A stretch of DNA of 64,000 bases, taken from contig SVTP01000004.1 in NCBI GenBank assembly GCA_015063725.1, forward strand, positions 1 to 64,000. Direction: 5' to 3'. Position 1 is the first letter of the stretch; each line of letters begins with the position of its first letter. The DNA is from Oscillospiraceae bacterium (GTDB lineage: Bacteria > Bacillota > Clostridia > Oscillospirales > CAG-272). The notes beneath the pieces were generated by a model. The model searched no databases. It was given only the letters and a program-made list of their open reading frames with translations, and was not told where the DNA came from. Position numbers and translations under genes: made by a program. Below, in pieces: positions 1-64,000 of the stretch.

Positions 1-67
1 AATCCTCCAAATATGTTTTTTAGTTTTGACTGGCAGGTCTCTTCTATTATAACATATTTGGAGGATT
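1..67. repeat. 17-bp perfect inverted repeat (AATCCTCCAAATATGTT / AACATATTTGGAGGATT) at the window edge
   Basis: 1-17 is the exact reverse complement of 51-67. Confidence 0.75.
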
Positions 68-94
68 TCCTCTCACCGGTTAACCTCTTTTGAA

Positions 95-117
95 CCCCGC
101 CACTATGGCGGGGTTTT
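95..117 (+). terminator. Intrinsic terminator (CCCCGCC-actat-GGCGGGG-TTTT)
   Basis: Stem-loop followed by T-run. Confidence 0.55.
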
Positions 118-132
118 CGTTTTGCAACAAGA

Positions 133-156
133 ACGGGATAGCATCCGCTATCCCGT
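133..156 (-). terminator. Terminator of the large surface protein gene
   Basis: ACGGGATAGC-atcc-GCTATCCCGT just downstream of the stop at 168. Confidence 0.5.
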
Positions 157-167
157 TTGTGTTTTAT

Positions 168-3100
168 TTATTTGCGAAATTTTCGAACGATCTTGATCTT
201 CACTACGCGCCATCCGCCCTTTTTGCGAACTACGCGGTTGACGATCAGGAACGCGATAACAAGCACCAGCACCGCTCCTGCGATGGGCAAAATGATGGTA
301 AAGACAACGTCATTATTGTGCCCCGTGTCATAGTCATCAATGATCATGGCTTGCGAGAAGGATGCCTCAAATACGAGCTCCTCATCCTCACCCATCACAA
401 TGGCAGGCACGTCTCCCCAACCTGTAAAAGTATAGGTGAAGTTTCCCTCTGTTCGCTTGGGGGGATTTTCGGGCAGGACGATCTCATCGCCTGCAAAATA
501 TTCGGCATAGCTCCAAACCTCGCCGTTCACAAGGAAGGTCACGCGGTAAACGATGCGTTCCACCTCTAAAACAACATTCACAGCCGATGCAGGCATTTGG
601 AAGGACAATCCCTCAACGGGTATTTCGTTGCCCTCGGCATCGGTCACCTTGGCGCCTGTAACCTTATATCCGTAAACGCAATTGAGCTTGAGAGATACCC
701 AATCTCCCGGAACTGCCTTGCTGGTCATTTGCATCACGTTGCAGAACTTGTTTGCCGTGGGAATGACAGAATACGCATATTGGCAACGCGCCTCAAACGC
801 GCCGTTTGCAACGTATGTGCTATCGGGCAAGCGCGCCCAACCGTCCTTGGTTTTCACTTCAAACACCGTCACTTTGCCGTTCTCTTTTACAACGGCAAAT
901 TGAATGCTGAACTGCGGCAAAGCAGCACCGCCAACAGGAGCTGTATGTTCAAACTGATAAACCACGGTGTCACCCTCATTTTTAGAGTACAGATAGAGCG
1001 TAGGGCAACCGCCGGCAATGTAATTTTTAAGCTCCTCTCCCGACAAAGAAACGGAAAGCTTGCCCGCCCAAGAAACGGTCAAGGTTTTGCCCGTTTCGTC
1101 TGCCAGAATGGCAGCCTGCCGCAGCTTGATGGAGGTTTTGGTAGCAATAACCGTAATATCCGCCTCGCCCTGAATGACCTCCATAAGCTCGTTCAAGCCA
1201 CCGGACGCCAGAGCCTCTCGCTGATAAACTGCCGTATAGGTGACGGAGCGTGTTACGCGTGAGATCTTCTTGTCCCATTCCATAAACGTATATTTGTAAT
1301 GGGAATCGGTGTAAGAAGGATCTCCCTCAAACCAAGGGAGCGAGTCATACTCCCACTCCTGGACGATCTTCTCCGCGCCGTTTTTGATCACCCACGTGAC
1401 GTTGAATTTTTTGAGACTGCTAACGGTCCATCCTTCATAGGTAGCATCCCCCGTAACGGGAACGACCTCGGGAGTCCAGCCCGAAAATTCGTGGCGCTGA
1501 TCCTGCGTCTCGTACGGGAACTGTTTGATAAAGCTCCTGCCATCCGGCATAGCACCGTAATAGTAGGGTACTTTATGCTCAACGCCATCCACGATCCAGG
1601 TGATATAATAGATCTTGGGCGTTGCAATGTAGCGCGGATAGAGAGAAATGTTTTCGGTAACGCAGGAAACGTCGGCACTAACAGTTTCACCGTTGGGAAG
1701 CAAGCGCACCCAGCGCAACCACTCATAGGTATATGCAGGAGATTCCTCAAACGGATACGGGTTTAACACAATTCCCTGTCCGTAATCAACGGGAATCTTC
1801 TGATAAACGCTTCCATCAGGATGATACAGGGTAACAGTTTTGAAATTTTTAATCGAAATTTGACTGTCAATTCGGCTTGTCAAGACCAAGGTCTCGGCAT
1901 AAACGTACCGATCATATTTTTTCAATTCCCCGCTCTCAATTTCTCGGAAGAGCAGATCGGAAATCGGATCCAAGGCAGGGGGCTGGGGCTTCTCTACTGC
2001 CTGCCCGGGGGCCTCAGGTCTGGGGGTTGCGGAAGGATCCTCTACAACCGCAGGGGGATCCCCGGGATTTTCAACCACAGCAGGCGGTTCGGGAATAAAG
2101 GTGGGAAGCTCCACAGAAGGTTCTACGGGCTCTGTGGGACGTTCGACACGCTTCACCTCGTTTGCGGGATAAGGGGTGTTTTGAGGATGCCAGTCACCGT
2201 CGGGGAAATAGTGAACATCCTCAATGACGTCACGCAGTTTTTTGTTGTCGATACGCCAAATGCTTTCGTTACGCTCGGAGGATTGGTCCAGCGCGGTGGA
2301 AATGATAAACAAATGCCCCACCAGCTGTTGATAGTGCGCGGTCTTGTTCTTCAGACCGATATAATTGGAGACCGCCGTGTTCTCATAGAGTCCCTTCAGG
2401 GTTTTATACAAGTCACAGAAGTTTTGGCGCAAAGCATCATAATTTTGGGTGTAGTAGGTGTATAATGCCTTGTATTTTTCGTGATTGGATGCCCACTTTT
2501 TGTTACGCAAGTCGGCATATCCCTTGAGCAGAACGCGCAAATTTTCGGTAGCACTGCCTGCCAGATAGATATCATCGGGGTTGCATCCGCTTGTTGCAAG
2601 CAGATCTTGCTTGGAGAGCACCTCGGTTACGGCGTTGCCCATAATGTCGGTGTACATACTCCAGCCACGGCTTTCTTTTTTAAAGATTGCCTCAAACATT
2701 GCCAGCTTGTCAACTGCCGCCTGATATACGCGCTCGTATTTTACATATTCGGCGTATGCCAGCTGCTGTTGGGGATAGGCTTCTTGCTGTGCAAAATAAT
2801 CGAGCCATTGGTTTTGCGCATCTACAACCGACTGATACTTGTTGTACTCAACCATATAGGCATCGTACTCTTTTTTCAGTTGATCGTAAATTTCTTTTTC
2901 AATGAGATAGTTGGCGTAGTCCTCTTCCCACTTCTCATAGGACTCCCATTTGTTCTGCTGCGCTATAAACGCTTCGTAGACCGCGAGCTTTTGGCGGTAA
3001 TCTTCCATCAAAGAAAGTGCGGCTTCTCCTTTTTGATACGCCTCGTGGCGAAGTGCATAAACAACCTCGCGCGGGATCTGTATCTGGCATACATAGTCTA

Positions 3101-3578
3101 CCTGCACGTCAAAGTCGCCCGAGTAAAAGCAATTTTCAATGTGCGCCGTATAAATGCCGTCCCCCGGAATGACCTCATAGCCCTTCCCCTCCAAAAACAG
3201 TTTTTGGGGAACCCAGGTAACATCGCTGCCATTTGCGGCGTGATAGGTATAGGGCAGCAGGGTGATATCCAAAACCCCGTTGTCACCGTCGTATTGCGTA
3301 TCAATGCAACCGTCGGGAATCAGGCTTGTATAGGTAAGGTTGATCTCGGACTGCTGCCAGTATAAGGTTTCACCGGCAGTTGGAGCGCTATCTAACAGTG
3401 CGGTATAGAGTTGGTAAGCGGAGAGCGATGCGGTACTTTCAATGTTAGGGTTGGAATAGTCAAGAGAAGGCAGTTCTTCCTCCTCAGCCATCGCAGGGAG
3501 AACCGCTCCGCAAAGCATAACCGCGCACAAAATCAAAGATAAAAGCGCAGTTGCAGCATAACCCAATTTTGTTTTCAT
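168..3578 (-). CDS. Large secreted/membrane-anchored surface protein: signal peptide, Tyr-rich coiled-coil region, Pro-rich linker, InlB/Flg_new-like repeats, C-terminal TM with basic tail
   Basis: Start reset to MKTKLGYAATALLSL, preceded by GGAGGTGCC RBS; repeats such as KIYYITWIVDGVEHKVPYYYGA and FNVTWVIKNGAEKIVQEWEYD; C-term VVFTIILPIAGAVLVLVIAFLIVNRVVRKK. Confidence 0.8.
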   Translation of the reverse strand: MKTKLGYAATALLSLILCAVMLCGAVLPAMAEEEELPSLDYSNPNIESTASLSAYQLYTALLDSAPTAGETLYWQQSEINLTYTSLIPDGCIDTQYDGDNGVLDITLLPYTYHAANGSDVTWVPQKLFLEGKGYEVIPGDGIYTAHIENCFYSGDFDVQVDYVCQIQIPREVVYALRHEAYQKGEAALSLMEDYRQKLAVYEAFIAQQNKWESYEKWEEDYANYLIEKEIYDQLKKEYDAYMVEYNKYQSVVDAQNQWLDYFAQQEAYPQQQLAYAEYVKYERVYQAAVDKLAMFEAIFKKESRGWSMYTDIMGNAVTEVLSKQDLLATSGCNPDDIYLAGSATENLRVLLKGYADLRNKKWASNHEKYKALYTYYTQNYDALRQNFCDLYKTLKGLYENTAVSNYIGLKNKTAHYQQLVGHLFIISTALDQSSERNESIWRIDNKKLRDVIEDVHYFPDGDWHPQNTPYPANEVKRVERPTEPVEPSVELPTFIPEPPAVVENPGDPPAVVEDPSATPRPEAPGQAVEKPQPPALDPISDLLFREIESGELKKYDRYVYAETLVLTSRIDSQISIKNFKTVTLYHPDGSVYQKIPVDYGQGIVLNPYPFEESPAYTYEWLRWVRLLPNGETVSADVSCVTENISLYPRYIATPKIYYITWIVDGVEHKVPYYYGAMPDGRSFIKQFPYETQDQRHEFSGWTPEVVPVTGDATYEGWTVSSLKKFNVTWVIKNGAEKIVQEWEYDSLPWFEGDPSYTDSHYKYTFMEWDKKISRVTRSVTYTAVYQREALASGGLNELMEVIQGEADITVIATKTSIKLRQAAILADETGKTLTVSWAGKLSVSLSGEELKNYIAGGCPTLYLYSKNEGDTVVYQFEHTAPVGGAALPQFSIQFAVVKENGKVTVFEVKTKDGWARLPDSTYVANGAFEARCQYAYSVIPTANKFCNVMQMTSKAVPGDWVSLKLNCVYGYKVTGAKVTDAEGNEIPVEGLSFQMPASAVNVVLEVERIVYRVTFLVNGEVWSYAEYFAGDEIVLPENPPKRTEGNFTYTFTGWGDVPAIVMGEDEELVFEASFSQAMIIDDYDTGHNNDVVFTIILPIAGAVLVLVIAFLIVNRVVRKKGGWRVVKIKIVRKFRK

Positions 3579-3847
3579 TCGGCACCTCCATGCAAAAATG
3601 ATATGTTTTCTATACCCTCCTATCATATCATATTTTTCGACAAAAGTCAAGCATTTTGCCCTTTATAGCAAGGGTTGGCAGGGTTTTTGTGGGATTCTTC
3701 ACCTCTTTTTATCCAAAAGTTGTATCATTTGTAAACGAATTGTAAATCCGAAAGATTTTTTATAAAATCACTTGACAGCATTAAAGGATTGTGGTATTAT
3801 ATATCTACAATCATCCCGACAAGGTCGGAAGAAAGGAGATTATAAAA

Positions 3848-4903
3848 ATGATTGTATTATTTGTACTCGCCATTCTGCTTTTTGTTGCCGCACTGGTTCT
3901 CATCTTCTCTCTCAAAAAGATGAACAAACCGCTCCTTCGCGGACTGCTCCCCACCCTTTTGTTGGTGTTTAGCGTACTGTTGGCACTTGTCAGCTGCCTG
4001 CGCACTGTCCCCACAGGACACACCGGCATTGTAACCACCTTTGGTAAGGTCGAGGACATCACCTACGAGGCAGGCGTGCACTTCTGCGCTCCCTGGCAAG
4101 AGGTTGTGAATATGGACAACAGAAACCAAAAGGCTTCGGTTCCGCTCTCTTGCTTCTCCTCGGATATTCAAGAGGTCTCCGTAACCTATACCATCAACTA
4201 TCAGATTTCCAAAGCAAATGCACAAACCATCTATAAGGAAATCGGCATCAGCTACTATGACGTTATCATTGCTCCCCGCATTCAAGAGGCTGTCAAGAGC
4301 GAATTTGCAAAATACACCGCAGAAGAGCTCCTCAATATGCGCTCCAAGCTCTCGGGCGACATCCGCGATCTTTTAACCACACAGCTCGCTGCCTATAACG
4401 TATTGGTAATTGACGCTTCTATCGAGGACCTTGACTTCTCCGATACCTTTACCGATGCCGTTGAGGCAAAGCAGGTAGCCGAGCAGAAGAGCAAGCAGGC
4501 AAAGATCGAGCAGGAGCAAAAGAACATGGAAGCCGCTGCTGCCGCAGAGCGTGCACAGATCGAAGCCGAGGCAGAGGCTGCCGTTGCAAAAATTGCCGCT
4601 GAAGCCGAGCTTGAGGTTGTTAAGATTCAGGCAGACGCAGCCGAATATGCAGGTCAAAAGGATGCGGCCGTTATTGGACAGGTCCGCGATATTCTTGCAA
4701 AAGATCCCGAAAATTTGGACAATGACGACTTCCATACCTTGATGCTCTACTACTACATCCTGCAATGGGACGGCACTCTTCCCGAGACTTATTTCAGCAA
4801 TAGCGATTTTTATAGCTTCCTTGCTGCTCTCGGTACGGGCGCAGTCGGTGGAACAACTCCCCCTGCAGAAAACGCTCCTGCAGAAACCCCTGTTGCTCCT
4901 TAA
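3848..4903 (+). CDS. SPFH/prohibitin (Band 7) domain membrane protein
   Basis: GHTGIVTTFGKVEDITYEAGVHFCAPWQEVVNMDNR plus Ala/Glu-rich coiled coil; RBS GAAAGGAG upstream of ATG 3848. Confidence 0.88.
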   Translation: MIVLFVLAILLFVAALVLIFSLKKMNKPLLRGLLPTLLLVFSVLLALVSCLRTVPTGHTGIVTTFGKVEDITYEAGVHFCAPWQEVVNMDNRNQKASVPLSCFSSDIQEVSVTYTINYQISKANAQTIYKEIGISYYDVIIAPRIQEAVKSEFAKYTAEELLNMRSKLSGDIRDLLTTQLAAYNVLVIDASIEDLDFSDTFTDAVEAKQVAEQKSKQAKIEQEQKNMEAAAAAERAQIEAEAEAAVAKIAAEAELEVVKIQADAAEYAGQKDAAVIGQVRDILAKDPENLDNDDFHTLMLYYYILQWDGTLPETYFSNSDFYSFLAALGTGAVGGTTPPAENAPAETPVAP

Positions 4904-4921
4904 CACAATATAAAAAACAAT

Positions 4922-4944
4922 GGAGAGCCTCAATGAGGCTCTCC
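4922..4944 (+). terminator. Terminator after the SPFH gene
   Basis: GGAGAGCCTCAATGAGGCTCTCC then T-rich. Confidence 0.65.
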
Positions 4945-4974
4945 GTTCTTTCTTTTTTGTAATCAACACCAATC

Positions 4975-5155
4975 AACTCTCTTAGCGACCAGGGTCTCGG
5001 TGGTCCCTGGGAGCTAGCGAAAGCAAAAGCGAGCGATGCGCTCGCGCCGACTGTCTGTCCGTGCACCGCGGACTTGTTTTTATAAACCCTTGTCAGAGCG
5101 CTTTTTGGAAGGGGTACGGGGGAACTCTTTTTCTCGTGAAAAAGGTTCCCCCGTA
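4975..5155 (+). repeat. Dispersed intergenic repeat, copy 1 (homologous to 17697-17876 in opposite orientation)
   Basis: Shared CAACTyTCTTAGCG...GTGGTCCCTrG...TTGTyAGAGCGyTTTTTGGAAGGGGTryGGGG plus terminal hairpin. Confidence 0.65.
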
Positions 5156-5162
5156 ATCTCTT

Positions 5163-6386
5163 CTATTCTACTATCCTTCTCGCTTCGGTGTAATAGCGTT
5201 TGTCGCGCGCGGAGCCCATGGAGAAGGTCTTGCGCGGAAGGACGCCTTCCTTTTCGACGGCGTCGAACAATTCACTCTTCCCCATACAACCGTAAAGGAA
5301 GCCACTCGTTTTGCCGTTCTCGCAAAGGGAGAGGAGTTCTTCTTCGTCATGGATGTAATCAATTACGGCGTCGGGTTTGTCGGCAAGATAAGCGTCAAGG
5401 AACTGCTGAACTGTTCCAACAGCGAGCGCGTGGGGCGGGTACGCGGCAGTCACAGTCTCGCGGAGCGCACCGCACACAAAGGTGATCTCTTGCGGTGCGT
5501 TGCCTGCGTTTTGGTTGGCAGGTGCGGCAAGATATGCCTTGAAATCGGCAAGCAGTACCTCGGCATCGATCCCCTCTACCGTACGGAAGATAGGCTCGAA
5601 TACGAGTGCCTCGCTGTGGATGTTCATCACCTCGCAAAGCGCGTAACGGTTGCGCTCGGTGGGGTGGAGCGTGCGACAAGCCTTGGCGGTTGCCAAAGAG
5701 TGGTTGCCGTCACCAACCGCCAACGTAATACCGCCGTGCAGTTCTCCAAGCGCCTCGATCTTTTGGCAAATGCCGTCCGTGAGATCCGCGGGAATAAGAT
5801 ATCCGCGCAGGTGTCCGCCGTCCAGCATCAGGTCAAAATCATAGAGCAGTCGCATCGCTCCGCTTTCGGCAAGAGTGGCAAGCGGCTCGACAATGGCGCG
5901 TGCGGTGTCATCCATCAGCATCAGGATGTGCGGCAGCTCCAATGTAGCATTTTTGCGGATCTCTACGCGAGGCGGGATGCGCTCAAGCACTGTTTTTTCG
6001 GTCGCACGGATGCGCGAGGTAGAGCCCTCATTGTAATCGTAAGCATCCAGATCGACGGCACCCACAATACCGCAACGAAGCTTGCCGTCGCGCTGGGTGC
6101 GCTCAACGTAGATCAGCGCGTTGGGATATTCCTCAAAAATACCGTCCGTGACGTATTTTTGCATAGCGTTGTTAATATTTGCGGTCATTTCGGTGGCATC
6201 GGTCTTGCCAAGATAGACCTCGGGATAAATGAGGTTGAGCGAGGTAGGGTGCTCCCCTGCCGCTGCCTTGACTGACTGCCAGTATTCCTCGTTGGATGTA
6301 AACTGGTCACAGGCAATGACTGACCAAGCCTCAAAGTTCCCCTTTGGTAAGAGAATGTCGGTGGGTGAAAAAATTGCTTTTTTCAT
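5163..6386 (-). CDS. DUF1015 family protein
   Basis: N-term MKKAIFSPTDILLPKGNFEAWSVIACDQFTSNEEYW and GDGNHSLATAK motif. Confidence 0.85.
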   Translation of the reverse strand: MKKAIFSPTDILLPKGNFEAWSVIACDQFTSNEEYWQSVKAAAGEHPTSLNLIYPEVYLGKTDATEMTANINNAMQKYVTDGIFEEYPNALIYVERTQRDGKLRCGIVGAVDLDAYDYNEGSTSRIRATEKTVLERIPPRVEIRKNATLELPHILMLMDDTARAIVEPLATLAESGAMRLLYDFDLMLDGGHLRGYLIPADLTDGICQKIEALGELHGGITLAVGDGNHSLATAKACRTLHPTERNRYALCEVMNIHSEALVFEPIFRTVEGIDAEVLLADFKAYLAAPANQNAGNAPQEITFVCGALRETVTAAYPPHALAVGTVQQFLDAYLADKPDAVIDYIHDEEELLSLCENGKTSGFLYGCMGKSELFDAVEKEGVLPRKTFSMGSARDKRYYTEARRIVE

Positions 6387-6412
6387 TCTTTTCTCCTTTA
6401 TTTTCAGAAGTA

Positions 6413-7819
6413 TCAGCTTTTTTGTAAGTTCAAAAAATCGTAAATCTTATAGATATCTCCCGCGCCCATAATGATAACCAGATCTCCCTCTTTTGCATCG
6501 CGCGTCAGCGCTTCGGCTACTTTAGGGAAGCTACCGCAATACGCGGCACGCTCGCCAATAGCATTGGCAAGCCCCAGGGAGCTGACGCCAAAGACGTTCT
6601 CCTCGCGTGCAGCGTAAATGTCGACAAAATAGGTGCGGTCTGCAAGATCAAATGCGCGCACAAATTCCTCAAACAACTTTGCGGTGCGACTGTAGGTGTG
6701 CGGCTGATAGGCACAGAGGATGCGCTTGTATCCCATCTCTTTGGCACCCGAAAGCGTTGCCGCGATTTCGACGGGATGGTGGCCGTAATCGTCGTAAACG
6801 GTGGCACCGTTCAAAAGTCCTTTGTATTCCATACGTCGCTTTGTGCCGGCATAAGACTCCAGCGCCTTTGCGATCAGGTCGGGAGAAATGCCGCAAAGAC
6901 TTGCCGCCGCTGCCGCCGCCAGGGCATTGTAGACGTTGTGTCTGCCAAAGGTATGCAGCTTGATGTGGCACAAAAGGGCTTCCCTGTGCCAAAATTCAAA
7001 CACGGTAACACCGCCCTCATGGCGGATATTGCGCGCTGTGTAGTCGGCGCTTTTTTCAATACCGAACGTCACGTGACGCCCCTCAAAGGCTTTCAGTGCC
7101 AATACACTCTCGGCATCGTCGGCATTGTAAAGGACAGTGCCCCCTTTGCCCGTGCGGCGTGCGTAATTGAGGAAAGACGTGTGTATTTGTTCCATACTTT
7201 GGAAGTAATCGGGATGGTCCATTCCCACGTTGAGCACAACCGCCAGGGTGGGGTTGAAATCAAGGAAGGAATCCATATACTCGCAAGCCTCAAAAACAAA
7301 GTGCTCCTGTTCGCTACCAATACAGCAAGTGGAGTTGCCAAGCAACGGGAGCTCCGCACCGCAAAGAACGGTGGCATTGGTGGCTTGCAAAAAGATTTGG
7401 GCACACATTGCCGTGCAGCTGCTTTTGCCGTGCATGCCCGCAATGCCGATGCGATGGCGATAAGATACCATCAAATATCCCAGATAGTCGGCACGGGAAA
7501 GAAGCGGCTTGCCTGCCGCCTGCGCGGCGAGATATTCGGGGTTGTCGGCACCGATGGCAACTGTATAAACAACTGCATCATACTGCGCAATATTTGCCGC
7601 GTTGTGCGACGCAAATACGGGAATCCCCATTCCACGCAGCTGTGCGGTCTGGGCGTTCTCAGAGCGATCCGAGCCGCCAACGCTATAGCCGAGCGAGAGC
7701 GAGATCTGCGCCAGCGCCGACATACTGATGCCGCCGATTCCAATAAAGAAAATGCTGTGGCAATCCTTTAGCATCTCACCGATGCGCGCGTGCCCGTAGT
7801 GTGTGTTTTCCAGAGCCAT
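6413..7819 (-). CDS. murC: UDP-N-acetylmuramate--L-alanine ligase
   Basis: FIGIGGISMSALAQI, GIAGMHGKSSCTAM, YDDYGHHPVEIAATL motifs. Confidence 0.93.
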   Translation of the reverse strand: MALENTHYGHARIGEMLKDCHSIFFIGIGGISMSALAQISLSLGYSVGGSDRSENAQTAQLRGMGIPVFASHNAANIAQYDAVVYTVAIGADNPEYLAAQAAGKPLLSRADYLGYLMVSYRHRIGIAGMHGKSSCTAMCAQIFLQATNATVLCGAELPLLGNSTCCIGSEQEHFVFEACEYMDSFLDFNPTLAVVLNVGMDHPDYFQSMEQIHTSFLNYARRTGKGGTVLYNADDAESVLALKAFEGRHVTFGIEKSADYTARNIRHEGGVTVFEFWHREALLCHIKLHTFGRHNVYNALAAAAAASLCGISPDLIAKALESYAGTKRRMEYKGLLNGATVYDDYGHHPVEIAATLSGAKEMGYKRILCAYQPHTYSRTAKLFEEFVRAFDLADRTYFVDIYAAREENVFGVSSLGLANAIGERAAYCGSFPKVAEALTRDAKEGDLVIIMGAGDIYKIYDFLNLQKS

Positions 7820-8004
7820 TTCGCTCTCCCCTTTCCAAGTCTACATAGGACTTTACTTCTTTATATGACAAATCTTCCAATTTTGTGACAGTTCTGTGAA
7901 AAATTCCCTTTTTCTTTCACAAAAAGATACTTATCTCGTTGAATAACAATCACAAAAACGCTGTATAATAATGACAGCAGTAAAGACTAACGGAGGATTT
8001 ACAG

Positions 8005-8307
8005 ATGCAAATTACCGATATCAAAGTAAGAAAACTGTTTGACGAGGGCCCGATGAAAGCAATCGTTTCCGTTACATTTGACGGTCAACTCGCTGTTCAC
8101 GACGTAAAGGTTATTTACGCGCGTGACAAATATTTCATTGTGATGCCCAGTCGCAAAAACCCCGACGACACCTACCGCGACATCGTACATCCCATTAACG
8201 CACAGTTCCGTGGGATGTTGGAAGAGAGCGTTATCAGCGCTTATGAAGCAGCGCTTGAGAACGCCGCAGAAATTGCAGACACTGAAGAGGTTGGAGACCC
8301 CGTATAA
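8005..8307 (+). CDS. spoVG: Septation/regulatory protein SpoVG
   Basis: MQITDIKVRKLFDEGPMKAIVSVTFDGQLAVHDVKVI; RBS GGAGG. Confidence 0.95.
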   Translation: MQITDIKVRKLFDEGPMKAIVSVTFDGQLAVHDVKVIYARDKYFIVMPSRKNPDDTYRDIVHPINAQFRGMLEESVISAYEAALENAAEIADTEEVGDPV

Positions 8308-8316
8308 AATACGAGC

Positions 8317-8342
8317 AAAAAGACTGCTTTTGCGGTCTTTTT
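8317..8342 (+). terminator. spoVG terminator
   Basis: AGACTGC-tttt-GCGGTCT-TTTT. Confidence 0.6.
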
Positions 8343-8346
8343 TGTT

Positions 8347-8865
8347 TTATAGTCTGCCATGACCGAAAAGAACAGTCTTTTCTCCAAGGGTGAGCGTGCC
8401 GAAGGAGCATCCCTTTCCATCCTCGTTGTAGCCAATGCTACCGGGATTGAAGAGATACATCGGGCGAGAGAGTGTCTTTTTGCCTACCTGCTCACCGGCA
8501 GAAACGGTTTGCAAGGTCGGCTTGTGCGTGTGCCCAAAGAGAACAATGTCGGCATCCAATTCCGCCGCGTGCGCGATGAGCGCGCCAAGTCCACCCTTGA
8601 CACCCCATTCGTGACCGTGCGTCAAAAGAAGCGTGTGCCCCTCAAGATACAAAAGGCGCTCGGTACGGTCGGCGTAGTCGGAGGATGACCAATCGCAGTT
8701 GCCACGCACCGCCCAGATGGGCATGTCACAAACAAAGAGGCGGTCGAGGTCGCGCGCGCCGTCCCCCAAAAAGAGGATGGCATCGGGAGCTTTGATTTGC
8801 CGCTCGAGCGCAGATTGGATATTTTCGGCACGCCCGTGCGAATCCGAAACGATCAAAAGCTCCAT
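8347..8865 (-). CDS. YfcE/MJ0936-family metallophosphoesterase
   Basis: MELLIVSDSHGR, FLGDGARD, GNCD, LTHGHE, GHTHKP motifs. Confidence 0.9.
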   Translation of the reverse strand: MELLIVSDSHGRAENIQSALERQIKAPDAILFLGDGARDLDRLFVCDMPIWAVRGNCDWSSSDYADRTERLLYLEGHTLLLTHGHEWGVKGGLGALIAHAAELDADIVLFGHTHKPTLQTVSAGEQVGKKTLSRPMYLFNPGSIGYNEDGKGCSFGTLTLGEKTVLFGHGRL

Positions 8866-9000
8866 ACTGACCTCCCAAAAATCTTTCAGAACGGGAGAGC
8901 ATACAAACTGCCCTCTCCGCTACCTTACATTATACCACGCCGCCACGCGTTTGTCTACACCCAAGGGAGAAAAAAGCGAGAAAAGATATTTTGGAAATCG

Positions 9001-9026
9001 AAAAGCCACCCCGAGGGGTGGCTTTT
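9001..9026. terminator. Bidirectional-looking terminator AAAAGCCACC-ccgag-GGGTGGCTTTT
   Basis: Stem-loop flanked by A- and T-runs. Confidence 0.55.
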
Positions 9027-9035
9027 GTATTTGAT

Positions 9036-9803
9036 TTACCATTCTTCCAAAACGTATTCATCCGCATCCTCAGGGGGTAAAATCTCAATGGGCTCGCCAT
9101 AGCTGTGATAGGTAAATTCAGAAATTAAAATTTGGTTTGCATAACTTTCCGTCTTAATGACTTTACCTGCCGCATTAAATGAAAGTGTTGTACTATGTAT
9201 TTCCCCTTCCCTTTCGATTTCAAGAGTTATAGTATAAACATCCTCATAAAAGTAAATATCAGCTTTGGAGAGCATATCAAGCCCCTCTTGAGGGATATTA
9301 TTGCCTGCATTCTTGCGTATATCAATACCACTAAATACTTGCTCAAAAACCGCTTCTATACTGTCAGCAGAGAATTTCGTCTTCGCTCCATCCCCATGGC
9401 TTTGATAGCAAATACCGTCTACATAAGCAATGTAAATGACAGCTTCATCTGCTTGAAGACACATAGTAAATTCGTCATTATTAAACCGTATTGTTTGAGT
9501 ATTGACGACTTCTACACCGGTTTCAATTTCAGTACCTATAATAAAAAGAGAATAATCAAAGCTTTCAGCTGCAGCAAACTCTTCCATAATTTCCAAAACA
9601 GTTTTGCCGTTAATGGAGTCAACGAGAACGGGCTCGGAAGGTGTTGTCGGCTCGGGCGTGGTTACTTCAGGCGTGGTCTCCGCAGGTGTTGTAGCAGTAG
9701 GTGTCGTTTCTTGGGGCTGGGTGGGCTGTTTGTTGCACGATGCCAAGCAAATCATCACTGTTGCCAAGCAAAGCAAAACGGCAATTTTGAGTGTTTTTTT
9801 CAT
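9036..9803 (-). CDS. Lipoprotein with Thr/Pro linker, unknown mature domain
   Basis: MKKTLKIAVLLCLATVMICLASC lipobox; T/P-rich linker; start reset to 9803. Confidence 0.75.
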   Translation of the reverse strand: MKKTLKIAVLLCLATVMICLASCNKQPTQPQETTPTATTPAETTPEVTTPEPTTPSEPVLVDSINGKTVLEIMEEFAAAESFDYSLFIIGTEIETGVEVVNTQTIRFNNDEFTMCLQADEAVIYIAYVDGICYQSHGDGAKTKFSADSIEAVFEQVFSGIDIRKNAGNNIPQEGLDMLSKADIYFYEDVYTITLEIEREGEIHSTTLSFNAAGKVIKTESYANQILISEFTYHSYGEPIEILPPEDADEYVLEEW

Positions 9804-9972
9804 GGCTCTTTCCTTTCTGCGTTTTATGCCCGCCGGCATTTCAATCTTGGTGGCAGACCTTAATTTCTTGCAATATGCGTTGCATTAGCACATAGTGCTC
9901 TGCTATATATTGGGGTTAACTGTTATTTAATTTAAGGGAACAACTCCATTGGAGCAAATAACCTCGGTGGCG
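9780..9972. repeat. Direct repeat copy A (signal-peptide start, intergenic, end of upstream LRR gene)
   Basis: About 190 bp nearly identical to 10790-10982. Confidence 0.85.
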
Positions 9973-10814
9973 GGAACTTGTAAATTCCAATTATCTCCAA
10001 ACGTCATAGCATTCCACTGTTCAACCGTACCTTCAAAGGTGATAGTTGTTAAGCTGGTGCAAGAGAAAAACGCACCTACTCCGATACTGGTGACACTATC
10101 AGGAATTGTTATGCTTGTCATAGAATAACACATAGCAAACGCTTGCTTACCAATACTCGTGACACTATTAGGAATGATAACACTTTCAAGCTTCTCACAA
10201 CCCGCAAATACACTATCGTCAATTTTTGTAATACTATCGGGAATCGTGACAGTCGTAAGATTTAAGCAAAATTCGAATACACCGTAACGAATTTCTGTAA
10301 CGCTATTGGGAATGGTAATGCTTGTCACATTCTCACAGCGATGAAATGCGCCGGCATCAATTATTTGAACACCGTCCGGAATCGTGATGCTTGTAAGACC
10401 GTAGCAAGCATTGAATGCAGCGTCGCCGATATACAGAATCGTATTGGGTAACGTGATACTCGTCATCTGCTTACATTCGCTAAATGCCTCCGCGTTAAAT
10501 GCCCCATTAGCGATACCGATAACTTTATATCCGTCAATTTCCGGCGGAATGCATATATCTGTATCTTCCCAAGTACTAACACCTACAATAAAACAATTTC
10601 CGTCTCCGATTGAGGGATGTGTCGCATATTCCAAACCGGTTGAATACTTTACTTCTTCTTCGGGCAATTTGCCATCGGGCGTGGTCTCTGCAGGTGTTGT
10701 AGTGGCAGGTGTCGTTTCTTGAGGGGTGGCAGGCTGTTTGTTGCACGATGCCAAGCAAATTGTCACCATCGCCGCCAGGCAAAGTAAAATGGCAATTTTG
10801 AGTGTTTTTTTCAT
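9927..10814 (-). CDS. BspA-like leucine-rich-repeat lipoprotein
   Basis: Lipobox LASC; repeats of SITIPDSVTSIG.GAF..C..L type. Confidence 0.88.
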   Translation of the reverse strand: MKKTLKIAILLCLAAMVTICLASCNKQPATPQETTPATTTPAETTPDGKLPEEEVKYSTGLEYATHPSIGDGNCFIVGVSTWEDTDICIPPEIDGYKVIGIANGAFNAEAFSECKQMTSITLPNTILYIGDAAFNACYGLTSITIPDGVQIIDAGAFHRCENVTSITIPNSVTEIRYGVFEFCLNLTTVTIPDSITKIDDSVFAGCEKLESVIIPNSVTSIGKQAFAMCYSMTSITIPDSVTSIGVGAFFSCTSLTTITFEGTVEQWNAMTFGDNWNLQVPATEVICSNGVVPLN

Positions 10815-10982
10815 GGCTCTTTCCTTTCTGCGTTTGTGCCCGCCGGCATTTCAATCTTGGTGGCAGACCTTAATTTCTTGCAATATGCGTTGCATTAGCA
10901 CATAGTGCTCTGCTATATATTGGGGTTAACTGTTATTTAATTTAAGGGAACAACTCCATTGGAGCAAATAACCTCGGTGGCG
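10790..10982. repeat. Direct repeat copy B (see 9780-9972)
   Basis: Near-identical by eye, one small indel (GTTTTATGCC vs GTTTGTGCC). Confidence 0.85.
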
Positions 10983-12199
10983 AGAATATTACAATTCCAC
11001 TCATGTTCGAATGTCATCGCTTTCCACTGTTCAACTGTGCCTTCAAAGGTGATAGTTGCCAAGCTGGTGCAATTTCCTAATGCATAGTGACTAAGCTCCG
11101 TAACGTTCTGGGGGATGGTAATGCTTTGGAGACTGTTGCAGCCATTGAATGCATAGGCATCAATGCTCGTTACGCTATCGGGAATGGTGACACTTGTCAG
11201 CTTCTTACAGTTGCCGAACACATTGGAATTGATTTTTGTAATCCCTTCGGGAATCGTAAAGCTTGTAAGACTCAAGCATAACTCAAATGCACTGTGTCCA
11301 ATTTCTGTAACACTGTTTGGAATAGTAATGCTTTCAAGACTGCTGCAACCGGAGAATGCAGAACCACCGATGCTCGTTACGCTATCGGGAATGGTGACAC
11401 TTATCAGACTTTCACAACGCCCAAATGCATCCCCCTCGATAACTGCAACGCCATTGGGAATGTTGATGCTCGTCAAGCTACTACAACTCCAGAATGCCCT
11501 CTCACCGATGCTCGTTACACCATTGGGGATGGTAACGTTTTTCAGGCTCTCACAGTCGGTAAACACTCTTGAATCAATTCTTGTAAGACCATTGGGAAGC
11601 GTGACACTCGTAAGGCTTTCACAATCATCAAATGCATTTGCGCGAACTTCTGTAACGCTGTTAGGAATGGTAACACTGATCAAGCTCTCACAGTAACAAA
11701 ACGCACCTTCATCAATAATTGTAACACTGTTGGGAATTGTGACGCTCGTGAGGCCACGACAAGCTTGGAATGTGTGTGCGGCAATCACCGTAAGCGAGTT
11801 TGGCAACGTGATGCTTTTCAGGTTATTGCATTCGTCAAATGCATACTCACCAATTGATGTAATCGTATTTGGCAAGGTAATACTTATCATATCACTACAT
11901 CCGCCGAAAGCTTCCTCGCCAATGCTAACAACTCTATAATCGTCAATTTGCGGGGGGACATGCACGTCTAAATCTGTGCACGTGCCAATGCCGACGATGG
12001 TGCAGGTTCCGTCACCGTTTTTGATATATTCAAATCCGCTTGAATATGGACCTGTGTATTCCGACGCGCTCCCTTCGGGGGTGGTCACGTTCGGCGTTGT
12101 TCCTTTGTTTTCAACGGGCGGTTGATTGCAGGATGCCAAGCAAATTGTCACGATTGCCGACAGGCAAAGTAAAACGGCAATTTTGAGTGTTTTTTTCAT
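10937..12199 (-). CDS. BspA-like leucine-rich-repeat lipoprotein
   Basis: MKKTLKIAVLLCLSAIVTICLASC then about 12 LRR_5-type repeats. Confidence 0.9.
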   Translation of the reverse strand: MKKTLKIAVLLCLSAIVTICLASCNQPPVENKGTTPNVTTPEGSASEYTGPYSSGFEYIKNGDGTCTIVGIGTCTDLDVHVPPQIDDYRVVSIGEEAFGGCSDMISITLPNTITSIGEYAFDECNNLKSITLPNSLTVIAAHTFQACRGLTSVTIPNSVTIIDEGAFCYCESLISVTIPNSVTEVRANAFDDCESLTSVTLPNGLTRIDSRVFTDCESLKNVTIPNGVTSIGERAFWSCSSLTSINIPNGVAVIEGDAFGRCESLISVTIPDSVTSIGGSAFSGCSSLESITIPNSVTEIGHSAFELCLSLTSFTIPEGITKINSNVFGNCKKLTSVTIPDSVTSIDAYAFNGCNSLQSITIPQNVTELSHYALGNCTSLATITFEGTVEQWKAMTFEHEWNCNILATEVICSNGVVPLN

Positions 12200-12293
12200 A
12201 GCTCTTTCCTTTCTGCGTTTGTGCCCGCCGGCATTTGTAAGACCATTATAGCACTTTTAAAAGAGTTTGTCAACCATCCGCGCTTGCCAACAA

Positions 12294-12333
12294 AAAAGAG
12301 ACGAAGAACACTCTCGCATTCTTCGTCTCTTTT
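12294..12333. terminator. Strong bidirectional terminator hairpin
   Basis: AAAAGAGACGAAGAA ... TTCTTCGTCTCTTTT perfect 15-bp stem. Confidence 0.75.
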
Positions 12334-12343
12334 CTCTTAAAAA

Positions 12344-12551
12344 CCCCGCCGAGCCGTGTGGTCGGGCAGTCGGAACCCTGTAGTTCAGGGCGGTGTCCGC
12401 GGGATGGCTTTACTGCTCCCAACGTCCGTTATGCGGTCGAGACAAGTCAATCGATACACGCACACGGGAGGTCTGCAAACCACCATCTGCCTTAGACTCC
12501 TTTAATCGTTTGTAGGTTCACAAATCACCGAACCATCACGCACTAAGCAGG
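12344..12551 (-). ncRNA. Probable 6S RNA-like structured RNA
   Basis: On the minus strand the ends form a closing stem (CCUGCUuAGUgCGUGaUGG with CCACACGGCUcGGCGGG), enclosing a large bubble with a hairpin CCCUG-aacua-CAGGG in its 3' strand and an inner stem (CCUCCC/GGGAG, GGUUU/AAAGCC); followed by terminator; identity not tested against a covariance model. Confidence 0.5.
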
Positions 12552-12565
12552 TTATAAACTCTTTT

Positions 12566-12886
12566 TTAGTTGCCGTCGTAGTCGATCTCTTCGGAGAACA
12601 TATCGTCAAATACGTCGGCTACGTTGTCGAATTCGTCATCATCGTCAACGCTGACAAGGGTATCCTCGCCGTCCTCGTCCTTTTCCAGACGGAGAACGAC
12701 GTACTCGCAAAAGCCGCCGTCATCCTGTGCCTTGTCGGCTGCCTCTGCGGGGATCATTGCGAAGTAAACCTTTTCGTTCAGGGTAATCTCACCGATCTTT
12801 TCAAATTCGATCTCGCTGCCGTCTTCATCAACCAGCGTAAAAAATTCGCGTTCGTTTTCGTTCATTGTCATATCCTCTTTTTTCAA
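12566..12886 (-). CDS. DUF1292 family protein
   Basis: Acidic small protein FFTLVDEDGSEIEFEKIGEI...EYVVLRLEKDEDGEDTLVSVDDDDEFD. Confidence 0.85.
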   Translation of the reverse strand: MKKEDMTMNENEREFFTLVDEDGSEIEFEKIGEITLNEKVYFAMIPAEAADKAQDDGGFCEYVVLRLEKDEDGEDTLVSVDDDDEFDNVADVFDDMFSEEIDYDGN

Positions 12887-12940
12887 TAATAGTATGTGTC
12901 ATTATTGTACACGAAATTCGCGCACTTGTCAAGTGGTTTT

Positions 12941-14077
12941 TTATTTTTGCGGTGCAAAATCCAAAATCTCGGACAAGATCGCGTTGCTGACAAGCATGCC
13001 CTCCTGTGTCAGATAATATCTACCGTCCTCACACCGCACAAGCCCCGACTTGACAAACGGCGCGAGCTTTTTGCCGTATGTCTCCTCAAACGAGATGCCA
13101 AAGCGGCTCTCAAAAAGGGATCCGTCAACACCCTCGCACAAGCGGAAGCGGAGCATGACGTACTCGCCCATACGCTCGGCTTTGTCAGGAACGGTCTTTT
13201 CCTCGGTGATGTCGCTGCCGCGGATGTATTCCTCAATGTCGCGCGAGTTGCCAAAGCGCGCACCGCCAAAATCAGAGTGTGCCGCCACGCCAAAGCCGAG
13301 ATATTCGTCACAGTTCCAATATTTGAGGTTGTGGCGCGACTCGTACCCGGGGCGGGCAAAATTGCTGATCTCGTATTGCGCGTATCCGTTCTCTCTGAGG
13401 AAGTCAATGCCCTCAAGATACATTTGCCGCGTGGCTTCCTCGTCGGGAAGTCGGAGCGTATCGATCCTGCGAGCAAAGGGGGTGCCTTCTTCAATGATAA
13501 GGTCGTAGGATGAGATATGCTCGGGGGAGAGTGCCAGAACCTTTTGCAAGGTCTCGCGGCGGCTCTCGGGGGTTTGGAACGGGATGCCCGACATCACGTC
13601 CACACTGATGTTATCAAATCCTGCCGCACGTGCATCTGCAAAGCAGGCGGCGAAAATGTCGAAGTTGTGCAATCGTCCCAGCGCCTTGAGTTCCTTTTCG
13701 TGGGCGCTCTGCAAGCCGATGCTCAAACGGTTGATGCCTGCCGCACGCATGCGCGCAAACAGCTCTCGCTCCCCTGTGACGGGGTTGCACTCGGCGGTGA
13801 TTTCGGCATTGGGGGAAACGTTGTAGTTTTGAAAGATCTCCCCTACCACCTTTTTGAGAAGGTATGCAGGGAGTGTGGTGGGCGTTCCGCCACCGAGAAA
13901 AACGGTGTCGACCACGTACTCTCGGCAAAGCGGTGCGTGTTTTTGCAAATCGCGGCAAAGCGCGTTTGCGTATTCCACCATTCGATCCTCATCCTGTCGC
14001 GGAAAGGAGCAAAAGTCGCAGTAGAGACATTTGCTGCGGCAAAAAGGAATATGCACGTAAAGTCCAAGTGTTTTCAT
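12941..14077 (-). CDS. hemW: Radical SAM family heme chaperone HemW
   Basis: GLYVHIPFCRSKCLYCDFCSF CX3CX2C motif, FLGGGTPTTL, SIGLQS. Confidence 0.92.
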   Translation of the reverse strand: MKTLGLYVHIPFCRSKCLYCDFCSFPRQDEDRMVEYANALCRDLQKHAPLCREYVVDTVFLGGGTPTTLPAYLLKKVVGEIFQNYNVSPNAEITAECNPVTGERELFARMRAAGINRLSIGLQSAHEKELKALGRLHNFDIFAACFADARAAGFDNISVDVMSGIPFQTPESRRETLQKVLALSPEHISSYDLIIEEGTPFARRIDTLRLPDEEATRQMYLEGIDFLRENGYAQYEISNFARPGYESRHNLKYWNCDEYLGFGVAAHSDFGGARFGNSRDIEEYIRGSDITEEKTVPDKAERMGEYVMLRFRLCEGVDGSLFESRFGISFEETYGKKLAPFVKSGLVRCEDGRYYLTQEGMLVSNAILSEILDFAPQK

Positions 14078-14082
14078 ATCGG

Positions 14083-16608
14083 TTACCTCCGTTCTGCGTG
14101 GCAGACCAGGTAAAGGATCTGGTATTTCTTTGCAAGTGCCACAAGCAACCTCTTGGCGGCTTCCAGACGTCTCTCATCAAGATTGACAAAGGGATCGTCC
14201 AGAATGATGGGGGGCGCCTCTCCCTCGGCATAGAGCGCCTCGGCAAGAGACAGGCGAACACAGAACTGCACCGCATCGCGCCAACCCTGACTCAGGGACT
14301 CGGGATGCTGTGTTTTGCCGCCCTCGCGGAGCTTGACCTTAAACGAGGTATCCATCACCGATTCGGGCGCGTTTCCGTCCATCAGGGTTTTGAGCAACGA
14401 GGAAAAGCTCGTTTGCATATCGGCAAGATAGCGCGTGGAAAGCCCCGATTTCGCCTCCTCCAAAAGCTGTACGGTATTGGCAATGGTTGCACTGTTGGCA
14501 TTCGCCAAAGATAGTTCTTCCTCCAGTGCACGCAAAGTTGCTTCGACCTCGGGCAGGCGTTCGGCATCGGTAGCCAGGCGACCGATGTGGCTCCTCAGTT
14601 CTGCCTGACGGCTCTGCAGCTCGGTCAGCTCCCTTTGCAGCTCGCGCTCACGGGACGCCAAAGCATCCACGTCGGGAAGCGGAGCGTTTTCCGCCTCAGG
14701 AGTTGCCGCAAGCTTCTTTTCGGCAACAAAGCGAGAAAGTTCCTCCCGCAATTCGGGGATCCGACGAGAAAGACGGCGGTATTCGGTCTCCCACTCCTGC
14801 ACGCGGTCAAGACACTCCGAGGGCTTCATCTGCCCGTCGGGATCAAAGTGGCGCAAAAAGGGTGTGAGCTCTGCCTGCAGGCGTTTTTGCTCGGCAAGCG
14901 CTGCCTCGCGGCGGCGTGTGCGTTGCTCGACCTCGGCGGCGGCGCGCCTGATGTGAGAAACGTCGCGGCGCAATGCTTCAATTTCGTCGCGGTAATCGTT
15001 CTTGGGGGACAGGATGATGCCCCACATGCGGAATTTTTCTTGTATTTTCTGCAAGAGCTGTTGCTTTTGTGCACGCAACGCCTGCAGGGCTTTTTCCTTC
15101 TTCTCTTCCTCTGCCATCTCCTCGCGCCATTGACGAGAAAGGATGGAAAGCTCGGTCAGGCGGTCGCGCAAGTCTCCCTCAGGAGAAACACCGTAGCGCG
15201 AAAGCAGATCGCGTGCGGCAATCTCGGCGGGGCTTGCAGAGGGATCGGTAATCTCTTTCTTGTCTTTCTTCAAAAACAGGATCAGGGAAACAATGGCAAG
15301 TACACCTGCAAGAGCAAACAGAACGGGCGCGAAGAAGCCCGCAACTGCGACAAGCACGGCAAGCACCAAGCAAAGAATGGCGGGGGTGCGTTTGCCACTT
15401 CCCTTTTGCTCCTTTTTGGCACTGCGTGCCGACTCCTCGGCAGCAAGAGCATTCAGGATGCCTTTGATCTCCCCGTCGGTTGGCGGCGTTTTGTGCGCAA
15501 AGCGACGCGCCGCAGCACTCTCGCCGGGGGTACTCAAGCCCGCCTCGCGATGAGCGATATTTTGCAGCTCGAGGTTTGCAGAAAGCATTGCTTCAAAGTC
15601 CTCGCGGCTCGGCAGTTTCCCTGCAAAATCGGGCTTTAGAATTTCGTATCGTTCGGTCTGCACCGAAGCGGATGTGATTTCATTAACACGTGCGCGCGCC
15701 TCGCGGATGCTCTCCAAAAGGCGGCGTTTTGCATCCATTTCTTCGGGGGTGGGATGCTTCCCTTTCATGCGCGTATCCAAGGAGCGTGCGGCATTTTCGG
15801 TGTTGGAAAGCTCTCTTTGCATCCTCTCCTTTTGCGCGGTCAGAGCAGCTCGCTCACGCGCAGAGTCTGCGCGGCGAAGAGTGGCACGCACGCCTTCGAT
15901 GGATGCCGTCATCTCTTTTGCGCGTTCTCCAAGAGCAGATAGCTCGCTCTCCTTTTGATGCATCGTTTCCTCGGTGCGAGAGAGCTGCTCGATTTGTGCG
16001 CGCGCATTTGCGATCTCGCGCTCGATGTCGGCAATGCGACCTCTCTCACCTGTCATTTTGTAATATTTTCTGCGCTTGTCAAGCGCAGCCATAGCATCAT
16101 CAAAGCTACCGATGTCATCGACGTCGTCGAGAAGATCACCAAGCTTTGCGGTGATACTGTTGTTATCTCCTTTGGCAATGACCGCGTGCTGCGACAAATA
16201 AACCGTACGAGAGAAGCCGTCGGCATCGATGCCGAACAGCTCCTCGCCGATACGCGAGGAATAGCGGTTGCTCTCGCGATTGGTGGCAAGGTCATAAAGG
16301 GCAAAGCTATCCCCGCTCTCCTTTGCGCCAAAAAAGCGCTCGATGCGGTATTTGCCCGTTTTGGTGGAAAACTCAAGGCTTCCCCCATACGCGCCGCCCT
16401 GCCACGGCATATATTTTTTGCGTTCGTTTTCGTCAAGAGATTGCTTGCTGCTGGCAGGCATGCCGTAAAGCATCGCCTTGACAAAAGCGGCAAGGGTGCT
16501 TTTGCCCCAGCCGTTTTCCTGCAAGAGGACGTTCAGTCCCCCATCAAAGGAATAATCAAAGCCTTGCAGCTTTCCAAAATTCTCGACGTGTAATCTGATC
16601 AGTTTCAT
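14083..16608 (-). CDS. SbcC/YhaN-like SMC-type ATPase with predicted TM pair in the coiled-coil region
   Basis: VENFGKLQGFDYSFDGGLNVLLQENGWGKSTL (Walker A), IILDDPFVNLDE (Walker B); hydrophobic TPAILCLVLAVLVAVAGFFAPVLFALAGVLAIVSLILFL. Confidence 0.88.
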   Translation of the reverse strand: MKLIRLHVENFGKLQGFDYSFDGGLNVLLQENGWGKSTLAAFVKAMLYGMPASSKQSLDENERKKYMPWQGGAYGGSLEFSTKTGKYRIERFFGAKESGDSFALYDLATNRESNRYSSRIGEELFGIDADGFSRTVYLSQHAVIAKGDNNSITAKLGDLLDDVDDIGSFDDAMAALDKRRKYYKMTGERGRIADIEREIANARAQIEQLSRTEETMHQKESELSALGERAKEMTASIEGVRATLRRADSARERAALTAQKERMQRELSNTENAARSLDTRMKGKHPTPEEMDAKRRLLESIREARARVNEITSASVQTERYEILKPDFAGKLPSREDFEAMLSANLELQNIAHREAGLSTPGESAAARRFAHKTPPTDGEIKGILNALAAEESARSAKKEQKGSGKRTPAILCLVLAVLVAVAGFFAPVLFALAGVLAIVSLILFLKKDKKEITDPSASPAEIAARDLLSRYGVSPEGDLRDRLTELSILSRQWREEMAEEEKKEKALQALRAQKQQLLQKIQEKFRMWGIILSPKNDYRDEIEALRRDVSHIRRAAAEVEQRTRRREAALAEQKRLQAELTPFLRHFDPDGQMKPSECLDRVQEWETEYRRLSRRIPELREELSRFVAEKKLAATPEAENAPLPDVDALASRERELQRELTELQSRQAELRSHIGRLATDAERLPEVEATLRALEEELSLANANSATIANTVQLLEEAKSGLSTRYLADMQTSFSSLLKTLMDGNAPESVMDTSFKVKLREGGKTQHPESLSQGWRDAVQFCVRLSLAEALYAEGEAPPIILDDPFVNLDERRLEAAKRLLVALAKKYQILYLVCHAERR

Positions 16609-17669
16609 AAGCCAAGCTCCTCCCCCGACAAAGCGCGGAAGCCGCAGGCAATGACGCGCTCCTTTTCGCTCTCGGAAAGCGTAGATGCCATTACGCGGCG
16701 CACGAATTCACCCTTGAGTGAAATATCATGGGCGTAATCCTCGGCGTTGATGGAAAGACGGGTTTCATCCTTGACCTTTGCAAAATAGAATTTTTGCGAC
16801 AGGATGCTGCGCAAATGTGTCAGGTCCAATGTCGCCTCGGCGGGAACAGTTCCCACAAGGACGACCTTGACCATATCCTTTTGCGCGATGCCTGCGACAG
16901 AGGTAAGCAATTTCTCTTCGAGGTCAAGCGCAGACGAAAAGTCCGTAATGTCGCACTCCACGGTATGGAGCGTGCGCGCGGCAAACGGAATGAACTTGTG
17001 CGAGACACTCTTCCCCTCAATGTTGAGAAGAACATAGCCCTTAATGCCGCATTCGTCAAAGCCGCGCCCCTCAAGGCAACCGCAGTAGCACGCCATGCCA
17101 CGCGCATCCAAAGAAATGGTGCGATACTCGTGAATGTGACCGAGCGCCGCATAGTCTATCCCCTTCTTTTTAAAGCGACCGAGGTGGATGATATCCTCGC
17201 CTATAACACCTGCACTGCGGCGTTCCTGCCCATGCAAAAGCAGAATGTTGACGTCCTCGGGGTTTAAAGAAAGCGTATCGGCATCGGGTACCGAGGCGCC
17301 CGTAATAGCGACGTTCCCACGACGGTAGGTGGACCACACCTTGCCAAAGGTGTAAAGGTTGGCAGGCAGCTGCGCCGAAGCGGTAAGCGCACTCCCTTTA
17401 TCGTGGTTGCCAGACAGATAGTAAAAGTCGATCATCGGGTGGGATGCGATGAGGTCAAGCACGTAATTTTCAGTGCTTTTGGTGACTCTCGCACCGTCAA
17501 ACAGGTCGCCTGCAATCAAAATTGCTTCAACGCCCTCCTCGGCAGCCACACGTACCATATTTGCAAAGGTGGAGCGAATTTCCAGCTTGCGCTCCCTTGC
17601 CTTGTCGGCACTCAAATTCGTCTCCATCGGGGAATCCAAATGGATGTCGGCACAGTGTATCAGTTTCAA
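16605..17669 (-). CDS. SbcD/YhaO-like DNA repair exonuclease
   Basis: MKLIHCADIHLDSPM, AGDLFDG, SGNHDKGS, ALGHIHEY; 4-nt overlap with sbcC-like gene. Confidence 0.9.
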   Translation of the reverse strand: MKLIHCADIHLDSPMETNLSADKARERKLEIRSTFANMVRVAAEEGVEAILIAGDLFDGARVTKSTENYVLDLIASHPMIDFYYLSGNHDKGSALTASAQLPANLYTFGKVWSTYRRGNVAITGASVPDADTLSLNPEDVNILLLHGQERRSAGVIGEDIIHLGRFKKKGIDYAALGHIHEYRTISLDARGMACYCGCLEGRGFDECGIKGYVLLNIEGKSVSHKFIPFAARTLHTVECDITDFSSALDLEEKLLTSVAGIAQKDMVKVVLVGTVPAEATLDLTHLRSILSQKFYFAKVKDETRLSINAEDYAHDISLKGEFVRRVMASTLSESEKERVIACGFRALSGEELGL

Positions 17670-17696
17670 AATTCGTTCCTCCTTTCGTGGGAGTGA

Positions 17697-17876
17697 TTGT
17701 GGGGAGACCTTTTTTGCAAAAAAGGTCTCCCCACACCCCTTCCAAAAAACGCTCTAACAAATTATCTCAATAGATAGGGGTGTTTGCAAACAGACGGCAG
17801 AGGCGACCGCCGGGCGGCTCGCCTTGCTCTCGCAAGCGGCTAGGGACCACTAACCCTATCCGCTAAGAAAGTTGTT
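17697..17876 (-). repeat. Dispersed intergenic repeat, copy 2 (opposite orientation to 4975-5155)
   Basis: Contains perfect 36-nt palindrome GTGGGGAGACCTTTTTTGCAAAAAAGGTCTCCCCAC. Confidence 0.65.
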
Positions 17877-17889
17877 TCCCATGGCAAAA

Positions 17890-18354
17890 TCAAAGGTTTT
17901 GACCGTTCAGCACGGCTTCCGTCAATTCGTCCCCTTGGTAGGTCAGCTTGAGGGAGAAAAAGGGCGCGTCCTCTTGCAAAAGGCGCAAAAAGATGCGGTC
18001 GCCCTGCCACATGGTCAGGTCAAACAGCTTTTGCTTTTTGATCCACGCAAGCTCGCCCTCGTCGCACTCGCGTGCCTCTCCCGTCCAATCACTGACACTA
18101 AAGAGGTGCATATATTCGGTCTCGTAAACATTGGAAACGAAAGTTACGATGCCGCGGTAACGGTAATCGGTAACAGTCAGTCCTGTTTCTTCAAGGATCT
18201 CGCGGCGCATGCAGTCCTCGGGGCTCTCGCCTGCCTCGAACTTGCCGCCAACCCCAATCCATTTATCGTGATTTTCGTCGTTCTCTTTTTTGGTGCGATG
18301 GAGCATGAGATACTCGTCTCCGCGCTCCAGATAGCACAAGGTCGTCATCTTCAT
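17890..18354 (-). CDS. Nudix hydrolase (8-oxo-dGTP diphosphatase-like)
   Basis: GVGGKFEAGESPEDCMRREILEETGL Nudix box. Confidence 0.9.
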   Translation of the reverse strand: MKMTTLCYLERGDEYLMLHRTKKENDENHDKWIGVGGKFEAGESPEDCMRREILEETGLTVTDYRYRGIVTFVSNVYETEYMHLFSVSDWTGEARECDEGELAWIKKQKLFDLTMWQGDRIFLRLLQEDAPFFSLKLTYQGDELTEAVLNGQNL

Positions 18355-19016
18355 ATCTCTTCTTCTCCTTGTCTTCTGACCTGCGCGCCAGACTTATAAA
18401 TACGGAACATATCAAGGTGCTCCTCGCTTTGCATGGGCAACAAAAGGATGAATACCACCGCATTCAAAGCAGCAAAAATGAGCACAAGGATCCAATCCGC
18501 CAAGAAGAATGTGTGCAGGCGGATGCTCATTCCCTGCATGCGATAAAGCAAGAGCAGCATTTGCGGAAAGAGCGCCGAAAACAGAGGCAAAAGCGGCACC
18601 AACAGATAGGTCACGCGGTTAGGACAGATCAGGTGCAGGATGCGCTTGGTGCGGTTGGCAATGCGCGAGGTGGGCTCAAAGGAGAACGCCACAATGGAGC
18701 ATACCGTGATCATGGTTGCTATCAGCGCGTAAAGGATGGGTAAGATCCAGAACAGTGCACTAACCACGGGCAAAAGATCCTTGAACCAGGTAACGGCAGT
18801 GCTATTCTCAACCGTTCCCGCTTCGATATCCTCATAAAACGCCCATGCGTTTTCCTGCAATTCAAACAGGTTCATTGTAGAATACGCATTGCCGTCATAC
18901 ACAAACCAAAGGTGCGGAACGGCGGCATAAATGAGGAGCAGGATGCCAAAGATGGCAGGCAACAGATAGCACAAATGGATCAGGGCTCGGTGTGCTATAT
19001 TTTGGTTGCGGCTCAT
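18351..19016 (-). CDS. Conserved hypothetical multi-pass membrane protein
   Basis: About 5 hydrophobic segments; 4-nt overlaps with both neighbours. Confidence 0.7.
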   Translation of the reverse strand: MSRNQNIAHRALIHLCYLLPAIFGILLLIYAAVPHLWFVYDGNAYSTMNLFELQENAWAFYEDIEAGTVENSTAVTWFKDLLPVVSALFWILPILYALIATMITVCSIVAFSFEPTSRIANRTKRILHLICPNRVTYLLVPLLPLFSALFPQMLLLLYRMQGMSIRLHTFFLADWILVLIFAALNAVVFILLLPMQSEEHLDMFRIYKSGAQVRRQGEEEI

Positions 19017-19603
19017 TTATTCTCCCCCGCGAGCTTGCCTTCCATCAGGAATGCGGCTTCCATATCGGCACAGCAGGTAGCATACGCCAAGGGGAACATT
19101 TCCAGCGCGCGACCGACGTTGCCGGGGTCCTCGGTGCCCGAAAAGCCCATGTGATAGCGAATGGCAAACGCCTCGTCGCGCGTCAGGCGAATATAGGCAG
19201 ACACGATGTAAGCGGACTTTTCGCCATGACCGTAAGGGAGCGTATCCTCGATGGTGTAATACGGCACGCTCTGCCATCTGCCGGTCTCGTCCTTGACGTT
19301 GCGATAGCTTGTCTTGTAAAAATTGACCTTGCAGATGTCGTGCAAAAGACCTGCAATAGCAATGCTCTCCTCGGGGTATTCGATGCCGTAGCGTTCATTT
19401 AAGCGTTCCATCATATCCTTGAGGCAATCATAAACGTTGAGGCTATGCTCAACCAGTCCGCCCTCGTGCGCTCCGTGATAGCGCGTGCTGGCAGGAGCGG
19501 TGAAAAAGTCGCTGCCGTTGAGCAAAAAGTCAAGCAGCTTGTCCGAACCCTCGCGGGTGATTTTTTCGTTATAAATTTCTAAAAAGCGTTCTTTTGCGGT
19601 CAT
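19013..19603 (-). CDS. HD-domain hydrolase
   Basis: YHGAHEGGLVEHSLNV...AGLLHDICKVNFY. Confidence 0.85.
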   Translation of the reverse strand: MTAKERFLEIYNEKITREGSDKLLDFLLNGSDFFTAPASTRYHGAHEGGLVEHSLNVYDCLKDMMERLNERYGIEYPEESIAIAGLLHDICKVNFYKTSYRNVKDETGRWQSVPYYTIEDTLPYGHGEKSAYIVSAYIRLTRDEAFAIRYHMGFSGTEDPGNVGRALEMFPLAYATCCADMEAAFLMEGKLAGENK

Positions 19604-19660
19604 AAAAAGATACCTCTCTTTATAATAAATTATAATCTATCACTTTATTGTAACACGCCC

Positions 19661-19695
19661 GCGCAAAAAAGTAAAGATGTTTTCCCTTTTTTTCT
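19661..19695. repeat. About 32-bp direct repeat copy 1 (GCGCaAAAAAGTAAAGATGTTTtCCC...)
   Basis: Matches 20631-20665. Confidence 0.5.
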
Positions 19696-19764
19696 AAAAA
19701 ATTAAAAGATTATGCGAGAGGCGTTCAACTTGTAAGCCCCTTGTTTACGGTAATCGCTCGTTTT

Positions 19765-19791
19765 CGGGGCGTCGAGGACGTCGCCCCCTAC
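19765..19791 (-). repeat. 27-bp hairpin unit, arm 1 of inverted pair
   Basis: CGGGGCGTCGAGGACGTCGCCCCCTAC, exact reverse complement of 19878-19904. Confidence 0.85.
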
Positions 19792-19877
19792 AAATGTTGT
19801 TTACCTTGTGCAAGTTTGATGCACATATATTTTTGATAAACAATAAAATGCTGAAAAGCAGAAGGAAAAGATTCCTC

Positions 19878-19904
19878 GTAGGGGGCGACGTCCTCGACGC
19901 CCCG
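19878..19904 (+). repeat. 27-bp hairpin unit, arm 2 of inverted pair
   Basis: GTAGGGGGCGACGTCCTCGACGCCCCG. Confidence 0.85.
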
Positions 19905-20011
19905 CTGCTAAAAATTTTAGAAAACAAAAAGCGGATAAACAATAGTAATTGTTCTTGCAAAACGAACGCCCGCCAAAATGGCGGGCGGGATATATTTCAA
20001 TTATGTGTGTA

Positions 20012-20554
20012 TTATAAGCGTTCTTTTTTCTCTTTTAGTGAATCTCTCACTTTTTTAATTTCAATCCCCTTTTGCTCTGCCATTTTGACAACATACCACG
20101 CGTTTTCCATTCCCGCGATAAAATCCATCATAAATTTGCCGTTCGCATTGTATAAGGCAATGGTTACCGTTTTGTCACCGGTTTTTTCTAATACTCTTAC
20201 ACAAGAAACATCCGACCATTGTACTTTCTTTTTGAAAAACCAAAAAGATATTTGTGAAATTTCAGTTTCATCAACAAAACATTTGTATGAGAAAGCTTCT
20301 GTGGCAAATAGCAAATTTGATGTGCCTAATACCGCAAAAATCAAAAACATATACCGCGTTTCGTGCTCTATCAGTATCCAAAGCAGTGCAAAAACGGCAA
20401 CCCCAATCAATGAGGCGCAAATGTTTGCGAGTATTTTTTTGCGAGGGTGCTGAATGAAAAAAGCCTCTTTGTATTCTATTTCCGGCATCTCTTCGGGTGA
20501 CTCTTTTGCCGAACCGAAAAGTGCTTCCGCTACAAGCTCAATAAAAAAATCCAA
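20012..20554 (-). CDS. Conserved hypothetical membrane protein with two TM segments, PH-like cytoplasmic part
   Basis: ILANICASLIGVAVFALLWIL, YMFLIFAVLGTSNLLFATEAF; DETEISQISFWFFKKKVQWSDV resembles bacterial PH-like strands. Confidence 0.6.
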   Translation of the reverse strand: MDFFIELVAEALFGSAKESPEEMPEIEYKEAFFIQHPRKKILANICASLIGVAVFALLWILIEHETRYMFLIFAVLGTSNLLFATEAFSYKCFVDETEISQISFWFFKKKVQWSDVSCVRVLEKTGDKTVTIALYNANGKFMMDFIAGMENAWYVVKMAEQKGIEIKKVRDSLKEKKERL

Positions 20555-20630
20555 AACGCAAATCCTCCTCTAAAGCATTGATAAAAGTGTTTTGTCTATT
20601 ATATCACACCTCGCGCGAAAAAGCAAGAGG

Positions 20631-20665
20631 GCGCGAAAAAGTAAAGATGTTTCCCCTCTTTTTTT
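20631..20665. repeat. About 32-bp direct repeat copy 2
   Basis: See 19661-19695. Confidence 0.5.
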
Positions 20666-20749
20666 CAAAACTTTTGGTTTGTACATAGTTTGGAAATAAA
20701 TTCGTGGTAGGATATATAATGAAGAATTATGCAAAAAAGGAAGTTGATT

Positions 20750-22171
20750 ATGAGAAACACAAAAATCGTTTGCACCCTGGGGCCCGCTTGTCTTAAAGAG
20801 GAGATCTTGGAGGAAATGCTGAAAAACGGTATGAACGTTGCGCGCTTTAACTTTTCGCACGGAACGCACGAATACCACAAAAACGCCATTGCCCTCTTTC
20901 GCAAGGTAAGAGATCGCCTCGATCTGCCTGCCGCAGTCCTGTTGGATACCAAGGGCCCCGAAATTCGCCTGAAGGATTTTGAGGGCGGCAAGATCACCCT
21001 GAAAAAGGGCGACACCTTTACCCTGACCACCGAGGATTGCATGGGCGACAAAACGCGTGCCGCTATCACCTACCCCGATCTGCCCCGTCAGCTTTCCGCA
21101 GGTGTACGCATCCTCTTGGACGACGGCAAGGTTGCCCTGACGGTAATTGACGCGAACGAGACCGAGATCCGTTGCCGCGTTGAGATTGGCGGTCCGCTCT
21201 CCAATCACAAGAGCATCAATATTCCCAACTTCCATATTGATATGCCCTATATCAGCGAGCGAGACAAAGCCGATCTGTTGTTTGGTATTGAACAGGGTGT
21301 GGACTTTGTTGCCGCTTCCTTTGTTCGTTGCAAAGAGGACGTGATCGGACTGCGCAAGTTCCTTGACTACCACGGCGGACACGATATCAAGATCATCTCC
21401 AAGATCGAAAACATTGAGGGCGTAAACAATTTTGACGCCATCCTGAACCACTCCGACGGCATTATGATCGCGCGCGGAGACATGGGCGTTGAGGTCGCCT
21501 TTGAGCGCCTGCCCGGACTCCAAAAGAGATTCATTCGCAAGTGTTATCAATCGGGTAAAATGGTCATTACCGCTACGCAGATGCTGGAATCCATGATCCA
21601 TTCCTCCACGCCTACGCGTGCCGAGATCACCGACGTTGCAAACGCCGTTTTTGACGGTACGTCTGCCGTTATGCTCTCGGGCGAGACCGCCGCAGGCGAT
21701 CACCCCGCACTCGTTGTAAAGGTTATGGCGCAGATCACAGAGCAAGCCGAAGAGGATGCCTTTGATATGGATATGTATAGCGGTATTCGCTATGACTCAG
21801 ACGCATCGGACGTGACCAACGCCATTTGCGATGCCGCCGCCACCACCGCGCGCGACGTAGGCGCAAAGGTCATTATTGCGGTTACCACATCGGGCTTTAC
21901 CGCTCGTCGCGTGTCCAAATTCCGTCCCCAACAAATGATTGTTGCGGCAACCCCCGAGCGCAAGACCTATCATCAGCTCAGCCTTTCCTGGGGTGTTGTT
22001 CCCGTTCTGGCACTCCACCAAAACAACACCGATGCCCTCTTTACCCACGCCATTGACTGCGCAAAGCAGAACGACCTGGTTGTGCGCGGCGACAAAGCCG
22101 TTATCACCGCAGGTGTTCCCCTTGGCATTGAGGGTACAACAAATCTGCTCAAGGTTCAGATCGTACAGTAA
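20750..22171 (+). CDS. pyk: Pyruvate kinase
   Basis: MRNTKIVCTLGPACL, LLDTKGPEIRL, ISKIENIEGV, IMIARGDMGVE, ATQMLESMI; no C-terminal PEP-utiliser domain. Confidence 0.95.
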   Translation: MRNTKIVCTLGPACLKEEILEEMLKNGMNVARFNFSHGTHEYHKNAIALFRKVRDRLDLPAAVLLDTKGPEIRLKDFEGGKITLKKGDTFTLTTEDCMGDKTRAAITYPDLPRQLSAGVRILLDDGKVALTVIDANETEIRCRVEIGGPLSNHKSINIPNFHIDMPYISERDKADLLFGIEQGVDFVAASFVRCKEDVIGLRKFLDYHGGHDIKIISKIENIEGVNNFDAILNHSDGIMIARGDMGVEVAFERLPGLQKRFIRKCYQSGKMVITATQMLESMIHSSTPTRAEITDVANAVFDGTSAVMLSGETAAGDHPALVVKVMAQITEQAEEDAFDMDMYSGIRYDSDASDVTNAICDAAATTARDVGAKVIIAVTTSGFTARRVSKFRPQQMIVAATPERKTYHQLSLSWGVVPVLALHQNNTDALFTHAIDCAKQNDLVVRGDKAVITAGVPLGIEGTTNLLKVQIVQ

Positions 22172-22175
22172 ATAT

Positions 22176-22209
22176 CAAAAAAGACGATTGATTTCTCAAT
22201 CGTCTTTTT
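22176..22209. terminator. Bidirectional terminator between pyk and the PstS-like gene
   Basis: AAAAAAGACGATTGA-tttc-TCAATCGTCTTTTTT. Confidence 0.75.
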
Positions 22210-23365
22210 TCATTCCAACGTATCCCGTTTGCTCAATAATGTATTGCCCTTCTTCAGAAAGGATCCATTCCACCAAGCGAGCCACGTTGGGGTTGGGATT
22301 GTTCTCATACGTCATAGCATAAACGGGTGTAATAATGGGATACGTATTGTTTTGAATGTTCTCTGCCGTAGGCGCAACTCCCTCAACGGCAATCATTTTG
22401 ACTTCGGGGTTTTGTACGATCCCCTCAAGATAGTAGCGGAAAGAATATCCGATAGAGCCCGCGCGACTTTGATAGTCGACCACTTGCTCCACAACCGCAC
22501 CCATACCCTGAATGGTCTTGGTTTCGGCTTCCATCAGAGGGGTATCCCCCATAAAGCGGATCATCATACTTTGGCTACCGCTTCCCTCGTCGCGTTGGAA
22601 CGGGATGATCTTTTCATCGTTGCCACCAACCTCGCGCCAGTTGGTGATCTCACCCGAATAGATACCCTTGAGCTGTTCAACCGTCAAGGAATTGATTGGG
22701 TTATCCTTGTGTACAAAGAAAACAAACGCTTCCCACCCGATTTGTGTATAGACAAATTCGGTTCCGCACTGCTCGGCATAGGCGACCTGCGCCTTGGAAG
22801 GTCCCGCTCCAATGAAAATATCCGTATTCCTTTGTGCAAGCAGACGATAACCGTCGCTGGTGGTGTTATATTCAAACACACCGCCATAGAGCTCGGTTTC
22901 CTTGATGTTGGGATAAACGGCATTTACAAACGCCGAATATACGGGGAACGCCGCCGATGCGCCATCAATGCGCGGCAGCTCATCGTCCGCGGTGAATTTG
23001 AGCGTTTTACTGTCGATCTTAACAATTTTAGAGTCCTCTCGGAATGGCATATACTCGTCCACGTTGATGTTGGGAGCGACATCGATGGTGATGCTTCTTT
23101 CATACTCCGCAATGCCCAACTGCACTCCGCAACAAATAAGAACTGCCAAGAACAGGCAAACGTAAGTGATGAGATAGGGCTTTCTCCTCTTGATCCAAAT
23201 AGCGGGAATGATAAATGGGAAAAAGCAAAGCAAAATAGCCCATTGCGGTGCGCCAAATGCTCCTATCACAAGAGCAATCAGCAAAACATACGGCGTTGCG
23301 ATGCACAGTGCCAGCGTGAGAAGAATTTTGATAACCCTTTTCAATCTGCTTGGTTTGGTCGACAT
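22196..23365 (-). CDS. Membrane-anchored PstS-like substrate-binding protein
   Basis: IDGASAAFPVYSAF, EITNWREVGG, RDEGSGSQSMM, AGSIGYSFRYYL; N-terminal TMs; internal ATG preferred over upstream TTG. Confidence 0.8.
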   Translation of the reverse strand: MSTKPSRLKRVIKILLTLALCIATPYVLLIALVIGAFGAPQWAILLCFFPFIIPAIWIKRRKPYLITYVCLFLAVLICCGVQLGIAEYERSITIDVAPNINVDEYMPFREDSKIVKIDSKTLKFTADDELPRIDGASAAFPVYSAFVNAVYPNIKETELYGGVFEYNTTSDGYRLLAQRNTDIFIGAGPSKAQVAYAEQCGTEFVYTQIGWEAFVFFVHKDNPINSLTVEQLKGIYSGEITNWREVGGNDEKIIPFQRDEGSGSQSMMIRFMGDTPLMEAETKTIQGMGAVVEQVVDYQSRAGSIGYSFRYYLEGIVQNPEVKMIAVEGVAPTAENIQNNTYPIITPVYAMTYENNPNPNVARLVEWILSEEGQYIIEQTGYVGMKKDD

Positions 23366-23416
23366 GGTAAGACTCCTTTCCCGATGTAAGATGAGTGTGG
23401 ACAAAAACGAAAAAAA

Positions 23417-23833
23417 TTAAAAAATATCCTGCTTTCCTTCCATGGCAAAAAGATTGCCGAAGCTCACTGTTTTGAACAGTCCGATCTTGTAGGGCTCACC
23501 TACAATGACCGAATAATTGTCCTTGTGCTCCAAGCTGACAATAATAGCGTCGGTCGGTTTTCCGTCTGCGGAGTTTACACCTGCATTCCAAACAATTCCG
23601 CTGGCTTTGATTTTCCCCTCGGAGGCAAGTTTCTTATGAATCTGCTTCAAGTCCTCAAGAACCGCTTTCGGTTCGGGGTGCTCGTTACCGTCATAACTCG
23701 CTGTCAATTCAACGGAATCATCCTCCAAAAGGACTGCTGCAAAGGGATAAAACTCGCGGTATTTTTTCATTTGTTGCTCTGCAAACGGGAGCAATTTATC
23801 AAGCAATATTTCACATTGTTCCTTCGGTGTCAT
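23417..23833 (-). CDS. Hypothetical protein
   Basis: 138-aa ORF on the coding strand of its neighbours, RBS-like AGGAGAG upstream. Confidence 0.6.
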   Translation of the reverse strand: MTPKEQCEILLDKLLPFAEQQMKKYREFYPFAAVLLEDDSVELTASYDGNEHPEPKAVLEDLKQIHKKLASEGKIKASGIVWNAGVNSADGKPTDAIIVSLEHKDNYSVIVGEPYKIGLFKTVSFGNLFAMEGKQDIF

Positions 23834-23908
23834 AGTGGTAAGTCTCTCCTTTCATTTTTCTATCGTTATGATAGCATACAATGTAAAGCTTTTCAAGCAA
23901 AATTCTTT

Positions 23909-24793
23909 TTAGCCCATCAACGCCCATGTGTTCTCCTCGGAGTACTCGATCTCCTCGGAAATCATGCTTGCCAAGGCTGCAACCTCTTGCAAGGATCTTG
24001 CTCCTTGGGTGCATATCAGCGATGCGAGCAGTCGCTCGCAAAACAGACAAAAGGACAGTCGCGTGCAAAAGTCCTCATCGTGAATCGCCTCGGTGCAGTG
24101 ACGGTAGATAAGATATGCCAAAAAGCGTTTTTGATATTCGTCTGTTTCCCCGCTCTCAGGACGGCGCATCGACGAATAGCGCAGGAAGAGTTCCTTGTGA
24201 TCGGCGTCCAAATACTCCAAAGAATTCAAGATTTCCAACCAATGCTCGTCCTCTCCCGCATCGATGGAATAGACGTGATAGATGGTATCAAGTGCGCTTG
24301 CGTAGTCGTTGTTCTCAAGGATCGCATAGAGATCTGCGCGCGCGGCGCAACCGTCAAACGGAACGTCGTCGGTGACGTCGGTAACCTCCCCGACCTCTTC
24401 CGTTTGTGCAAAATCGGGAGACGAGAGAATCAGCCTCGCCGCCTCGGGGCAAGACATGCCAAGACCGACCTCGGCAACCTTTGTAAAATTATAAAATCTT
24501 GGATGCTCGCGGCAGATGTCACAGAGATAATCCTCACCCAAGCCGAGAATGATCTTGCAAAGCCCGCGCTCGTCAAGATGGGGGCATCGCTCACCTGCGC
24601 AAAGTTGAAAGTGCGGCGTGTCATCCATCGAGATGCTCTCTTTGATGACAGAACCGTAGCCGCCCTGCAGCGCTTGATATTTTTGGAGCGTTTCTTCGTC
24701 GATATCAATTTCCCAACCGATGCAGCAGCTGTGCTCGCACCTGTCTGCTATGCATTGAAAGCGTTTGTAATATGTAGGGGCGTAAAGTTTCAT
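23909..24793 (-). CDS. fliB: Flagellin lysine-N-methylase-like protein
   Basis: KLYAPTYYKRFQCIADRCEHSCCIGWEIDID, CPHLDERGLCKI, YLCDICREHPRFYN. Confidence 0.85.
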   Translation of the reverse strand: MKLYAPTYYKRFQCIADRCEHSCCIGWEIDIDEETLQKYQALQGGYGSVIKESISMDDTPHFQLCAGERCPHLDERGLCKIILGLGEDYLCDICREHPRFYNFTKVAEVGLGMSCPEAARLILSSPDFAQTEEVGEVTDVTDDVPFDGCAARADLYAILENNDYASALDTIYHVYSIDAGEDEHWLEILNSLEYLDADHKELFLRYSSMRRPESGETDEYQKRFLAYLIYRHCTEAIHDEDFCTRLSFCLFCERLLASLICTQGARSLQEVAALASMISEEIEYSEENTWALMG

Positions 24794-25524
24794 AGGGAGT
24801 CCTTTTTATATGAGATTTGAGGCGGAGGTAAGCACGGTGGCTTCTGTCGATATGCAGAGGTATCCCGTTGATAAGATTCAATCAATTCTCCATTGATTTT
24901 TTCGGGATCACTGAAATCAAGCGCATATATCCATAATTGCGCGGGAGTTCCTGTTTCTGAAACAGTCTTATCTTTACTTGAATGAGAAAGCCTTGGAATA
25001 TAATTCCAAAACTCGCAAATGGCATTGGGGGAATCATTTTCAGGATAAGTATACTTTTCCAACCAAATTTGAGACGTATCAAAACGAGCATAAAGAGAGA
25101 TTCTCCCAAAGGAATCGTACTTTCGCATTTCCGCTTTATACCATTCACAATAGCGATCTTTATATTGATAAACAGGAACGACCCATTCAAACCCGTTCAA
25201 CTGAAAAACGCAGCCAAAGGTGGTGGAGTTCTCGCCGTGATCGGATATTTTTATCAATCGGTCAGCGTCATCGAATTCGTATGACGTATATTCTTTGCGC
25301 TTTCCTATATTTTTCAGCTTTCTTCCCTTTGTATACTGTTTGGAATAGGCAAATTTTAAAATCAAAGACGGCGTGTGAATTCCATAGTAAAAATCCGAGG
25401 GAGTTGAATACTCTACACGACTTGATTTTATATTTTCGAAATATTCCGCATTGTCAAGCGCATATTTGCGAGCATCGTTAAAACAACTGATTAAATCATC
25501 AAACTCTTGATAGTGATTTGCCAT
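24790..25524 (-). CDS. Hypothetical protein
   Basis: Start reset to MANHYQEFDDLISCF with GGCGGTGG upstream; 4-nt overlap with fliB. Confidence 0.65.
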   Translation of the reverse strand: MANHYQEFDDLISCFNDARKYALDNAEYFENIKSSRVEYSTPSDFYYGIHTPSLILKFAYSKQYTKGRKLKNIGKRKEYTSYEFDDADRLIKISDHGENSTTFGCVFQLNGFEWVVPVYQYKDRYCEWYKAEMRKYDSFGRISLYARFDTSQIWLEKYTYPENDSPNAICEFWNYIPRLSHSSKDKTVSETGTPAQLWIYALDFSDPEKINGELIESYQRDTSAYRQKPPCLPPPQISYKKDSL

Positions 25525-25548
25525 TTTTCCACCGCCTTTCTTTGCTTT

Positions 25549-25577
25549 ATTATAACACGAATCCACACGGATTGCAA
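25549..25577 (-). promoter_or_regulatory. Sigma-A-type promoter for the 25524-24790 gene and fliB
   Basis: TTGCAA-17-TATAAT on minus strand. Confidence 0.55.
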
Positions 25578-25607
25578 GGGATATTTTACAGAAGGACTCT
25601 GAACCAA

Positions 25608-25677
25608 GCCTTGATTGCAAGCAATCAAGGCGCAAATTTGCTTTGCAAATTCGCCACGGCTCACGGCATTTTGCCGT
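25608..25677. repeat. Cluster of three consecutive small inverted repeats
   Basis: GCCTTGATTGC-aa-GCAATCAAGGC, GGCGCAAATTTGC-ttt-GCAAATTCGCC (imperfect), ACGGC-atttt-GCCGT. Confidence 0.7.
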
Positions 25678-25700
25678 TTCGCGCGTGATTTCTCAAAACA

Positions 25701-25764
25701 TTCTGCCCCTGCCAAAAGAAAAGGGAACGCAATCGCGTTCCCTTTTCTTTTGGCAGGGGCAGAA
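25701..25764. repeat. Perfect 30-bp inverted repeat with 4-nt loop, overlapping 3' end of tRNA-Trp
   Basis: TTCTGCCCCTGCCAAAAGAAAAGGGAACGC-aatc-GCGTTCCCTTTTCTTTTGGCAGGGGCAGAA. Confidence 0.92.
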
Positions 25765-25826
25765 GGACTCGAACCCACGACCCATGGTTTTGGAGACCAG
25801 TACTCTACCAACTGAGCTATACCCCT
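25751..25826 (-). tRNA. tRNA-Trp (anticodon CCA), CCA encoded
   Basis: AGGGGTATAGCTCAGTTGGTAGAGTACTGGTCTCCAAAACCATGGGTCGTGGGTTCGAGTCCTTCTGCCCCTGCCA folds as cloverleaf. Confidence 0.95.
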
Positions 25827-25956
25827 GTGTGCAGTTTTTCTGCAACGCTCAATATTATATCATAGTTTTGAACAAATTGCAAGCCCTTTTGCAAAAAAAG
25901 ATAAAGTTTTTTTATTTTTCAAAAAATCCCATCCTTTTGTCAAAAAAGGCGATTGT

Positions 25957-26091
25957 AGCTATAAAGCCACACATAAAAATGGAGAAACCCGTCGATCTTT
26001 TCGACGGGTTTCAACCTTTTTAAGCATGTTTAAAATTTAATTAGAATCCGAGTTGCCATTTGAGTGTGGCTTTTGTTCTGCGCGAATTGTG
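25957..26091. repeat. MITE-like 135-bp unit, copy 1
   Basis: Outer imperfect terminal IR AAAGCCACAC...GTGTGGCTTT and inner terminator-like stem GAAACCCGTCGA..TCGACGGGTTTC. Confidence 0.75.
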
Positions 26092-26175
26092 AGTCCCCAG
26101 ACCGGCTCAATTTGATGCAGAAGACGTGATCGACCGATCGTCGCCGTACAGACGTACGGCAGAGAGGTCGAGCGC

Positions 26176-26310
26176 GGCTAAAAAGCCACACATAAAAATG
26201 GAGAAACCCGTCACTTTTTTCGACGGGTTTCAACCTTTTTAAGTATGTTTAAAATTTAATTAGAATCCGAGTTGCCATTTGAGTGTGGCTTTTGTTCTGC
26301 GCGAATTGTG
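26176..26310. repeat. MITE-like 135-bp unit, copy 2 (direct repeat, period 219 bp)
   Basis: Near identity to 25957-26091 without length change. Confidence 0.8.
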
Positions 26311-26320
26311 CCGGTCTGAA

Positions 26321-27019
26321 TCACCAAGCGTCGAATACGCGTCTGATCTTAACTCTCTTCGGTCCTTCTGCCTTCTTCTTGAGCTTGGTAGTAGCCAATT
26401 GAACGATTGCAAAGATTACGAAAATAACAAGAGCAAGAACTATGCTGAGTTTGCTTTGGCTGTAGTTGAAGAACTTAACCCAAGGAACCATAGCGGATAC
26501 CATAGCAACTACCGTAAAACCGCCAACGAAGGATGTAACAACAATAACTGCCAAACGTACAAAGTAAGTAGAGAGCAGTGCTGCAACAAGACCTGCTGCG
26601 GCTGCAACCAGGTAGTTGGGGTAAACAAAGTATGCAAACAGGAAGATTGCAAACCAAATCATGCCAAACAGTGCATATGCAAATTTTCTGTAAGCCAGGT
26701 AGCCCAAAACAGCCAGCAGAACAACACCGATGATGATGCCAACAAAGTTGGGAACGTCCCACTCAAACTTTGCCTTTGCTGCTGTAAACAGAGCGTGACC
26801 GATTGCATAGCCGCCAATGCCAAAGCAAGCAGCAGAGAGCAGCTTAACGCACTTGTAGCCGATTACACCAACCAAGAGTGCAACCAATGCGCCAAAAGCA
26901 AACAGAACCAACTCGGGGATCTTAATGCTAGCCGCAAAAGCGGAGAGCTTTTCGGTCGCCCAAACCAAGGCCTTCGGCACGTTGCCGGCGCCGAGAAATT
27001 CAAGAAACATGGAATTCAT
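26321..27019 (-). CDS. Multi-pass membrane protein (DUF4203/TMEM198-like)
   Basis: Seven or so hydrophobic segments; LVLFAFGALVALLVGVIGYKCVKLLSAACFGIGGYAIGHAL. Confidence 0.6.
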   Translation of the reverse strand: MNSMFLEFLGAGNVPKALVWATEKLSAFAASIKIPELVLFAFGALVALLVGVIGYKCVKLLSAACFGIGGYAIGHALFTAAKAKFEWDVPNFVGIIIGVVLLAVLGYLAYRKFAYALFGMIWFAIFLFAYFVYPNYLVAAAAGLVAALLSTYFVRLAVIVVTSFVGGFTVVAMVSAMVPWVKFFNYSQSKLSIVLALVIFVIFAIVQLATTKLKKKAEGPKRVKIRRVFDAW

Positions 27020-27245
27020 AGTATAACCCCTTTCAAAATATCATCCTTACGTCTTATTATACAACGAGCAGGGCGGTTTTGTCAAGGGTTCACACCAATT
27101 TTTTGCTTGGTTTTTTTCAAAATCCGCTCTTTTTGTCGTTTTTTGCAGACTTTCTCCAATCAAAACAGAATATTTACATTTTCTTGTTGAAAACTTGGCG
27201 GATTGTTTGTATAATAAAGTTTGACTACAGAACGAGGAGTTTTTT

Positions 27246-28640
27246 ATGACGCAAGCGGATCTTTACTACAAAAAAATGACTGAAACGCCCGTGGCACGCC
27301 TGATTGTCGGTCTTGGAATTCCCACAACGATCTCCATGCTCATCACGGGTGTTTACAATTTAGCAGACACCTATTTTGTTGGTGCCTTGGGAGAGAGCCA
27401 GCAGGCTGCAACAGGCATTCTGTTCACCCTGCAATCCATCATTCAGGCAATCGCTTTTATGCTTGGTCACGGCTCGGGCACCTTTGTTTCCAAGGCGCTT
27501 GCCGACAAGGACACAAAAAGCGCTACGCGATACGTTTCCACCGCGTTTTTTACGGGCATTGGCATCGGTCTTGTCCTGTCGATTGGCGGACTTCTTTGTC
27601 TGGATCCCCTGCTCCGCCTTTTGGGCAGCACTGAGACCATTCTTCCCTATGCGCGTGACTACGGCTTTTGGGTGCTGACCGCTTGCCCCATTATGATCGG
27701 CTCACTGATACTGAATAACAACCTGCGCTATGAGGGCAAAGCCTTTTATGCCATGATCGGCTTGACGACGGGTGGCATTTTGAATATTTTTGGCGACTAT
27801 TTGCTCATTCGTGTTTGCAATCTCGGCGTTTTTGGTGCGGGAATGGCAACTGCCATTTCGCAGCTCATCAGTTTTTGTATCCTCGTTGTCCTGTATTTGC
27901 GTATGGCACAAAGCACACTCTCCATTCGTGCCATCAGCCATGATGCTCGCGAGTACCTCGGCATTTGCAAGGTCGGCTTTCCTTCTCTGATCCGACAAGG
28001 TCTCAACTCGATCTCGGGCGGAATTCTGAACAACCTGACAAAGTCCTTTGGAGATGCCGCTATTGCCGCCATGAGCGTGGTCAACCGCTTCTCCTCTCTG
28101 GTCATGTTTGTCGGCCTTGGCATCGGTCAGGGCTTCCAACCTGTGGCATCCTTTAACTATCAGGCAAAAAAGTACCGCCGTGTGAAAAAAGGCTTGATCT
28201 TTACCACCGTATTCGGCTTTTGTCTGTTGACTGTTCTGGCATCCCTCGGCTTTATTTTTGCAGAACCGATTGTGTATCTTTTCCAAGAGCATCCCGACGT
28301 GCGCAAAATCGGTGTTCCTGCCCTGCGCTATGCAACAGTTGGCATTTTGTTCCTCGCGCTCTCTGTGCCCGTAAACATGCTCTACCAAAGTATTCGCCGC
28401 GCAGGAATTGCATCCCTGCTCTCACTCTTGCGCTCGGGCGCGATCTTTATTCCCGTACTGCTGATCTTACATCATCTTTTGGGGCTGACGGGCATTCAGT
28501 TGGCGCAGCCTACAGCTGACGTCATTACGGGACTTTTGTCTATTCCCTTTATGCTGTATTTTCTTAAAACCACCCCAAACGATGAGGACGTGTTGCCCGA
28601 TTTGGCAAGCGACCCCCCACAAGAAAAGGAGACCGTATGA
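27246..28640 (+). CDS. MATE family efflux transporter
   Basis: MTETPVARLIVGLGIPTTISMLITGVYNLADTYFVG and 12-TM pattern. Confidence 0.92.
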   Translation: MTQADLYYKKMTETPVARLIVGLGIPTTISMLITGVYNLADTYFVGALGESQQAATGILFTLQSIIQAIAFMLGHGSGTFVSKALADKDTKSATRYVSTAFFTGIGIGLVLSIGGLLCLDPLLRLLGSTETILPYARDYGFWVLTACPIMIGSLILNNNLRYEGKAFYAMIGLTTGGILNIFGDYLLIRVCNLGVFGAGMATAISQLISFCILVVLYLRMAQSTLSIRAISHDAREYLGICKVGFPSLIRQGLNSISGGILNNLTKSFGDAAIAAMSVVNRFSSLVMFVGLGIGQGFQPVASFNYQAKKYRRVKKGLIFTTVFGFCLLTVLASLGFIFAEPIVYLFQEHPDVRKIGVPALRYATVGILFLALSVPVNMLYQSIRRAGIASLLSLLRSGAIFIPVLLILHHLLGLTGIQLAQPTADVITGLLSIPFMLYFLKTTPNDEDVLPDLASDPPQEKETV

Positions 28641-29356
28641 AAGTAACCACCGTTTTGTTTGACCTTGACGGCACGCTGCTACCGATGGATATGAACGAAT
28701 TTATCAAAGCCTATTTTGGCGGACTTGCCCGTCGCTTGGCGCCCCTTGGCTATGAGCCGCAAAAGCTGGTTAACTCCATTTGGCAAGGAACTGCCGCAAT
28801 GGTGAAAAATGACGGCAAGACAACCAACGAGGAGCGCTTTTGGCAGGGTTTTGAGACTGCCTACGGAAAGCCTGCAAGACAGGATGAGGAGCACTTTGCC
28901 GCCTACTATCGCGAGGACTTTGACAAGGTAAGAACCTCTTGCGGCTACACACCTGCGGCGCGCAAAATTGTGGATACCGTAAAGGCATGCGGCTTGCGCA
29001 CAGCGCTTGCGACCAATCCTATCTTTCCTGCAATGGCTACCGAGCGACGCATTGCATGGGCGGGGCTTTCCACCTCGGATTTTGAGCTTTACACCACCTA
29101 CGAAAACTCCCGTTTTTGCAAGCCAAACCCCGACTATTACCTTGACGTGATGCAATCCTTGGGTGTTTGCCCCGAGGAATGCTTGATGGTGGGCAATGAC
29201 GTTGAAGAAGATATGATAGCCCAAACGCTTGGGTGCCGCGTGTTCCTTTTGACAGATTGCCTGATCAACCCCAAAGGTGCTGACATTTCCGTTTATCCCA
29301 ACGGCAGCTATGATGATTTGATCGCATTCATTCAAAACCTCAATCAAGACGCATAA
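28637..29356 (+). CDS. HAD family hydrolase
   Basis: VLFDLDGTLLPMD, LATNPIFP, CKPNPDYY, MVGNDVEEDM; 4-nt overlap with MATE gene. Confidence 0.9.
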   Translation: MKVTTVLFDLDGTLLPMDMNEFIKAYFGGLARRLAPLGYEPQKLVNSIWQGTAAMVKNDGKTTNEERFWQGFETAYGKPARQDEEHFAAYYREDFDKVRTSCGYTPAARKIVDTVKACGLRTALATNPIFPAMATERRIAWAGLSTSDFELYTTYENSRFCKPNPDYYLDVMQSLGVCPEECLMVGNDVEEDMIAQTLGCRVFLLTDCLINPKGADISVYPNGSYDDLIAFIQNLNQDA

Positions 29357-29375
29357 AACCGAACAAAAAAATGAA

Positions 29376-29401
29376 GGGTGCTCTGCCAAAGCAGAGCACC
29401 C
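29376..29401. terminator. Terminator between HAD gene and convergent ABC locus
   Basis: GGGTGCTCTGC-caaa-GCAGAGCACCC. Confidence 0.65.
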
Positions 29402-29409
29402 GTTTTTGT

Positions 29410-32223
29410 TTAAACAGTTGTATCAATCAGTTCCTGGTTCAAAAGGCGATCGATGTCTACCACGAGCTTTTCAAGAATTGCGGTAGAGGCGTAGAACTTA
29501 CCAACCACGCCGTCAGGAGAGTTGGTAACAAATTCTCCCTTCTCGTTTTTGGTAAAGAGCTCTACGGTGACCAGCACCTTCCAATCGGAGTACTGATAGA
29601 ATTTATACTCGAAATACTGCGAGATGTTCTCCTCGTAGTAACGAATCTCTTTGCCGTCCTCGTCATGATAGGTGTAGCCATTGAGTGCTTTTGCGTAGTC
29701 CTCAACGTGCATGGAGATACTTGCAATGGGCTTTTTGCTCTCACTTGCAAGGTATTCCTCAACGCTCATACCCATCTTTTCCTTAAACTCAACAGGATCA
29801 ACGTCGCCAACGAGCGAGAAATAGAGCAGATCCATATGCAGTCTGCGGAAGTTGTCGGAAGCCGTAACGGTCTCGTACTCTTCTACACCGGCATCTCCCA
29901 TGCCTGTGTTGGAAATCGTGTAATCCAGCTTTTTACCGTTGCATAAAACCTCGAGTCCCTTTGCACTGATGCCAAGCGCAACCTCGTATGTAGCGCTCTT
30001 ATTTGTCTCCGGATCCTTATACGTAAACCGGTAAATGGGATCGCCAAAGCTACGGTTGACGCGGATGCGCTCACCGCGGATCTCGTCTATGTAATAATAA
30101 TGTCCACCAAGATATTTGTCGTTTTCGTCACGCTCAATCTCATATTCAATGGTTTTGGTAACGTAATCGGGAGAGACCTTTACGTTGTCTCCGTCTTTGT
30201 TGACATAGTAGAAGGTTTCGGGTACGTAAACAACGTTGGTAAGCGAGGCGTTTTGCATGATCTCTTTGTAGCTGACAACCTCTACCTTATCAAAGTCAAG
30301 CTCTACAAGGTTGGAATAGGTAACCCCCTTGCGCTTGTAAACCCTTGTTCCGTCCTCCAAGTAGACGATCTTTCCCTCGGTGAGGTTGACTGCCGCAAAC
30401 TCGCCCTTGTCGTTTTTGTAGTAAGTATAGCTCAGGGAGTTGTCAAGGTCAAAATCAAAAACCTGATCCTCGGGGAGCCCGAACGCCTCGCCGCTAAACT
30501 CAAATTTGAGGTCGCGAACGTAGGAAATGTTATGGAAGATGAATGCCTCATTATACCACTTCATGTAGTCCCACTCGAGGAAGGAGAGATAGTATTGGTC
30601 TACCTCAACGATCATATCAAAGGGGACGGCTGCCACATAGTAGGTTCCGTTCTCTGTTTTTTGGCTGATAAAGAGTTGGTTTTCCGCGTACTTCTTATCA
30701 CCCGTTACCTCATCGTATTGACCGCTAAAGGTCTTGTAGGTGAGATAATAGACGTTTTTATCAAGCCCAAACTCCGCCATTGACTCTTGCGTCAAGCCGA
30801 TCCGCTTGCAGGCAACAGCCTCGACAGAATAGAGTGTCTCAAATATCGAAATAGCACTGTTTTCATTGATGTTGTATCCCGACATAACGCTGACACCCGG
30901 CAGATAGGGGCGCGTGGAGTTCATGGTGTTGACGCGCTCCTCAAGCTCGGAATAGGTAAAAGCAACGATGGTCTCGAGATAATCCTTTGTATCCTTCGTC
31001 CAGTCGTCAATCGTACCCAAAAGGAAATCCTTGCCCATGCTGTGGTAGGTGACCGATACGGGGAAGACTACGCGCGGCACGACCAGCTGCTCGATGGGTT
31101 GCAATACGGTTTCTTCGATATAGTCGGTTGTAATGATATAAACCGAGCCTCTGCCCTCAAGGCGGACGTAGTAGCCGCCGCCCGAGAGAATGGCATCACC
31201 AACGTGAATGGTGTAGGTCTTTTCGGGGTCAGGCTGCGGGTTGCCCTGCTCATCGTAATCAATCACGTATTTACCGTTTTGATACATGTCGCTTCCATCG
31301 GCATTCTTTTTGAAAAGCACGCCGCTGATGGTATAGGTCGCCTGCGGCGTATCAAGACCGTAAACAGAATAGTCGATGGTTCCGTCCTCAAGACGGGGAA
31401 TAAGAGGGTCTGTGGAGTTTTGTCCCATTTTGCGGTTGGCAAGCATATAGCCGCAAGAGAAGCAAAGTCGCGCAAACAGATCTTGGTCAAACTCCAGATT
31501 GGATTTTTCAAAGCCCTTGACCAGAACATCGTCGGCGGTGCGGTAGATAGTATAGTCTCCGCCCTGCTCGTTTTTCATTTCGATGGAGTACATATACTCG
31601 GAGCGGACCTGCGGAAAGACCAGAAGAACAGTGCCCGAGGAATATTCGCCATCCTCGGCATCTACCGTTGCGCGCAGAGTATGCTCACCTGTTTCGGGAT
31701 CGATCCTGTACTCGTTTCCGCTTCCTCTTGCAATAAAGACGGTGTCAAGCACCCCGTTGGTATCCATCAGGTTGCCATCTTTATCAAAGAGCTTATACAC
31801 GCCTTCATGGCGTTTGACGTAGTACTTGTCTCTGTGCTCCACGCCGTCCACCGTATAGGTGTCAACAAAGGAATAGATAGCGATGAGCTGCGACACGATG
31901 ACAAAGGTAACAATGAGGACAAGCGCAACTGCCGACAGAATGATAATGGCAGTTTTTTGACGCTTGAGCATCGAGCGCTTTTTATCGGGGGCGGATGCTG
32001 CCTTTTCCCAATGCGCCACCAAGCGGATATCTTCATCCGTTTCGATCAACGTATCGGGCGTGACGGGCAGCTCGCCGTGATACCAGCCAACAAAGGTGTA
32101 CCCGCGGCGAGTGGGTGTTGGGAGCTGTCCAAACGGCTCTCCCACAACACCCTCGCGGCTCAATTGGGATACGCTTCCGCGATTGGCATCGAATATGAGG
32201 TTGATAATGGTTCCTGTTTTCAT
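29410..32223 (-). CDS. InlB-repeat (N-terminal) plus single TM plus large extracytoplasmic DUF4340-like protein of the Gld-type ABC locus
   Basis: INLIFDANRGSVSQLSREGVVGEPFGQLPTPTRRGYTFVGWY then KKRSMLKRQKTAIIILSAVALVLIVTFVIVSQLI; DUF4340 assignment is by context. Confidence 0.7.
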   Translation of the reverse strand: MKTGTIINLIFDANRGSVSQLSREGVVGEPFGQLPTPTRRGYTFVGWYHGELPVTPDTLIETDEDIRLVAHWEKAASAPDKKRSMLKRQKTAIIILSAVALVLIVTFVIVSQLIAIYSFVDTYTVDGVEHRDKYYVKRHEGVYKLFDKDGNLMDTNGVLDTVFIARGSGNEYRIDPETGEHTLRATVDAEDGEYSSGTVLLVFPQVRSEYMYSIEMKNEQGGDYTIYRTADDVLVKGFEKSNLEFDQDLFARLCFSCGYMLANRKMGQNSTDPLIPRLEDGTIDYSVYGLDTPQATYTISGVLFKKNADGSDMYQNGKYVIDYDEQGNPQPDPEKTYTIHVGDAILSGGGYYVRLEGRGSVYIITTDYIEETVLQPIEQLVVPRVVFPVSVTYHSMGKDFLLGTIDDWTKDTKDYLETIVAFTYSELEERVNTMNSTRPYLPGVSVMSGYNINENSAISIFETLYSVEAVACKRIGLTQESMAEFGLDKNVYYLTYKTFSGQYDEVTGDKKYAENQLFISQKTENGTYYVAAVPFDMIVEVDQYYLSFLEWDYMKWYNEAFIFHNISYVRDLKFEFSGEAFGLPEDQVFDFDLDNSLSYTYYKNDKGEFAAVNLTEGKIVYLEDGTRVYKRKGVTYSNLVELDFDKVEVVSYKEIMQNASLTNVVYVPETFYYVNKDGDNVKVSPDYVTKTIEYEIERDENDKYLGGHYYYIDEIRGERIRVNRSFGDPIYRFTYKDPETNKSATYEVALGISAKGLEVLCNGKKLDYTISNTGMGDAGVEEYETVTASDNFRRLHMDLLYFSLVGDVDPVEFKEKMGMSVEEYLASESKKPIASISMHVEDYAKALNGYTYHDEDGKEIRYYEENISQYFEYKFYQYSDWKVLVTVELFTKNEKGEFVTNSPDGVVGKFYASTAILEKLVVDIDRLLNQELIDTTV

Positions 32224-32268
32224 TGGTATTTTATATTCCCTTTCTCTTTGAACCTGCTTTTGTAGATC

Positions 32269-34086
32269 TTACGCACGCGTCGATTGGCGCGTCTTTCTTT
32301 TCACCAGCACAACCACACCTGCAACCGTCATAACAACGGCAGGGAGTGCTGTGAGAATGACCGTTGCGGTAATGATGCCCGATGCCACCGAGGTCTTGCC
32401 CGTGGTGCTATCGGTCTGCATGTGCTGATCGGTATCAATTTGCATATCGTAAAGTGCGAGGAAGCTAAGTCCCACAGGGTTGACTTCCTTGCCCATGTAA
32501 CGCAAAACAGAGAGGAGTGCATCGGTGTTGCCATAGGAGGTGCTACCAAGGAATGCATTTTTGGCGATCTCGGTAGAGCCGACTGCGCAAACAAAGGAAG
32601 GCTGGTTGACGGTAGTATATCCCATACCCTCACCCACTGTGCGACGTTCTGCCGAGAGTGTCATCACGTTGAACACACCCGTGCCGCCCAAGGGCACACC
32701 GTTCTCATCGGTCAGGACCTCTCCCCCATTCTTAACCGAATAGTTTGCAAGGTTCTCGGAGGTTCCCGAACGGAAGACGTCATAGACCATACGGTTCCAG
32801 CCGTCACGGCTTGCGTATGCAAAGGTATAGGCGGGAGTACCGTTCTCCTCGTCTGCCATTACGTAACCAATATCGTAGGTGGAAGAAAATGCAATGGGCA
32901 TAGCGTTGCCGAAAATGACCTTGGGCTCGGTGCCTGCCGCAATAATATCACTCATTGCAGCTGCGCCGATTCCCTTGCCAAAGGGATACTGACCGATAAA
33001 GGTGTTGCCTGTACCGTCCAGTGCGTTTGCGGCATCCACGATCGTATAGTTACCCTTTACGGTCTCGCCATTTGCGTTTTGCCCGTTGGCGCGTTGGTAC
33101 TCAATGCCCCAGAATGCTAAATATTCCTCAAGGTTGGGCATATGGGGAGTATCGGCATCCATAAACACCATAAAGGAATAGGACTTTTTCAAAAACGCAT
33201 CCAGCTTTTTGGTCTCCGAGACCTTTACATCTGCATTGCCAAAGGCAGAAACAAAATCGGTTTGGGGATCAAACGTCAAAATAAGGCGACAGTTTTCGGG
33301 GATCTCGTCGGTCTCAAGATTGAGATACTGAATTTCATATCCCGCACCCTCAATGACGTTCATAAGTTCACTGTATTCGGGCCAGCTTGCGCGGTCGCTC
33401 AAGCTCCATTCGGCAAAAGGCTCGCCGTGATTGACGGTCAAGCAGCAGATGGGAGCCTCGGCACCCGTAACGTCCTGAATCTGCTTTGCAAACTGCTTTT
33501 GTCCGTTGTATCCGATCGGTACATCGGTTTGAGATTCGGAGTCATAGGTGTAGAAGGAACGTGCCGAGCTGATGCGGAACTCTGTGCCGCTGGCAACGAT
33601 CACGTTGCTGGGATAGATGGTGGAATAAGAGGTACTGCGGTACATATCCACCGAGGAGGGGTTGCTCCAAACGTCTCTCCAAGAAACCTTGATGGTATCG
33701 GGGAATTGCTTTTGCAGAGCAAGCGCGGTGTAATACACGTAGCGCATGGAATCTGCCTTGGTCAACTGGTCGGGCTCATCGCAAAAGATGATCTCTACCT
33801 TTACCGGCTCTTCTCTTCCCTTGTTGGCTTCTTCAAAGACGTATTCCAGATAGCTGACGGTCTCATCCATCAGGGTGTAAAGTCCGCTCTTTTTTTGCAG
33901 ATTGCTATGCTCCTGATAGACGGTATATGTGGACTGCGGTGTCAGGTCGATAAACCAGAACTGACTTGTGCAAAGCGCCGTCATGCCAACATTGATCAGG
34001 AGGACGGCGACCAGCACAATGATGCAAAGTCCCAATGAGGCGGAGCCGTGACGGAGCCTGCGCTCCCATCCGTTTCCGAGTTTCAT
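32269..34086 (-). CDS. GldG-like ABC transporter auxiliary protein, paralogue 1
   Basis: N-term TM, EVIFCDEPDQL, TVNHGEPF, C-term TM IITATVILTALPAVVMTVAGVVVLVKRKTR. Confidence 0.75.
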   Translation of the reverse strand: MKLGNGWERRLRHGSASLGLCIIVLVAVLLINVGMTALCTSQFWFIDLTPQSTYTVYQEHSNLQKKSGLYTLMDETVSYLEYVFEEANKGREEPVKVEIIFCDEPDQLTKADSMRYVYYTALALQKQFPDTIKVSWRDVWSNPSSVDMYRSTSYSTIYPSNVIVASGTEFRISSARSFYTYDSESQTDVPIGYNGQKQFAKQIQDVTGAEAPICCLTVNHGEPFAEWSLSDRASWPEYSELMNVIEGAGYEIQYLNLETDEIPENCRLILTFDPQTDFVSAFGNADVKVSETKKLDAFLKKSYSFMVFMDADTPHMPNLEEYLAFWGIEYQRANGQNANGETVKGNYTIVDAANALDGTGNTFIGQYPFGKGIGAAAMSDIIAAGTEPKVIFGNAMPIAFSSTYDIGYVMADEENGTPAYTFAYASRDGWNRMVYDVFRSGTSENLANYSVKNGGEVLTDENGVPLGGTGVFNVMTLSAERRTVGEGMGYTTVNQPSFVCAVGSTEIAKNAFLGSTSYGNTDALLSVLRYMGKEVNPVGLSFLALYDMQIDTDQHMQTDSTTGKTSVASGIITATVILTALPAVVMTVAGVVVLVKRKTRQSTRA

Positions 34087-34117
34087 ATCTGTTTCTTTCC
34101 TTTCTTCGGGGTTTTGG

Positions 34118-35674
34118 TTATGCGCGGCGGCGTTTGATGAGCACGATGATCGCAGCCGTCAGAATGCTGACGGCAGGAATGAGTGCCAGCGCAACCGTCC
34201 AGCGCAGCATTTGCGCGGTAGTGATGGTGCTGATATCGTAAGAGGCAAAGGGCTTGATGGTCAGCCCTGTGGGAACGGTGCGTCCGCCGATCTCTTCAAA
34301 AAGCTCGAGCAATACGTCGCCGTTATCATATACGGCAGATTGCAGATAGGTACGTGTAGCAAAATTGACAGAGGATACCACGCCCACATAAGAGGAGCCC
34401 GTGGCATTTTTTTGCTCGGTCAAACTCATCAAAATGCAGGAGCCACCGTCAACCGCCTCGCCGTTTGCCCAGTGCGTAGTCTTATTACTACTGCGATAAA
34501 GGGGATAGAGTGTGCGTGTGCCGTTCATGTTGGTGTAGGTGCCGTCCTGCTTTGCGACGTATCCCTCACCCGTAACGGCAAGTGCAGTAGAGTTACCGAA
34601 GACAACATACTCGTTTGCGGGATCGACAAAGCGACCGTTGTCGCTGCCTGCTGCATGACCGTAAATGGTATAGCCATCAGACGTCAAAGAGCCCGAGGTG
34701 TCCTGCACGGTGTAACGGTGCGAAACACCTGTGGTAGCATTTCTTGCATACTCGGTCTCAATGCCCCACTCCTTGATGTAACTCTCGAAATTGGGCATAT
34801 TCGGCGTTCCGTTCTCCAAAAAGAGGAAGAAGGAATGTCCGTCCTGTGCCAAAAACGTATCCAGAATTTCCGTCTCGGAGATGTCAGACACGCCATCGGC
34901 TACCAGGTCGGTGTTGGGGTTGTAGCTGATGATGACGTCGCAGGTTTCGGGAATGGGATCCTTATACAGGTCAATATAAACGACCGTATAACCTGCATCG
35001 TCAAGAATGGTCAAAAGCTCGTAGTCATAGGAGACCTCACCGTGATTGGTCAGAAGGCACGCAATGCGAGCGTCGTTATCGACGGCGTGCATCAAAGCGG
35101 AGCTCAATTTGCGCTCACCGCTATACGCCCAAGGCTGGGAGCTGGTGTCATCGGCAAATACGTAGAAGTCTGTCCACCTGTAAACGCGGTGGTAGCCCTC
35201 ACTCACAACGATCACGCTCGTACTGTTCAGGGGAGTGATGATCTCCTCTCCTGTGAGCGGATTGTGACTGACGGTATAGTCCTTGACGGGAGAGGGGTTG
35301 ATGTAGATATCGTAAAATTTGAGTTTGATATTCTCAAAGCGGTCGGCAAGAGCGCGCGCCGTATGGTAGAGGTAGTAGTTCTCGTTCCCCTCTGCTTTTA
35401 CGGCATCCTCAAGATCGCAGAACAGGATCTCAACCTCAGGCAGCTTTCCGTCCGCTCTGCGATGCGCCTCAAAGGCACCCTCAAGAACTGTATAGCAGTC
35501 CTCGGTAACGTCAAATGCCAGCGTGGGTGTCAGGGATGTGTAAAGCTCGTAACGCTCTACCACCGCCGAGAGCACCGCATTGGCAAGCACCGCTACCAAA
35601 ATGACCATAACGGTCAGCGTTGCCGCCACTGTGGCATAACGCACCTTTTTGTTGCGTATGAATCGTTTTTTCAT
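34118..35674 (-). CDS. GldG-like ABC transporter auxiliary protein, paralogue 2
   Basis: ILFCDLEDAVKAEG, LLTNHGEVSYDYELLTILDDAGY, C-term TM; collinear with 32269-34086. Confidence 0.78.
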   Translation of the reverse strand: MKKRFIRNKKVRYATVAATLTVMVILVAVLANAVLSAVVERYELYTSLTPTLAFDVTEDCYTVLEGAFEAHRRADGKLPEVEILFCDLEDAVKAEGNENYYLYHTARALADRFENIKLKFYDIYINPSPVKDYTVSHNPLTGEEIITPLNSTSVIVVSEGYHRVYRWTDFYVFADDTSSQPWAYSGERKLSSALMHAVDNDARIACLLTNHGEVSYDYELLTILDDAGYTVVYIDLYKDPIPETCDVIISYNPNTDLVADGVSDISETEILDTFLAQDGHSFFLFLENGTPNMPNFESYIKEWGIETEYARNATTGVSHRYTVQDTSGSLTSDGYTIYGHAAGSDNGRFVDPANEYVVFGNSTALAVTGEGYVAKQDGTYTNMNGTRTLYPLYRSSNKTTHWANGEAVDGGSCILMSLTEQKNATGSSYVGVVSSVNFATRTYLQSAVYDNGDVLLELFEEIGGRTVPTGLTIKPFASYDISTITTAQMLRWTVALALIPAVSILTAAIIVLIKRRRA

Positions 35675-35695
35675 AGATGCTTTCCCTCCCGGGCA

Positions 35696-36466
35696 TTAAC
35701 CCCAACGGCGCTTTTCGTAAACGCGTACGGTAAGGAAGAGGAAAACGAATGCCAGCGATGCATAGTACAAAAGCGCCGCGTAGTCGAACACGCCTGCACT
35801 GAAGTTGCTGTAACGGCTGAGTACCGATACCCAGTCGATCACAAAACGAACGGCATAGCTGCCGATAATGGGTTGTCCCGAGGCATCGGTGAGCATGTTG
35901 AATACATTGAGCAAAACCATGACCGCAATAACGCCGATGGTGATAACGGCGGCGGAAAGCTGGTTTTCAGTAAGTGCGGAGATAAAGGTTCCAATGGCAA
36001 TGAGCGCCGCGCCCAACAGAATGAGTGCGATCAGAGAACCGACGATCTGCCCTGTTACGGGACCGATATGTGTCAGGGAGTACTCTGTTCCACCTCTCTC
36101 AGCATTGGCGATCACATACAAGGGGATGAAGTTGATGCAGGAAAGCAGAACGCCGCCCACAAACAGAGTCAGAGCTGCAAAATACTTACCCAAAACCATA
36201 CCCGTAATGGTGACGGGTGCGGTCAGGAGCATCTGCTCGGTACGCATCTTTCTCTCCTCGGCAAACAGTCTCATTGTCAAAAGCGGAATGAGAATGACGA
36301 ATGCAATGATGAGATAAAAGAAATATTGACTGGTGTTGTAGGTGCCTGCAATGATGGTGGTGTAGCAGCAAAGCAGAGCCGAGAACACCAAAAAGATTCC
36401 CAAATAAATGTATCCGATGGGATTGATGAAGTAAGAGGATAACTCTTTTCGATAAATGGCGAACAT
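35696..36466 (-). CDS. ABC-2 type permease (GldF-like)
   Basis: MFAIYRKELSSYFINPIGYIYLGIFLVFSALL; six TM. Confidence 0.88.
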   Translation of the reverse strand: MFAIYRKELSSYFINPIGYIYLGIFLVFSALLCCYTTIIAGTYNTSQYFFYLIIAFVILIPLLTMRLFAEERKMRTEQMLLTAPVTITGMVLGKYFAALTLFVGGVLLSCINFIPLYVIANAERGGTEYSLTHIGPVTGQIVGSLIALILLGAALIAIGTFISALTENQLSAAVITIGVIAVMVLLNVFNMLTDASGQPIIGSYAVRFVIDWVSVLSRYSNFSAGVFDYAALLYYASLAFVFLFLTVRVYEKRRWG

Positions 36467-36499
36467 AAATTAGCAATTCCTTTCTGTAATGGGTAACGG

Positions 36500-37594
36500 T
36501 TACTCGTCGTCGTCCTCGTCGGCAGTTTTTGCCGCCTCAGCTCTTTGACGCTCTGCATCGGCATAAAGAGCAGCTCCAAGCTCCTTCTCTTGCGTTGCTG
36601 CCGCGCCTCTGCGCGCCTTGCGCGCTACGCGCTCACGTGCGGCTCCCAAGGTCTTCTTCTCCTCGGAGTGGTCAACAACCGAGATGAAAATATCCTCAAG
36701 GCTCATACCCATGGATTCGATACCAACCAGAGGCCAGTTGCGCTCAACGAGTTGGTAGAACAGCTTTTTGCGGATGTCGATGCCGGCATCGCTCTCGATC
36801 ATATAAGAATACGCATCGCCGTCTCTCTCTGCCAAGCCTTCGGCATAGGTGATGCCAGGCATGGCACGCAGCATGGCAAGCACGTCCTTTTGAGGGCCGA
36901 CGATCTTGACGTTGAAGCGTCGGTTCTGGCTCATGACGTTTGCAATGTTCTCGGTCTTTTCATTGGCAACGATCTTGCCCTTGTTGATGATGACGATGCG
37001 GTCGCAAACGGCTTGTACCTCTTGCAGAATGTGCGTGGAAAGAACAACCGTGTGTGCCTTACCAAGACTGCGGATCAGGTTGCGGATCTCGATGATCTGC
37101 TTGGGATCAAGTCCTACGGTCGGCTCGTCGAAAATGATGACCTTGGGATTGCCGATGAGAGCCTGCGCAATGCCCACTCTTTGACGGTAGCCCTTGGAAA
37201 GGGTGCGAATGACCTTGTGGTACATATCGCTGATCTTAACCGTTTCGCAAATGGTTTGCAAGTGCTCCTCGCGATTCAGCTTGCAGCATTTGAGGTCGTA
37301 TGCAAAGTTGAGGTATTCCCCAACCGTCATATCCAAATACAGGGGGGGCTGCTCGGGCAAATAGCCTATCAGCTTTTTGGCACCGATGGGATCGGAAAGA
37401 ATATCAATGCCTGCGATACACGCCTTGCCCGACGTGGAAGAAAGACAACCTGTGAGAATGTTCATCGTGGTACTCTTGCCCGCGCCGTTGGGGCCAAGAA
37501 GACCAACGATTTCGCCTTCTTCAACAGAAAAGCTGATGTCATCCACCGCACAGGTGGTGCCGTAATTTTTTACAAGATGCTCAATTTTGATCAT
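36500..37594 (-). CDS. ABC transporter ATP-binding protein (GldA-like) with Ala/Glu-rich C-terminal tail
   Basis: GLLGPNGAGKSTTMNIL, LSKGYRQRVGIAQAL, VIIFDEPTVGLDP. Confidence 0.93.
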   Translation of the reverse strand: MIKIEHLVKNYGTTCAVDDISFSVEEGEIVGLLGPNGAGKSTTMNILTGCLSSTSGKACIAGIDILSDPIGAKKLIGYLPEQPPLYLDMTVGEYLNFAYDLKCCKLNREEHLQTICETVKISDMYHKVIRTLSKGYRQRVGIAQALIGNPKVIIFDEPTVGLDPKQIIEIRNLIRSLGKAHTVVLSTHILQEVQAVCDRIVIINKGKIVANEKTENIANVMSQNRRFNVKIVGPQKDVLAMLRAMPGITYAEGLAERDGDAYSYMIESDAGIDIRKKLFYQLVERNWPLVGIESMGMSLEDIFISVVDHSEEKKTLGAARERVARKARRGAAATQEKELGAALYADAERQRAEAAKTADEDDDE

Positions 37595-37882
37595 GAGAGG
37601 TTCAGGTCCTTTCTGACTGGTTTTGGGAGCGTTTCGGCTCCGCTATATAATAATCCAAAGTATATTCTAACACACATATATGGACAAACGATGAACAAGA
37701 GCAAATAAATGTCTCTTTTCGTGCTGATTTTCTTACGAAATTTGCGCGTCTTTTTGCAAAAAAATTGCAAGGGCTGTATAAAACGTCCACGAAAGGAAAA
37801 AATAAAGACAGCCAGACGCGAAAAAAGGGGTTTTTGCCCCCTGCCCCGCGGCGCAATATCATCATATCAAAGGAGTATCAAA

Positions 37883-38602
37883 ATGCAAAAGAACTGGAAA
37901 GAATCTGAATTCTTCAAAAAGCTGAAGCACATTCGCGTAAACCGTGCGGTTTACCTCTCTGCCATCATCGTGCTTCTCTCCATCTCCGTTGTCCTCGTCA
38001 TCACCGCAGTCAACAACCGAGCAAACAAAATCCCCGAGGGAACCACGCCTCCCGCAGTGGAGACACCTGCTCCCGAGGGCACAACACCCCCTCAAACCAA
38101 CGAGAACGACAAGCCCACACAAGGCAATACCTTGCCCGAGTTTGCCCTGCCCGTTGGCGGTGTGCTCTCCAAAAAGCATAGCGTTGACACACAGGTGTTC
38201 TCCCCTACGCTGAACGAATACCGCGTGCACCTTGGCATTGATATCGCCACAGAGGAAGCCGCTCCCGTTTGCGCAATGGCACAGGGAACGGTAGCACAGA
38301 TTTGGGAAGACCCCATGATGGGTTGGAGCGTAGCGATCTCTCATACGGGAGACGCCGTAACGGTTTATAAAAACCTCTCCAAGCAGTTAGCAGACGGCAT
38401 TACCGTTGGTGCCGAGGTAGAGGCAGGTCAACTTTTGGGATCTGTTGGCGACACCGCCATGATCGAGATCGCCGAGGAGCCTCACCTGCACGTGGAAATG
38501 ACCGTAAAGGGACTGCAGGTAGATCCCCTGGACTATTTCAGCAAAGAGGTTCTCTCTGCCCTGACCGAGGACTCCATTTATGAGGGTGAAGCAGATAAGT
38601 AA
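37883..38602 (+). CDS. M23-family peptidoglycan metallopeptidase (SpoIIQ-like architecture)
   Basis: N-term TM, VHLGIDIATEEAAPVCAMAQGTV, HLHVEM; RBS AAAGGAG before ATG 37883. Confidence 0.85.
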   Translation: MQKNWKESEFFKKLKHIRVNRAVYLSAIIVLLSISVVLVITAVNNRANKIPEGTTPPAVETPAPEGTTPPQTNENDKPTQGNTLPEFALPVGGVLSKKHSVDTQVFSPTLNEYRVHLGIDIATEEAAPVCAMAQGTVAQIWEDPMMGWSVAISHTGDAVTVYKNLSKQLADGITVGAEVEAGQLLGSVGDTAMIEIAEEPHLHVEMTVKGLQVDPLDYFSKEVLSALTEDSIYEGEADK

Positions 38603-38604
38603 GC

Positions 38605-38643
38605 AAAAAAAGATGGAACGGCGGGTGCTGTTCCATCTTTTTT
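38605..38643. terminator. Terminator
   Basis: AAAAAAAGATGGAAC...GTTCCATCTTTTTT. Confidence 0.65.
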
Positions 38644-38644
38644 G

Positions 38645-39232
38645 TTATGTGTTTTGCACTGCCATTTGATCCTCTTGGTAGCGATAATAGCGCTTTTTGG
38701 CAGCAAAGACCGTGCCGAAGCAGGAGATGGCGCACAAAAGTGCATAGATGATCACGTTGGGATCAAATTCCCAATCGGCGGTGCTATTGGCAAGCTGTTG
38801 GCGTTGACCGTCGACCACTACGCTGACCGAATGAATGCGGTCAAAAGCAAGGGTGGTTTTCCACTCGTGGCGGATCTCTTCTGCAAAACGCGGATAGAGA
38901 GGTAAGCCGTCAATCTCGATCTCCTCACGGTCGCGCCCATTGCCGACCACGATCAGGATCTTTTCAACCTCTGCCTTTTTATCCTCGTTGTTGACAAGGT
39001 ATCCGCTCAGCTGCGTAACAAAATTTTGCTCTGTAGCATCCAAGGGAGAGGAAGAAACGTCAAACGCTTCCTTTACGGCGATCCCCTCATTTTTTTGGAA
39101 AGAAAACAAAGCAACAAGCGCCAGCACCAAAAAGAAGATTGCCAGAGCACCACACAAAAGCACGGCAAGATTGTGCCATATGTGCCCCATGATGATCTTT
39201 TTCCATTCAATTTGTTTCAGTTGCAATTTCAA
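38645..39232 (-). CDS. Hypothetical membrane protein
   Basis: Two TM segments flanking an extracytoplasmic domain. Confidence 0.65.
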   Translation of the reverse strand: MKLQLKQIEWKKIIMGHIWHNLAVLLCGALAIFFLVLALVALFSFQKNEGIAVKEAFDVSSSPLDATEQNFVTQLSGYLVNNEDKKAEVEKILIVVGNGRDREEIEIDGLPLYPRFAEEIRHEWKTTLAFDRIHSVSVVVDGQRQQLANSTADWEFDPNVIIYALLCAISCFGTVFAAKKRYYRYQEDQMAVQNT

Positions 39233-39263
39233 AGAAAGAGCCTCCTCTCGTTATTGAGTGGTA

Positions 39264-40097
39264 TTAAAGTTGTTTTTTGACATACGGGGTGTCAAAAACA
39301 GGCTGTCCCTTCATGCGCTCCTGGCGCAGCGGTGTGGGAGTGGCAAGTGCACCCTCCTCCAAAAGGATCTGTGCGGCGGCGGCAGTCCACTCGGTCACAC
39401 GCAGATCTCCGCCAACGATATCGTTCATCACAAGGGATGCCCCCTCTCCAAAGCCGCGTCCGCAGTTGTGGTAGGCAAACGCGCCTTGGAAGATGCCCAT
39501 CTCGTTTGTTAAGATCAAGCCGCTCATACCAACGTCAATGGCAGAGCCCTTGCCAAGATCAAAGATGGCGGCATCGCAAAAATCAGTCAGGGGCTTGCCC
39601 TCATGGCGCGCACCGATGTATCCGCCCACGTTGAGAATGAGCGGGATCTTCTTCTCGCGGCAGATCTCATACACGCGAGAAAGCTTGTAGTCCTCTTTTT
39701 TGCCAACCAAATAGTCCAACACGACCGCGCGGACAGGCAGGTTGACATTCTCAAGAAATGCCGCAAGTGTTTTGGGGCGGATCATGCCGCAATTTTCGCA
39801 CACGTCGGCAAAAACAGGGGTGGAACCCACGCAAACGGCAACCAACGAATCGGCAGGTGCCGAGACCTCGCCAACAACCGTGGCATCGGATGTTTGGCTC
39901 TCGTCAAAGCGCGCACCAAAGTGGCGCAGGACTGCCTCGTATGCTGCATCGTAGCTGTGGCAAAGGAGCCCGAAATTGGCACCGCTATATTCTGCCAAAG
40001 CCTTTGCGGCGGATACGGAATAGCCACCAATGGTACCCCAAACACCGCTTTCAAGGACGGAAAGCTCGGTATCAATCAATCTTTTTTGCATATCCAT
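39264..40097 (-). CDS. Short DegT/AHBA-synthase-like protein, divergent, possibly non-catalytic
   Basis: FDLGKGSAIDVGMSGLILT corresponds to the ISCQNSKNLTSGEGGIITT region of the adjacent aminotransferase. Confidence 0.6.
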   Translation of the reverse strand: MDMQKRLIDTELSVLESGVWGTIGGYSVSAAKALAEYSGANFGLLCHSYDAAYEAVLRHFGARFDESQTSDATVVGEVSAPADSLVAVCVGSTPVFADVCENCGMIRPKTLAAFLENVNLPVRAVVLDYLVGKKEDYKLSRVYEICREKKIPLILNVGGYIGARHEGKPLTDFCDAAIFDLGKGSAIDVGMSGLILTNEMGIFQGAFAYHNCGRGFGEGASLVMNDIVGGDLRVTEWTAAAAQILLEEGALATPTPLRQERMKGQPVFDTPYVKKQL

Positions 40098-40109
40098 GTC
40101 CCCCCCTCC

Positions 40110-41306
40110 TTACACAGCTTTGAGTTCGTCGGCGTGTTCCCACACCTTGATGATGGCATCTGCGATCGCATCCAGCGTTTCTCTCTTTGCAAGCAGGACC
40201 GCCTGTCCCATCCATGAGCCTTCCTCAAAGGATGCGCGCTCGCAAACGGGCAGCGGCGTTGTGTCAATCTTGGCACCGATCATTCTCTCGGTATCGCGAG
40301 AGGTCACACAGGGGAAGGTATAAAGGGGCGCGTAGCCCGAGCAGATCGGCACGCCCTCAGCAACAAGCGCCTTAATGAATTGGTCGCGTGTGATGCCCTT
40401 TTTTGCCAATTCTTCTTTTTTGAAACGCATCAGGAAAAGGTGATAGGCGTGCGTTGTGATGCGCTCGTCATAAGCAAGATGCTCTACAAAGCCGAGCCCT
40501 TGCAGTCTGCCTGCAAGGTATGCGGCATTCTTGTCGCGCAAAACGACCTCGCGAGAGAGTTTTTCGTACTGCGAAAGCAGGATGGATGCCTGCAGCTCGG
40601 TGATGCGGTGATCCTGTGCAACGCTTACATATTTGCCGTCCTCGCAGCCACCCGAGAGCATCAATTCGAGATTTTTTGCAAGGACGTCATCGTTTGTTGT
40701 GATGATACCGCCCTCGCCGCTGGTCAGATTTTTGGAGTTCTGGCAGGAGATAGAAGCCGCATCGCCATAGGCGCAAATGCTCTTTCCTTTCCATTCCGCT
40801 CCAACACCCTGTGCGGCATCTACGATCAGCTTGACACCGTGGCGATGTGCGATCTCCTCAAGTGCATCGAGATCGGGGGGACATCCGCCAACGGCAACCG
40901 CAACGATCGCGCGTGTCTTTGGGGTGATCTTCTCCTCAACCGATGCGGGGGAGATGAGGTAATTGCTATCGTCGATATCGGCAAGCACGGGGGTTGCCCC
41001 TGCAAACACGATGGATGACAGCGTTGCGATAAAGGTGTAGGGCGGCAGAATGACCTCGTCGCCGCGACCGATGCCAAAGCCGCGCAAAAGCAGCTCCAGG
41101 GAGACTGTACCATTGGCAACGGCAAAGCAGTGTGCCACGCCACAGTCCTTTGCAAAAGTCTTCTCAAATTGCTCTCTCAATTGACCGCTCTTGTAGTTAC
41201 CTGCAAGAAGGGTGTTTTTGAGCATCTCGCGGTCGGTGTCGGTGACCTGCGGCCAGGCAGGTACCTTATGTTTCAGAACGGGCTCGCCGCCGTGAATTGC
41301 AAGCAT
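40110..41306 (-). CDS. DegT/DnrJ/EryC1/StrS aminotransferase family protein
   Basis: MLAIHGGEPVLKHKVPAWP, VAHCFAVANGTVSLELLLRGFGIGRGDEVILPPYTFIA, NSKNLTSGEGG; start reset to 41306. Confidence 0.92.
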   Translation of the reverse strand: MLAIHGGEPVLKHKVPAWPQVTDTDREMLKNTLLAGNYKSGQLREQFEKTFAKDCGVAHCFAVANGTVSLELLLRGFGIGRGDEVILPPYTFIATLSSIVFAGATPVLADIDDSNYLISPASVEEKITPKTRAIVAVAVGGCPPDLDALEEIAHRHGVKLIVDAAQGVGAEWKGKSICAYGDAASISCQNSKNLTSGEGGIITTNDDVLAKNLELMLSGGCEDGKYVSVAQDHRITELQASILLSQYEKLSREVVLRDKNAAYLAGRLQGLGFVEHLAYDERITTHAYHLFLMRFKKEELAKKGITRDQFIKALVAEGVPICSGYAPLYTFPCVTSRDTERMIGAKIDTTPLPVCERASFEEGSWMGQAVLLAKRETLDAIADAIIKVWEHADELKAV

Positions 41307-41337
41307 AGTGTTTCTCCTTTTATGTATGATAATTCGC

Positions 41338-42081
41338 TTACAGTGAGCGAATGGATGCTTTGTACTGTTTGATGTAGGTCTCGTTGGCTTCGTCGCCGCC
41401 AACGGTGTTGGCAGACTGAAAGACCTCGGGATTGCCGCCTCTCTCTTGGGTAAGCTCGATGCCGCGGCAAACGACCGCCTGCAAGATCATAGAGCCGATG
41501 ACCGTTGAGGTCGCACCCGTTGTGGCATTCCCTACCTCGATCGCCGCATCTCCGTAGCAGCCCATGTTGTCGATGACAACATCGCAGACTTCACAGAGCT
41601 TATGTCCCTCGGGATGACGGGAGCGGGAACGTGCTGCGTGTGTCAGGTTGGTGATGCAGACCGTTTTCAGTCCACGTGCGCGCGCTTCTTCTGCCATTTC
41701 CACAGCCACGGTGTTGCAGCCCGAGTTAGAGAACAGGAACATCACACCCCCCTCTTTTACGGCATCCACGTCATCGAGCAGTACCGAGGCAAGACCTGTT
41801 ACACGCTCGAGCTGACTGCTTGCCGCCGCCGCGCGATGGAGCATCAGAGAGTCCTCAAGAATGGGACAGACACGAACCAAGCCACCGGCACGGTAGAAGA
41901 TCTCCTCGGCAAGAATGTGGGAGTGCCCCGTGCCAAAGGTGAAGATATAGCCACCGCCGCAGAGTGCATCGGCAATCAAGGTTGCCGCGCGCTCCATGTT
42001 TTCTTGTTGTGTCGATTCAACCACCAAGGTAAGGCGTTTGATTTCGTCAATGTAACGTTGTGCAGAGTTCATTGGTGTCAC
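41338..42081 (-). CDS. SIS-domain phosphosugar isomerase/binding protein
   Basis: GGYIFTFGTGHSHILAEEIFYRAGGL, FLFSNSGCNTVAVEMAEEARARG. Confidence 0.87.
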   Translation of the reverse strand: MTPMNSAQRYIDEIKRLTLVVESTQQENMERAATLIADALCGGGYIFTFGTGHSHILAEEIFYRAGGLVRVCPILEDSLMLHRAAAASSQLERVTGLASVLLDDVDAVKEGGVMFLFSNSGCNTVAVEMAEEARARGLKTVCITNLTHAARSRSRHPEGHKLCEVCDVVIDNMGCYGDAAIEVGNATTGATSTVIGSMILQAVVCRGIELTQERGGNPEVFQSANTVGGDEANETYIKQYKASIRSL

Positions 42082-42989
42082 TCTCCTTTTTCCTCTTTTG
42101 CCGCATACAAAGCCGCGGCATGCTGAGCACTGATGGACGGCTCACAGATTTGGATATGTGGGAATTGTTTGCGCACACCCTCTTCAAATGCGCGGCGCAC
42201 AGTCTTGTTTTTGCAAAGCACACTGCCCCACACGCCAAGCACATCGGCGCGGCAACGACCAACGAGGACCGATGCATAGCGGCACAGATGTGCGGCGGCA
42301 TCCAAAAGGATGGCCTCGGCAACCTTGTCGCCCTCATCGGCGCGCAAAGCCACGTGACGGGCAAAGCCTGCAACGTCGGGTTCATTCTCTCCGTAAAAAA
42401 CAGAAATGAGATCGCGCGGAGTATCCATACCAAAGTGAGCGAGAGCCGCATCGGTCAGTGCGGTCTTTGGGGCAACGCCATCGACAGCGCGAAGCGCGGC
42501 ACAAATGCCCTCGCGCCCAATGTAATAGCCGCTGCCCTCGTCGCCGGTCAGTCGCCCCCAGCCGCCAACGACGGCGGTCTCATGGACATCATTCTCACCG
42601 ATCGCCATCGAACCTGTGCCCGAGATGATGAGCACGCCGGCCTTTTTGCCGCCTGTGAGCGCAAAAAGTGTCATGAACGCATCGCTTCGAATATGAACGG
42701 GAACGCCCAGAGCATCTGCTGCGCGGTGGGCAAATTCCTTTGCCGCGGGACTATCGGATGTATCGTCAATTGAGGGGTCTCCAATGCCAACAGCGGCAAT
42801 GCTCCCTCGGGGGAGTTCAAGAGATGCGATGCCGGACTGCAAATTACCAAGAGCCGCATCCACGCCTATAAAGTTATAGTTGAGCGGACCGCACACCGCT
42901 GAGGCGACCTCGCATCCCTCGGGTGTGAGAGCCACCAGCGCGGTTTTGGTTCCGCCGCCGTCAACGCCCACAAAATAACGTTGTTCCAT
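42078..42989 (-). CDS. BadF/BadG/N-acetylglucosamine-kinase-family ATPase
   Basis: YFVGVDGGGTKTALVAL, VLIISGTGSMAIGEN, GWGRLTGDEGSGYYIGREGI. Confidence 0.9.
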   Translation of the reverse strand: MEQRYFVGVDGGGTKTALVALTPEGCEVASAVCGPLNYNFIGVDAALGNLQSGIASLELPRGSIAAVGIGDPSIDDTSDSPAAKEFAHRAADALGVPVHIRSDAFMTLFALTGGKKAGVLIISGTGSMAIGENDVHETAVVGGWGRLTGDEGSGYYIGREGICAALRAVDGVAPKTALTDAALAHFGMDTPRDLISVFYGENEPDVAGFARHVALRADEGDKVAEAILLDAAAHLCRYASVLVGRCRADVLGVWGSVLCKNKTVRRAFEEGVRKQFPHIQICEPSISAQHAAALYAAKEEKGE

Positions 42990-43152
42990 CTTGCGCCCCC
43001 TTTGTAGCTTCTTTCCTCTCAATTATATATGATTTTTTGCGTCCTGTCAACGAATAATCTGTTAAAATAAGAGTGATTTTGCATTTTTTGTCTCTCTTTT
43101 TTGCATCATGGGAGATTTTTGCCCCCCGGGGCACAAAATTTGGACGTGGGTG

Positions 43153-43181
43153 TTGACTTTTTGGACGTATTTTTGTATAAT
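43153..43181 (+). promoter_or_regulatory. Sigma-A promoter TTGACT-17-TATAAT
   Basis: Consensus hexamers and 17-bp spacer; flanking TTTGGACGT direct repeats at 43139 and 43160. Confidence 0.75.
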
Positions 43182-43230
43182 GATTTTAGAAAACCCAATT
43201 TCAAAACTCCGAAGCTATAAAGGAGAAAAC

Positions 43231-44535
43231 ATGATGAAACAGACACTCCGCCTCGGCTTTGCCGATGCCATTATTACCCCCAAGCACCCCGAGTACACCT
43301 ACCTTGACGGCTACGGCTTTCGCCTCTCTCCCGCAACCGAGGGTGTGCGCGACGATCTGCACGCAAAGGTTTGCGCGATGGTGGACGGGGAGAAGATTTT
43401 TTTGTTGTTCTCTCTCGACCTCATTGGACTGAGAGAGGACACCTACCGCTTGGTAAGCGCACAGATCACCGACCTGACAGGTGTTGCGCGCGAGGATATG
43501 GCACTCTCCTGCATTCACACCCATGCAGCACCTGCCTCGGGGATTCTTGACGAACTCCCCATTGACACCGACTATTTTGCTTACGTCGGCGAGGTTTGCG
43601 GACGTGCGGCACTTCGCGCTATTGAGCGCGCCTGCCCTGTGCACGCATCCTTTGCCATTCTGCCCGAAACCCTGATGACGACACACAACCGCCGCGAGGG
43701 ACGCGAGGTCATCGACCGCTCCATTCGCGCAGTTGTGTTCCGAAACGAGAAAGGCAAGCTTTGCGGCGTTCTTGCATCTGCCGCTTGCCACGCCGTTGTC
43801 AACACCGCGTATTCCATTTCTGCCGACTGGCTGGTAGAGTTCAATAAGCTCTCCACCGATGAGATCCCTTACCTCTTTTTGCAGGGACGTGCGGCGGATA
43901 TCAACCCGCAGCTGTATCTTGGGCTCCCCATCGACGAGCTGATCGAGCGCTTGGGGCGTGAATTAGCAACCCCCGTTGAAGCATTTACAAAAAACGCTCC
44001 GCAAGGAGCTCCCTTGGATGGAGACCTGACAAGGTACTATGAAGTTGTGCGCATCCCGATGAAGGAGATGACCGACCTTGATGCAGTACGCGAAGAGATC
44101 GCGCGCCAGTCCAAGTCTTACCGCGAGTGCTCCCCCGAGGATATTCAAAAGCACTTTGTGCTCCGTCAGCTGCAATGGTATCGCCACATGGAGAAAATGA
44201 TCGAGGACGGCGCGGATTTTGCCTTGCGCGTTCCCCTGCAGGTACTTGCCATTGGCAAAGCGTGCGTGTTCCTGTTTATCCCCTTTGAGCTCTTAACGCT
44301 CACAGGAAATAAGCTTGAAGAAATGTTTGTTGCCGCAGGTTTTGCGCGCGAAACGGTGTACGTGTGCGGATATTCCAACATGACCGAGGGCTACCTTGCC
44401 CCGGTTGAGGAATTCCCTTATGGCGGCTACGAGGTAGCAGGCGCGGCACATTGGTACAACATCCCCGAGGCATCCCCAAAGAGTGAGCCCGCCCTCTTGG
44501 ATTGGTTCTTCAAGGTTAGCGAGAAATTAAAATAA
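43231..44535 (+). CDS. Neutral/alkaline non-lysosomal ceramidase-like N-terminal domain protein
   Basis: LGFADAIITPKHPEYTYLDGYG, DLIGLREDTYR, LSCIHTHAAPASG. Confidence 0.78.
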   Translation: MMKQTLRLGFADAIITPKHPEYTYLDGYGFRLSPATEGVRDDLHAKVCAMVDGEKIFLLFSLDLIGLREDTYRLVSAQITDLTGVAREDMALSCIHTHAAPASGILDELPIDTDYFAYVGEVCGRAALRAIERACPVHASFAILPETLMTTHNRREGREVIDRSIRAVVFRNEKGKLCGVLASAACHAVVNTAYSISADWLVEFNKLSTDEIPYLFLQGRAADINPQLYLGLPIDELIERLGRELATPVEAFTKNAPQGAPLDGDLTRYYEVVRIPMKEMTDLDAVREEIARQSKSYRECSPEDIQKHFVLRQLQWYRHMEKMIEDGADFALRVPLQVLAIGKACVFLFIPFELLTLTGNKLEEMFVAAGFARETVYVCGYSNMTEGYLAPVEEFPYGGYEVAGAAHWYNIPEASPKSEPALLDWFFKVSEKLK

Positions 44536-44545
44536 AGCAAATTCT

Positions 44546-44573
44546 TGTAGGGATCGGCGTCCCCGACGGTCCG
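44546..44573 (+). repeat. Diverged third copy of the 27-bp hairpin unit
   Basis: TGTAGGGATCGGCGTCCCCGACGGTCCG vs GTAGGGGGCGACGTCCTCGACGCCCCG. Confidence 0.6.
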
Positions 44574-44605
44574 TTCTTTCATAATTTAATATCAATAAAA
44601 ACATA

Positions 44606-44635
44606 CCGCGCCCATCGAAAACTCGATGGGCGCGG
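44606..44635. terminator. Terminator
   Basis: CCGCGCCCATCGA-aaac-TCGATGGGCGCGG. Confidence 0.65.
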
Positions 44636-44670
44636 GGCTTTTTTATGCAATTTTTCGCTTATGCCATTGA

Positions 44671-46929
44671 TTAATAGTGATAGTACTCAAATACAACGGA
44701 GAGACCGCCCTGTGTCAAAACGATGGTGTCTGCTTGCATGAATGCAGCAGCGATTGCCTGATGGCTGGGATCGGTTCCAAACAGGTTGCCGGCAAAATCA
44801 AACAGATTTTCACCGTCGGAGTAGAGGGTGTATGCTGTGCCGTCTGCACCGTAAACGGTGAAGAAAGGAGGCGTCGCACCTGTCGTTTGTATTGCACCCT
44901 GCGAAATTTTAAGGATGGTCAACCAGTTGACGTTGTCCTCGGTCTGGAAGCGGTTGATACCTTCCCCATCAATCAGAATAGAGCCTTGTGCACCAATACC
45001 GGTAACAATTTCTGTCGCGTTGTCGCCATTTGCCATGATGGCACCCTTGATGTTCATCTGACCTTTTGCGTCAACAAAATTGCCAAGGCCGCCTGCCTGC
45101 AAACCGTAGCCGAGCGCTTTGATTTGACCAACGATCGTATTTGCACCAACAGCAGTGAACCAGATTTCCTGACCGCCAAGGTGTGTTTCCAGTACGCCAC
45201 CGGTTACGTTTACGATGGGATGATGGTTCTCCTCCCAAACGCTCTGTGCAATGATTGCGGGGCCGCCGCAACCGTTTACGTAAGAATCGATCAACTCAAA
45301 GGTGGAGTCGCCCCATACGAATGCCGCGTTTTGGTAAGAGTCGAAGCACTTGGAGTTTGTTACCTTCAAAGTGGTCGTATTTTCGGTAAAGTAGGTGATA
45401 AAGTAAGAGTTACCAATGATGTTGTTCATTGTGACCTGTGCACCCTCACAGGATTTGAAGAAGATCAAACCGCCTGCAGATGCCAGGCTCTCGGTGGAGT
45501 CAACAAGGTTGTCTCTTGCGGCGTTGCCGATGAGTGCCATGTTGTTCAGGGTAACGTTTACTACCTCTTCGGCAGCTTCCTCAGCAACGAGGAAACGGAA
45601 CAGTGCTGCGTTAGAGAAATCTTCCTCATAGTCCTTGCCTGCATCCTTACCGAATACACCGGGAGAAGGAATGATCGGGAAGCCCTTGGTATCAAGGGTA
45701 AACATATTACCTTCCATTACAAAGCTACCCGCACCGCGGTGCTCGTAAATGAACGTCCAGTCCACCAAATATTTGGTGCCTGCGGGAATAGTCTTGGCAG
45801 GAACCAGCTCACCATTTTCATCGAGCTTGTAGTAAACAACGTCTGCGGTGGTGGTGTGGAAGAAGCTTGCGGGAACATCTGCGGCACTCAGGTGGATATC
45901 GTTGTGCAGAACGATGCCGTTTGCCACAACGTTGGTAAGACCGTGGGTTGCCTTGTGGTCTGCCCATTCTTCGTTGTAGTTGTCAACAACAGCCAGCTGC
46001 CATGCCTCGTATACGTTGTAAGCATTGATGACCTTTGCCTCAAGAACGATGGGCGGAAAATCCTCTTCGTATACGATATACTGCTTGGTAGAAGGCGCTA
46101 CAGAGATCTTTACTTCCGCATTTGCAGCATCTGCGCTGAATTGATAAGTGCCCTTGTAGGTATTCACGGTAGCGATCAGCAGGTCGCCATCGTAATATTC
46201 AACCACGTTGCCCTCTTTCTTTTGTGCAGTAAGGGCTACGTATTCGCCGTTCTTTTTCAGGGAGATAACGACCTCTGCAAAGAACTCCTTTGCGGTTTCT
46301 TCTTCATCGGTCTCAATGTTCAGGATCTCAACGGTGGGGGTGAGTTTGAATTCGTTTTGGTTACCAATAACGTAGATCTGGTTGCCAACTGCAAACTGAC
46401 CGGAGAAACCTGCCTCACCGTAGTTCAGCTTGCCTGCATTTTTGTTGGCAGCATTAAATGCTACCAGCGTAGAGGGAGTATCAAAACCGATAATCTCAAG
46501 CGTGGGCTCCTCGGGTGTGGAGGGCTGGTTGGGATCGTCGGGAGTCGTTTGGTCGGGGGTGGACTTTACAACCTTGATTTTGATCTTGGCTTCTTGCTTT
46601 ACGCCAAGGTTAGGGTCCATAAAGGAAACGGTAATTTCCTTTTCGCCAACGGTATCGGTAATGCCGTCGGTGTTTGAGATAGTCAATTCTGCAAAGGTAT
46701 AGGTTTTATTCAGGTTTTCGTCATTATACTTTGCGGTTGCCTTGATGCCGGAAAAATCAACTTTTTCGCCAATCACATACTCTGTTTTGATGGACGTAGG
46801 ATCAATAATAAAGGATTCGAGCTTGAGAGAGCCGTCATTTCCACCGGAAGGTCCGCAAGCAACAAACGAAAGCATCGTTGCCATGGTCAATACTACTGCT
46901 AAAAGTCTGGTTAAATTCTGAATTGTCAT
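44671..46929 (-). CDS. Lipoprotein with Ig-like (Big_3-type) N-terminal domain and probable beta-helix C-terminal region
   Basis: LSFVACGPSGG lipobox; YVIGEKVDFSGIKATAKYNDENLNKTYTFAELTISNTDG; many NVTLNNMALIGN/TLKVTNSKCF type strands. Confidence 0.75.
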   Translation of the reverse strand: MTIQNLTRLLAVVLTMATMLSFVACGPSGGNDGSLKLESFIIDPTSIKTEYVIGEKVDFSGIKATAKYNDENLNKTYTFAELTISNTDGITDTVGEKEITVSFMDPNLGVKQEAKIKIKVVKSTPDQTTPDDPNQPSTPEEPTLEIIGFDTPSTLVAFNAANKNAGKLNYGEAGFSGQFAVGNQIYVIGNQNEFKLTPTVEILNIETDEEETAKEFFAEVVISLKKNGEYVALTAQKKEGNVVEYYDGDLLIATVNTYKGTYQFSADAANAEVKISVAPSTKQYIVYEEDFPPIVLEAKVINAYNVYEAWQLAVVDNYNEEWADHKATHGLTNVVANGIVLHNDIHLSAADVPASFFHTTTADVVYYKLDENGELVPAKTIPAGTKYLVDWTFIYEHRGAGSFVMEGNMFTLDTKGFPIIPSPGVFGKDAGKDYEEDFSNAALFRFLVAEEAAEEVVNVTLNNMALIGNAARDNLVDSTESLASAGGLIFFKSCEGAQVTMNNIIGNSYFITYFTENTTTLKVTNSKCFDSYQNAAFVWGDSTFELIDSYVNGCGGPAIIAQSVWEENHHPIVNVTGGVLETHLGGQEIWFTAVGANTIVGQIKALGYGLQAGGLGNFVDAKGQMNIKGAIMANGDNATEIVTGIGAQGSILIDGEGINRFQTEDNVNWLTILKISQGAIQTTGATPPFFTVYGADGTAYTLYSDGENLFDFAGNLFGTDPSHQAIAAAFMQADTIVLTQGGLSVVFEYYHY

Positions 46930-47094
46930 TTTTTCATTCCTCCTTAAGAAAGGGTGTTGGAGTTATGCTTAACTCCGTGGATTTGTTACGTTTTTTTACG
47001 TTGGGACACATGAAAAACCTGTTGCTATCACCTCAATTTCTTTCAACTGTTTTTATTTTTACGATAGGATCTTGACATTTCCTCTTGGAATGAT

Positions 47095-47577
47095 TTAGTT
47101 CGCTTGGGGGGATCTGCTTTTGATCACGATCGTTGTTTTTACGTTAGAGCCGTCGGTGGAAACAATGGTTACCGTAAGGCTTCTGTTGTTTCTTAAAAAG
47201 ATAAAGGTTTTTGTTTCCTCATCAAAATGGACATAAGGCTTTTCTTCAAATATAAACTCCACCTTGGAGCCGTCTGCCGTGTGCGGCAGAACCTCATAGT
47301 CGATGCGAACGGCATTGGGGTTGTTTGCAAGACTTTCGGGATCTTTACTGTATTCCCCCGGTGTGAACACAAAGTGGTACACCGGAATCCCCTCTTCGTT
47401 GATCTCGTGAACACCGTAGGTTTTTGGAGTTTCATTCATTACGGTGATGCTGTTGCATTTGATCTCTTCAACGTACTCAACACCGTCAAACTCCTTGATG
47501 GCAAGGCCGAAGAAGTTGACTACCGCAATGGACGCGATATAAACCACAAGGATGACGATAACGATTGTTTTTTTCAT
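47095..47577 (-). CDS. Small N-terminally anchored hypothetical protein
   Basis: MKKTIVIVILVVYIASIAVVNFFGL; 4-nt overlap with upstream permease gene. Confidence 0.7.
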   Translation of the reverse strand: MKKTIVIVILVVYIASIAVVNFFGLAIKEFDGVEYVEEIKCNSITVMNETPKTYGVHEINEEGIPVYHFVFTPGEYSKDPESLANNPNAVRIDYEVLPHTADGSKVEFIFEEKPYVHFDEETKTFIFLRNNRSLTVTIVSTDGSNVKTTIVIKSRSPQAN

Positions 47578-49301
47578 GATTGCTTCTCCTTGTAAAACGC
47601 TTTGATTTTGGATAGGTAGGTGAACACCTTAAGGATGGCAAACACTACGGCTACAATGGCAAGCTTGAGCCACACACCCGCATCGTTGCGGGAAGACAGG
47701 AAGAACGTGATTGCAAACACAATTGCCGACAGGAGAATGGCACCAATGCCCGCTCCCGTTTCGTTGGGGTTGTTTGTTTGCTCGTTAAAGGTTGCGTATT
47801 GCTCGTATTGTGGGTTCATGATGTCACTTTCCGCACCCGAGAACAGGTGCGCAACATACACGCCATAGATCATAATACCGATCAGGACGGCATCAGTTTT
47901 GCCAAACCCTGCCTCTATGGCAAATACGTTAACGGTAAAGATCAATCCCACAAGCGCTATGATCATTGGGAAGATCAGCTTGGAGATCAACAAGGTCGCA
48001 TAAGGTGTAGGTTGTATCTTGTTGAGATAGGAACTGGAGCCGTCACGGCTATAGACCGATGCGATATCAATGTTTGTCATCAGCATGATCAGCAAAATGA
48101 TGATGATGTTAAAGCAAACAGTCATTTGCGTGCCGATAAAACGGGTGTCCATTGCAGAATAGATCTTGTTGAGCAGATAGATCGCCATCGGCATGATTAC
48201 GATCAGTACCCCACCCAATTTGATAAACGCGTTGGAGCGAAGCCCAATCACAAATTCTTTTTTGACTGCCGAGAAGAACGGGAGCGTTTTGCGGTTTTTG
48301 CGCGGCTTGATCCTATCCTTCTTTTTGAACTCAAACGGCGTGGATGCCATTCGGTAGAAGAGCGGCTTGGAACACAGGAAGCAAAGTAGCAGCAACCCGC
48401 AGCCAAGCCCCGACAAAAGGAGCAATGACGGAAGCGTACCCGCGTGGAATATCACATTCGACAGTCCTACGGTTCTACCAACGATCAGCTCGGTAAAGGA
48501 ATAAATGGGGGCAAATGCCGCGACGTAGTCATTGAGAAAGGCTTGCACCTCCCAATACGTGTTGCCCCAGCTTTCAATAAAGTTGATATCCTCGGGAATC
48601 AAACCAATGAGCCACCACATCAAAAGGATGGCACCGCCGCCAAGTGCGATATACAAAAGATACTGTAAGATCTTGACGCGGTTGAGGAAAAGATAGACGA
48701 ACATTGCGGGGATCGACAAGAGTGCCGCAAGCAAAACGGGAATGCTTGAGATCAGCACAAACATCAAAATCAGCCAAGGGTAAAAAAGCAAGCCCTTGGG
48801 ATCTCCCGAGCCATACCCTCTTACCACCAGACCGTATGCAATAAACATGGGAATGGTAAACATAAAGCTCTTGCGAAGCTCGTACACGTAGTAGGTGGCA
48901 AGCTTGGAGAAGAACACAAGCGAGGGGGTTGTGGGGAACGTGAGAAGAACGGTGTTGTCCTTGGAAAAATAAAGAGATTTCATCAGCCCGATCGTATCGG
49001 TGATCAGCGAGAGTGCAAGCATAATACCAAACACCAACGAGATGACCGAAACGGGAACATCATGCGTGAGCGAGAACAAGCCGAGCAGCTTTACAAAATG
49101 GAAGATCACTGCAATGATCGCCGTGATCGCCGCAAACTCAATCAATAGCCACGTGATCTTGAAGATCAGCTTTTTGCGGGAACGCAGATAGCCGAGATCC
49201 ATTTTTTCCTTGAGCTGCATTTTGACCAGTGTTACGAGCGCTCGCCACTTTTCAAGGAAGGATGTCATAAATCCATCCTTTTTCAGCTTTGCTTTCGTCA
49301 T
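47574..49301 (-). CDS. ABC-2-like exporter permease
   Basis: 575 aa, multiple TM; 4-nt overlap with upstream ATPase fusion gene. Confidence 0.78.
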   Translation of the reverse strand: MTKAKLKKDGFMTSFLEKWRALVTLVKMQLKEKMDLGYLRSRKKLIFKITWLLIEFAAITAIIAVIFHFVKLLGLFSLTHDVPVSVISLVFGIMLALSLITDTIGLMKSLYFSKDNTVLLTFPTTPSLVFFSKLATYYVYELRKSFMFTIPMFIAYGLVVRGYGSGDPKGLLFYPWLILMFVLISSIPVLLAALLSIPAMFVYLFLNRVKILQYLLYIALGGGAILLMWWLIGLIPEDINFIESWGNTYWEVQAFLNDYVAAFAPIYSFTELIVGRTVGLSNVIFHAGTLPSLLLLSGLGCGLLLLCFLCSKPLFYRMASTPFEFKKKDRIKPRKNRKTLPFFSAVKKEFVIGLRSNAFIKLGGVLIVIMPMAIYLLNKIYSAMDTRFIGTQMTVCFNIIIILLIMLMTNIDIASVYSRDGSSSYLNKIQPTPYATLLISKLIFPMIIALVGLIFTVNVFAIEAGFGKTDAVLIGIMIYGVYVAHLFSGAESDIMNPQYEQYATFNEQTNNPNETGAGIGAILLSAIVFAITFFLSSRNDAGVWLKLAIVAVVFAILKVFTYLSKIKAFYKEKQS

Positions 49302-51556
49302 ACCGTCTCTCCTTGGGGCAAGGCGTGCCCTGCTGCCTCCTTAACAGATACGGGAGACTGCGTGTTGCCATCGATCATGCCCATATAGAATTGCTCAAGC
49401 GGAATACCGCTCTCTTTGATCTCGGCAACGGTTTTGGTGCAAAGGATCTGCCCCTTGCGAATGATTGCGATGCGGTCGCAAATGTTTTCTACAACGTCGA
49501 TGATGTGGCTGGAGAAGAATACGATGTTGCCGCGCGATGCGTGCTCCTTCATACACTCCTTCACCTGAAAGATGGATTCGGGGTCAAGACCTGTCAGCGG
49601 CTCATCCAAGATCCAGATCTTGGGGTTGTGGACCAGTGCCGACATGATGGTGATCTTTTGCTTCATACCGTGAGAGTAGGTCTTCATCGGGTTGTCGATC
49701 GCCGTTTCCAGACGGAATCTCTTGACGTATTCGCCAATGCGCCCGTCGCGATCCTCGCGGGAAACGTTGTAAAGGTCGGCGATATAGTTGATATATTCTC
49801 TACCCGTCAGATTTTCGTAAAGTGCGTAGTGGTCGGGTACAAAGCCGATCTGCATTTTTGCTTCTACCGATTGCTTTTCTGCGTCGTAACCGGAGATCTC
49901 GATCTCTCCCGAGGTGATGGTCTGAATACCGACGATGGATTTGATAATGGTGGATTTACCTGCGCCGTTGGGGCCGAGGAAGCCAAAGATCTGTCCACCC
50001 TCAATTTCAAGGTTTGCCTTGTAAACTGCGTAAACGTCGCTGGTGGAGTATCGTTTTGAAAAATCGCGAAGGATCAGCTTGCCTTCGTTTTGGGGATTCA
50101 TAGGTTCCTGCATACTGCGTCCTGCAAGATGCACCTCAAGTGCCAGCCTATCTGCTTTGATCTTGCGGTTCCTTTCCATAATAATTTCGTAAGTGTCAAT
50201 GATCTCAAATGCCTGCTCGTAAATAAACCACATAGCAAAGGAAAGCACAATATAGACCACAAAGTAGAGTGATTGATACACAGGGTATATCAAAAGATTC
50301 AGGTCACCGAGCTTGAACGCAAAGGTGATCTTTCTGAGATCCTCTGCCCAGTCGCCAAGCTTTTCGGCAATGAAGTCGGAATTGATAAAGAAGAAGTCGA
50401 CCGAGTGCCCCTCTGCGGTGAGCCACGCATTCATAAAAAGGACAAATGCATAGTAACCGAAGAAAGCAATGAGCGAGTAGACAAACTGCTTCATTTTGGG
50501 GCGTGCGAAAATCTTAAGAGTCATCAAAAGCAAGGGCAACAGCATTGCCATGTAGTGGTTCGTCCAAAACTGCATAGAGGACGAGGAGAGCCAGTTTGCT
50601 TTGTCGGTGTTCGGCATGATCATTGCAAAGAATGCGCCGAGCACGTTGATGAAAATGGTAAAGTAATAAAGCTTTTCCATCTTGAAAATAAGCACCAAAG
50701 GGATGATGAACATCGCCGTGTTGCAAAGGTGCAAGGGCCATTGATGCAGATTGACAAAAACGGAAAAATCGTAATTGTAGCAAAAGGAGATCATGGTTGC
50801 CATGCTGATGTAAAGCAAGGCAAATCTCTTTTGCTCGTATTCACATCTTGCAAACAAGAAATGAACAACCAGTGCAAACACGACCGCACCGTAAAGGAAC
50901 AGTCTGTGCGTCAGGGTAAAGTTTTCAATCAGGATGGCATCGCTGCCCAGTCCAAAGAGAGCCTGCGGCACCCAGTGCGGCATTGAAATAGCCACCATGC
51001 CAACAAAAATTGCCACGGTCAGTAAAATCTTTTTGAGATTGAAAACAGGGCGTTTTTGCTTGGTGATCTGAAAGAGTGCCAGAGCAAGTCCTACTCCAAG
51101 CTCAAGAGCAAAGATGAGCAGGCGGTAATGGAAGCCGTTGGCAAGCTCTCCGTCCTGCGCGCGGTTGAGCATAGGGAGCGCAACGATCGAAAGTGCGTAA
51201 ACGCCAAAGGCTACGTAGCGAACAATGGGAGCAACGAGCGGAATGTGCTTTTCAAAAAACGGATAGGTGATTGCGGCGAGCTGAACGGCGTAGATGAGCC
51301 AGAACAAAAGTGCCGACAAAATAACCATTGTGCCACCCTGCGGACCGAACGGCGAATAAACGTTGAGACCAATGGTCTCCTGAATGAGCGGTGTACCGCC
51401 AAAAAAGCGAACAAAAAAGAGCGTCGAATAGACCAGCGCCACCAACCGTGCGTTGCTCATGCGCTCTCCAAAGATGTCTTTATTTCGTAAGAGAAACAAA
51501 AATGCAAAAGTCAATAAACAGGATGCCAATGCAGCACCGTAGTACAAATAAATCAA
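49298..51556 (-). CDS. Fusion: YwaF/TIGR02206-like multi-TM domain plus ABC ATPase
   Basis: N-term about 12 TM including LHQWPLHLCNTAMFIIPLVLIF; C-term FGFLGPNGAGKSTIIKSIVGI, YSHGMKQKITIMSAL, IWILDEPLTGLDP. Confidence 0.88.
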   Translation of the reverse strand: MIYLYYGAALASCLLTFAFLFLLRNKDIFGERMSNARLVALVYSTLFFVRFFGGTPLIQETIGLNVYSPFGPQGGTMVILSALLFWLIYAVQLAAITYPFFEKHIPLVAPIVRYVAFGVYALSIVALPMLNRAQDGELANGFHYRLLIFALELGVGLALALFQITKQKRPVFNLKKILLTVAIFVGMVAISMPHWVPQALFGLGSDAILIENFTLTHRLFLYGAVVFALVVHFLFARCEYEQKRFALLYISMATMISFCYNYDFSVFVNLHQWPLHLCNTAMFIIPLVLIFKMEKLYYFTIFINVLGAFFAMIMPNTDKANWLSSSSMQFWTNHYMAMLLPLLLMTLKIFARPKMKQFVYSLIAFFGYYAFVLFMNAWLTAEGHSVDFFFINSDFIAEKLGDWAEDLRKITFAFKLGDLNLLIYPVYQSLYFVVYIVLSFAMWFIYEQAFEIIDTYEIIMERNRKIKADRLALEVHLAGRSMQEPMNPQNEGKLILRDFSKRYSTSDVYAVYKANLEIEGGQIFGFLGPNGAGKSTIIKSIVGIQTITSGEIEISGYDAEKQSVEAKMQIGFVPDHYALYENLTGREYINYIADLYNVSREDRDGRIGEYVKRFRLETAIDNPMKTYSHGMKQKITIMSALVHNPKIWILDEPLTGLDPESIFQVKECMKEHASRGNIVFFSSHIIDVVENICDRIAIIRKGQILCTKTVAEIKESGIPLEQFYMGMIDGNTQSPVSVKEAAGHALPQGETV

Positions 51557-51700
51557 TGCAATATCCTCCTATAGGATTTGGGTAAATGAGATACCAATCT
51601 CGAATACAAAACGCACGTTTAAAAGATATCTCGGTATTTGCCTAAAAAGGTTACACTGCTGTGTAATTTATAAGCAAAAAGAAACGTTTTGGCTTTAAAA

Positions 51701-51740
51701 AAATCAGCCCTTTTTTTCGTCAGAATAAAAGGACTGATTT
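51701..51740 (-). terminator. Terminator of tRNA-Pro
   Basis: AAATCAGTCCTTTT...AAAAGGGCTGATTT then T-run on minus strand. Confidence 0.6.
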
Positions 51741-51757
51741 CTATAATGTTAAGAAAT

Positions 51758-51834
51758 TGGTCGGAGTGACAGGATTCGAACCTGCGGCCTCTTGGTCCCG
51801 AACCAAGCGCACTACCAAACTGTGCCACACCCCG
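51758..51834 (-). tRNA. tRNA-Pro (anticodon CGG), CCA encoded
   Basis: CGGGGTGTGGCACAGTTTGGTAGTGCGCTTGGTTCGGGACCAAGAGGCCGCAGGTTCGAATCCTGTCACTCCGACCA folds as cloverleaf. Confidence 0.95.
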
Positions 51835-52157
51835 AGAATTTTTTTGAATTCTCTGATACTATACGACCGGCAAGGAAACCGGATCGCCAAATGCCGCCTT
51901 GCGACATGAGGCTAGCACCCAAATATGGTACTATACCCCGATTGGATTTTATTGTTTTTTTATTTTTTGTGACTGTGTGCGATGGTGAAAATATCAAATT
52001 GTCAATGTGAAGATTATCTGTTGGTTTGGTGAACCGCCGTCACATCACCACGCCGACATTATAACACAACATCGCATCTTTGTCAACCTTTTTTTCAAAA
52101 ATACTTTCTTGTGTGCGGCAGTAATATGTGCTAAAATAAGAAAATCAACACAAAAAC

Positions 52158-52188
52158 GGGAATTGAACTCACAAGGAGCTCAATTCCC
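52158..52188. terminator. Terminator downstream of the metallophosphoesterase gene
   Basis: GGGAATTGAactc..GAGCTCAATTCCC. Confidence 0.5.
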
Positions 52189-52209
52189 TCTCAAAAAATG
52201 GAAAAACTG

Positions 52210-54531
52210 TTATTTTTCAATAATAAAAGTGGCGTAAGCAAAGGTTTCACCTTTTGCAAATTCGTAGCCTTCAAATACAATGCAGTCCTCGTAAACGTGA
52301 ACGATGTAGCCCTCGGAACGCCCCTCTCCACTGCCGACCAGAACGCGAGGTGTTGAGCAAGCCGGAATGTGTACCATCGTTGCAAAAGTGCCATCTTTGT
52401 TATCAATGTTCTTATCGTAATTGGTCTTGCCCGGCTTGGGAGTAACAAATTGCGAATCAAATGCCCAATGAGAGTGTCCGCTGAAATACACTACGTTGGT
52501 GTATTTTTGGAAATACTCGTTAAACTTTTTATATTCCACGGTGGAGCTGATCATAGGCAAGCCGTATTCGCTACCGCTTGCATTGGTGGCATCCCCCACT
52601 TCCTCATCCATAAAGGTGTGGAAGAAGAGGAACACGGTTGTGTCCTTATATTGCTCCAATCTTGCTTCCAGCCAATTGAGCTGATAGTCATCCAACAAAC
52701 GCGAGGTGGAACTTCCGTAATCGTAATATTTTTGGTGCAAAAAGATCATCACACTGCCATCGGGGAGTTCGACCGCATAATCCAGCTCGTTGTCATCAAA
52801 GAACAGATAATCAAGCTCGCTATCGTACTCCACTACATCTCTTGCGTATCGCATATACCAATCGTAAGAGAATCCCGTGTATTTTGCCTCGTGATTGCCC
52901 GTTGTTGTAAAAATGGGCATATCGGGGGCGGTTTTGTAGATCTCTTTGATAGCGTTTGCATGCAAAATATATTCACTCTCTATGTTGTCATACGAGAAGT
53001 CGCCGCAAATGCCAATGGCGATTGCGCCTTTTTCATAGAGCACTTTGGATGCATTGACAAAGTGGTTATATGGGATAGAGGTCGAGCCGTAGCGCGTACC
53101 TTGATGGGTATCAGACAGAGCACCGAAGACGTACAGTTCTTCTTCGGCAAACAAATGGGACTCAGGGATCGCGTAGGAATAGGTGATTTGTTTATCGCCG
53201 CTGACGGCAATCAAGCGAGTCGCTCCACGAGGGATGGCGGTAAAGGATTGAACGGTAACCTCTGCCTCCTCGTTTTCCATAAACTCGTCAGAATAGAGCA
53301 TTGTGTAATCTTTCAGCTTTCCGTTCGCATCTGCCCAATAGAAGGTGTAGACATCCGATGTTTCGGGCAAAAAGGTGAACGTTCCGCCTGCAAAGCCGGG
53401 AGCATCATATAGAAAGTCATACGAGAGGATACCTGCGGGAACGTAAACCTTGCCACAACCTATGCAGACATCATTGGTATAGATGTGGTCGTGGGTTGCG
53501 GGAATGAATACACGTTTGCACTCCCCGCAAGGGCAAGCAAGGAGCTTTTCTCCGTCCTCGCCGCAAGTCGCTTCTTTGAGAACAGTCTCGTTTAGGTAGG
53601 AATGTGCGTGATATTCGCCAACCTTGACAAAATAAAGGTCGCGATAGTGTTGAGACTTGGGACAGGATGCTGCGTGCTCGATTTTGATGATGTTCTCACC
53701 CGCAACAAGATTGACCATAACACCGTACATATAAATGCCGTGTGTGCTGTTACGCATATTGCTATAATCCATATTGGCGTAGCCGTATGAGGTCTCGATC
53801 ACCTGCTCATTTTCGGTGCCGCCGTTAACGGTATATTTTGTGCCGCGCACTTGCGCATCCTTAAGGCGAAAATGAAGGATCATTTCATAAACACCGCCCT
53901 CGGGAACGGTTACCTTGTAGACCAAGCAGTTTGCTGAGTTTTCAAGCACATACCAATGCTCGATCCCCTCGGTAGTGGATTTGCTCGGCGAGACGGAAAG
54001 GGATTTATCATAGTCACCCGCCCAAACGTGGACACCGTTTTGATAGCCGTCAAGCAGTTCGGGAGAAAAATGGTAGGTGTCGGTTTTACCGTCGCCGTCG
54101 GCATCGTAAACAGAGGAAATTTCGTATATGGGAATGGGGGTAAAAGCACAGGTTGCACATATACCGCTGGTGTAAATGTGAACACCCGTAGCAGGAATGT
54201 CACTTTCTTTGCTCTCCCCGCAGCTACAATAGGCTACCTGCGTGCCATTTTGCACACACGTGGGCTCTTTGGTAACGGTTACACGGTCAAATAAATGCTC
54301 GTGCGGCGGTTCGGGGGGCGTAGTGACCTCGGGAGTAGTGTTCTCGGGAGTGGTGTTCTCGGGAGTGGTGTTCTCGGGAGTGGTATTCTCGGGGGGAGTG
54401 GTTTGGGGTGTTGTGATATCCGATATTGGCTCTTGCAGGGTTGTTTGCTCGGGCGTATGAGGCTCCAAAAACGGCAAACAGCTTGTGAGCAAAAACATCA
54501 ATACAACGGATAACAAGAGAATCCGTTTCAT
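52210..54531 (-). CDS. Calcineurin-like metallophosphoesterase lipoprotein with TPENT repeats and Cys-rich modules
   Basis: LTSCLPF lipobox; ALSDTHQG, GDFSYDN, TTGNHEAKYTG, FSGHSHW; CSCGESK and CPCGECK modules. Confidence 0.88.
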   Translation of the reverse strand: MKRILLLSVVLMFLLTSCLPFLEPHTPEQTTLQEPISDITTPQTTPPENTTPENTTPENTTPENTTPEVTTPPEPPHEHLFDRVTVTKEPTCVQNGTQVAYCSCGESKESDIPATGVHIYTSGICATCAFTPIPIYEISSVYDADGDGKTDTYHFSPELLDGYQNGVHVWAGDYDKSLSVSPSKSTTEGIEHWYVLENSANCLVYKVTVPEGGVYEMILHFRLKDAQVRGTKYTVNGGTENEQVIETSYGYANMDYSNMRNSTHGIYMYGVMVNLVAGENIIKIEHAASCPKSQHYRDLYFVKVGEYHAHSYLNETVLKEATCGEDGEKLLACPCGECKRVFIPATHDHIYTNDVCIGCGKVYVPAGILSYDFLYDAPGFAGGTFTFLPETSDVYTFYWADANGKLKDYTMLYSDEFMENEEAEVTVQSFTAIPRGATRLIAVSGDKQITYSYAIPESHLFAEEELYVFGALSDTHQGTRYGSTSIPYNHFVNASKVLYEKGAIAIGICGDFSYDNIESEYILHANAIKEIYKTAPDMPIFTTTGNHEAKYTGFSYDWYMRYARDVVEYDSELDYLFFDDNELDYAVELPDGSVMIFLHQKYYDYGSSTSRLLDDYQLNWLEARLEQYKDTTVFLFFHTFMDEEVGDATNASGSEYGLPMISSTVEYKKFNEYFQKYTNVVYFSGHSHWAFDSQFVTPKPGKTNYDKNIDNKDGTFATMVHIPACSTPRVLVGSGEGRSEGYIVHVYEDCIVFEGYEFAKGETFAYATFIIEK
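54330..54395. repeat. 15-bp tandem repeat encoding TPENT
   Basis: GGGAGTGGTGTTCTC units x4-5. Confidence 0.85.
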
Positions 54532-54567
54532 GTTTCTTCTCCTTTGAGATTTGAGATTTGTAGCAGA

Positions 54568-56328
54568 TTACGAAACAGGAACCAGCGCGGGATGCTGTAA
54601 GGGGTTGTTCCCTGCTACCTCAACGCCAAACAAAGCAGCAATGGTTTTGGGGATCTGGGTGTTTTCAATCGTTCTGCCGTCAAAGACCTCGGCATCGGCA
54701 CCGTAGGCAAACACGGGAACATTTGCAGCAGTGTGATTGCCCGTTGTGTAATAGAAGTCGCCGTTGTCGGCAATTTGCAGACCGCCTGTTTCGTGGTCGG
54801 CAGTAATGATGACCGTGGTATCGGGATTGTAGAATGCGTACTCCATAAACAGGGCGATTGCCTGATTGAAGCGCAGCATTGTCAGGTAAGCATTTTGGGC
54901 ATCGTTGCTATGGCAATGCTTGTCGATATACGCTTCCTCATACATCATGAAGAAGCCGTCCTCATCTTCTGAGAGAGACGTCAGTGTTCTTGCAATGGCA
55001 GCGCGCAGATTTTCGATTTGGGCATCGGTATCATAATTGTAGTTGCAATCGATAACAGTACCGTAGGCATCGGTCAGTTTTGCCTGCGAGGCAAGAATAT
55101 CCGCACTGTCGTTGCGATTGTTGGCGTGTGCCGAGAAGGATGCGGGAGTGGCACCCGTTTGCGCCTCGGTGGACATAACGGCGGTCGCCTTGCCCTTGCC
55201 TGCTGCAAGCTCTGTCAGCGAGGGAACGTCATTTTTGTCGCCGTCCTTGCCAATGTATCCGTTAACGGTTTTATAGCCGGAGGAGAGCGCAGTTCCTGCC
55301 GCGGCACTGTCGGTGGTGCCCGAAAGAGAATTGGTTTTTGCTTCTCCAATGTAGGGGAACAGGTAGCCGTAGAAGAAATCCTCACCGTCGCTGTAATCGG
55401 CAATGCTTGCATTTTTGTAGGCGTCAAAAAGCTTGGTCTGGTTGAGACCCATACCGTCACCGATGAGCAAAATAAAGTTCTTTGCCTTTTGCACAATGGG
55501 GGTGCAGATGCTGACGGTTTGGGGAATATGAACATCAAAAGCCGCGCCGGGGATGTAGGTCTCTACAAAGTAATACGCCGCAGCGGCAATGATGAAGTAG
55601 TCGCCCTCAAGCGCTATATGGTCCTCGGTGGCAAGGAATGCAAATTCCATGCCCTCGGTGGCAGCATCCAGACTTTGCGAAATGGGACGAGTTGTTTCGC
55701 CTACAACGATCTCGTGGGCGTTCTCTTTGTCGGATGCGTCAATAGGCATAACGGAAAGAACGATGCCTGTGCGCACCTCGATCTCGGCGGCGATATACTC
55801 TGCCGCGCGAACGGTGTAATCGGATGCGTGCTCGTCATAAACGATGACGTAAGAGAAAAGTGCATCACCGCACAAAAACGGAACGGATGCATCCTTTTCG
55901 CCACACCATTTGCAAATAGCATCCACATAACTGTGCTCACCCGTGGCGGGAACGCTCTCCTTTCGAATAGCACCGCAAGCGGTGCAGGTGGCAGTCATTT
56001 CACCGTCACCCATGCAGGTGGGCTCTTTGGTAATAACGGCTTCACCGTAGCTGTGCTCACCGGTATCCTCCAGAGATATTCTTTGCCACTCACCACACGC
56101 GCACATGCCTTGCCAGCTTCCGGGATTGATGCAGGTAGCATCCGTAATAACAATGTTTTGATCGTAAACGTGCTTGTGCGCCGTTTCTTCCGGTGTTGTC
56201 ACCTCGGGCGTGGTTTCTGCAGGTGTCGTCACTTCGGGCGTGGTGGTATTCGGCGTTTTCTCTTTTGCAAGGTTACAACTACACAAAAGAAGTGTGAGAA
56301 AAACGAGTAAGAAGCATAATTTTTTCAT
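54568..56328 (-). CDS. Alkaline phosphatase family lipoprotein with Cys-rich modules
   Basis: LLCSCNLA lipobox; FILLIGDGMGLNQT, GTTDSAAAGTALSSGYKT, ITADHETGGL, GNHTAANVPVFAYG. Confidence 0.92.
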   Translation of the reverse strand: MKKLCFLLVFLTLLLCSCNLAKEKTPNTTTPEVTTPAETTPEVTTPEETAHKHVYDQNIVITDATCINPGSWQGMCACGEWQRISLEDTGEHSYGEAVITKEPTCMGDGEMTATCTACGAIRKESVPATGEHSYVDAICKWCGEKDASVPFLCGDALFSYVIVYDEHASDYTVRAAEYIAAEIEVRTGIVLSVMPIDASDKENAHEIVVGETTRPISQSLDAATEGMEFAFLATEDHIALEGDYFIIAAAAYYFVETYIPGAAFDVHIPQTVSICTPIVQKAKNFILLIGDGMGLNQTKLFDAYKNASIADYSDGEDFFYGYLFPYIGEAKTNSLSGTTDSAAAGTALSSGYKTVNGYIGKDGDKNDVPSLTELAAGKGKATAVMSTEAQTGATPASFSAHANNRNDSADILASQAKLTDAYGTVIDCNYNYDTDAQIENLRAAIARTLTSLSEDEDGFFMMYEEAYIDKHCHSNDAQNAYLTMLRFNQAIALFMEYAFYNPDTTVIITADHETGGLQIADNGDFYYTTGNHTAANVPVFAYGADAEVFDGRTIENTQIPKTIAALFGVEVAGNNPLQHPALVPVS

Positions 56329-56443
56329 AAAGATCCTCCTCGTAATAAAAATGTGGGGATGGGTGTCTTGCTGATTTTATTATACCATCCCCTCTTTGGG
56401 GCTGTCAAGTGCATTTTATAAACTTTTATTCCCTCAAAAGATA

Positions 56444-56472
56444 TTGAAATTCGCGCGCGGGCGTGATATAAT
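56444..56472 (+). promoter_or_regulatory. Promoter TTGAAA-17-TATAAT for the GTPase-NYN fusion
   Basis: Near-consensus hexamers, 17-bp spacer. Confidence 0.7.
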
Positions 56473-56503
56473 AATGCTGAATACGAAAGAAAGGAAACAG
56501 GAC

Positions 56504-59083
56504 GTGAAGAAAAAGATCACCATTGGTATTCTTGCGCACGTTGACGCAGGAAAAACAACGCTCTCGGAAGCGATGCTGTACTTGTGCGGCAAAATTCGTT
56601 CGATCGGTCGTGTGGATCACCGCAACACCTATCTTGACACCAACGCCGTAGAACGCGAGCGCGGCATTACTGTTTTTTCCAAGCAGGCGCGTTTTTCCAC
56701 CCCTGTGTGCGATTTTATCCTGCTTGACACCCCCGGGCACGTGGATTTTTCTGCCGAAGCCGAGCGCACGCTCACTCTGCTCGACTACGCCATTTTGGTG
56801 ATCAGTGCCGCCGACGGTGTGCAAAATCATACACGCACGCTCTGGCAACTGTTGGAATATTACCATGTTCCCACCTTTCTTTTTGTCAACAAAACCGATA
56901 TTTCCATCAAGCTTGCAGAGGAGATGGAAGAAGAACTGTCCCGCACGCTTTCCCCTCGCTGCGTGGCATTCTTTGAAGCGCAAAACGATAGTGAGCGAGA
57001 CGAAAAGCTGGCGATGGCAGACGAGGAATTTTTGGAAGCCTTTTCGGCAGGCGAAACCATTGCCGACGTGGAAATTGCCGCGGCAGTCGCCGAGCGCAGA
57101 CTATTCCCCACGCTGTTTGGCTCTGCCTTGCGGCTGACTGGCGTGGAGCATCTTTTGCACACGCTTGACCGCTTTACCCTCTCCCCTCTTTACGAAAATG
57201 CCGAATTTGGAGCACGTGTATACAAAATTGCGCGCGACGGCAACACACGCCTGACCTACCTCAAGGTGACGGGTGGGACGCTCCGTGCAAGAGACGAGAT
57301 CACCTATTTGAGTGCTGACGGTCAAACAATGCGTGAAAAGGTCAATCAGCTCCGCCTGTATTCGGGAGAAAAATTTGAGCAGGTCGACACCGCCTCGGTG
57401 GGGGAGATCTGCGCCGTGGTCGGACTTTCCGCTACCTATGCCGGTCTCGGTCTTGGATTTGAGCGCGATGCCGGACGCCCTGTATTGGAGCCGGTTCTTT
57501 CCTATCGCATCCTGCTCCCAAAAGAGTGTGATCCGATGCTGTACTTTCCAAAGCTCAAAGAGTTGGAAGAAGAAGAGCCTTCCCTGCACCTGTATTGGAA
57601 CAGTGAGCTTGGGCAAATTGAAGCGCGCCTGATGGGCGAGGTACAAATTGATTTGTTGCGCCGCCTGATCCACGATCGGTTCTCGATTGACTGCGAGCTG
57701 GATGCAGGCAGAATTCTTTACAAGGAGAAGCCTGCCGCACGCGCACTTGGCATTGGGCATTTTGAGCCCCTGCGTCACTATGCCGAGGTGCAGCTTCTAA
57801 TCGAGCCGCGCCCCGCAGGATCGGGACTTTCCTTCGACGTGCATTTGCCCCCCAATACGTTGGATTTGAACTGGCAACGCCTGATTCTTTTTAACCTATA
57901 TGAAAAAGTCCACCGCGGAACGCTCATCGGTGCCATTCTCACCGATGCCAAGATCACACTTGTTGCCGCACGCGCGCACCTGAAGCACACAGAGGGTGGC
58001 GATTTTCGTGAGGCGACCTTGCGCGCAGTCCGTCAGGGACTGATGCAGTCGGGTTGCGTTCTGCTCGAGCCTTTTTACAAATTCCGCATCGACCTCCCCT
58101 CCTCTTTTGTGGGCAGAGCTATGTCGGATCTGCAAATGCGGTTTGCTTCCTTTGAAGTGGAAAGTGCAACCAATGATAGAACCGTCATTACCGGTCGCGC
58201 CCCTGTTGCTACGCTACACGACTATCCTCGCGAGCTGATCTCCTACACGCGCGGTGAGGGACATATCGCTTGTACGTCCGACGGATACGAGCCCTGCCAC
58301 AATCAGAACGAGGTGGTTGCCGCCGTGGGTTACGATCCCGTTGCCGACCTAGAAAACACACCGCACTCTGTTTTTTGCGAGCACGGTGCAGGCGTTGTCA
58401 TCCCTTGGAACGAGGTGGAAGCCTACAAGCATCTGGATGTCAATCTCTCGCCCGCCGACACCGCCGAGCGCATTCTCCCCACCCCTCGAAAGCTTGCCAA
58501 CAAGTATCAGCTCAGCGAAGATGAGGTCGAAGCCCTGATGTTGCGCTCCTTTGGTCCTATCCGCCGCCGTCAGTATGGCGAAAAACGCGTCAATGCTGCC
58601 AAGGAAGAGACCAAACGCCCCCACAAAAAGCCCCAGCCGCAAAAGCACATGGTGATTGTGGATGGCTACAACGTGATTTGGGCTTGGGACTCCTTGCGTG
58701 AGGTTGCCGAGTTCAGCTTAGAAAAAGCACGAGAGACGTTGATGGACATTTTGAGCAACTACGTCGCTTTTACCAAAACCGAGCTGACACTCGTGTTTGA
58801 TGCCTATCTTGTTCCCGATGGGGCAGGATCCGAGATCACACACGATGGCTATCGCGTCGTTTACACCAAGGAAAATCAAACCGCCGATGCCTATATTGAA
58901 CGCATGATGCACGAGCTTGGTCCCAACTATAACATTCGTATGGTTTCGGGAGACAAGCTTTTGCAGTTCTCCGCGGTCCACTCCGGCATCTTGCGTGTTA
59001 CCGCCGCCGAGTTTGAAGCCGAGGTCACTGCCGTTGGCGAGGAGATCGCCGACTTTATTCAAAAGCTTGCTCAAAAGCAATAA
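56504..59083 (+). CDS. TetM/TetO-like translational GTPase fused to C-terminal YacP/Rae1-like NYN domain
   Basis: ITIGILAHVDAGKTTLSEAMLY, ERERGITVFSKQARF, LLDTPGHVDFSAEAERTL, VNKTDI; C-term HMVIVDGYNVIWAW, TLVFDAYLV, TADAYIERMM; GTG start with AAGGAAACAGG RBS. Confidence 0.92.
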   Translation: MKKKITIGILAHVDAGKTTLSEAMLYLCGKIRSIGRVDHRNTYLDTNAVERERGITVFSKQARFSTPVCDFILLDTPGHVDFSAEAERTLTLLDYAILVISAADGVQNHTRTLWQLLEYYHVPTFLFVNKTDISIKLAEEMEEELSRTLSPRCVAFFEAQNDSERDEKLAMADEEFLEAFSAGETIADVEIAAAVAERRLFPTLFGSALRLTGVEHLLHTLDRFTLSPLYENAEFGARVYKIARDGNTRLTYLKVTGGTLRARDEITYLSADGQTMREKVNQLRLYSGEKFEQVDTASVGEICAVVGLSATYAGLGLGFERDAGRPVLEPVLSYRILLPKECDPMLYFPKLKELEEEEPSLHLYWNSELGQIEARLMGEVQIDLLRRLIHDRFSIDCELDAGRILYKEKPAARALGIGHFEPLRHYAEVQLLIEPRPAGSGLSFDVHLPPNTLDLNWQRLILFNLYEKVHRGTLIGAILTDAKITLVAARAHLKHTEGGDFREATLRAVRQGLMQSGCVLLEPFYKFRIDLPSSFVGRAMSDLQMRFASFEVESATNDRTVITGRAPVATLHDYPRELISYTRGEGHIACTSDGYEPCHNQNEVVAAVGYDPVADLENTPHSVFCEHGAGVVIPWNEVEAYKHLDVNLSPADTAERILPTPRKLANKYQLSEDEVEALMLRSFGPIRRRQYGEKRVNAAKEETKRPHKKPQPQKHMVIVDGYNVIWAWDSLREVAEFSLEKARETLMDILSNYVAFTKTELTLVFDAYLVPDGAGSEITHDGYRVVYTKENQTADAYIERMMHELGPNYNIRMVSGDKLLQFSAVHSGILRVTAAEFEAEVTAVGEEIADFIQKLAQKQ

Positions 59084-59088
59084 AAATC

Positions 59089-59120
59089 GCACCCCGTATG
59101 CAAAAACGCATACGGGGTGC
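59089..59120 (+). terminator. Terminator of the fusion gene
   Basis: GCACCCCGTATGC-aaaaac-GCATACGGGGTGC then T-run. Confidence 0.75.
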
Positions 59121-59127
59121 TTCTTTT

Positions 59128-60840
59128 TTAGGATTGATCTGTTTGCTCAGGTTCAAAAACAACACTGTACCAGCTTGAGTATTGGTCCCAATTTTCTCCC
59201 TTTTCAACGGCATTCCATTCTTCACATGTACCTTGGTAGAAGATTTCCTTCAGACTGGAAATATCGGCAAACGCACGGGAGCCGATATATTTTACGCTGC
59301 GCGGAACAGTGACATAGGCGACCTTGCCGTAGTCATAAAAGAGCTTATCAATCAAGCCAACGGTGCCCTCTCTTAGAACGACGTGCGATGCCGAGCGGTC
59401 ACAGCTCACCGCCCAATTGCCAACGTAGCCAATGTCACCCTCTGTTTGGATCAGCTTGTCGCACCCCTCAAACGCGTTCTCACCAATGCGTCGGACGCTG
59501 TCGGGAATGTTCACCTCCTGCAAGGCACCACAGCCGGAGAACATGTTTTCCCCGATAACAGTGAGTCCCTCGGGCAGGGTGATGCGCTCCAGCGAAGAGC
59601 AATTTCCAAACACATAGTCGCCCATAACAACAACGCTATCGGGAATGCTCACACTCAAAAGCTTGTTACACTCACGGAATGCACCGTCTCTGATTTGGGT
59701 AACACCCGACGGAATGATCACGCTTTCCAAACGGTAGCAGTAGGCAAACGTACCAATTTCAATACGCATCAGCCTCTTTGGCAATGTGATGCTTTTGAGC
59801 GAGCCGCAAAAGGAAAATGCATGCTCGCCAATGCTTGTAACAGAGGGTGGAATATGGATTTCCTTGAGCTGTGAGCAATCGTAAAATGCCATCTCCCCAA
59901 TGCTTCTCAGGCTATCGGGGAGCGAAACGCTCTCCAAAAGCCAACAATCCTGGAAGGTATAGGGCGCGATGGCTTGGATACCCTCGGACAGGATAACGCG
60001 GCGCAAAGCATAGCACCCCTCAAAAGCGCGCTTGCCGATTTTAGCGCTTGCGGGGATGGTGATCTCTTTGAGGGAATCACAATCGGAAAACGCCGTGTCG
60101 CCAATGACCAAAAGCCCCTCGGGGAGTGTGATGCTCACAAGTGAGGAGCCTCGGAACGCATACTCGCCAATTTCGGTAACGGTTTCGGGGAGCGTGATGC
60201 TATTCAACTGCTCGCAAGCGTTGAACGCCCCCTTCATAACAGAGGTAACATGATAGCCGCAAAAGTTTTCGGGCACGATAATTTCGTCATCGGTGCAGTT
60301 ACCGATGCCTGCCACCGCAAAGGTCTTTCCGTCGGGGTTGATGGCGTATGCCAATCCCAACGAGCCGGTGGCTGGGATGAGCTCCTCATCCAGCTTTGCA
60401 CCGCAACGGTTGCAGAACTGACATTTGAGCCCGGGCTCCCTTTGGGTGGGATCGTCGGGGGTGGGGAGCTTGATGGTGGGCTCCTTTTCGATTACCCAAG
60501 CGCCTGCAAAATGCGGCAGGAGCGCGATGGGTTGCGTTTCCTTTTCGCCGCAAGCGCAAAGACGTGTCTGTTCGCCATACTCGGAGCAGCTGGCTTCCCT
60601 TGTGATCCTCCATTCTCCAAAAACGTGTGTGTGGAATGGCGATCCGCCATTTGGATCTTCCGTTCCTCTTTGCCAGAATACAATACCAAGAGCTGCCGCG
60701 ACTACAAGGCAGAAGCACGCAGCAATCGCGCCCCATTTTGCCCACGTACGCAAAGGTGAGCTCCTTTTTTGAGGAGCTGCATCCAGAATCCAAGCGGGAT
60801 CAATATCGCGCAAGGCGTCAAAAATATTCTTATCGTTCAT
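59128..60840 (-). CDS. TM-anchored BspA-like LRR protein with short cytoplasmic N-terminus, partner of ECF sigma (copy 1)
   Basis: NIFDALRDIDPAWILDAAPQ...WAKWGAIAACFCLVVAAALGIVFW then Cys-rich module and LRR_5 repeats; starts at the sigma stop codon. Confidence 0.85.
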   Translation of the reverse strand: MNDKNIFDALRDIDPAWILDAAPQKRSSPLRTWAKWGAIAACFCLVVAAALGIVFWQRGTEDPNGGSPFHTHVFGEWRITREASCSEYGEQTRLCACGEKETQPIALLPHFAGAWVIEKEPTIKLPTPDDPTQREPGLKCQFCNRCGAKLDEELIPATGSLGLAYAINPDGKTFAVAGIGNCTDDEIIVPENFCGYHVTSVMKGAFNACEQLNSITLPETVTEIGEYAFRGSSLVSITLPEGLLVIGDTAFSDCDSLKEITIPASAKIGKRAFEGCYALRRVILSEGIQAIAPYTFQDCWLLESVSLPDSLRSIGEMAFYDCSQLKEIHIPPSVTSIGEHAFSFCGSLKSITLPKRLMRIEIGTFAYCYRLESVIIPSGVTQIRDGAFRECNKLLSVSIPDSVVVMGDYVFGNCSSLERITLPEGLTVIGENMFSGCGALQEVNIPDSVRRIGENAFEGCDKLIQTEGDIGYVGNWAVSCDRSASHVVLREGTVGLIDKLFYDYGKVAYVTVPRSVKYIGSRAFADISSLKEIFYQGTCEEWNAVEKGENWDQYSSWYSVVFEPEQTDQS

Positions 60841-60842
60841 TC

Positions 60843-61400
60843 TCAAAGCCCCTCCTTTTCCAAAAACGCTTTCAGCTTTAGGCGCGTGCGCAGCATCAGC
60901 ATTGCCACACTGCTCTCCTTCATGCCAAACTCCTCGGCGATCTCCGCCACGGGGGTAACGTACCAGTAGCGGCGCACAAATATCGTTCTGGTCCTCTCGG
61001 GCAAAGCTTTCAAAAACCGCCCGAGGGCATCGCGCAAAGCGACACTGTATCCGATGTCCTCACCCTCATCGTTTGAGGGGATACACTCGGAAAGCTCGTG
61101 CAGAACTGCGGGCAGCTGACCGCCACCGCGCTTGGCTGCCGTTTTGGTATCATAGCGATCCAGCGCCAAACGGTTGCTGATCTTACCCACGTATCCCTTG
61201 AGCGGATCGGGGCGATTTGGTGGAACGGTGTTCCAGGTTTTGAGATATGTATCGTTTACGATCTCTTCGGCATCCTCGTTGTCAGCCAAGATCTGATAGG
61301 CGATATAATGACAATATCGCCCGTATTTCTTGTCTGTCTCGATAATTGCACGCTCGGATCGCGCCCAATACAGATCCACGATCTGCTTATCATCTAACAT
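60843..61400 (-). CDS. ECF-type RNA polymerase sigma factor (copy 1)
   Basis: IAYQILADNEDAEEIVNDTYLKTWNTVPPNRPDPLKGYVGKISNRLALDRY; region 4 RTRTIFVRRYWYVTPVAEIAEEFGMKESSVAMLMLRTRLKLKAFL. Confidence 0.92.
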   Translation of the reverse strand: MLDDKQIVDLYWARSERAIIETDKKYGRYCHYIAYQILADNEDAEEIVNDTYLKTWNTVPPNRPDPLKGYVGKISNRLALDRYDTKTAAKRGGGQLPAVLHELSECIPSNDEGEDIGYSVALRDALGRFLKALPERTRTIFVRRYWYVTPVAEIAEEFGMKESSVAMLMLRTRLKLKAFLEKEGL

Positions 61401-61535
61401 TTGTACCTCTCCTTTTGGGCAGAAAATTTCCCTTTCAAAAAAATAGACGGAAAAGATGCTGCCCACATCACACAAAGATCAAAAAATAATTTATTTTATT
61501 ATAGCACACTTTTGACCTCTTGCATAGAGCAAAAC

Positions 61536-61568
61536 GGGCAAACACCACAATTTGGATGGTGTTTGCCC
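61536..61568. terminator. Terminator between the two sigma/LRR modules
   Basis: GGGCAAACACCA...TGGTGTTTGCCC. Confidence 0.65.
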
Positions 61569-61600
61569 ACAAAAGGATTTGCTCGTTCTTTGAAAATGCT

Positions 61601-63292
61601 TTAATGCGTAAAAAGGATTTCGAATTGCTTGGAGCCTTCTGCCCAATCCGCGGCTTTTTCAACAGACTCCCACTCTGTCTCACTACCTGCAAAAAGAATG
61701 GTCTCCAAATATCTTGCGGAAGCAAAGGCATACTTGTTGATATACTTCAGGGTGCTCGGGAGTGTAACGCGAATATACTCCCCATGGGTATAAAATGCGG
61801 AATCGGCAATGCCTACTGTTCCCTCTCGCACTGCAATCTCGTCCAGGTCTTTTTCGGCGGCGATTGCCCAATTTCCAACGTATCCAACACCGTTTTCCAC
61901 CTGTATCAAAGCATCGCATCCGTCGAAGGCGCTTCTCCCTACCCAACGAACGCTATCGGGAATATTGATGTTGTTCAGCTTTTCGCAATTCATAAACGCC
62001 AGCTCCTCGATGACCTCAAGCCCCTCGGGGAAAACCACGCTCTCCAGATTTTGGCAATTGATAAACGCACTGGGACCGATTTCGGTAACGCCCGTTGGAA
62101 TTTCAATTTTTGTCAGTGCCAGGCACTGATAGAACGCACCTCTTTCAATCCGCATCACGTTTTGCGGAAGGATGACATTCTCAAGTCGGAAACAATCGCT
62201 GAAGGTATATTCCTCGATGCGTTGTACCAATGGCGGCAATACGATCTCTGTCAAGGACCGACACTCACTGAATGCTCTTTTTCCAATAGCGGTAACACTT
62301 TGGGGAATGACGATCTCCTGCAATGACGTGCAATTTTCAAAAGCAAAATCACCAATGCTTTCCAAGCCCTCTGGAAGAGAGATCGTTTTCAAATTCAAGC
62401 AGCTTGCAAAGAGACCGTCCTCAATTTTTTTCAGGCTGTCGGGCAGGATGATGTTTTTCAATTCATAACATCCCTCAAATGCACTTTTTCCAATATTGAT
62501 TACGCTTTGCGGAACAGAAATGCTCTCAAGGTTTTGGCAATACCAAAACGCCTTTTCTCCAATTTGCAGCAAGCCCTCGGGCAGTGCAATGCTGACAAGC
62601 TCCTGACAAAAGGCAAATGCCTGATTGCCAATGGAAGTGATGGTATCGGGGAGCGTTACACTTTTGACGGTTTTGCAGTTCATAAATGCGCCGTCACCGA
62701 TTGTTGTAACGTGATAACCGCAAAAGTTTTCGGGCACGATAATTTCCTCATCGGTGCAGTTGCCAATGCCTGCCACCATAAAGGTTTTTCCGTCGGGATT
62801 GACGGCATACGCCAAGCCGAGCGAGCCCGTGGCAGGAATGAGCTCTTCGCCAAGCTTTGCACCGCAGTGCGAGCAGAACTGACACATTACCCCCGCTTCC
62901 CTCTCGCTTGGATCACTCGGCGTGGGGAGCTTGATGGTAGGCTCCTTTTCGATCACCCACGCACCTGCAAAATGCGGCAGGAGTGCGATGGGTTGTGTCT
63001 CACGCTCACCGCAGGCGCAAAGACGTGTTTCCTCACCATACTCGGAGCAGCTGGCTTCCTTGGTGATCGTCCATTCGCCAAAAACGTGTGTATGGAGCGG
63101 CGGTTCACCATTGGGATCCTTCGCTTGCCAAAACAAAATGCCGAGGGCTGCCGCCGCAACCAGACAAAGGCACGCCGCAAGTGTACCCCATTTCACCCAT
63201 GCGCGCGACGGACTTTTTGCTGTGGGATCTGCATCCAAAATGTATTTGGCATCAATGCCGCGCAAGGCTTCAAATATCTGCTTGCCATTCAT
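61601..63292 (-). CDS. TM-anchored BspA-like LRR protein, partner of ECF sigma (copy 2)
   Basis: QIFEALRGIDAKYILDADPT...WVKWGTLAACLCLVAAAALGILFW; LRR_5 repeats. Confidence 0.85.
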   Translation of the reverse strand: MNGKQIFEALRGIDAKYILDADPTAKSPSRAWVKWGTLAACLCLVAAAALGILFWQAKDPNGEPPLHTHVFGEWTITKEASCSEYGEETRLCACGERETQPIALLPHFAGAWVIEKEPTIKLPTPSDPSEREAGVMCQFCSHCGAKLGEELIPATGSLGLAYAVNPDGKTFMVAGIGNCTDEEIIVPENFCGYHVTTIGDGAFMNCKTVKSVTLPDTITSIGNQAFAFCQELVSIALPEGLLQIGEKAFWYCQNLESISVPQSVINIGKSAFEGCYELKNIILPDSLKKIEDGLFASCLNLKTISLPEGLESIGDFAFENCTSLQEIVIPQSVTAIGKRAFSECRSLTEIVLPPLVQRIEEYTFSDCFRLENVILPQNVMRIERGAFYQCLALTKIEIPTGVTEIGPSAFINCQNLESVVFPEGLEVIEELAFMNCEKLNNINIPDSVRWVGRSAFDGCDALIQVENGVGYVGNWAIAAEKDLDEIAVREGTVGIADSAFYTHGEYIRVTLPSTLKYINKYAFASARYLETILFAGSETEWESVEKAADWAEGSKQFEILFTH

Positions 63293-63852
63293 TTTACAAA
63301 CCCCTCCTTTCTCAAAAAGTCCCGCAGCTTTTGCCGTGTGCGGAACATCAGCATAGCAACGTTGTTCTCCTTCATGCCGTATTGCTTGGCAATTTCGGAA
63401 ATAGAGGCGGCATACCAATAACGGTGCACAAAAATATTTCTGGTGCGCCGAGGCAGGGAGCGCAAAAAGCGGTTCAGCGCATCCTGCAGGGCAACCATCT
63501 CGCCAATATCTGCACTCTCCTCTTCATCTGCAACACACTCATCCAATTCGTGATAGAGCAAAATCAGTTTTCCGCCACCCCGTTTTTCGGTCTTTTTGGC
63601 ATTGTAACGATCCAGTGCCAACTGATTGCTGATCATCCCCACGTATCCCTTAAGCGGATCGGGGCGATTTGGCGGAACGGTGTTCCAGGTTTTGAGATAT
63701 GTATCGTTTACGATCTCCTCGGCGTCCTCGTTGTCAGCCAATATCTGATAGGCGATATAATGGCAGTATCGCCCGTATTTCTTGTCTGTTTCGGTGATCG
63801 CCCTCTCGGATCGCGCCCAATACAGATCCACGATCTGTTTGTCATCCAACAT
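63289..63852 (-). CDS. ECF-type RNA polymerase sigma factor (copy 2)
   Basis: MLDDKQIVDLYWARSERAITETDKKYGRYCHYIAYQILADNEDAEEIVNDTYLKTWN; 4-nt overlap with LRR gene. Confidence 0.93.
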   Translation of the reverse strand: MLDDKQIVDLYWARSERAITETDKKYGRYCHYIAYQILADNEDAEEIVNDTYLKTWNTVPPNRPDPLKGYVGMISNQLALDRYNAKKTEKRGGGKLILLYHELDECVADEEESADIGEMVALQDALNRFLRSLPRRTRNIFVHRYWYAASISEIAKQYGMKENNVAMLMFRTRQKLRDFLRKEGFVK

Positions 63853-64000
63853 TTTGTACTTCTCCTTTTCGGCAGGATTTTTCTCTCATAGTAATAAACG
63901 AGAAAAATGCCGCCTGCATTACGCAAATAACAAAAATATATTCCCTTTTATTATAGCATATTTTTTGAGTTTTGTATAGACAAAACGGCTGTCTCCCAAA

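Follow-up and report, generated by a model that had tools for sequence, protein, structure and literature searches.

What does a membrane domain of the TMEM164/YwaF family do when it is joined in one polypeptide to an ABC ATPase and encoded together with a permease and a surface lipoprotein? This question is raised by four genes in a 64,000-nucleotide stretch of an Oscillospiraceae genome (the window), which code for a fusion protein (FUS), a permease (PERM), a small anchored protein (SM) and a lipoprotein (LIPO) (Table 1). Our results suggest that they encode a machine conserved in uncultured gut Clostridia, which would use ATP to attach fatty chains to something outside the cell. The open reading frames, their lengths and the ATPase motifs described in the initial annotation were all found again, as were the 4-nt overlaps between FUS and PERM (49298-49301) and between PERM and SM (47574-47577), and the gap of 165 nt that separates SM and LIPO. 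FUS starts at a TTG codon with an AGGAGG Shine-Dalgarno sequence. The promoter and the hairpin probably bracket one transcription unit, the tRNA-Pro gene included. A search for a plasmid-borne origin gave no plasmid match.

Table 1. Features of the four-gene locus; positions are counted from the first nucleotide of the window.
Feature	Position	Strand	Description
FUS, fusion gene	49298..51556	(-)	752 aa; TMEM164/YwaF-like membrane acyltransferase module and ABC ATPase; ~80 orthologues
PERM, permease	47574..49301	(-)	575 aa; PF16949 ABC_tran_2; conserved downstream of FUS
SM, small anchored protein	47095..47577	(-)	160 aa; one N-terminal TM helix and probable Ig-like domain outside
LIPO, lipoprotein	44671..46929	(-)	752 aa; lipobox, Big_3 Ig-like domain, central domain, beta-helix
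Conserved LIPO core with beta-helix	45025..46059	(-)	residues 291-635; co-occurrence probe
Sigma-70 consensus promoter	52058..52086	(-)	TTGACA-17-TATAAT, extended -10; 12/12 matches, by consensus match only; upstream of tRNA-Pro and operon
tRNA-Pro (cgg)	51758..51834	(-)	between promoter and FUS
Bidirectional terminator-like hairpin, strong	44606..44635	(-)	after LIPO; 13 pairs, 10 G-C
N-terminal module of FUS	50921..51556	(-)	residues 1-212; ~six TM helices; no known family
TMEM164 (PF14808) domain of FUS	50297..50920	(-)	residues 213-420; E 7.3e-17
H217 of FUS	50906..50908	(-)	putative catalytic residue; 82/82 fusions, 15/15 stand-alone YwaF-like proteins
C278 of FUS	50723..50725	(-)	in WPLHLCN; putative acyl-accepting nucleophile; 82/82 fusions, 15/15 stand-alone YwaF-like proteins
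H334 of FUS	50555..50557	(-)	putative catalytic histidine; 81/82 fusions, 15/15 stand-alone YwaF-like proteins
ABC ATPase domain of FUS	49412..50080	(-)	residues 493-715; motifs complete

FUS consists of a membrane region of 13 predicted TM helices joined to a complete ABC ATPase. Its PF14808 match scores 62 bits against a gathering cut-off of 25, while TIGR02206, the YwaF/TP0381 subfamily, is matched with an E-value of 5e-15 at 55.5 bits, below the curated cut-off of 75, so FUS is related to this subfamily without being a full member of it. The YwaF/TIGR02206-like membrane domain proposed in the initial annotation is thus retained as a relationship, not as membership. WPLHLCNTAMFIIPL is found at residues 273-287. 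FUS has in common with the TMEM164/YwaF family (PF14808, TIGR02206) the membrane domain recognised by profile and the invariant His, Cys and His of stand-alone relatives, but it adds the six-helix N-terminal module, the C-terminal ABC ATPase and an operon with a permease and a lipoprotein. The N-terminal module also occurs in unfused relatives of ~470 aa. An internal duplication of the membrane region was considered and rejected, as comparison of its N-terminal and C-terminal halves gave no support. Neither profile nor fold searches detected PDB homologues of the membrane module; the AlphaFold2 model has a pLDDT of 91.8 over residues 1-485. Taken together, the modelled helices and the positive-inside charge predict an N-out/C-in topology, in which H217, C278 and H334 would sit at the outer ends of helices, that is, at the outer face of the membrane.

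These three residues are common to all 15 stand-alone relatives examined and are kept in 81-82 of the 82 fusions, while the residues around them vary. The conservation of C278 is partly due to selection, because the WPLHLCNTA motif was among the patterns used to scan for fusions. H276 and H334 are missing from one fused homologue (L026), which has retained the operon, so catalysis may not be needed everywhere. This loss and the score of FUS below the TIGR02206 cut-off speak against acyl transfer, as does the fact that no activity is known for any of the bacterial PF14808 proteins found here.

The function of the YwaF family was initially regarded as essentially unknown, a view that no longer holds. 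Human TMEM164 is a Cys-dependent transacylase with a phospholipid as donor (PMC13276253), TIGR02206 now carries the name of an acyltransferase in NCBIfam, and the lipoprotein N-acetyltransferase LhaT, which acylates lipoproteins on the outer face, was placed in the same wider superfamily (PMC12345273). In the literature, searches for YwaF or TIGR02206 by name returned only unrelated papers, and no tested bacterial function was found for the TMEM164/YwaF family, which is widespread in bacteria. LhaT (YpjA, DUF1405) of Bacillus subtilis resembles FUS in its reported superfamily and in the acylation of an extracytoplasmic acceptor, which is predicted for FUS, but it belongs to another branch, has no ATPase and uses Ac-HepG made by PcrB (PMC12345273). 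PcrB was absent from all 11 operon genomes, with a positive B. subtilis control, which is evidence against Ac-HepG as the acyl donor.

We propose, with about even confidence, that the four proteins form an ATP-driven machine for acyl transfer at the cell surface, which would act at the outer leaflet and have a beta-helix lipoprotein dedicated to it. Its activity, donor and acceptor are inferred; the proposal is supported by the PF14808 match above the cut-off together with the naming of TIGR02206, by the three residues shared with the stand-alone relatives and predicted to lie outside, and by what is known of TMEM164 and LhaT. In such a machine C278 would accept an acyl chain donated by a membrane phospholipid, forming an acyl-enzyme intermediate in the outer leaflet, and would then hand it to an extracytoplasmic acceptor extruded or presented by the ABC-permease pair. 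The acceptor could be a lyso-lipid, a glycolipid, or LIPO's own N-terminus or cargo, and SM and LIPO would make up the outer part of the complex, either binding the acceptor or serving as one. LplT-Aas repair, too, couples the movement of a lysophospholipid with its re-acylation, as might happen here, although Aas works on the cytosolic side with acyl-ACP and LplT belongs to a family other than the ABC transporters. The further claim that this is an undescribed class of ABC machine, in which ATP hydrolysis is built into a cysteine transacylase of the outer leaflet that serves a single extracytoplasmic target, with the beta-helix lipoprotein recognising this target, is made tentatively, at somewhat less than even confidence.

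The motor part of FUS carries Walker A (GPNGAGKST), the signature SHGMKQK, Walker B (IWILDEP) and an H-loop, and it matches ABC_tran with an E-value of 4e-27. The ATPase domain is most similar to curated models of the DrrA, GldA and bacteriocin-immunity type, but it differs from DrrA/GldA-type exporters in being fused behind the 13 predicted TM helices, and it widely misses the curated cut-offs of all ABC models listed. PERM scores 29.9 bits against PF16949 (gathering cut-off 25.7), a model matched by 10 of 13 relatives, and is, judging by sequence, the natural transmembrane partner of this ATPase. The closeness to such models, as well as the patchy distribution within genus, family and class, usual for accessory traits, could be attributed to a transporter for self-protection or antibiotic response, which senses a membrane-active peptide or lipid or clears it away, while lyso-lipids are repaired by re-acylation. 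We find this improbable: the flanking genes that were examined in the window include neither a two-component regulator nor biosynthetic genes, and systems of this type do not usually have a large beta-helix lipoprotein of their own.

Both SM and LIPO are extracytoplasmic by prediction. The description of LIPO as an Ig-like/beta-helix protein was borne out: the Big_3 (Ig-like) match of LIPO in the window is sub-threshold by itself (18.9 vs 21.2), but 23 of 40 relatives match this model, the best at 2.5e-18, and for the beta-helix the pattern of strands predicted by AlphaFold2 and weak matches in the PDB provide support. A pattern search for the lipobox-Cys signal peptide of LIPO found it in 67 of 68 relatives. 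This bears on the suggestion in the initial annotation that LIPO is the substrate or receptor of an export machine. The tight operon and the exclusive co-occurrence are in accordance with a dedicated exporter carrying LIPO as cargo; however, with a lipobox signal LIPO should need no more than the Sec pathway together with Lgt and Lsp, so such export is very improbable, and a role as partner or acceptor fits better.

The beta-helix weakly resembles the folds of AlgE mannuronan epimerase and pectin lyase, and this, with the active site predicted outside, could indicate that a surface glycan or glycolipid is exported and O-acylated: the ATPase and permease would flip a saccharide linked to a lipid, the acyltransferase would modify it on the outside and LIPO would bind it. 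This is unlikely, as no catalytic carbohydrate-active family was matched in LIPO and the conserved gene set, in relatives annotated for the four genes only, includes neither a glycosyltransferase or polymerase nor any other additional gene. Another possibility, which we consider rather unlikely, is a NosDFY-like machine for mechanotransmission or assembly, where ATP hydrolysis by the ABC-permease pair moves the docked beta-helix of LIPO so that a surface component is loaded or matured, and the TMEM164-like domain has a lipid-sensing or structural role and is not an enzyme. In NosDFY the beta-helix protein NosD docks onto NosFY, and at the level of architecture both systems comprise an ABC ATPase and a permease, to which LIPO would add the exported beta-helix partner. 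LIPO as a Sec-type lipoprotein with a predicted beta-helix, inseparable from its transporter, NosF among the PDB matches of the FUS ATPase and the one fused member without two motif histidines are all consistent with it. The systems differ in that NosDFY has no acyltransferase domain and LIPO, a lipoprotein, carries Ig-like domains. Against this reading, the top 50 fold matches of LIPO did not include NosD (the PDB matches being weak), the catalytic-type triad is kept in nearly all fusions and all stand-alone relatives, and neither nitrous oxide reductase nor another copper enzyme was present in the annotated flanks of the window, nor any additional conserved gene in relatives.

The view that the four genes are a dedicated system co-occurring in relatives is supported, because their order is conserved at ~80 related loci, nearly all in Clostridia, and because the LIPO core is present in exactly five of 148 family genomes, the five with the fusion (p about 2e-9). 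None of the genomes searched had the core but lacked the fusion, and in the fusion-bearing genome L090 an unlinked LIPO is kept; G318 was not counted as a second such case, since its fusion gene reaches the contig end. A split version with five genes (TM, ABC, permease, anchored protein, lipoprotein) also exists, which indicates that the association of the parts does not depend on the fusion; its 311-aa protein at the SM position contains Big_2 domains (E 3.5e-30). The fused proteins all group in a single clade (100/100). The split operon, the single fusion clade, the LIPO core limited to fusion genomes and the unlinked LIPO also argue for the acyl-transfer machine. Fusion to an ABC motor and an obligate lipoprotein partner sharply narrows the functional possibilities of the TMEM164/YwaF family and predicts outer-leaflet acyl transfer dependent on C278 and ATP, which, if it holds, would hint at a new route by which surface lipids or lipoproteins are modified in gut Clostridia. 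PERM appears to contain two copies of a coupling-type motif, a weak signal, and one permease may therefore pair with two fusion subunits.

All of the gene features described in the initial annotation, i.e. the open reading frames with their lengths, overlaps and 165-nt gap, are present in the window sequence. The fusion gene is preceded by a tRNA-Pro gene, which itself has a perfect sigma-70 consensus upstream, and the lipoprotein gene is followed by a strong hairpin. With a promoter consensus ahead and a hairpin behind, it is plausible that the tRNA-Pro and the four genes form one transcript. The 4-nt overlaps suggest that the genes are translationally coupled, and the one between fusion and permease genes recurs in 29 relatives.

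Features of the four-gene operon and the adjoining sequence in the window
Feature	Coordinates	Strand	Description
Convergent neighbour	43108-44535	+	weak, sub-threshold hit to neutral ceramidase (PF04734; 29.5 bits against a cut-off of 32.1)
Lipoprotein gene	44671-46929	-	752 aa; starts 165 nt after anchored-protein gene
Anchored-protein gene	47095-47577	-	160 aa; 4-nt overlap with permease gene
Permease gene	47574-49301	-	575 aa; 4-nt overlap with fusion gene
Fusion gene	49298-51556	-	752 aa, TTG start, good ribosome-binding site
Leader, promoter consensus to tRNA-Pro	51835-52057	-	~220 nt; no Rfam match at gathering threshold
Two upstream genes	52210-54531, 54568-56328	-	lipoprotein-like N-termini, TTPE-rich stalks; metallophosphoesterase and alkaline phosphatase domains

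Residues 213-420 of the fusion protein match Pfam TMEM164 well over the cut-off, and residues 493-715 were found by profile search to be a complete ABC ATPase. Without the ATPase the sole NCBIfam match is TIGR02206, currently described as TMEM164-related integral membrane acyltransferase, at 55.5 bits against a cut-off of 75. The protein is therefore a relative of the YwaF subfamily and not a full member. Residues 1-212 are an extra membrane module of no known family, and no evidence was found that it and the C-half of the membrane region arose by internal duplication.

The AlphaFold2 model of the membrane region is confident (pLDDT 91.8, pTM 0.89), and its helices together with loop charge predict 13 TM helices with the N-terminus outside and the ATPase inside; the putative active-site residues H217, C278 and H334 are each predicted to sit where a helix reaches the outer face. 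Among the compared positions, these correspond to the polar residues invariant in all 15 stand-alone YwaF-like proteins, and they are kept in 82/82, 82/82 and 81/82 fusions, respectively, the conservation of C278 being partly selected since the scan for relatives used a pattern around it; H217 and H334 were in no pattern. One fused homologue (G086, locus L026, 9420-11702), which has the motif PLGIC and WASS and has lost H276 and H334, lies on a long branch of the tree and may be an inactive, non-catalytic copy.

The permease matches PF16949. The anchored protein has a single N-terminal helix and probably carries an Ig-like domain outside. The lipobox of the lipoprotein is present in 67 of 68 relatives, and Big_3 domains occur in many relatives; its beta-helix comes from a predicted model (pLDDT 89.5), for which AlgE and pectin lyase were weak matches in the PDB.

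Scanning one genome per species yielded 147 relatives. Of the 80 fetched, nearly all carry a Clostridia or other Bacillota label, and most are gut MAGs. Nearly all fetched relatives have the fused ATPase and the order fusion, permease, anchored protein, lipoprotein. Co-occurrence of the four genes in relatives, on which the initial annotation had made its reading depend, was borne out in 67 of 83 loci by a simple ORF caller and by hand in a further one (L077); many loci short of four genes stop at contig edges or show ORF-caller errors. The L090 genome has its lipoprotein gene away from the operon, in the interior of a different contig, and the lipoprotein is also present in the genomes of L119, L126 and L076. 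The exception is L068, an incomplete contig, with no lipoprotein found in its genome. The fusion occurs in 5 of 148 family genomes and the lipoprotein core (residues 291-635) in exactly those five, an overlap with a chance of ~2e-9 when phylogenetic relatedness is ignored; in a further set the core was present in 7/7 genomes with the fusion and 0/4 without. From locus to locus, the distances measured for the five parts are correlated, with r 0.87 between permease and lipoprotein (uncorrected for the species tree).

Human TMEM164 is described as a cysteine-dependent transacylase that takes its acyl chain from phospholipid (PMC13276253). LhaT of B. subtilis, assigned to the same wider superfamily, carries out lipoprotein N-acetylation at the outer face with a PcrB-made lipid carrier (PMC12345273). 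PcrB is absent from all 11 operon genomes searched, which makes such a carrier an unlikely acyl donor here and favours a phospholipid. An ATP-powered machine would thus carry out acyl transfer at the outer leaflet; the earlier interpretation as an export or surface-assembly machine with the lipoprotein as substrate or receptor is partly supported. No description of this combination was found in the limited literature searched; every part is of a known kind.

Unfused relatives of ~470 aa spanning the whole membrane region exist. One of them (L028) belongs to a split operon that keeps the gene order, with the membrane protein first and then separate genes for ATPase, permease, anchored protein and lipoprotein; its anchored protein has 311 aa with Big_2 domains, and its lipoprotein core still matches. 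Under midpoint rooting, the 82 fused proteins all group in a single clade (100/100) apart from the six unfused ones, which is most simply read as a single fusion within an already associated gene set. Five loci (L027, L029, L030, L154 and L155) hold stand-alone membrane-region relatives of ~450-490 aa, with no matching ATPase gene found directly adjoining. The operon is patchily distributed within genus, family and class alike, a pattern suggestive of gain and loss. Two records titled Corallococcus and Prevotella (L111 and L112) have fusions nested in Clostridia clades and are probably mislabelled MAGs.
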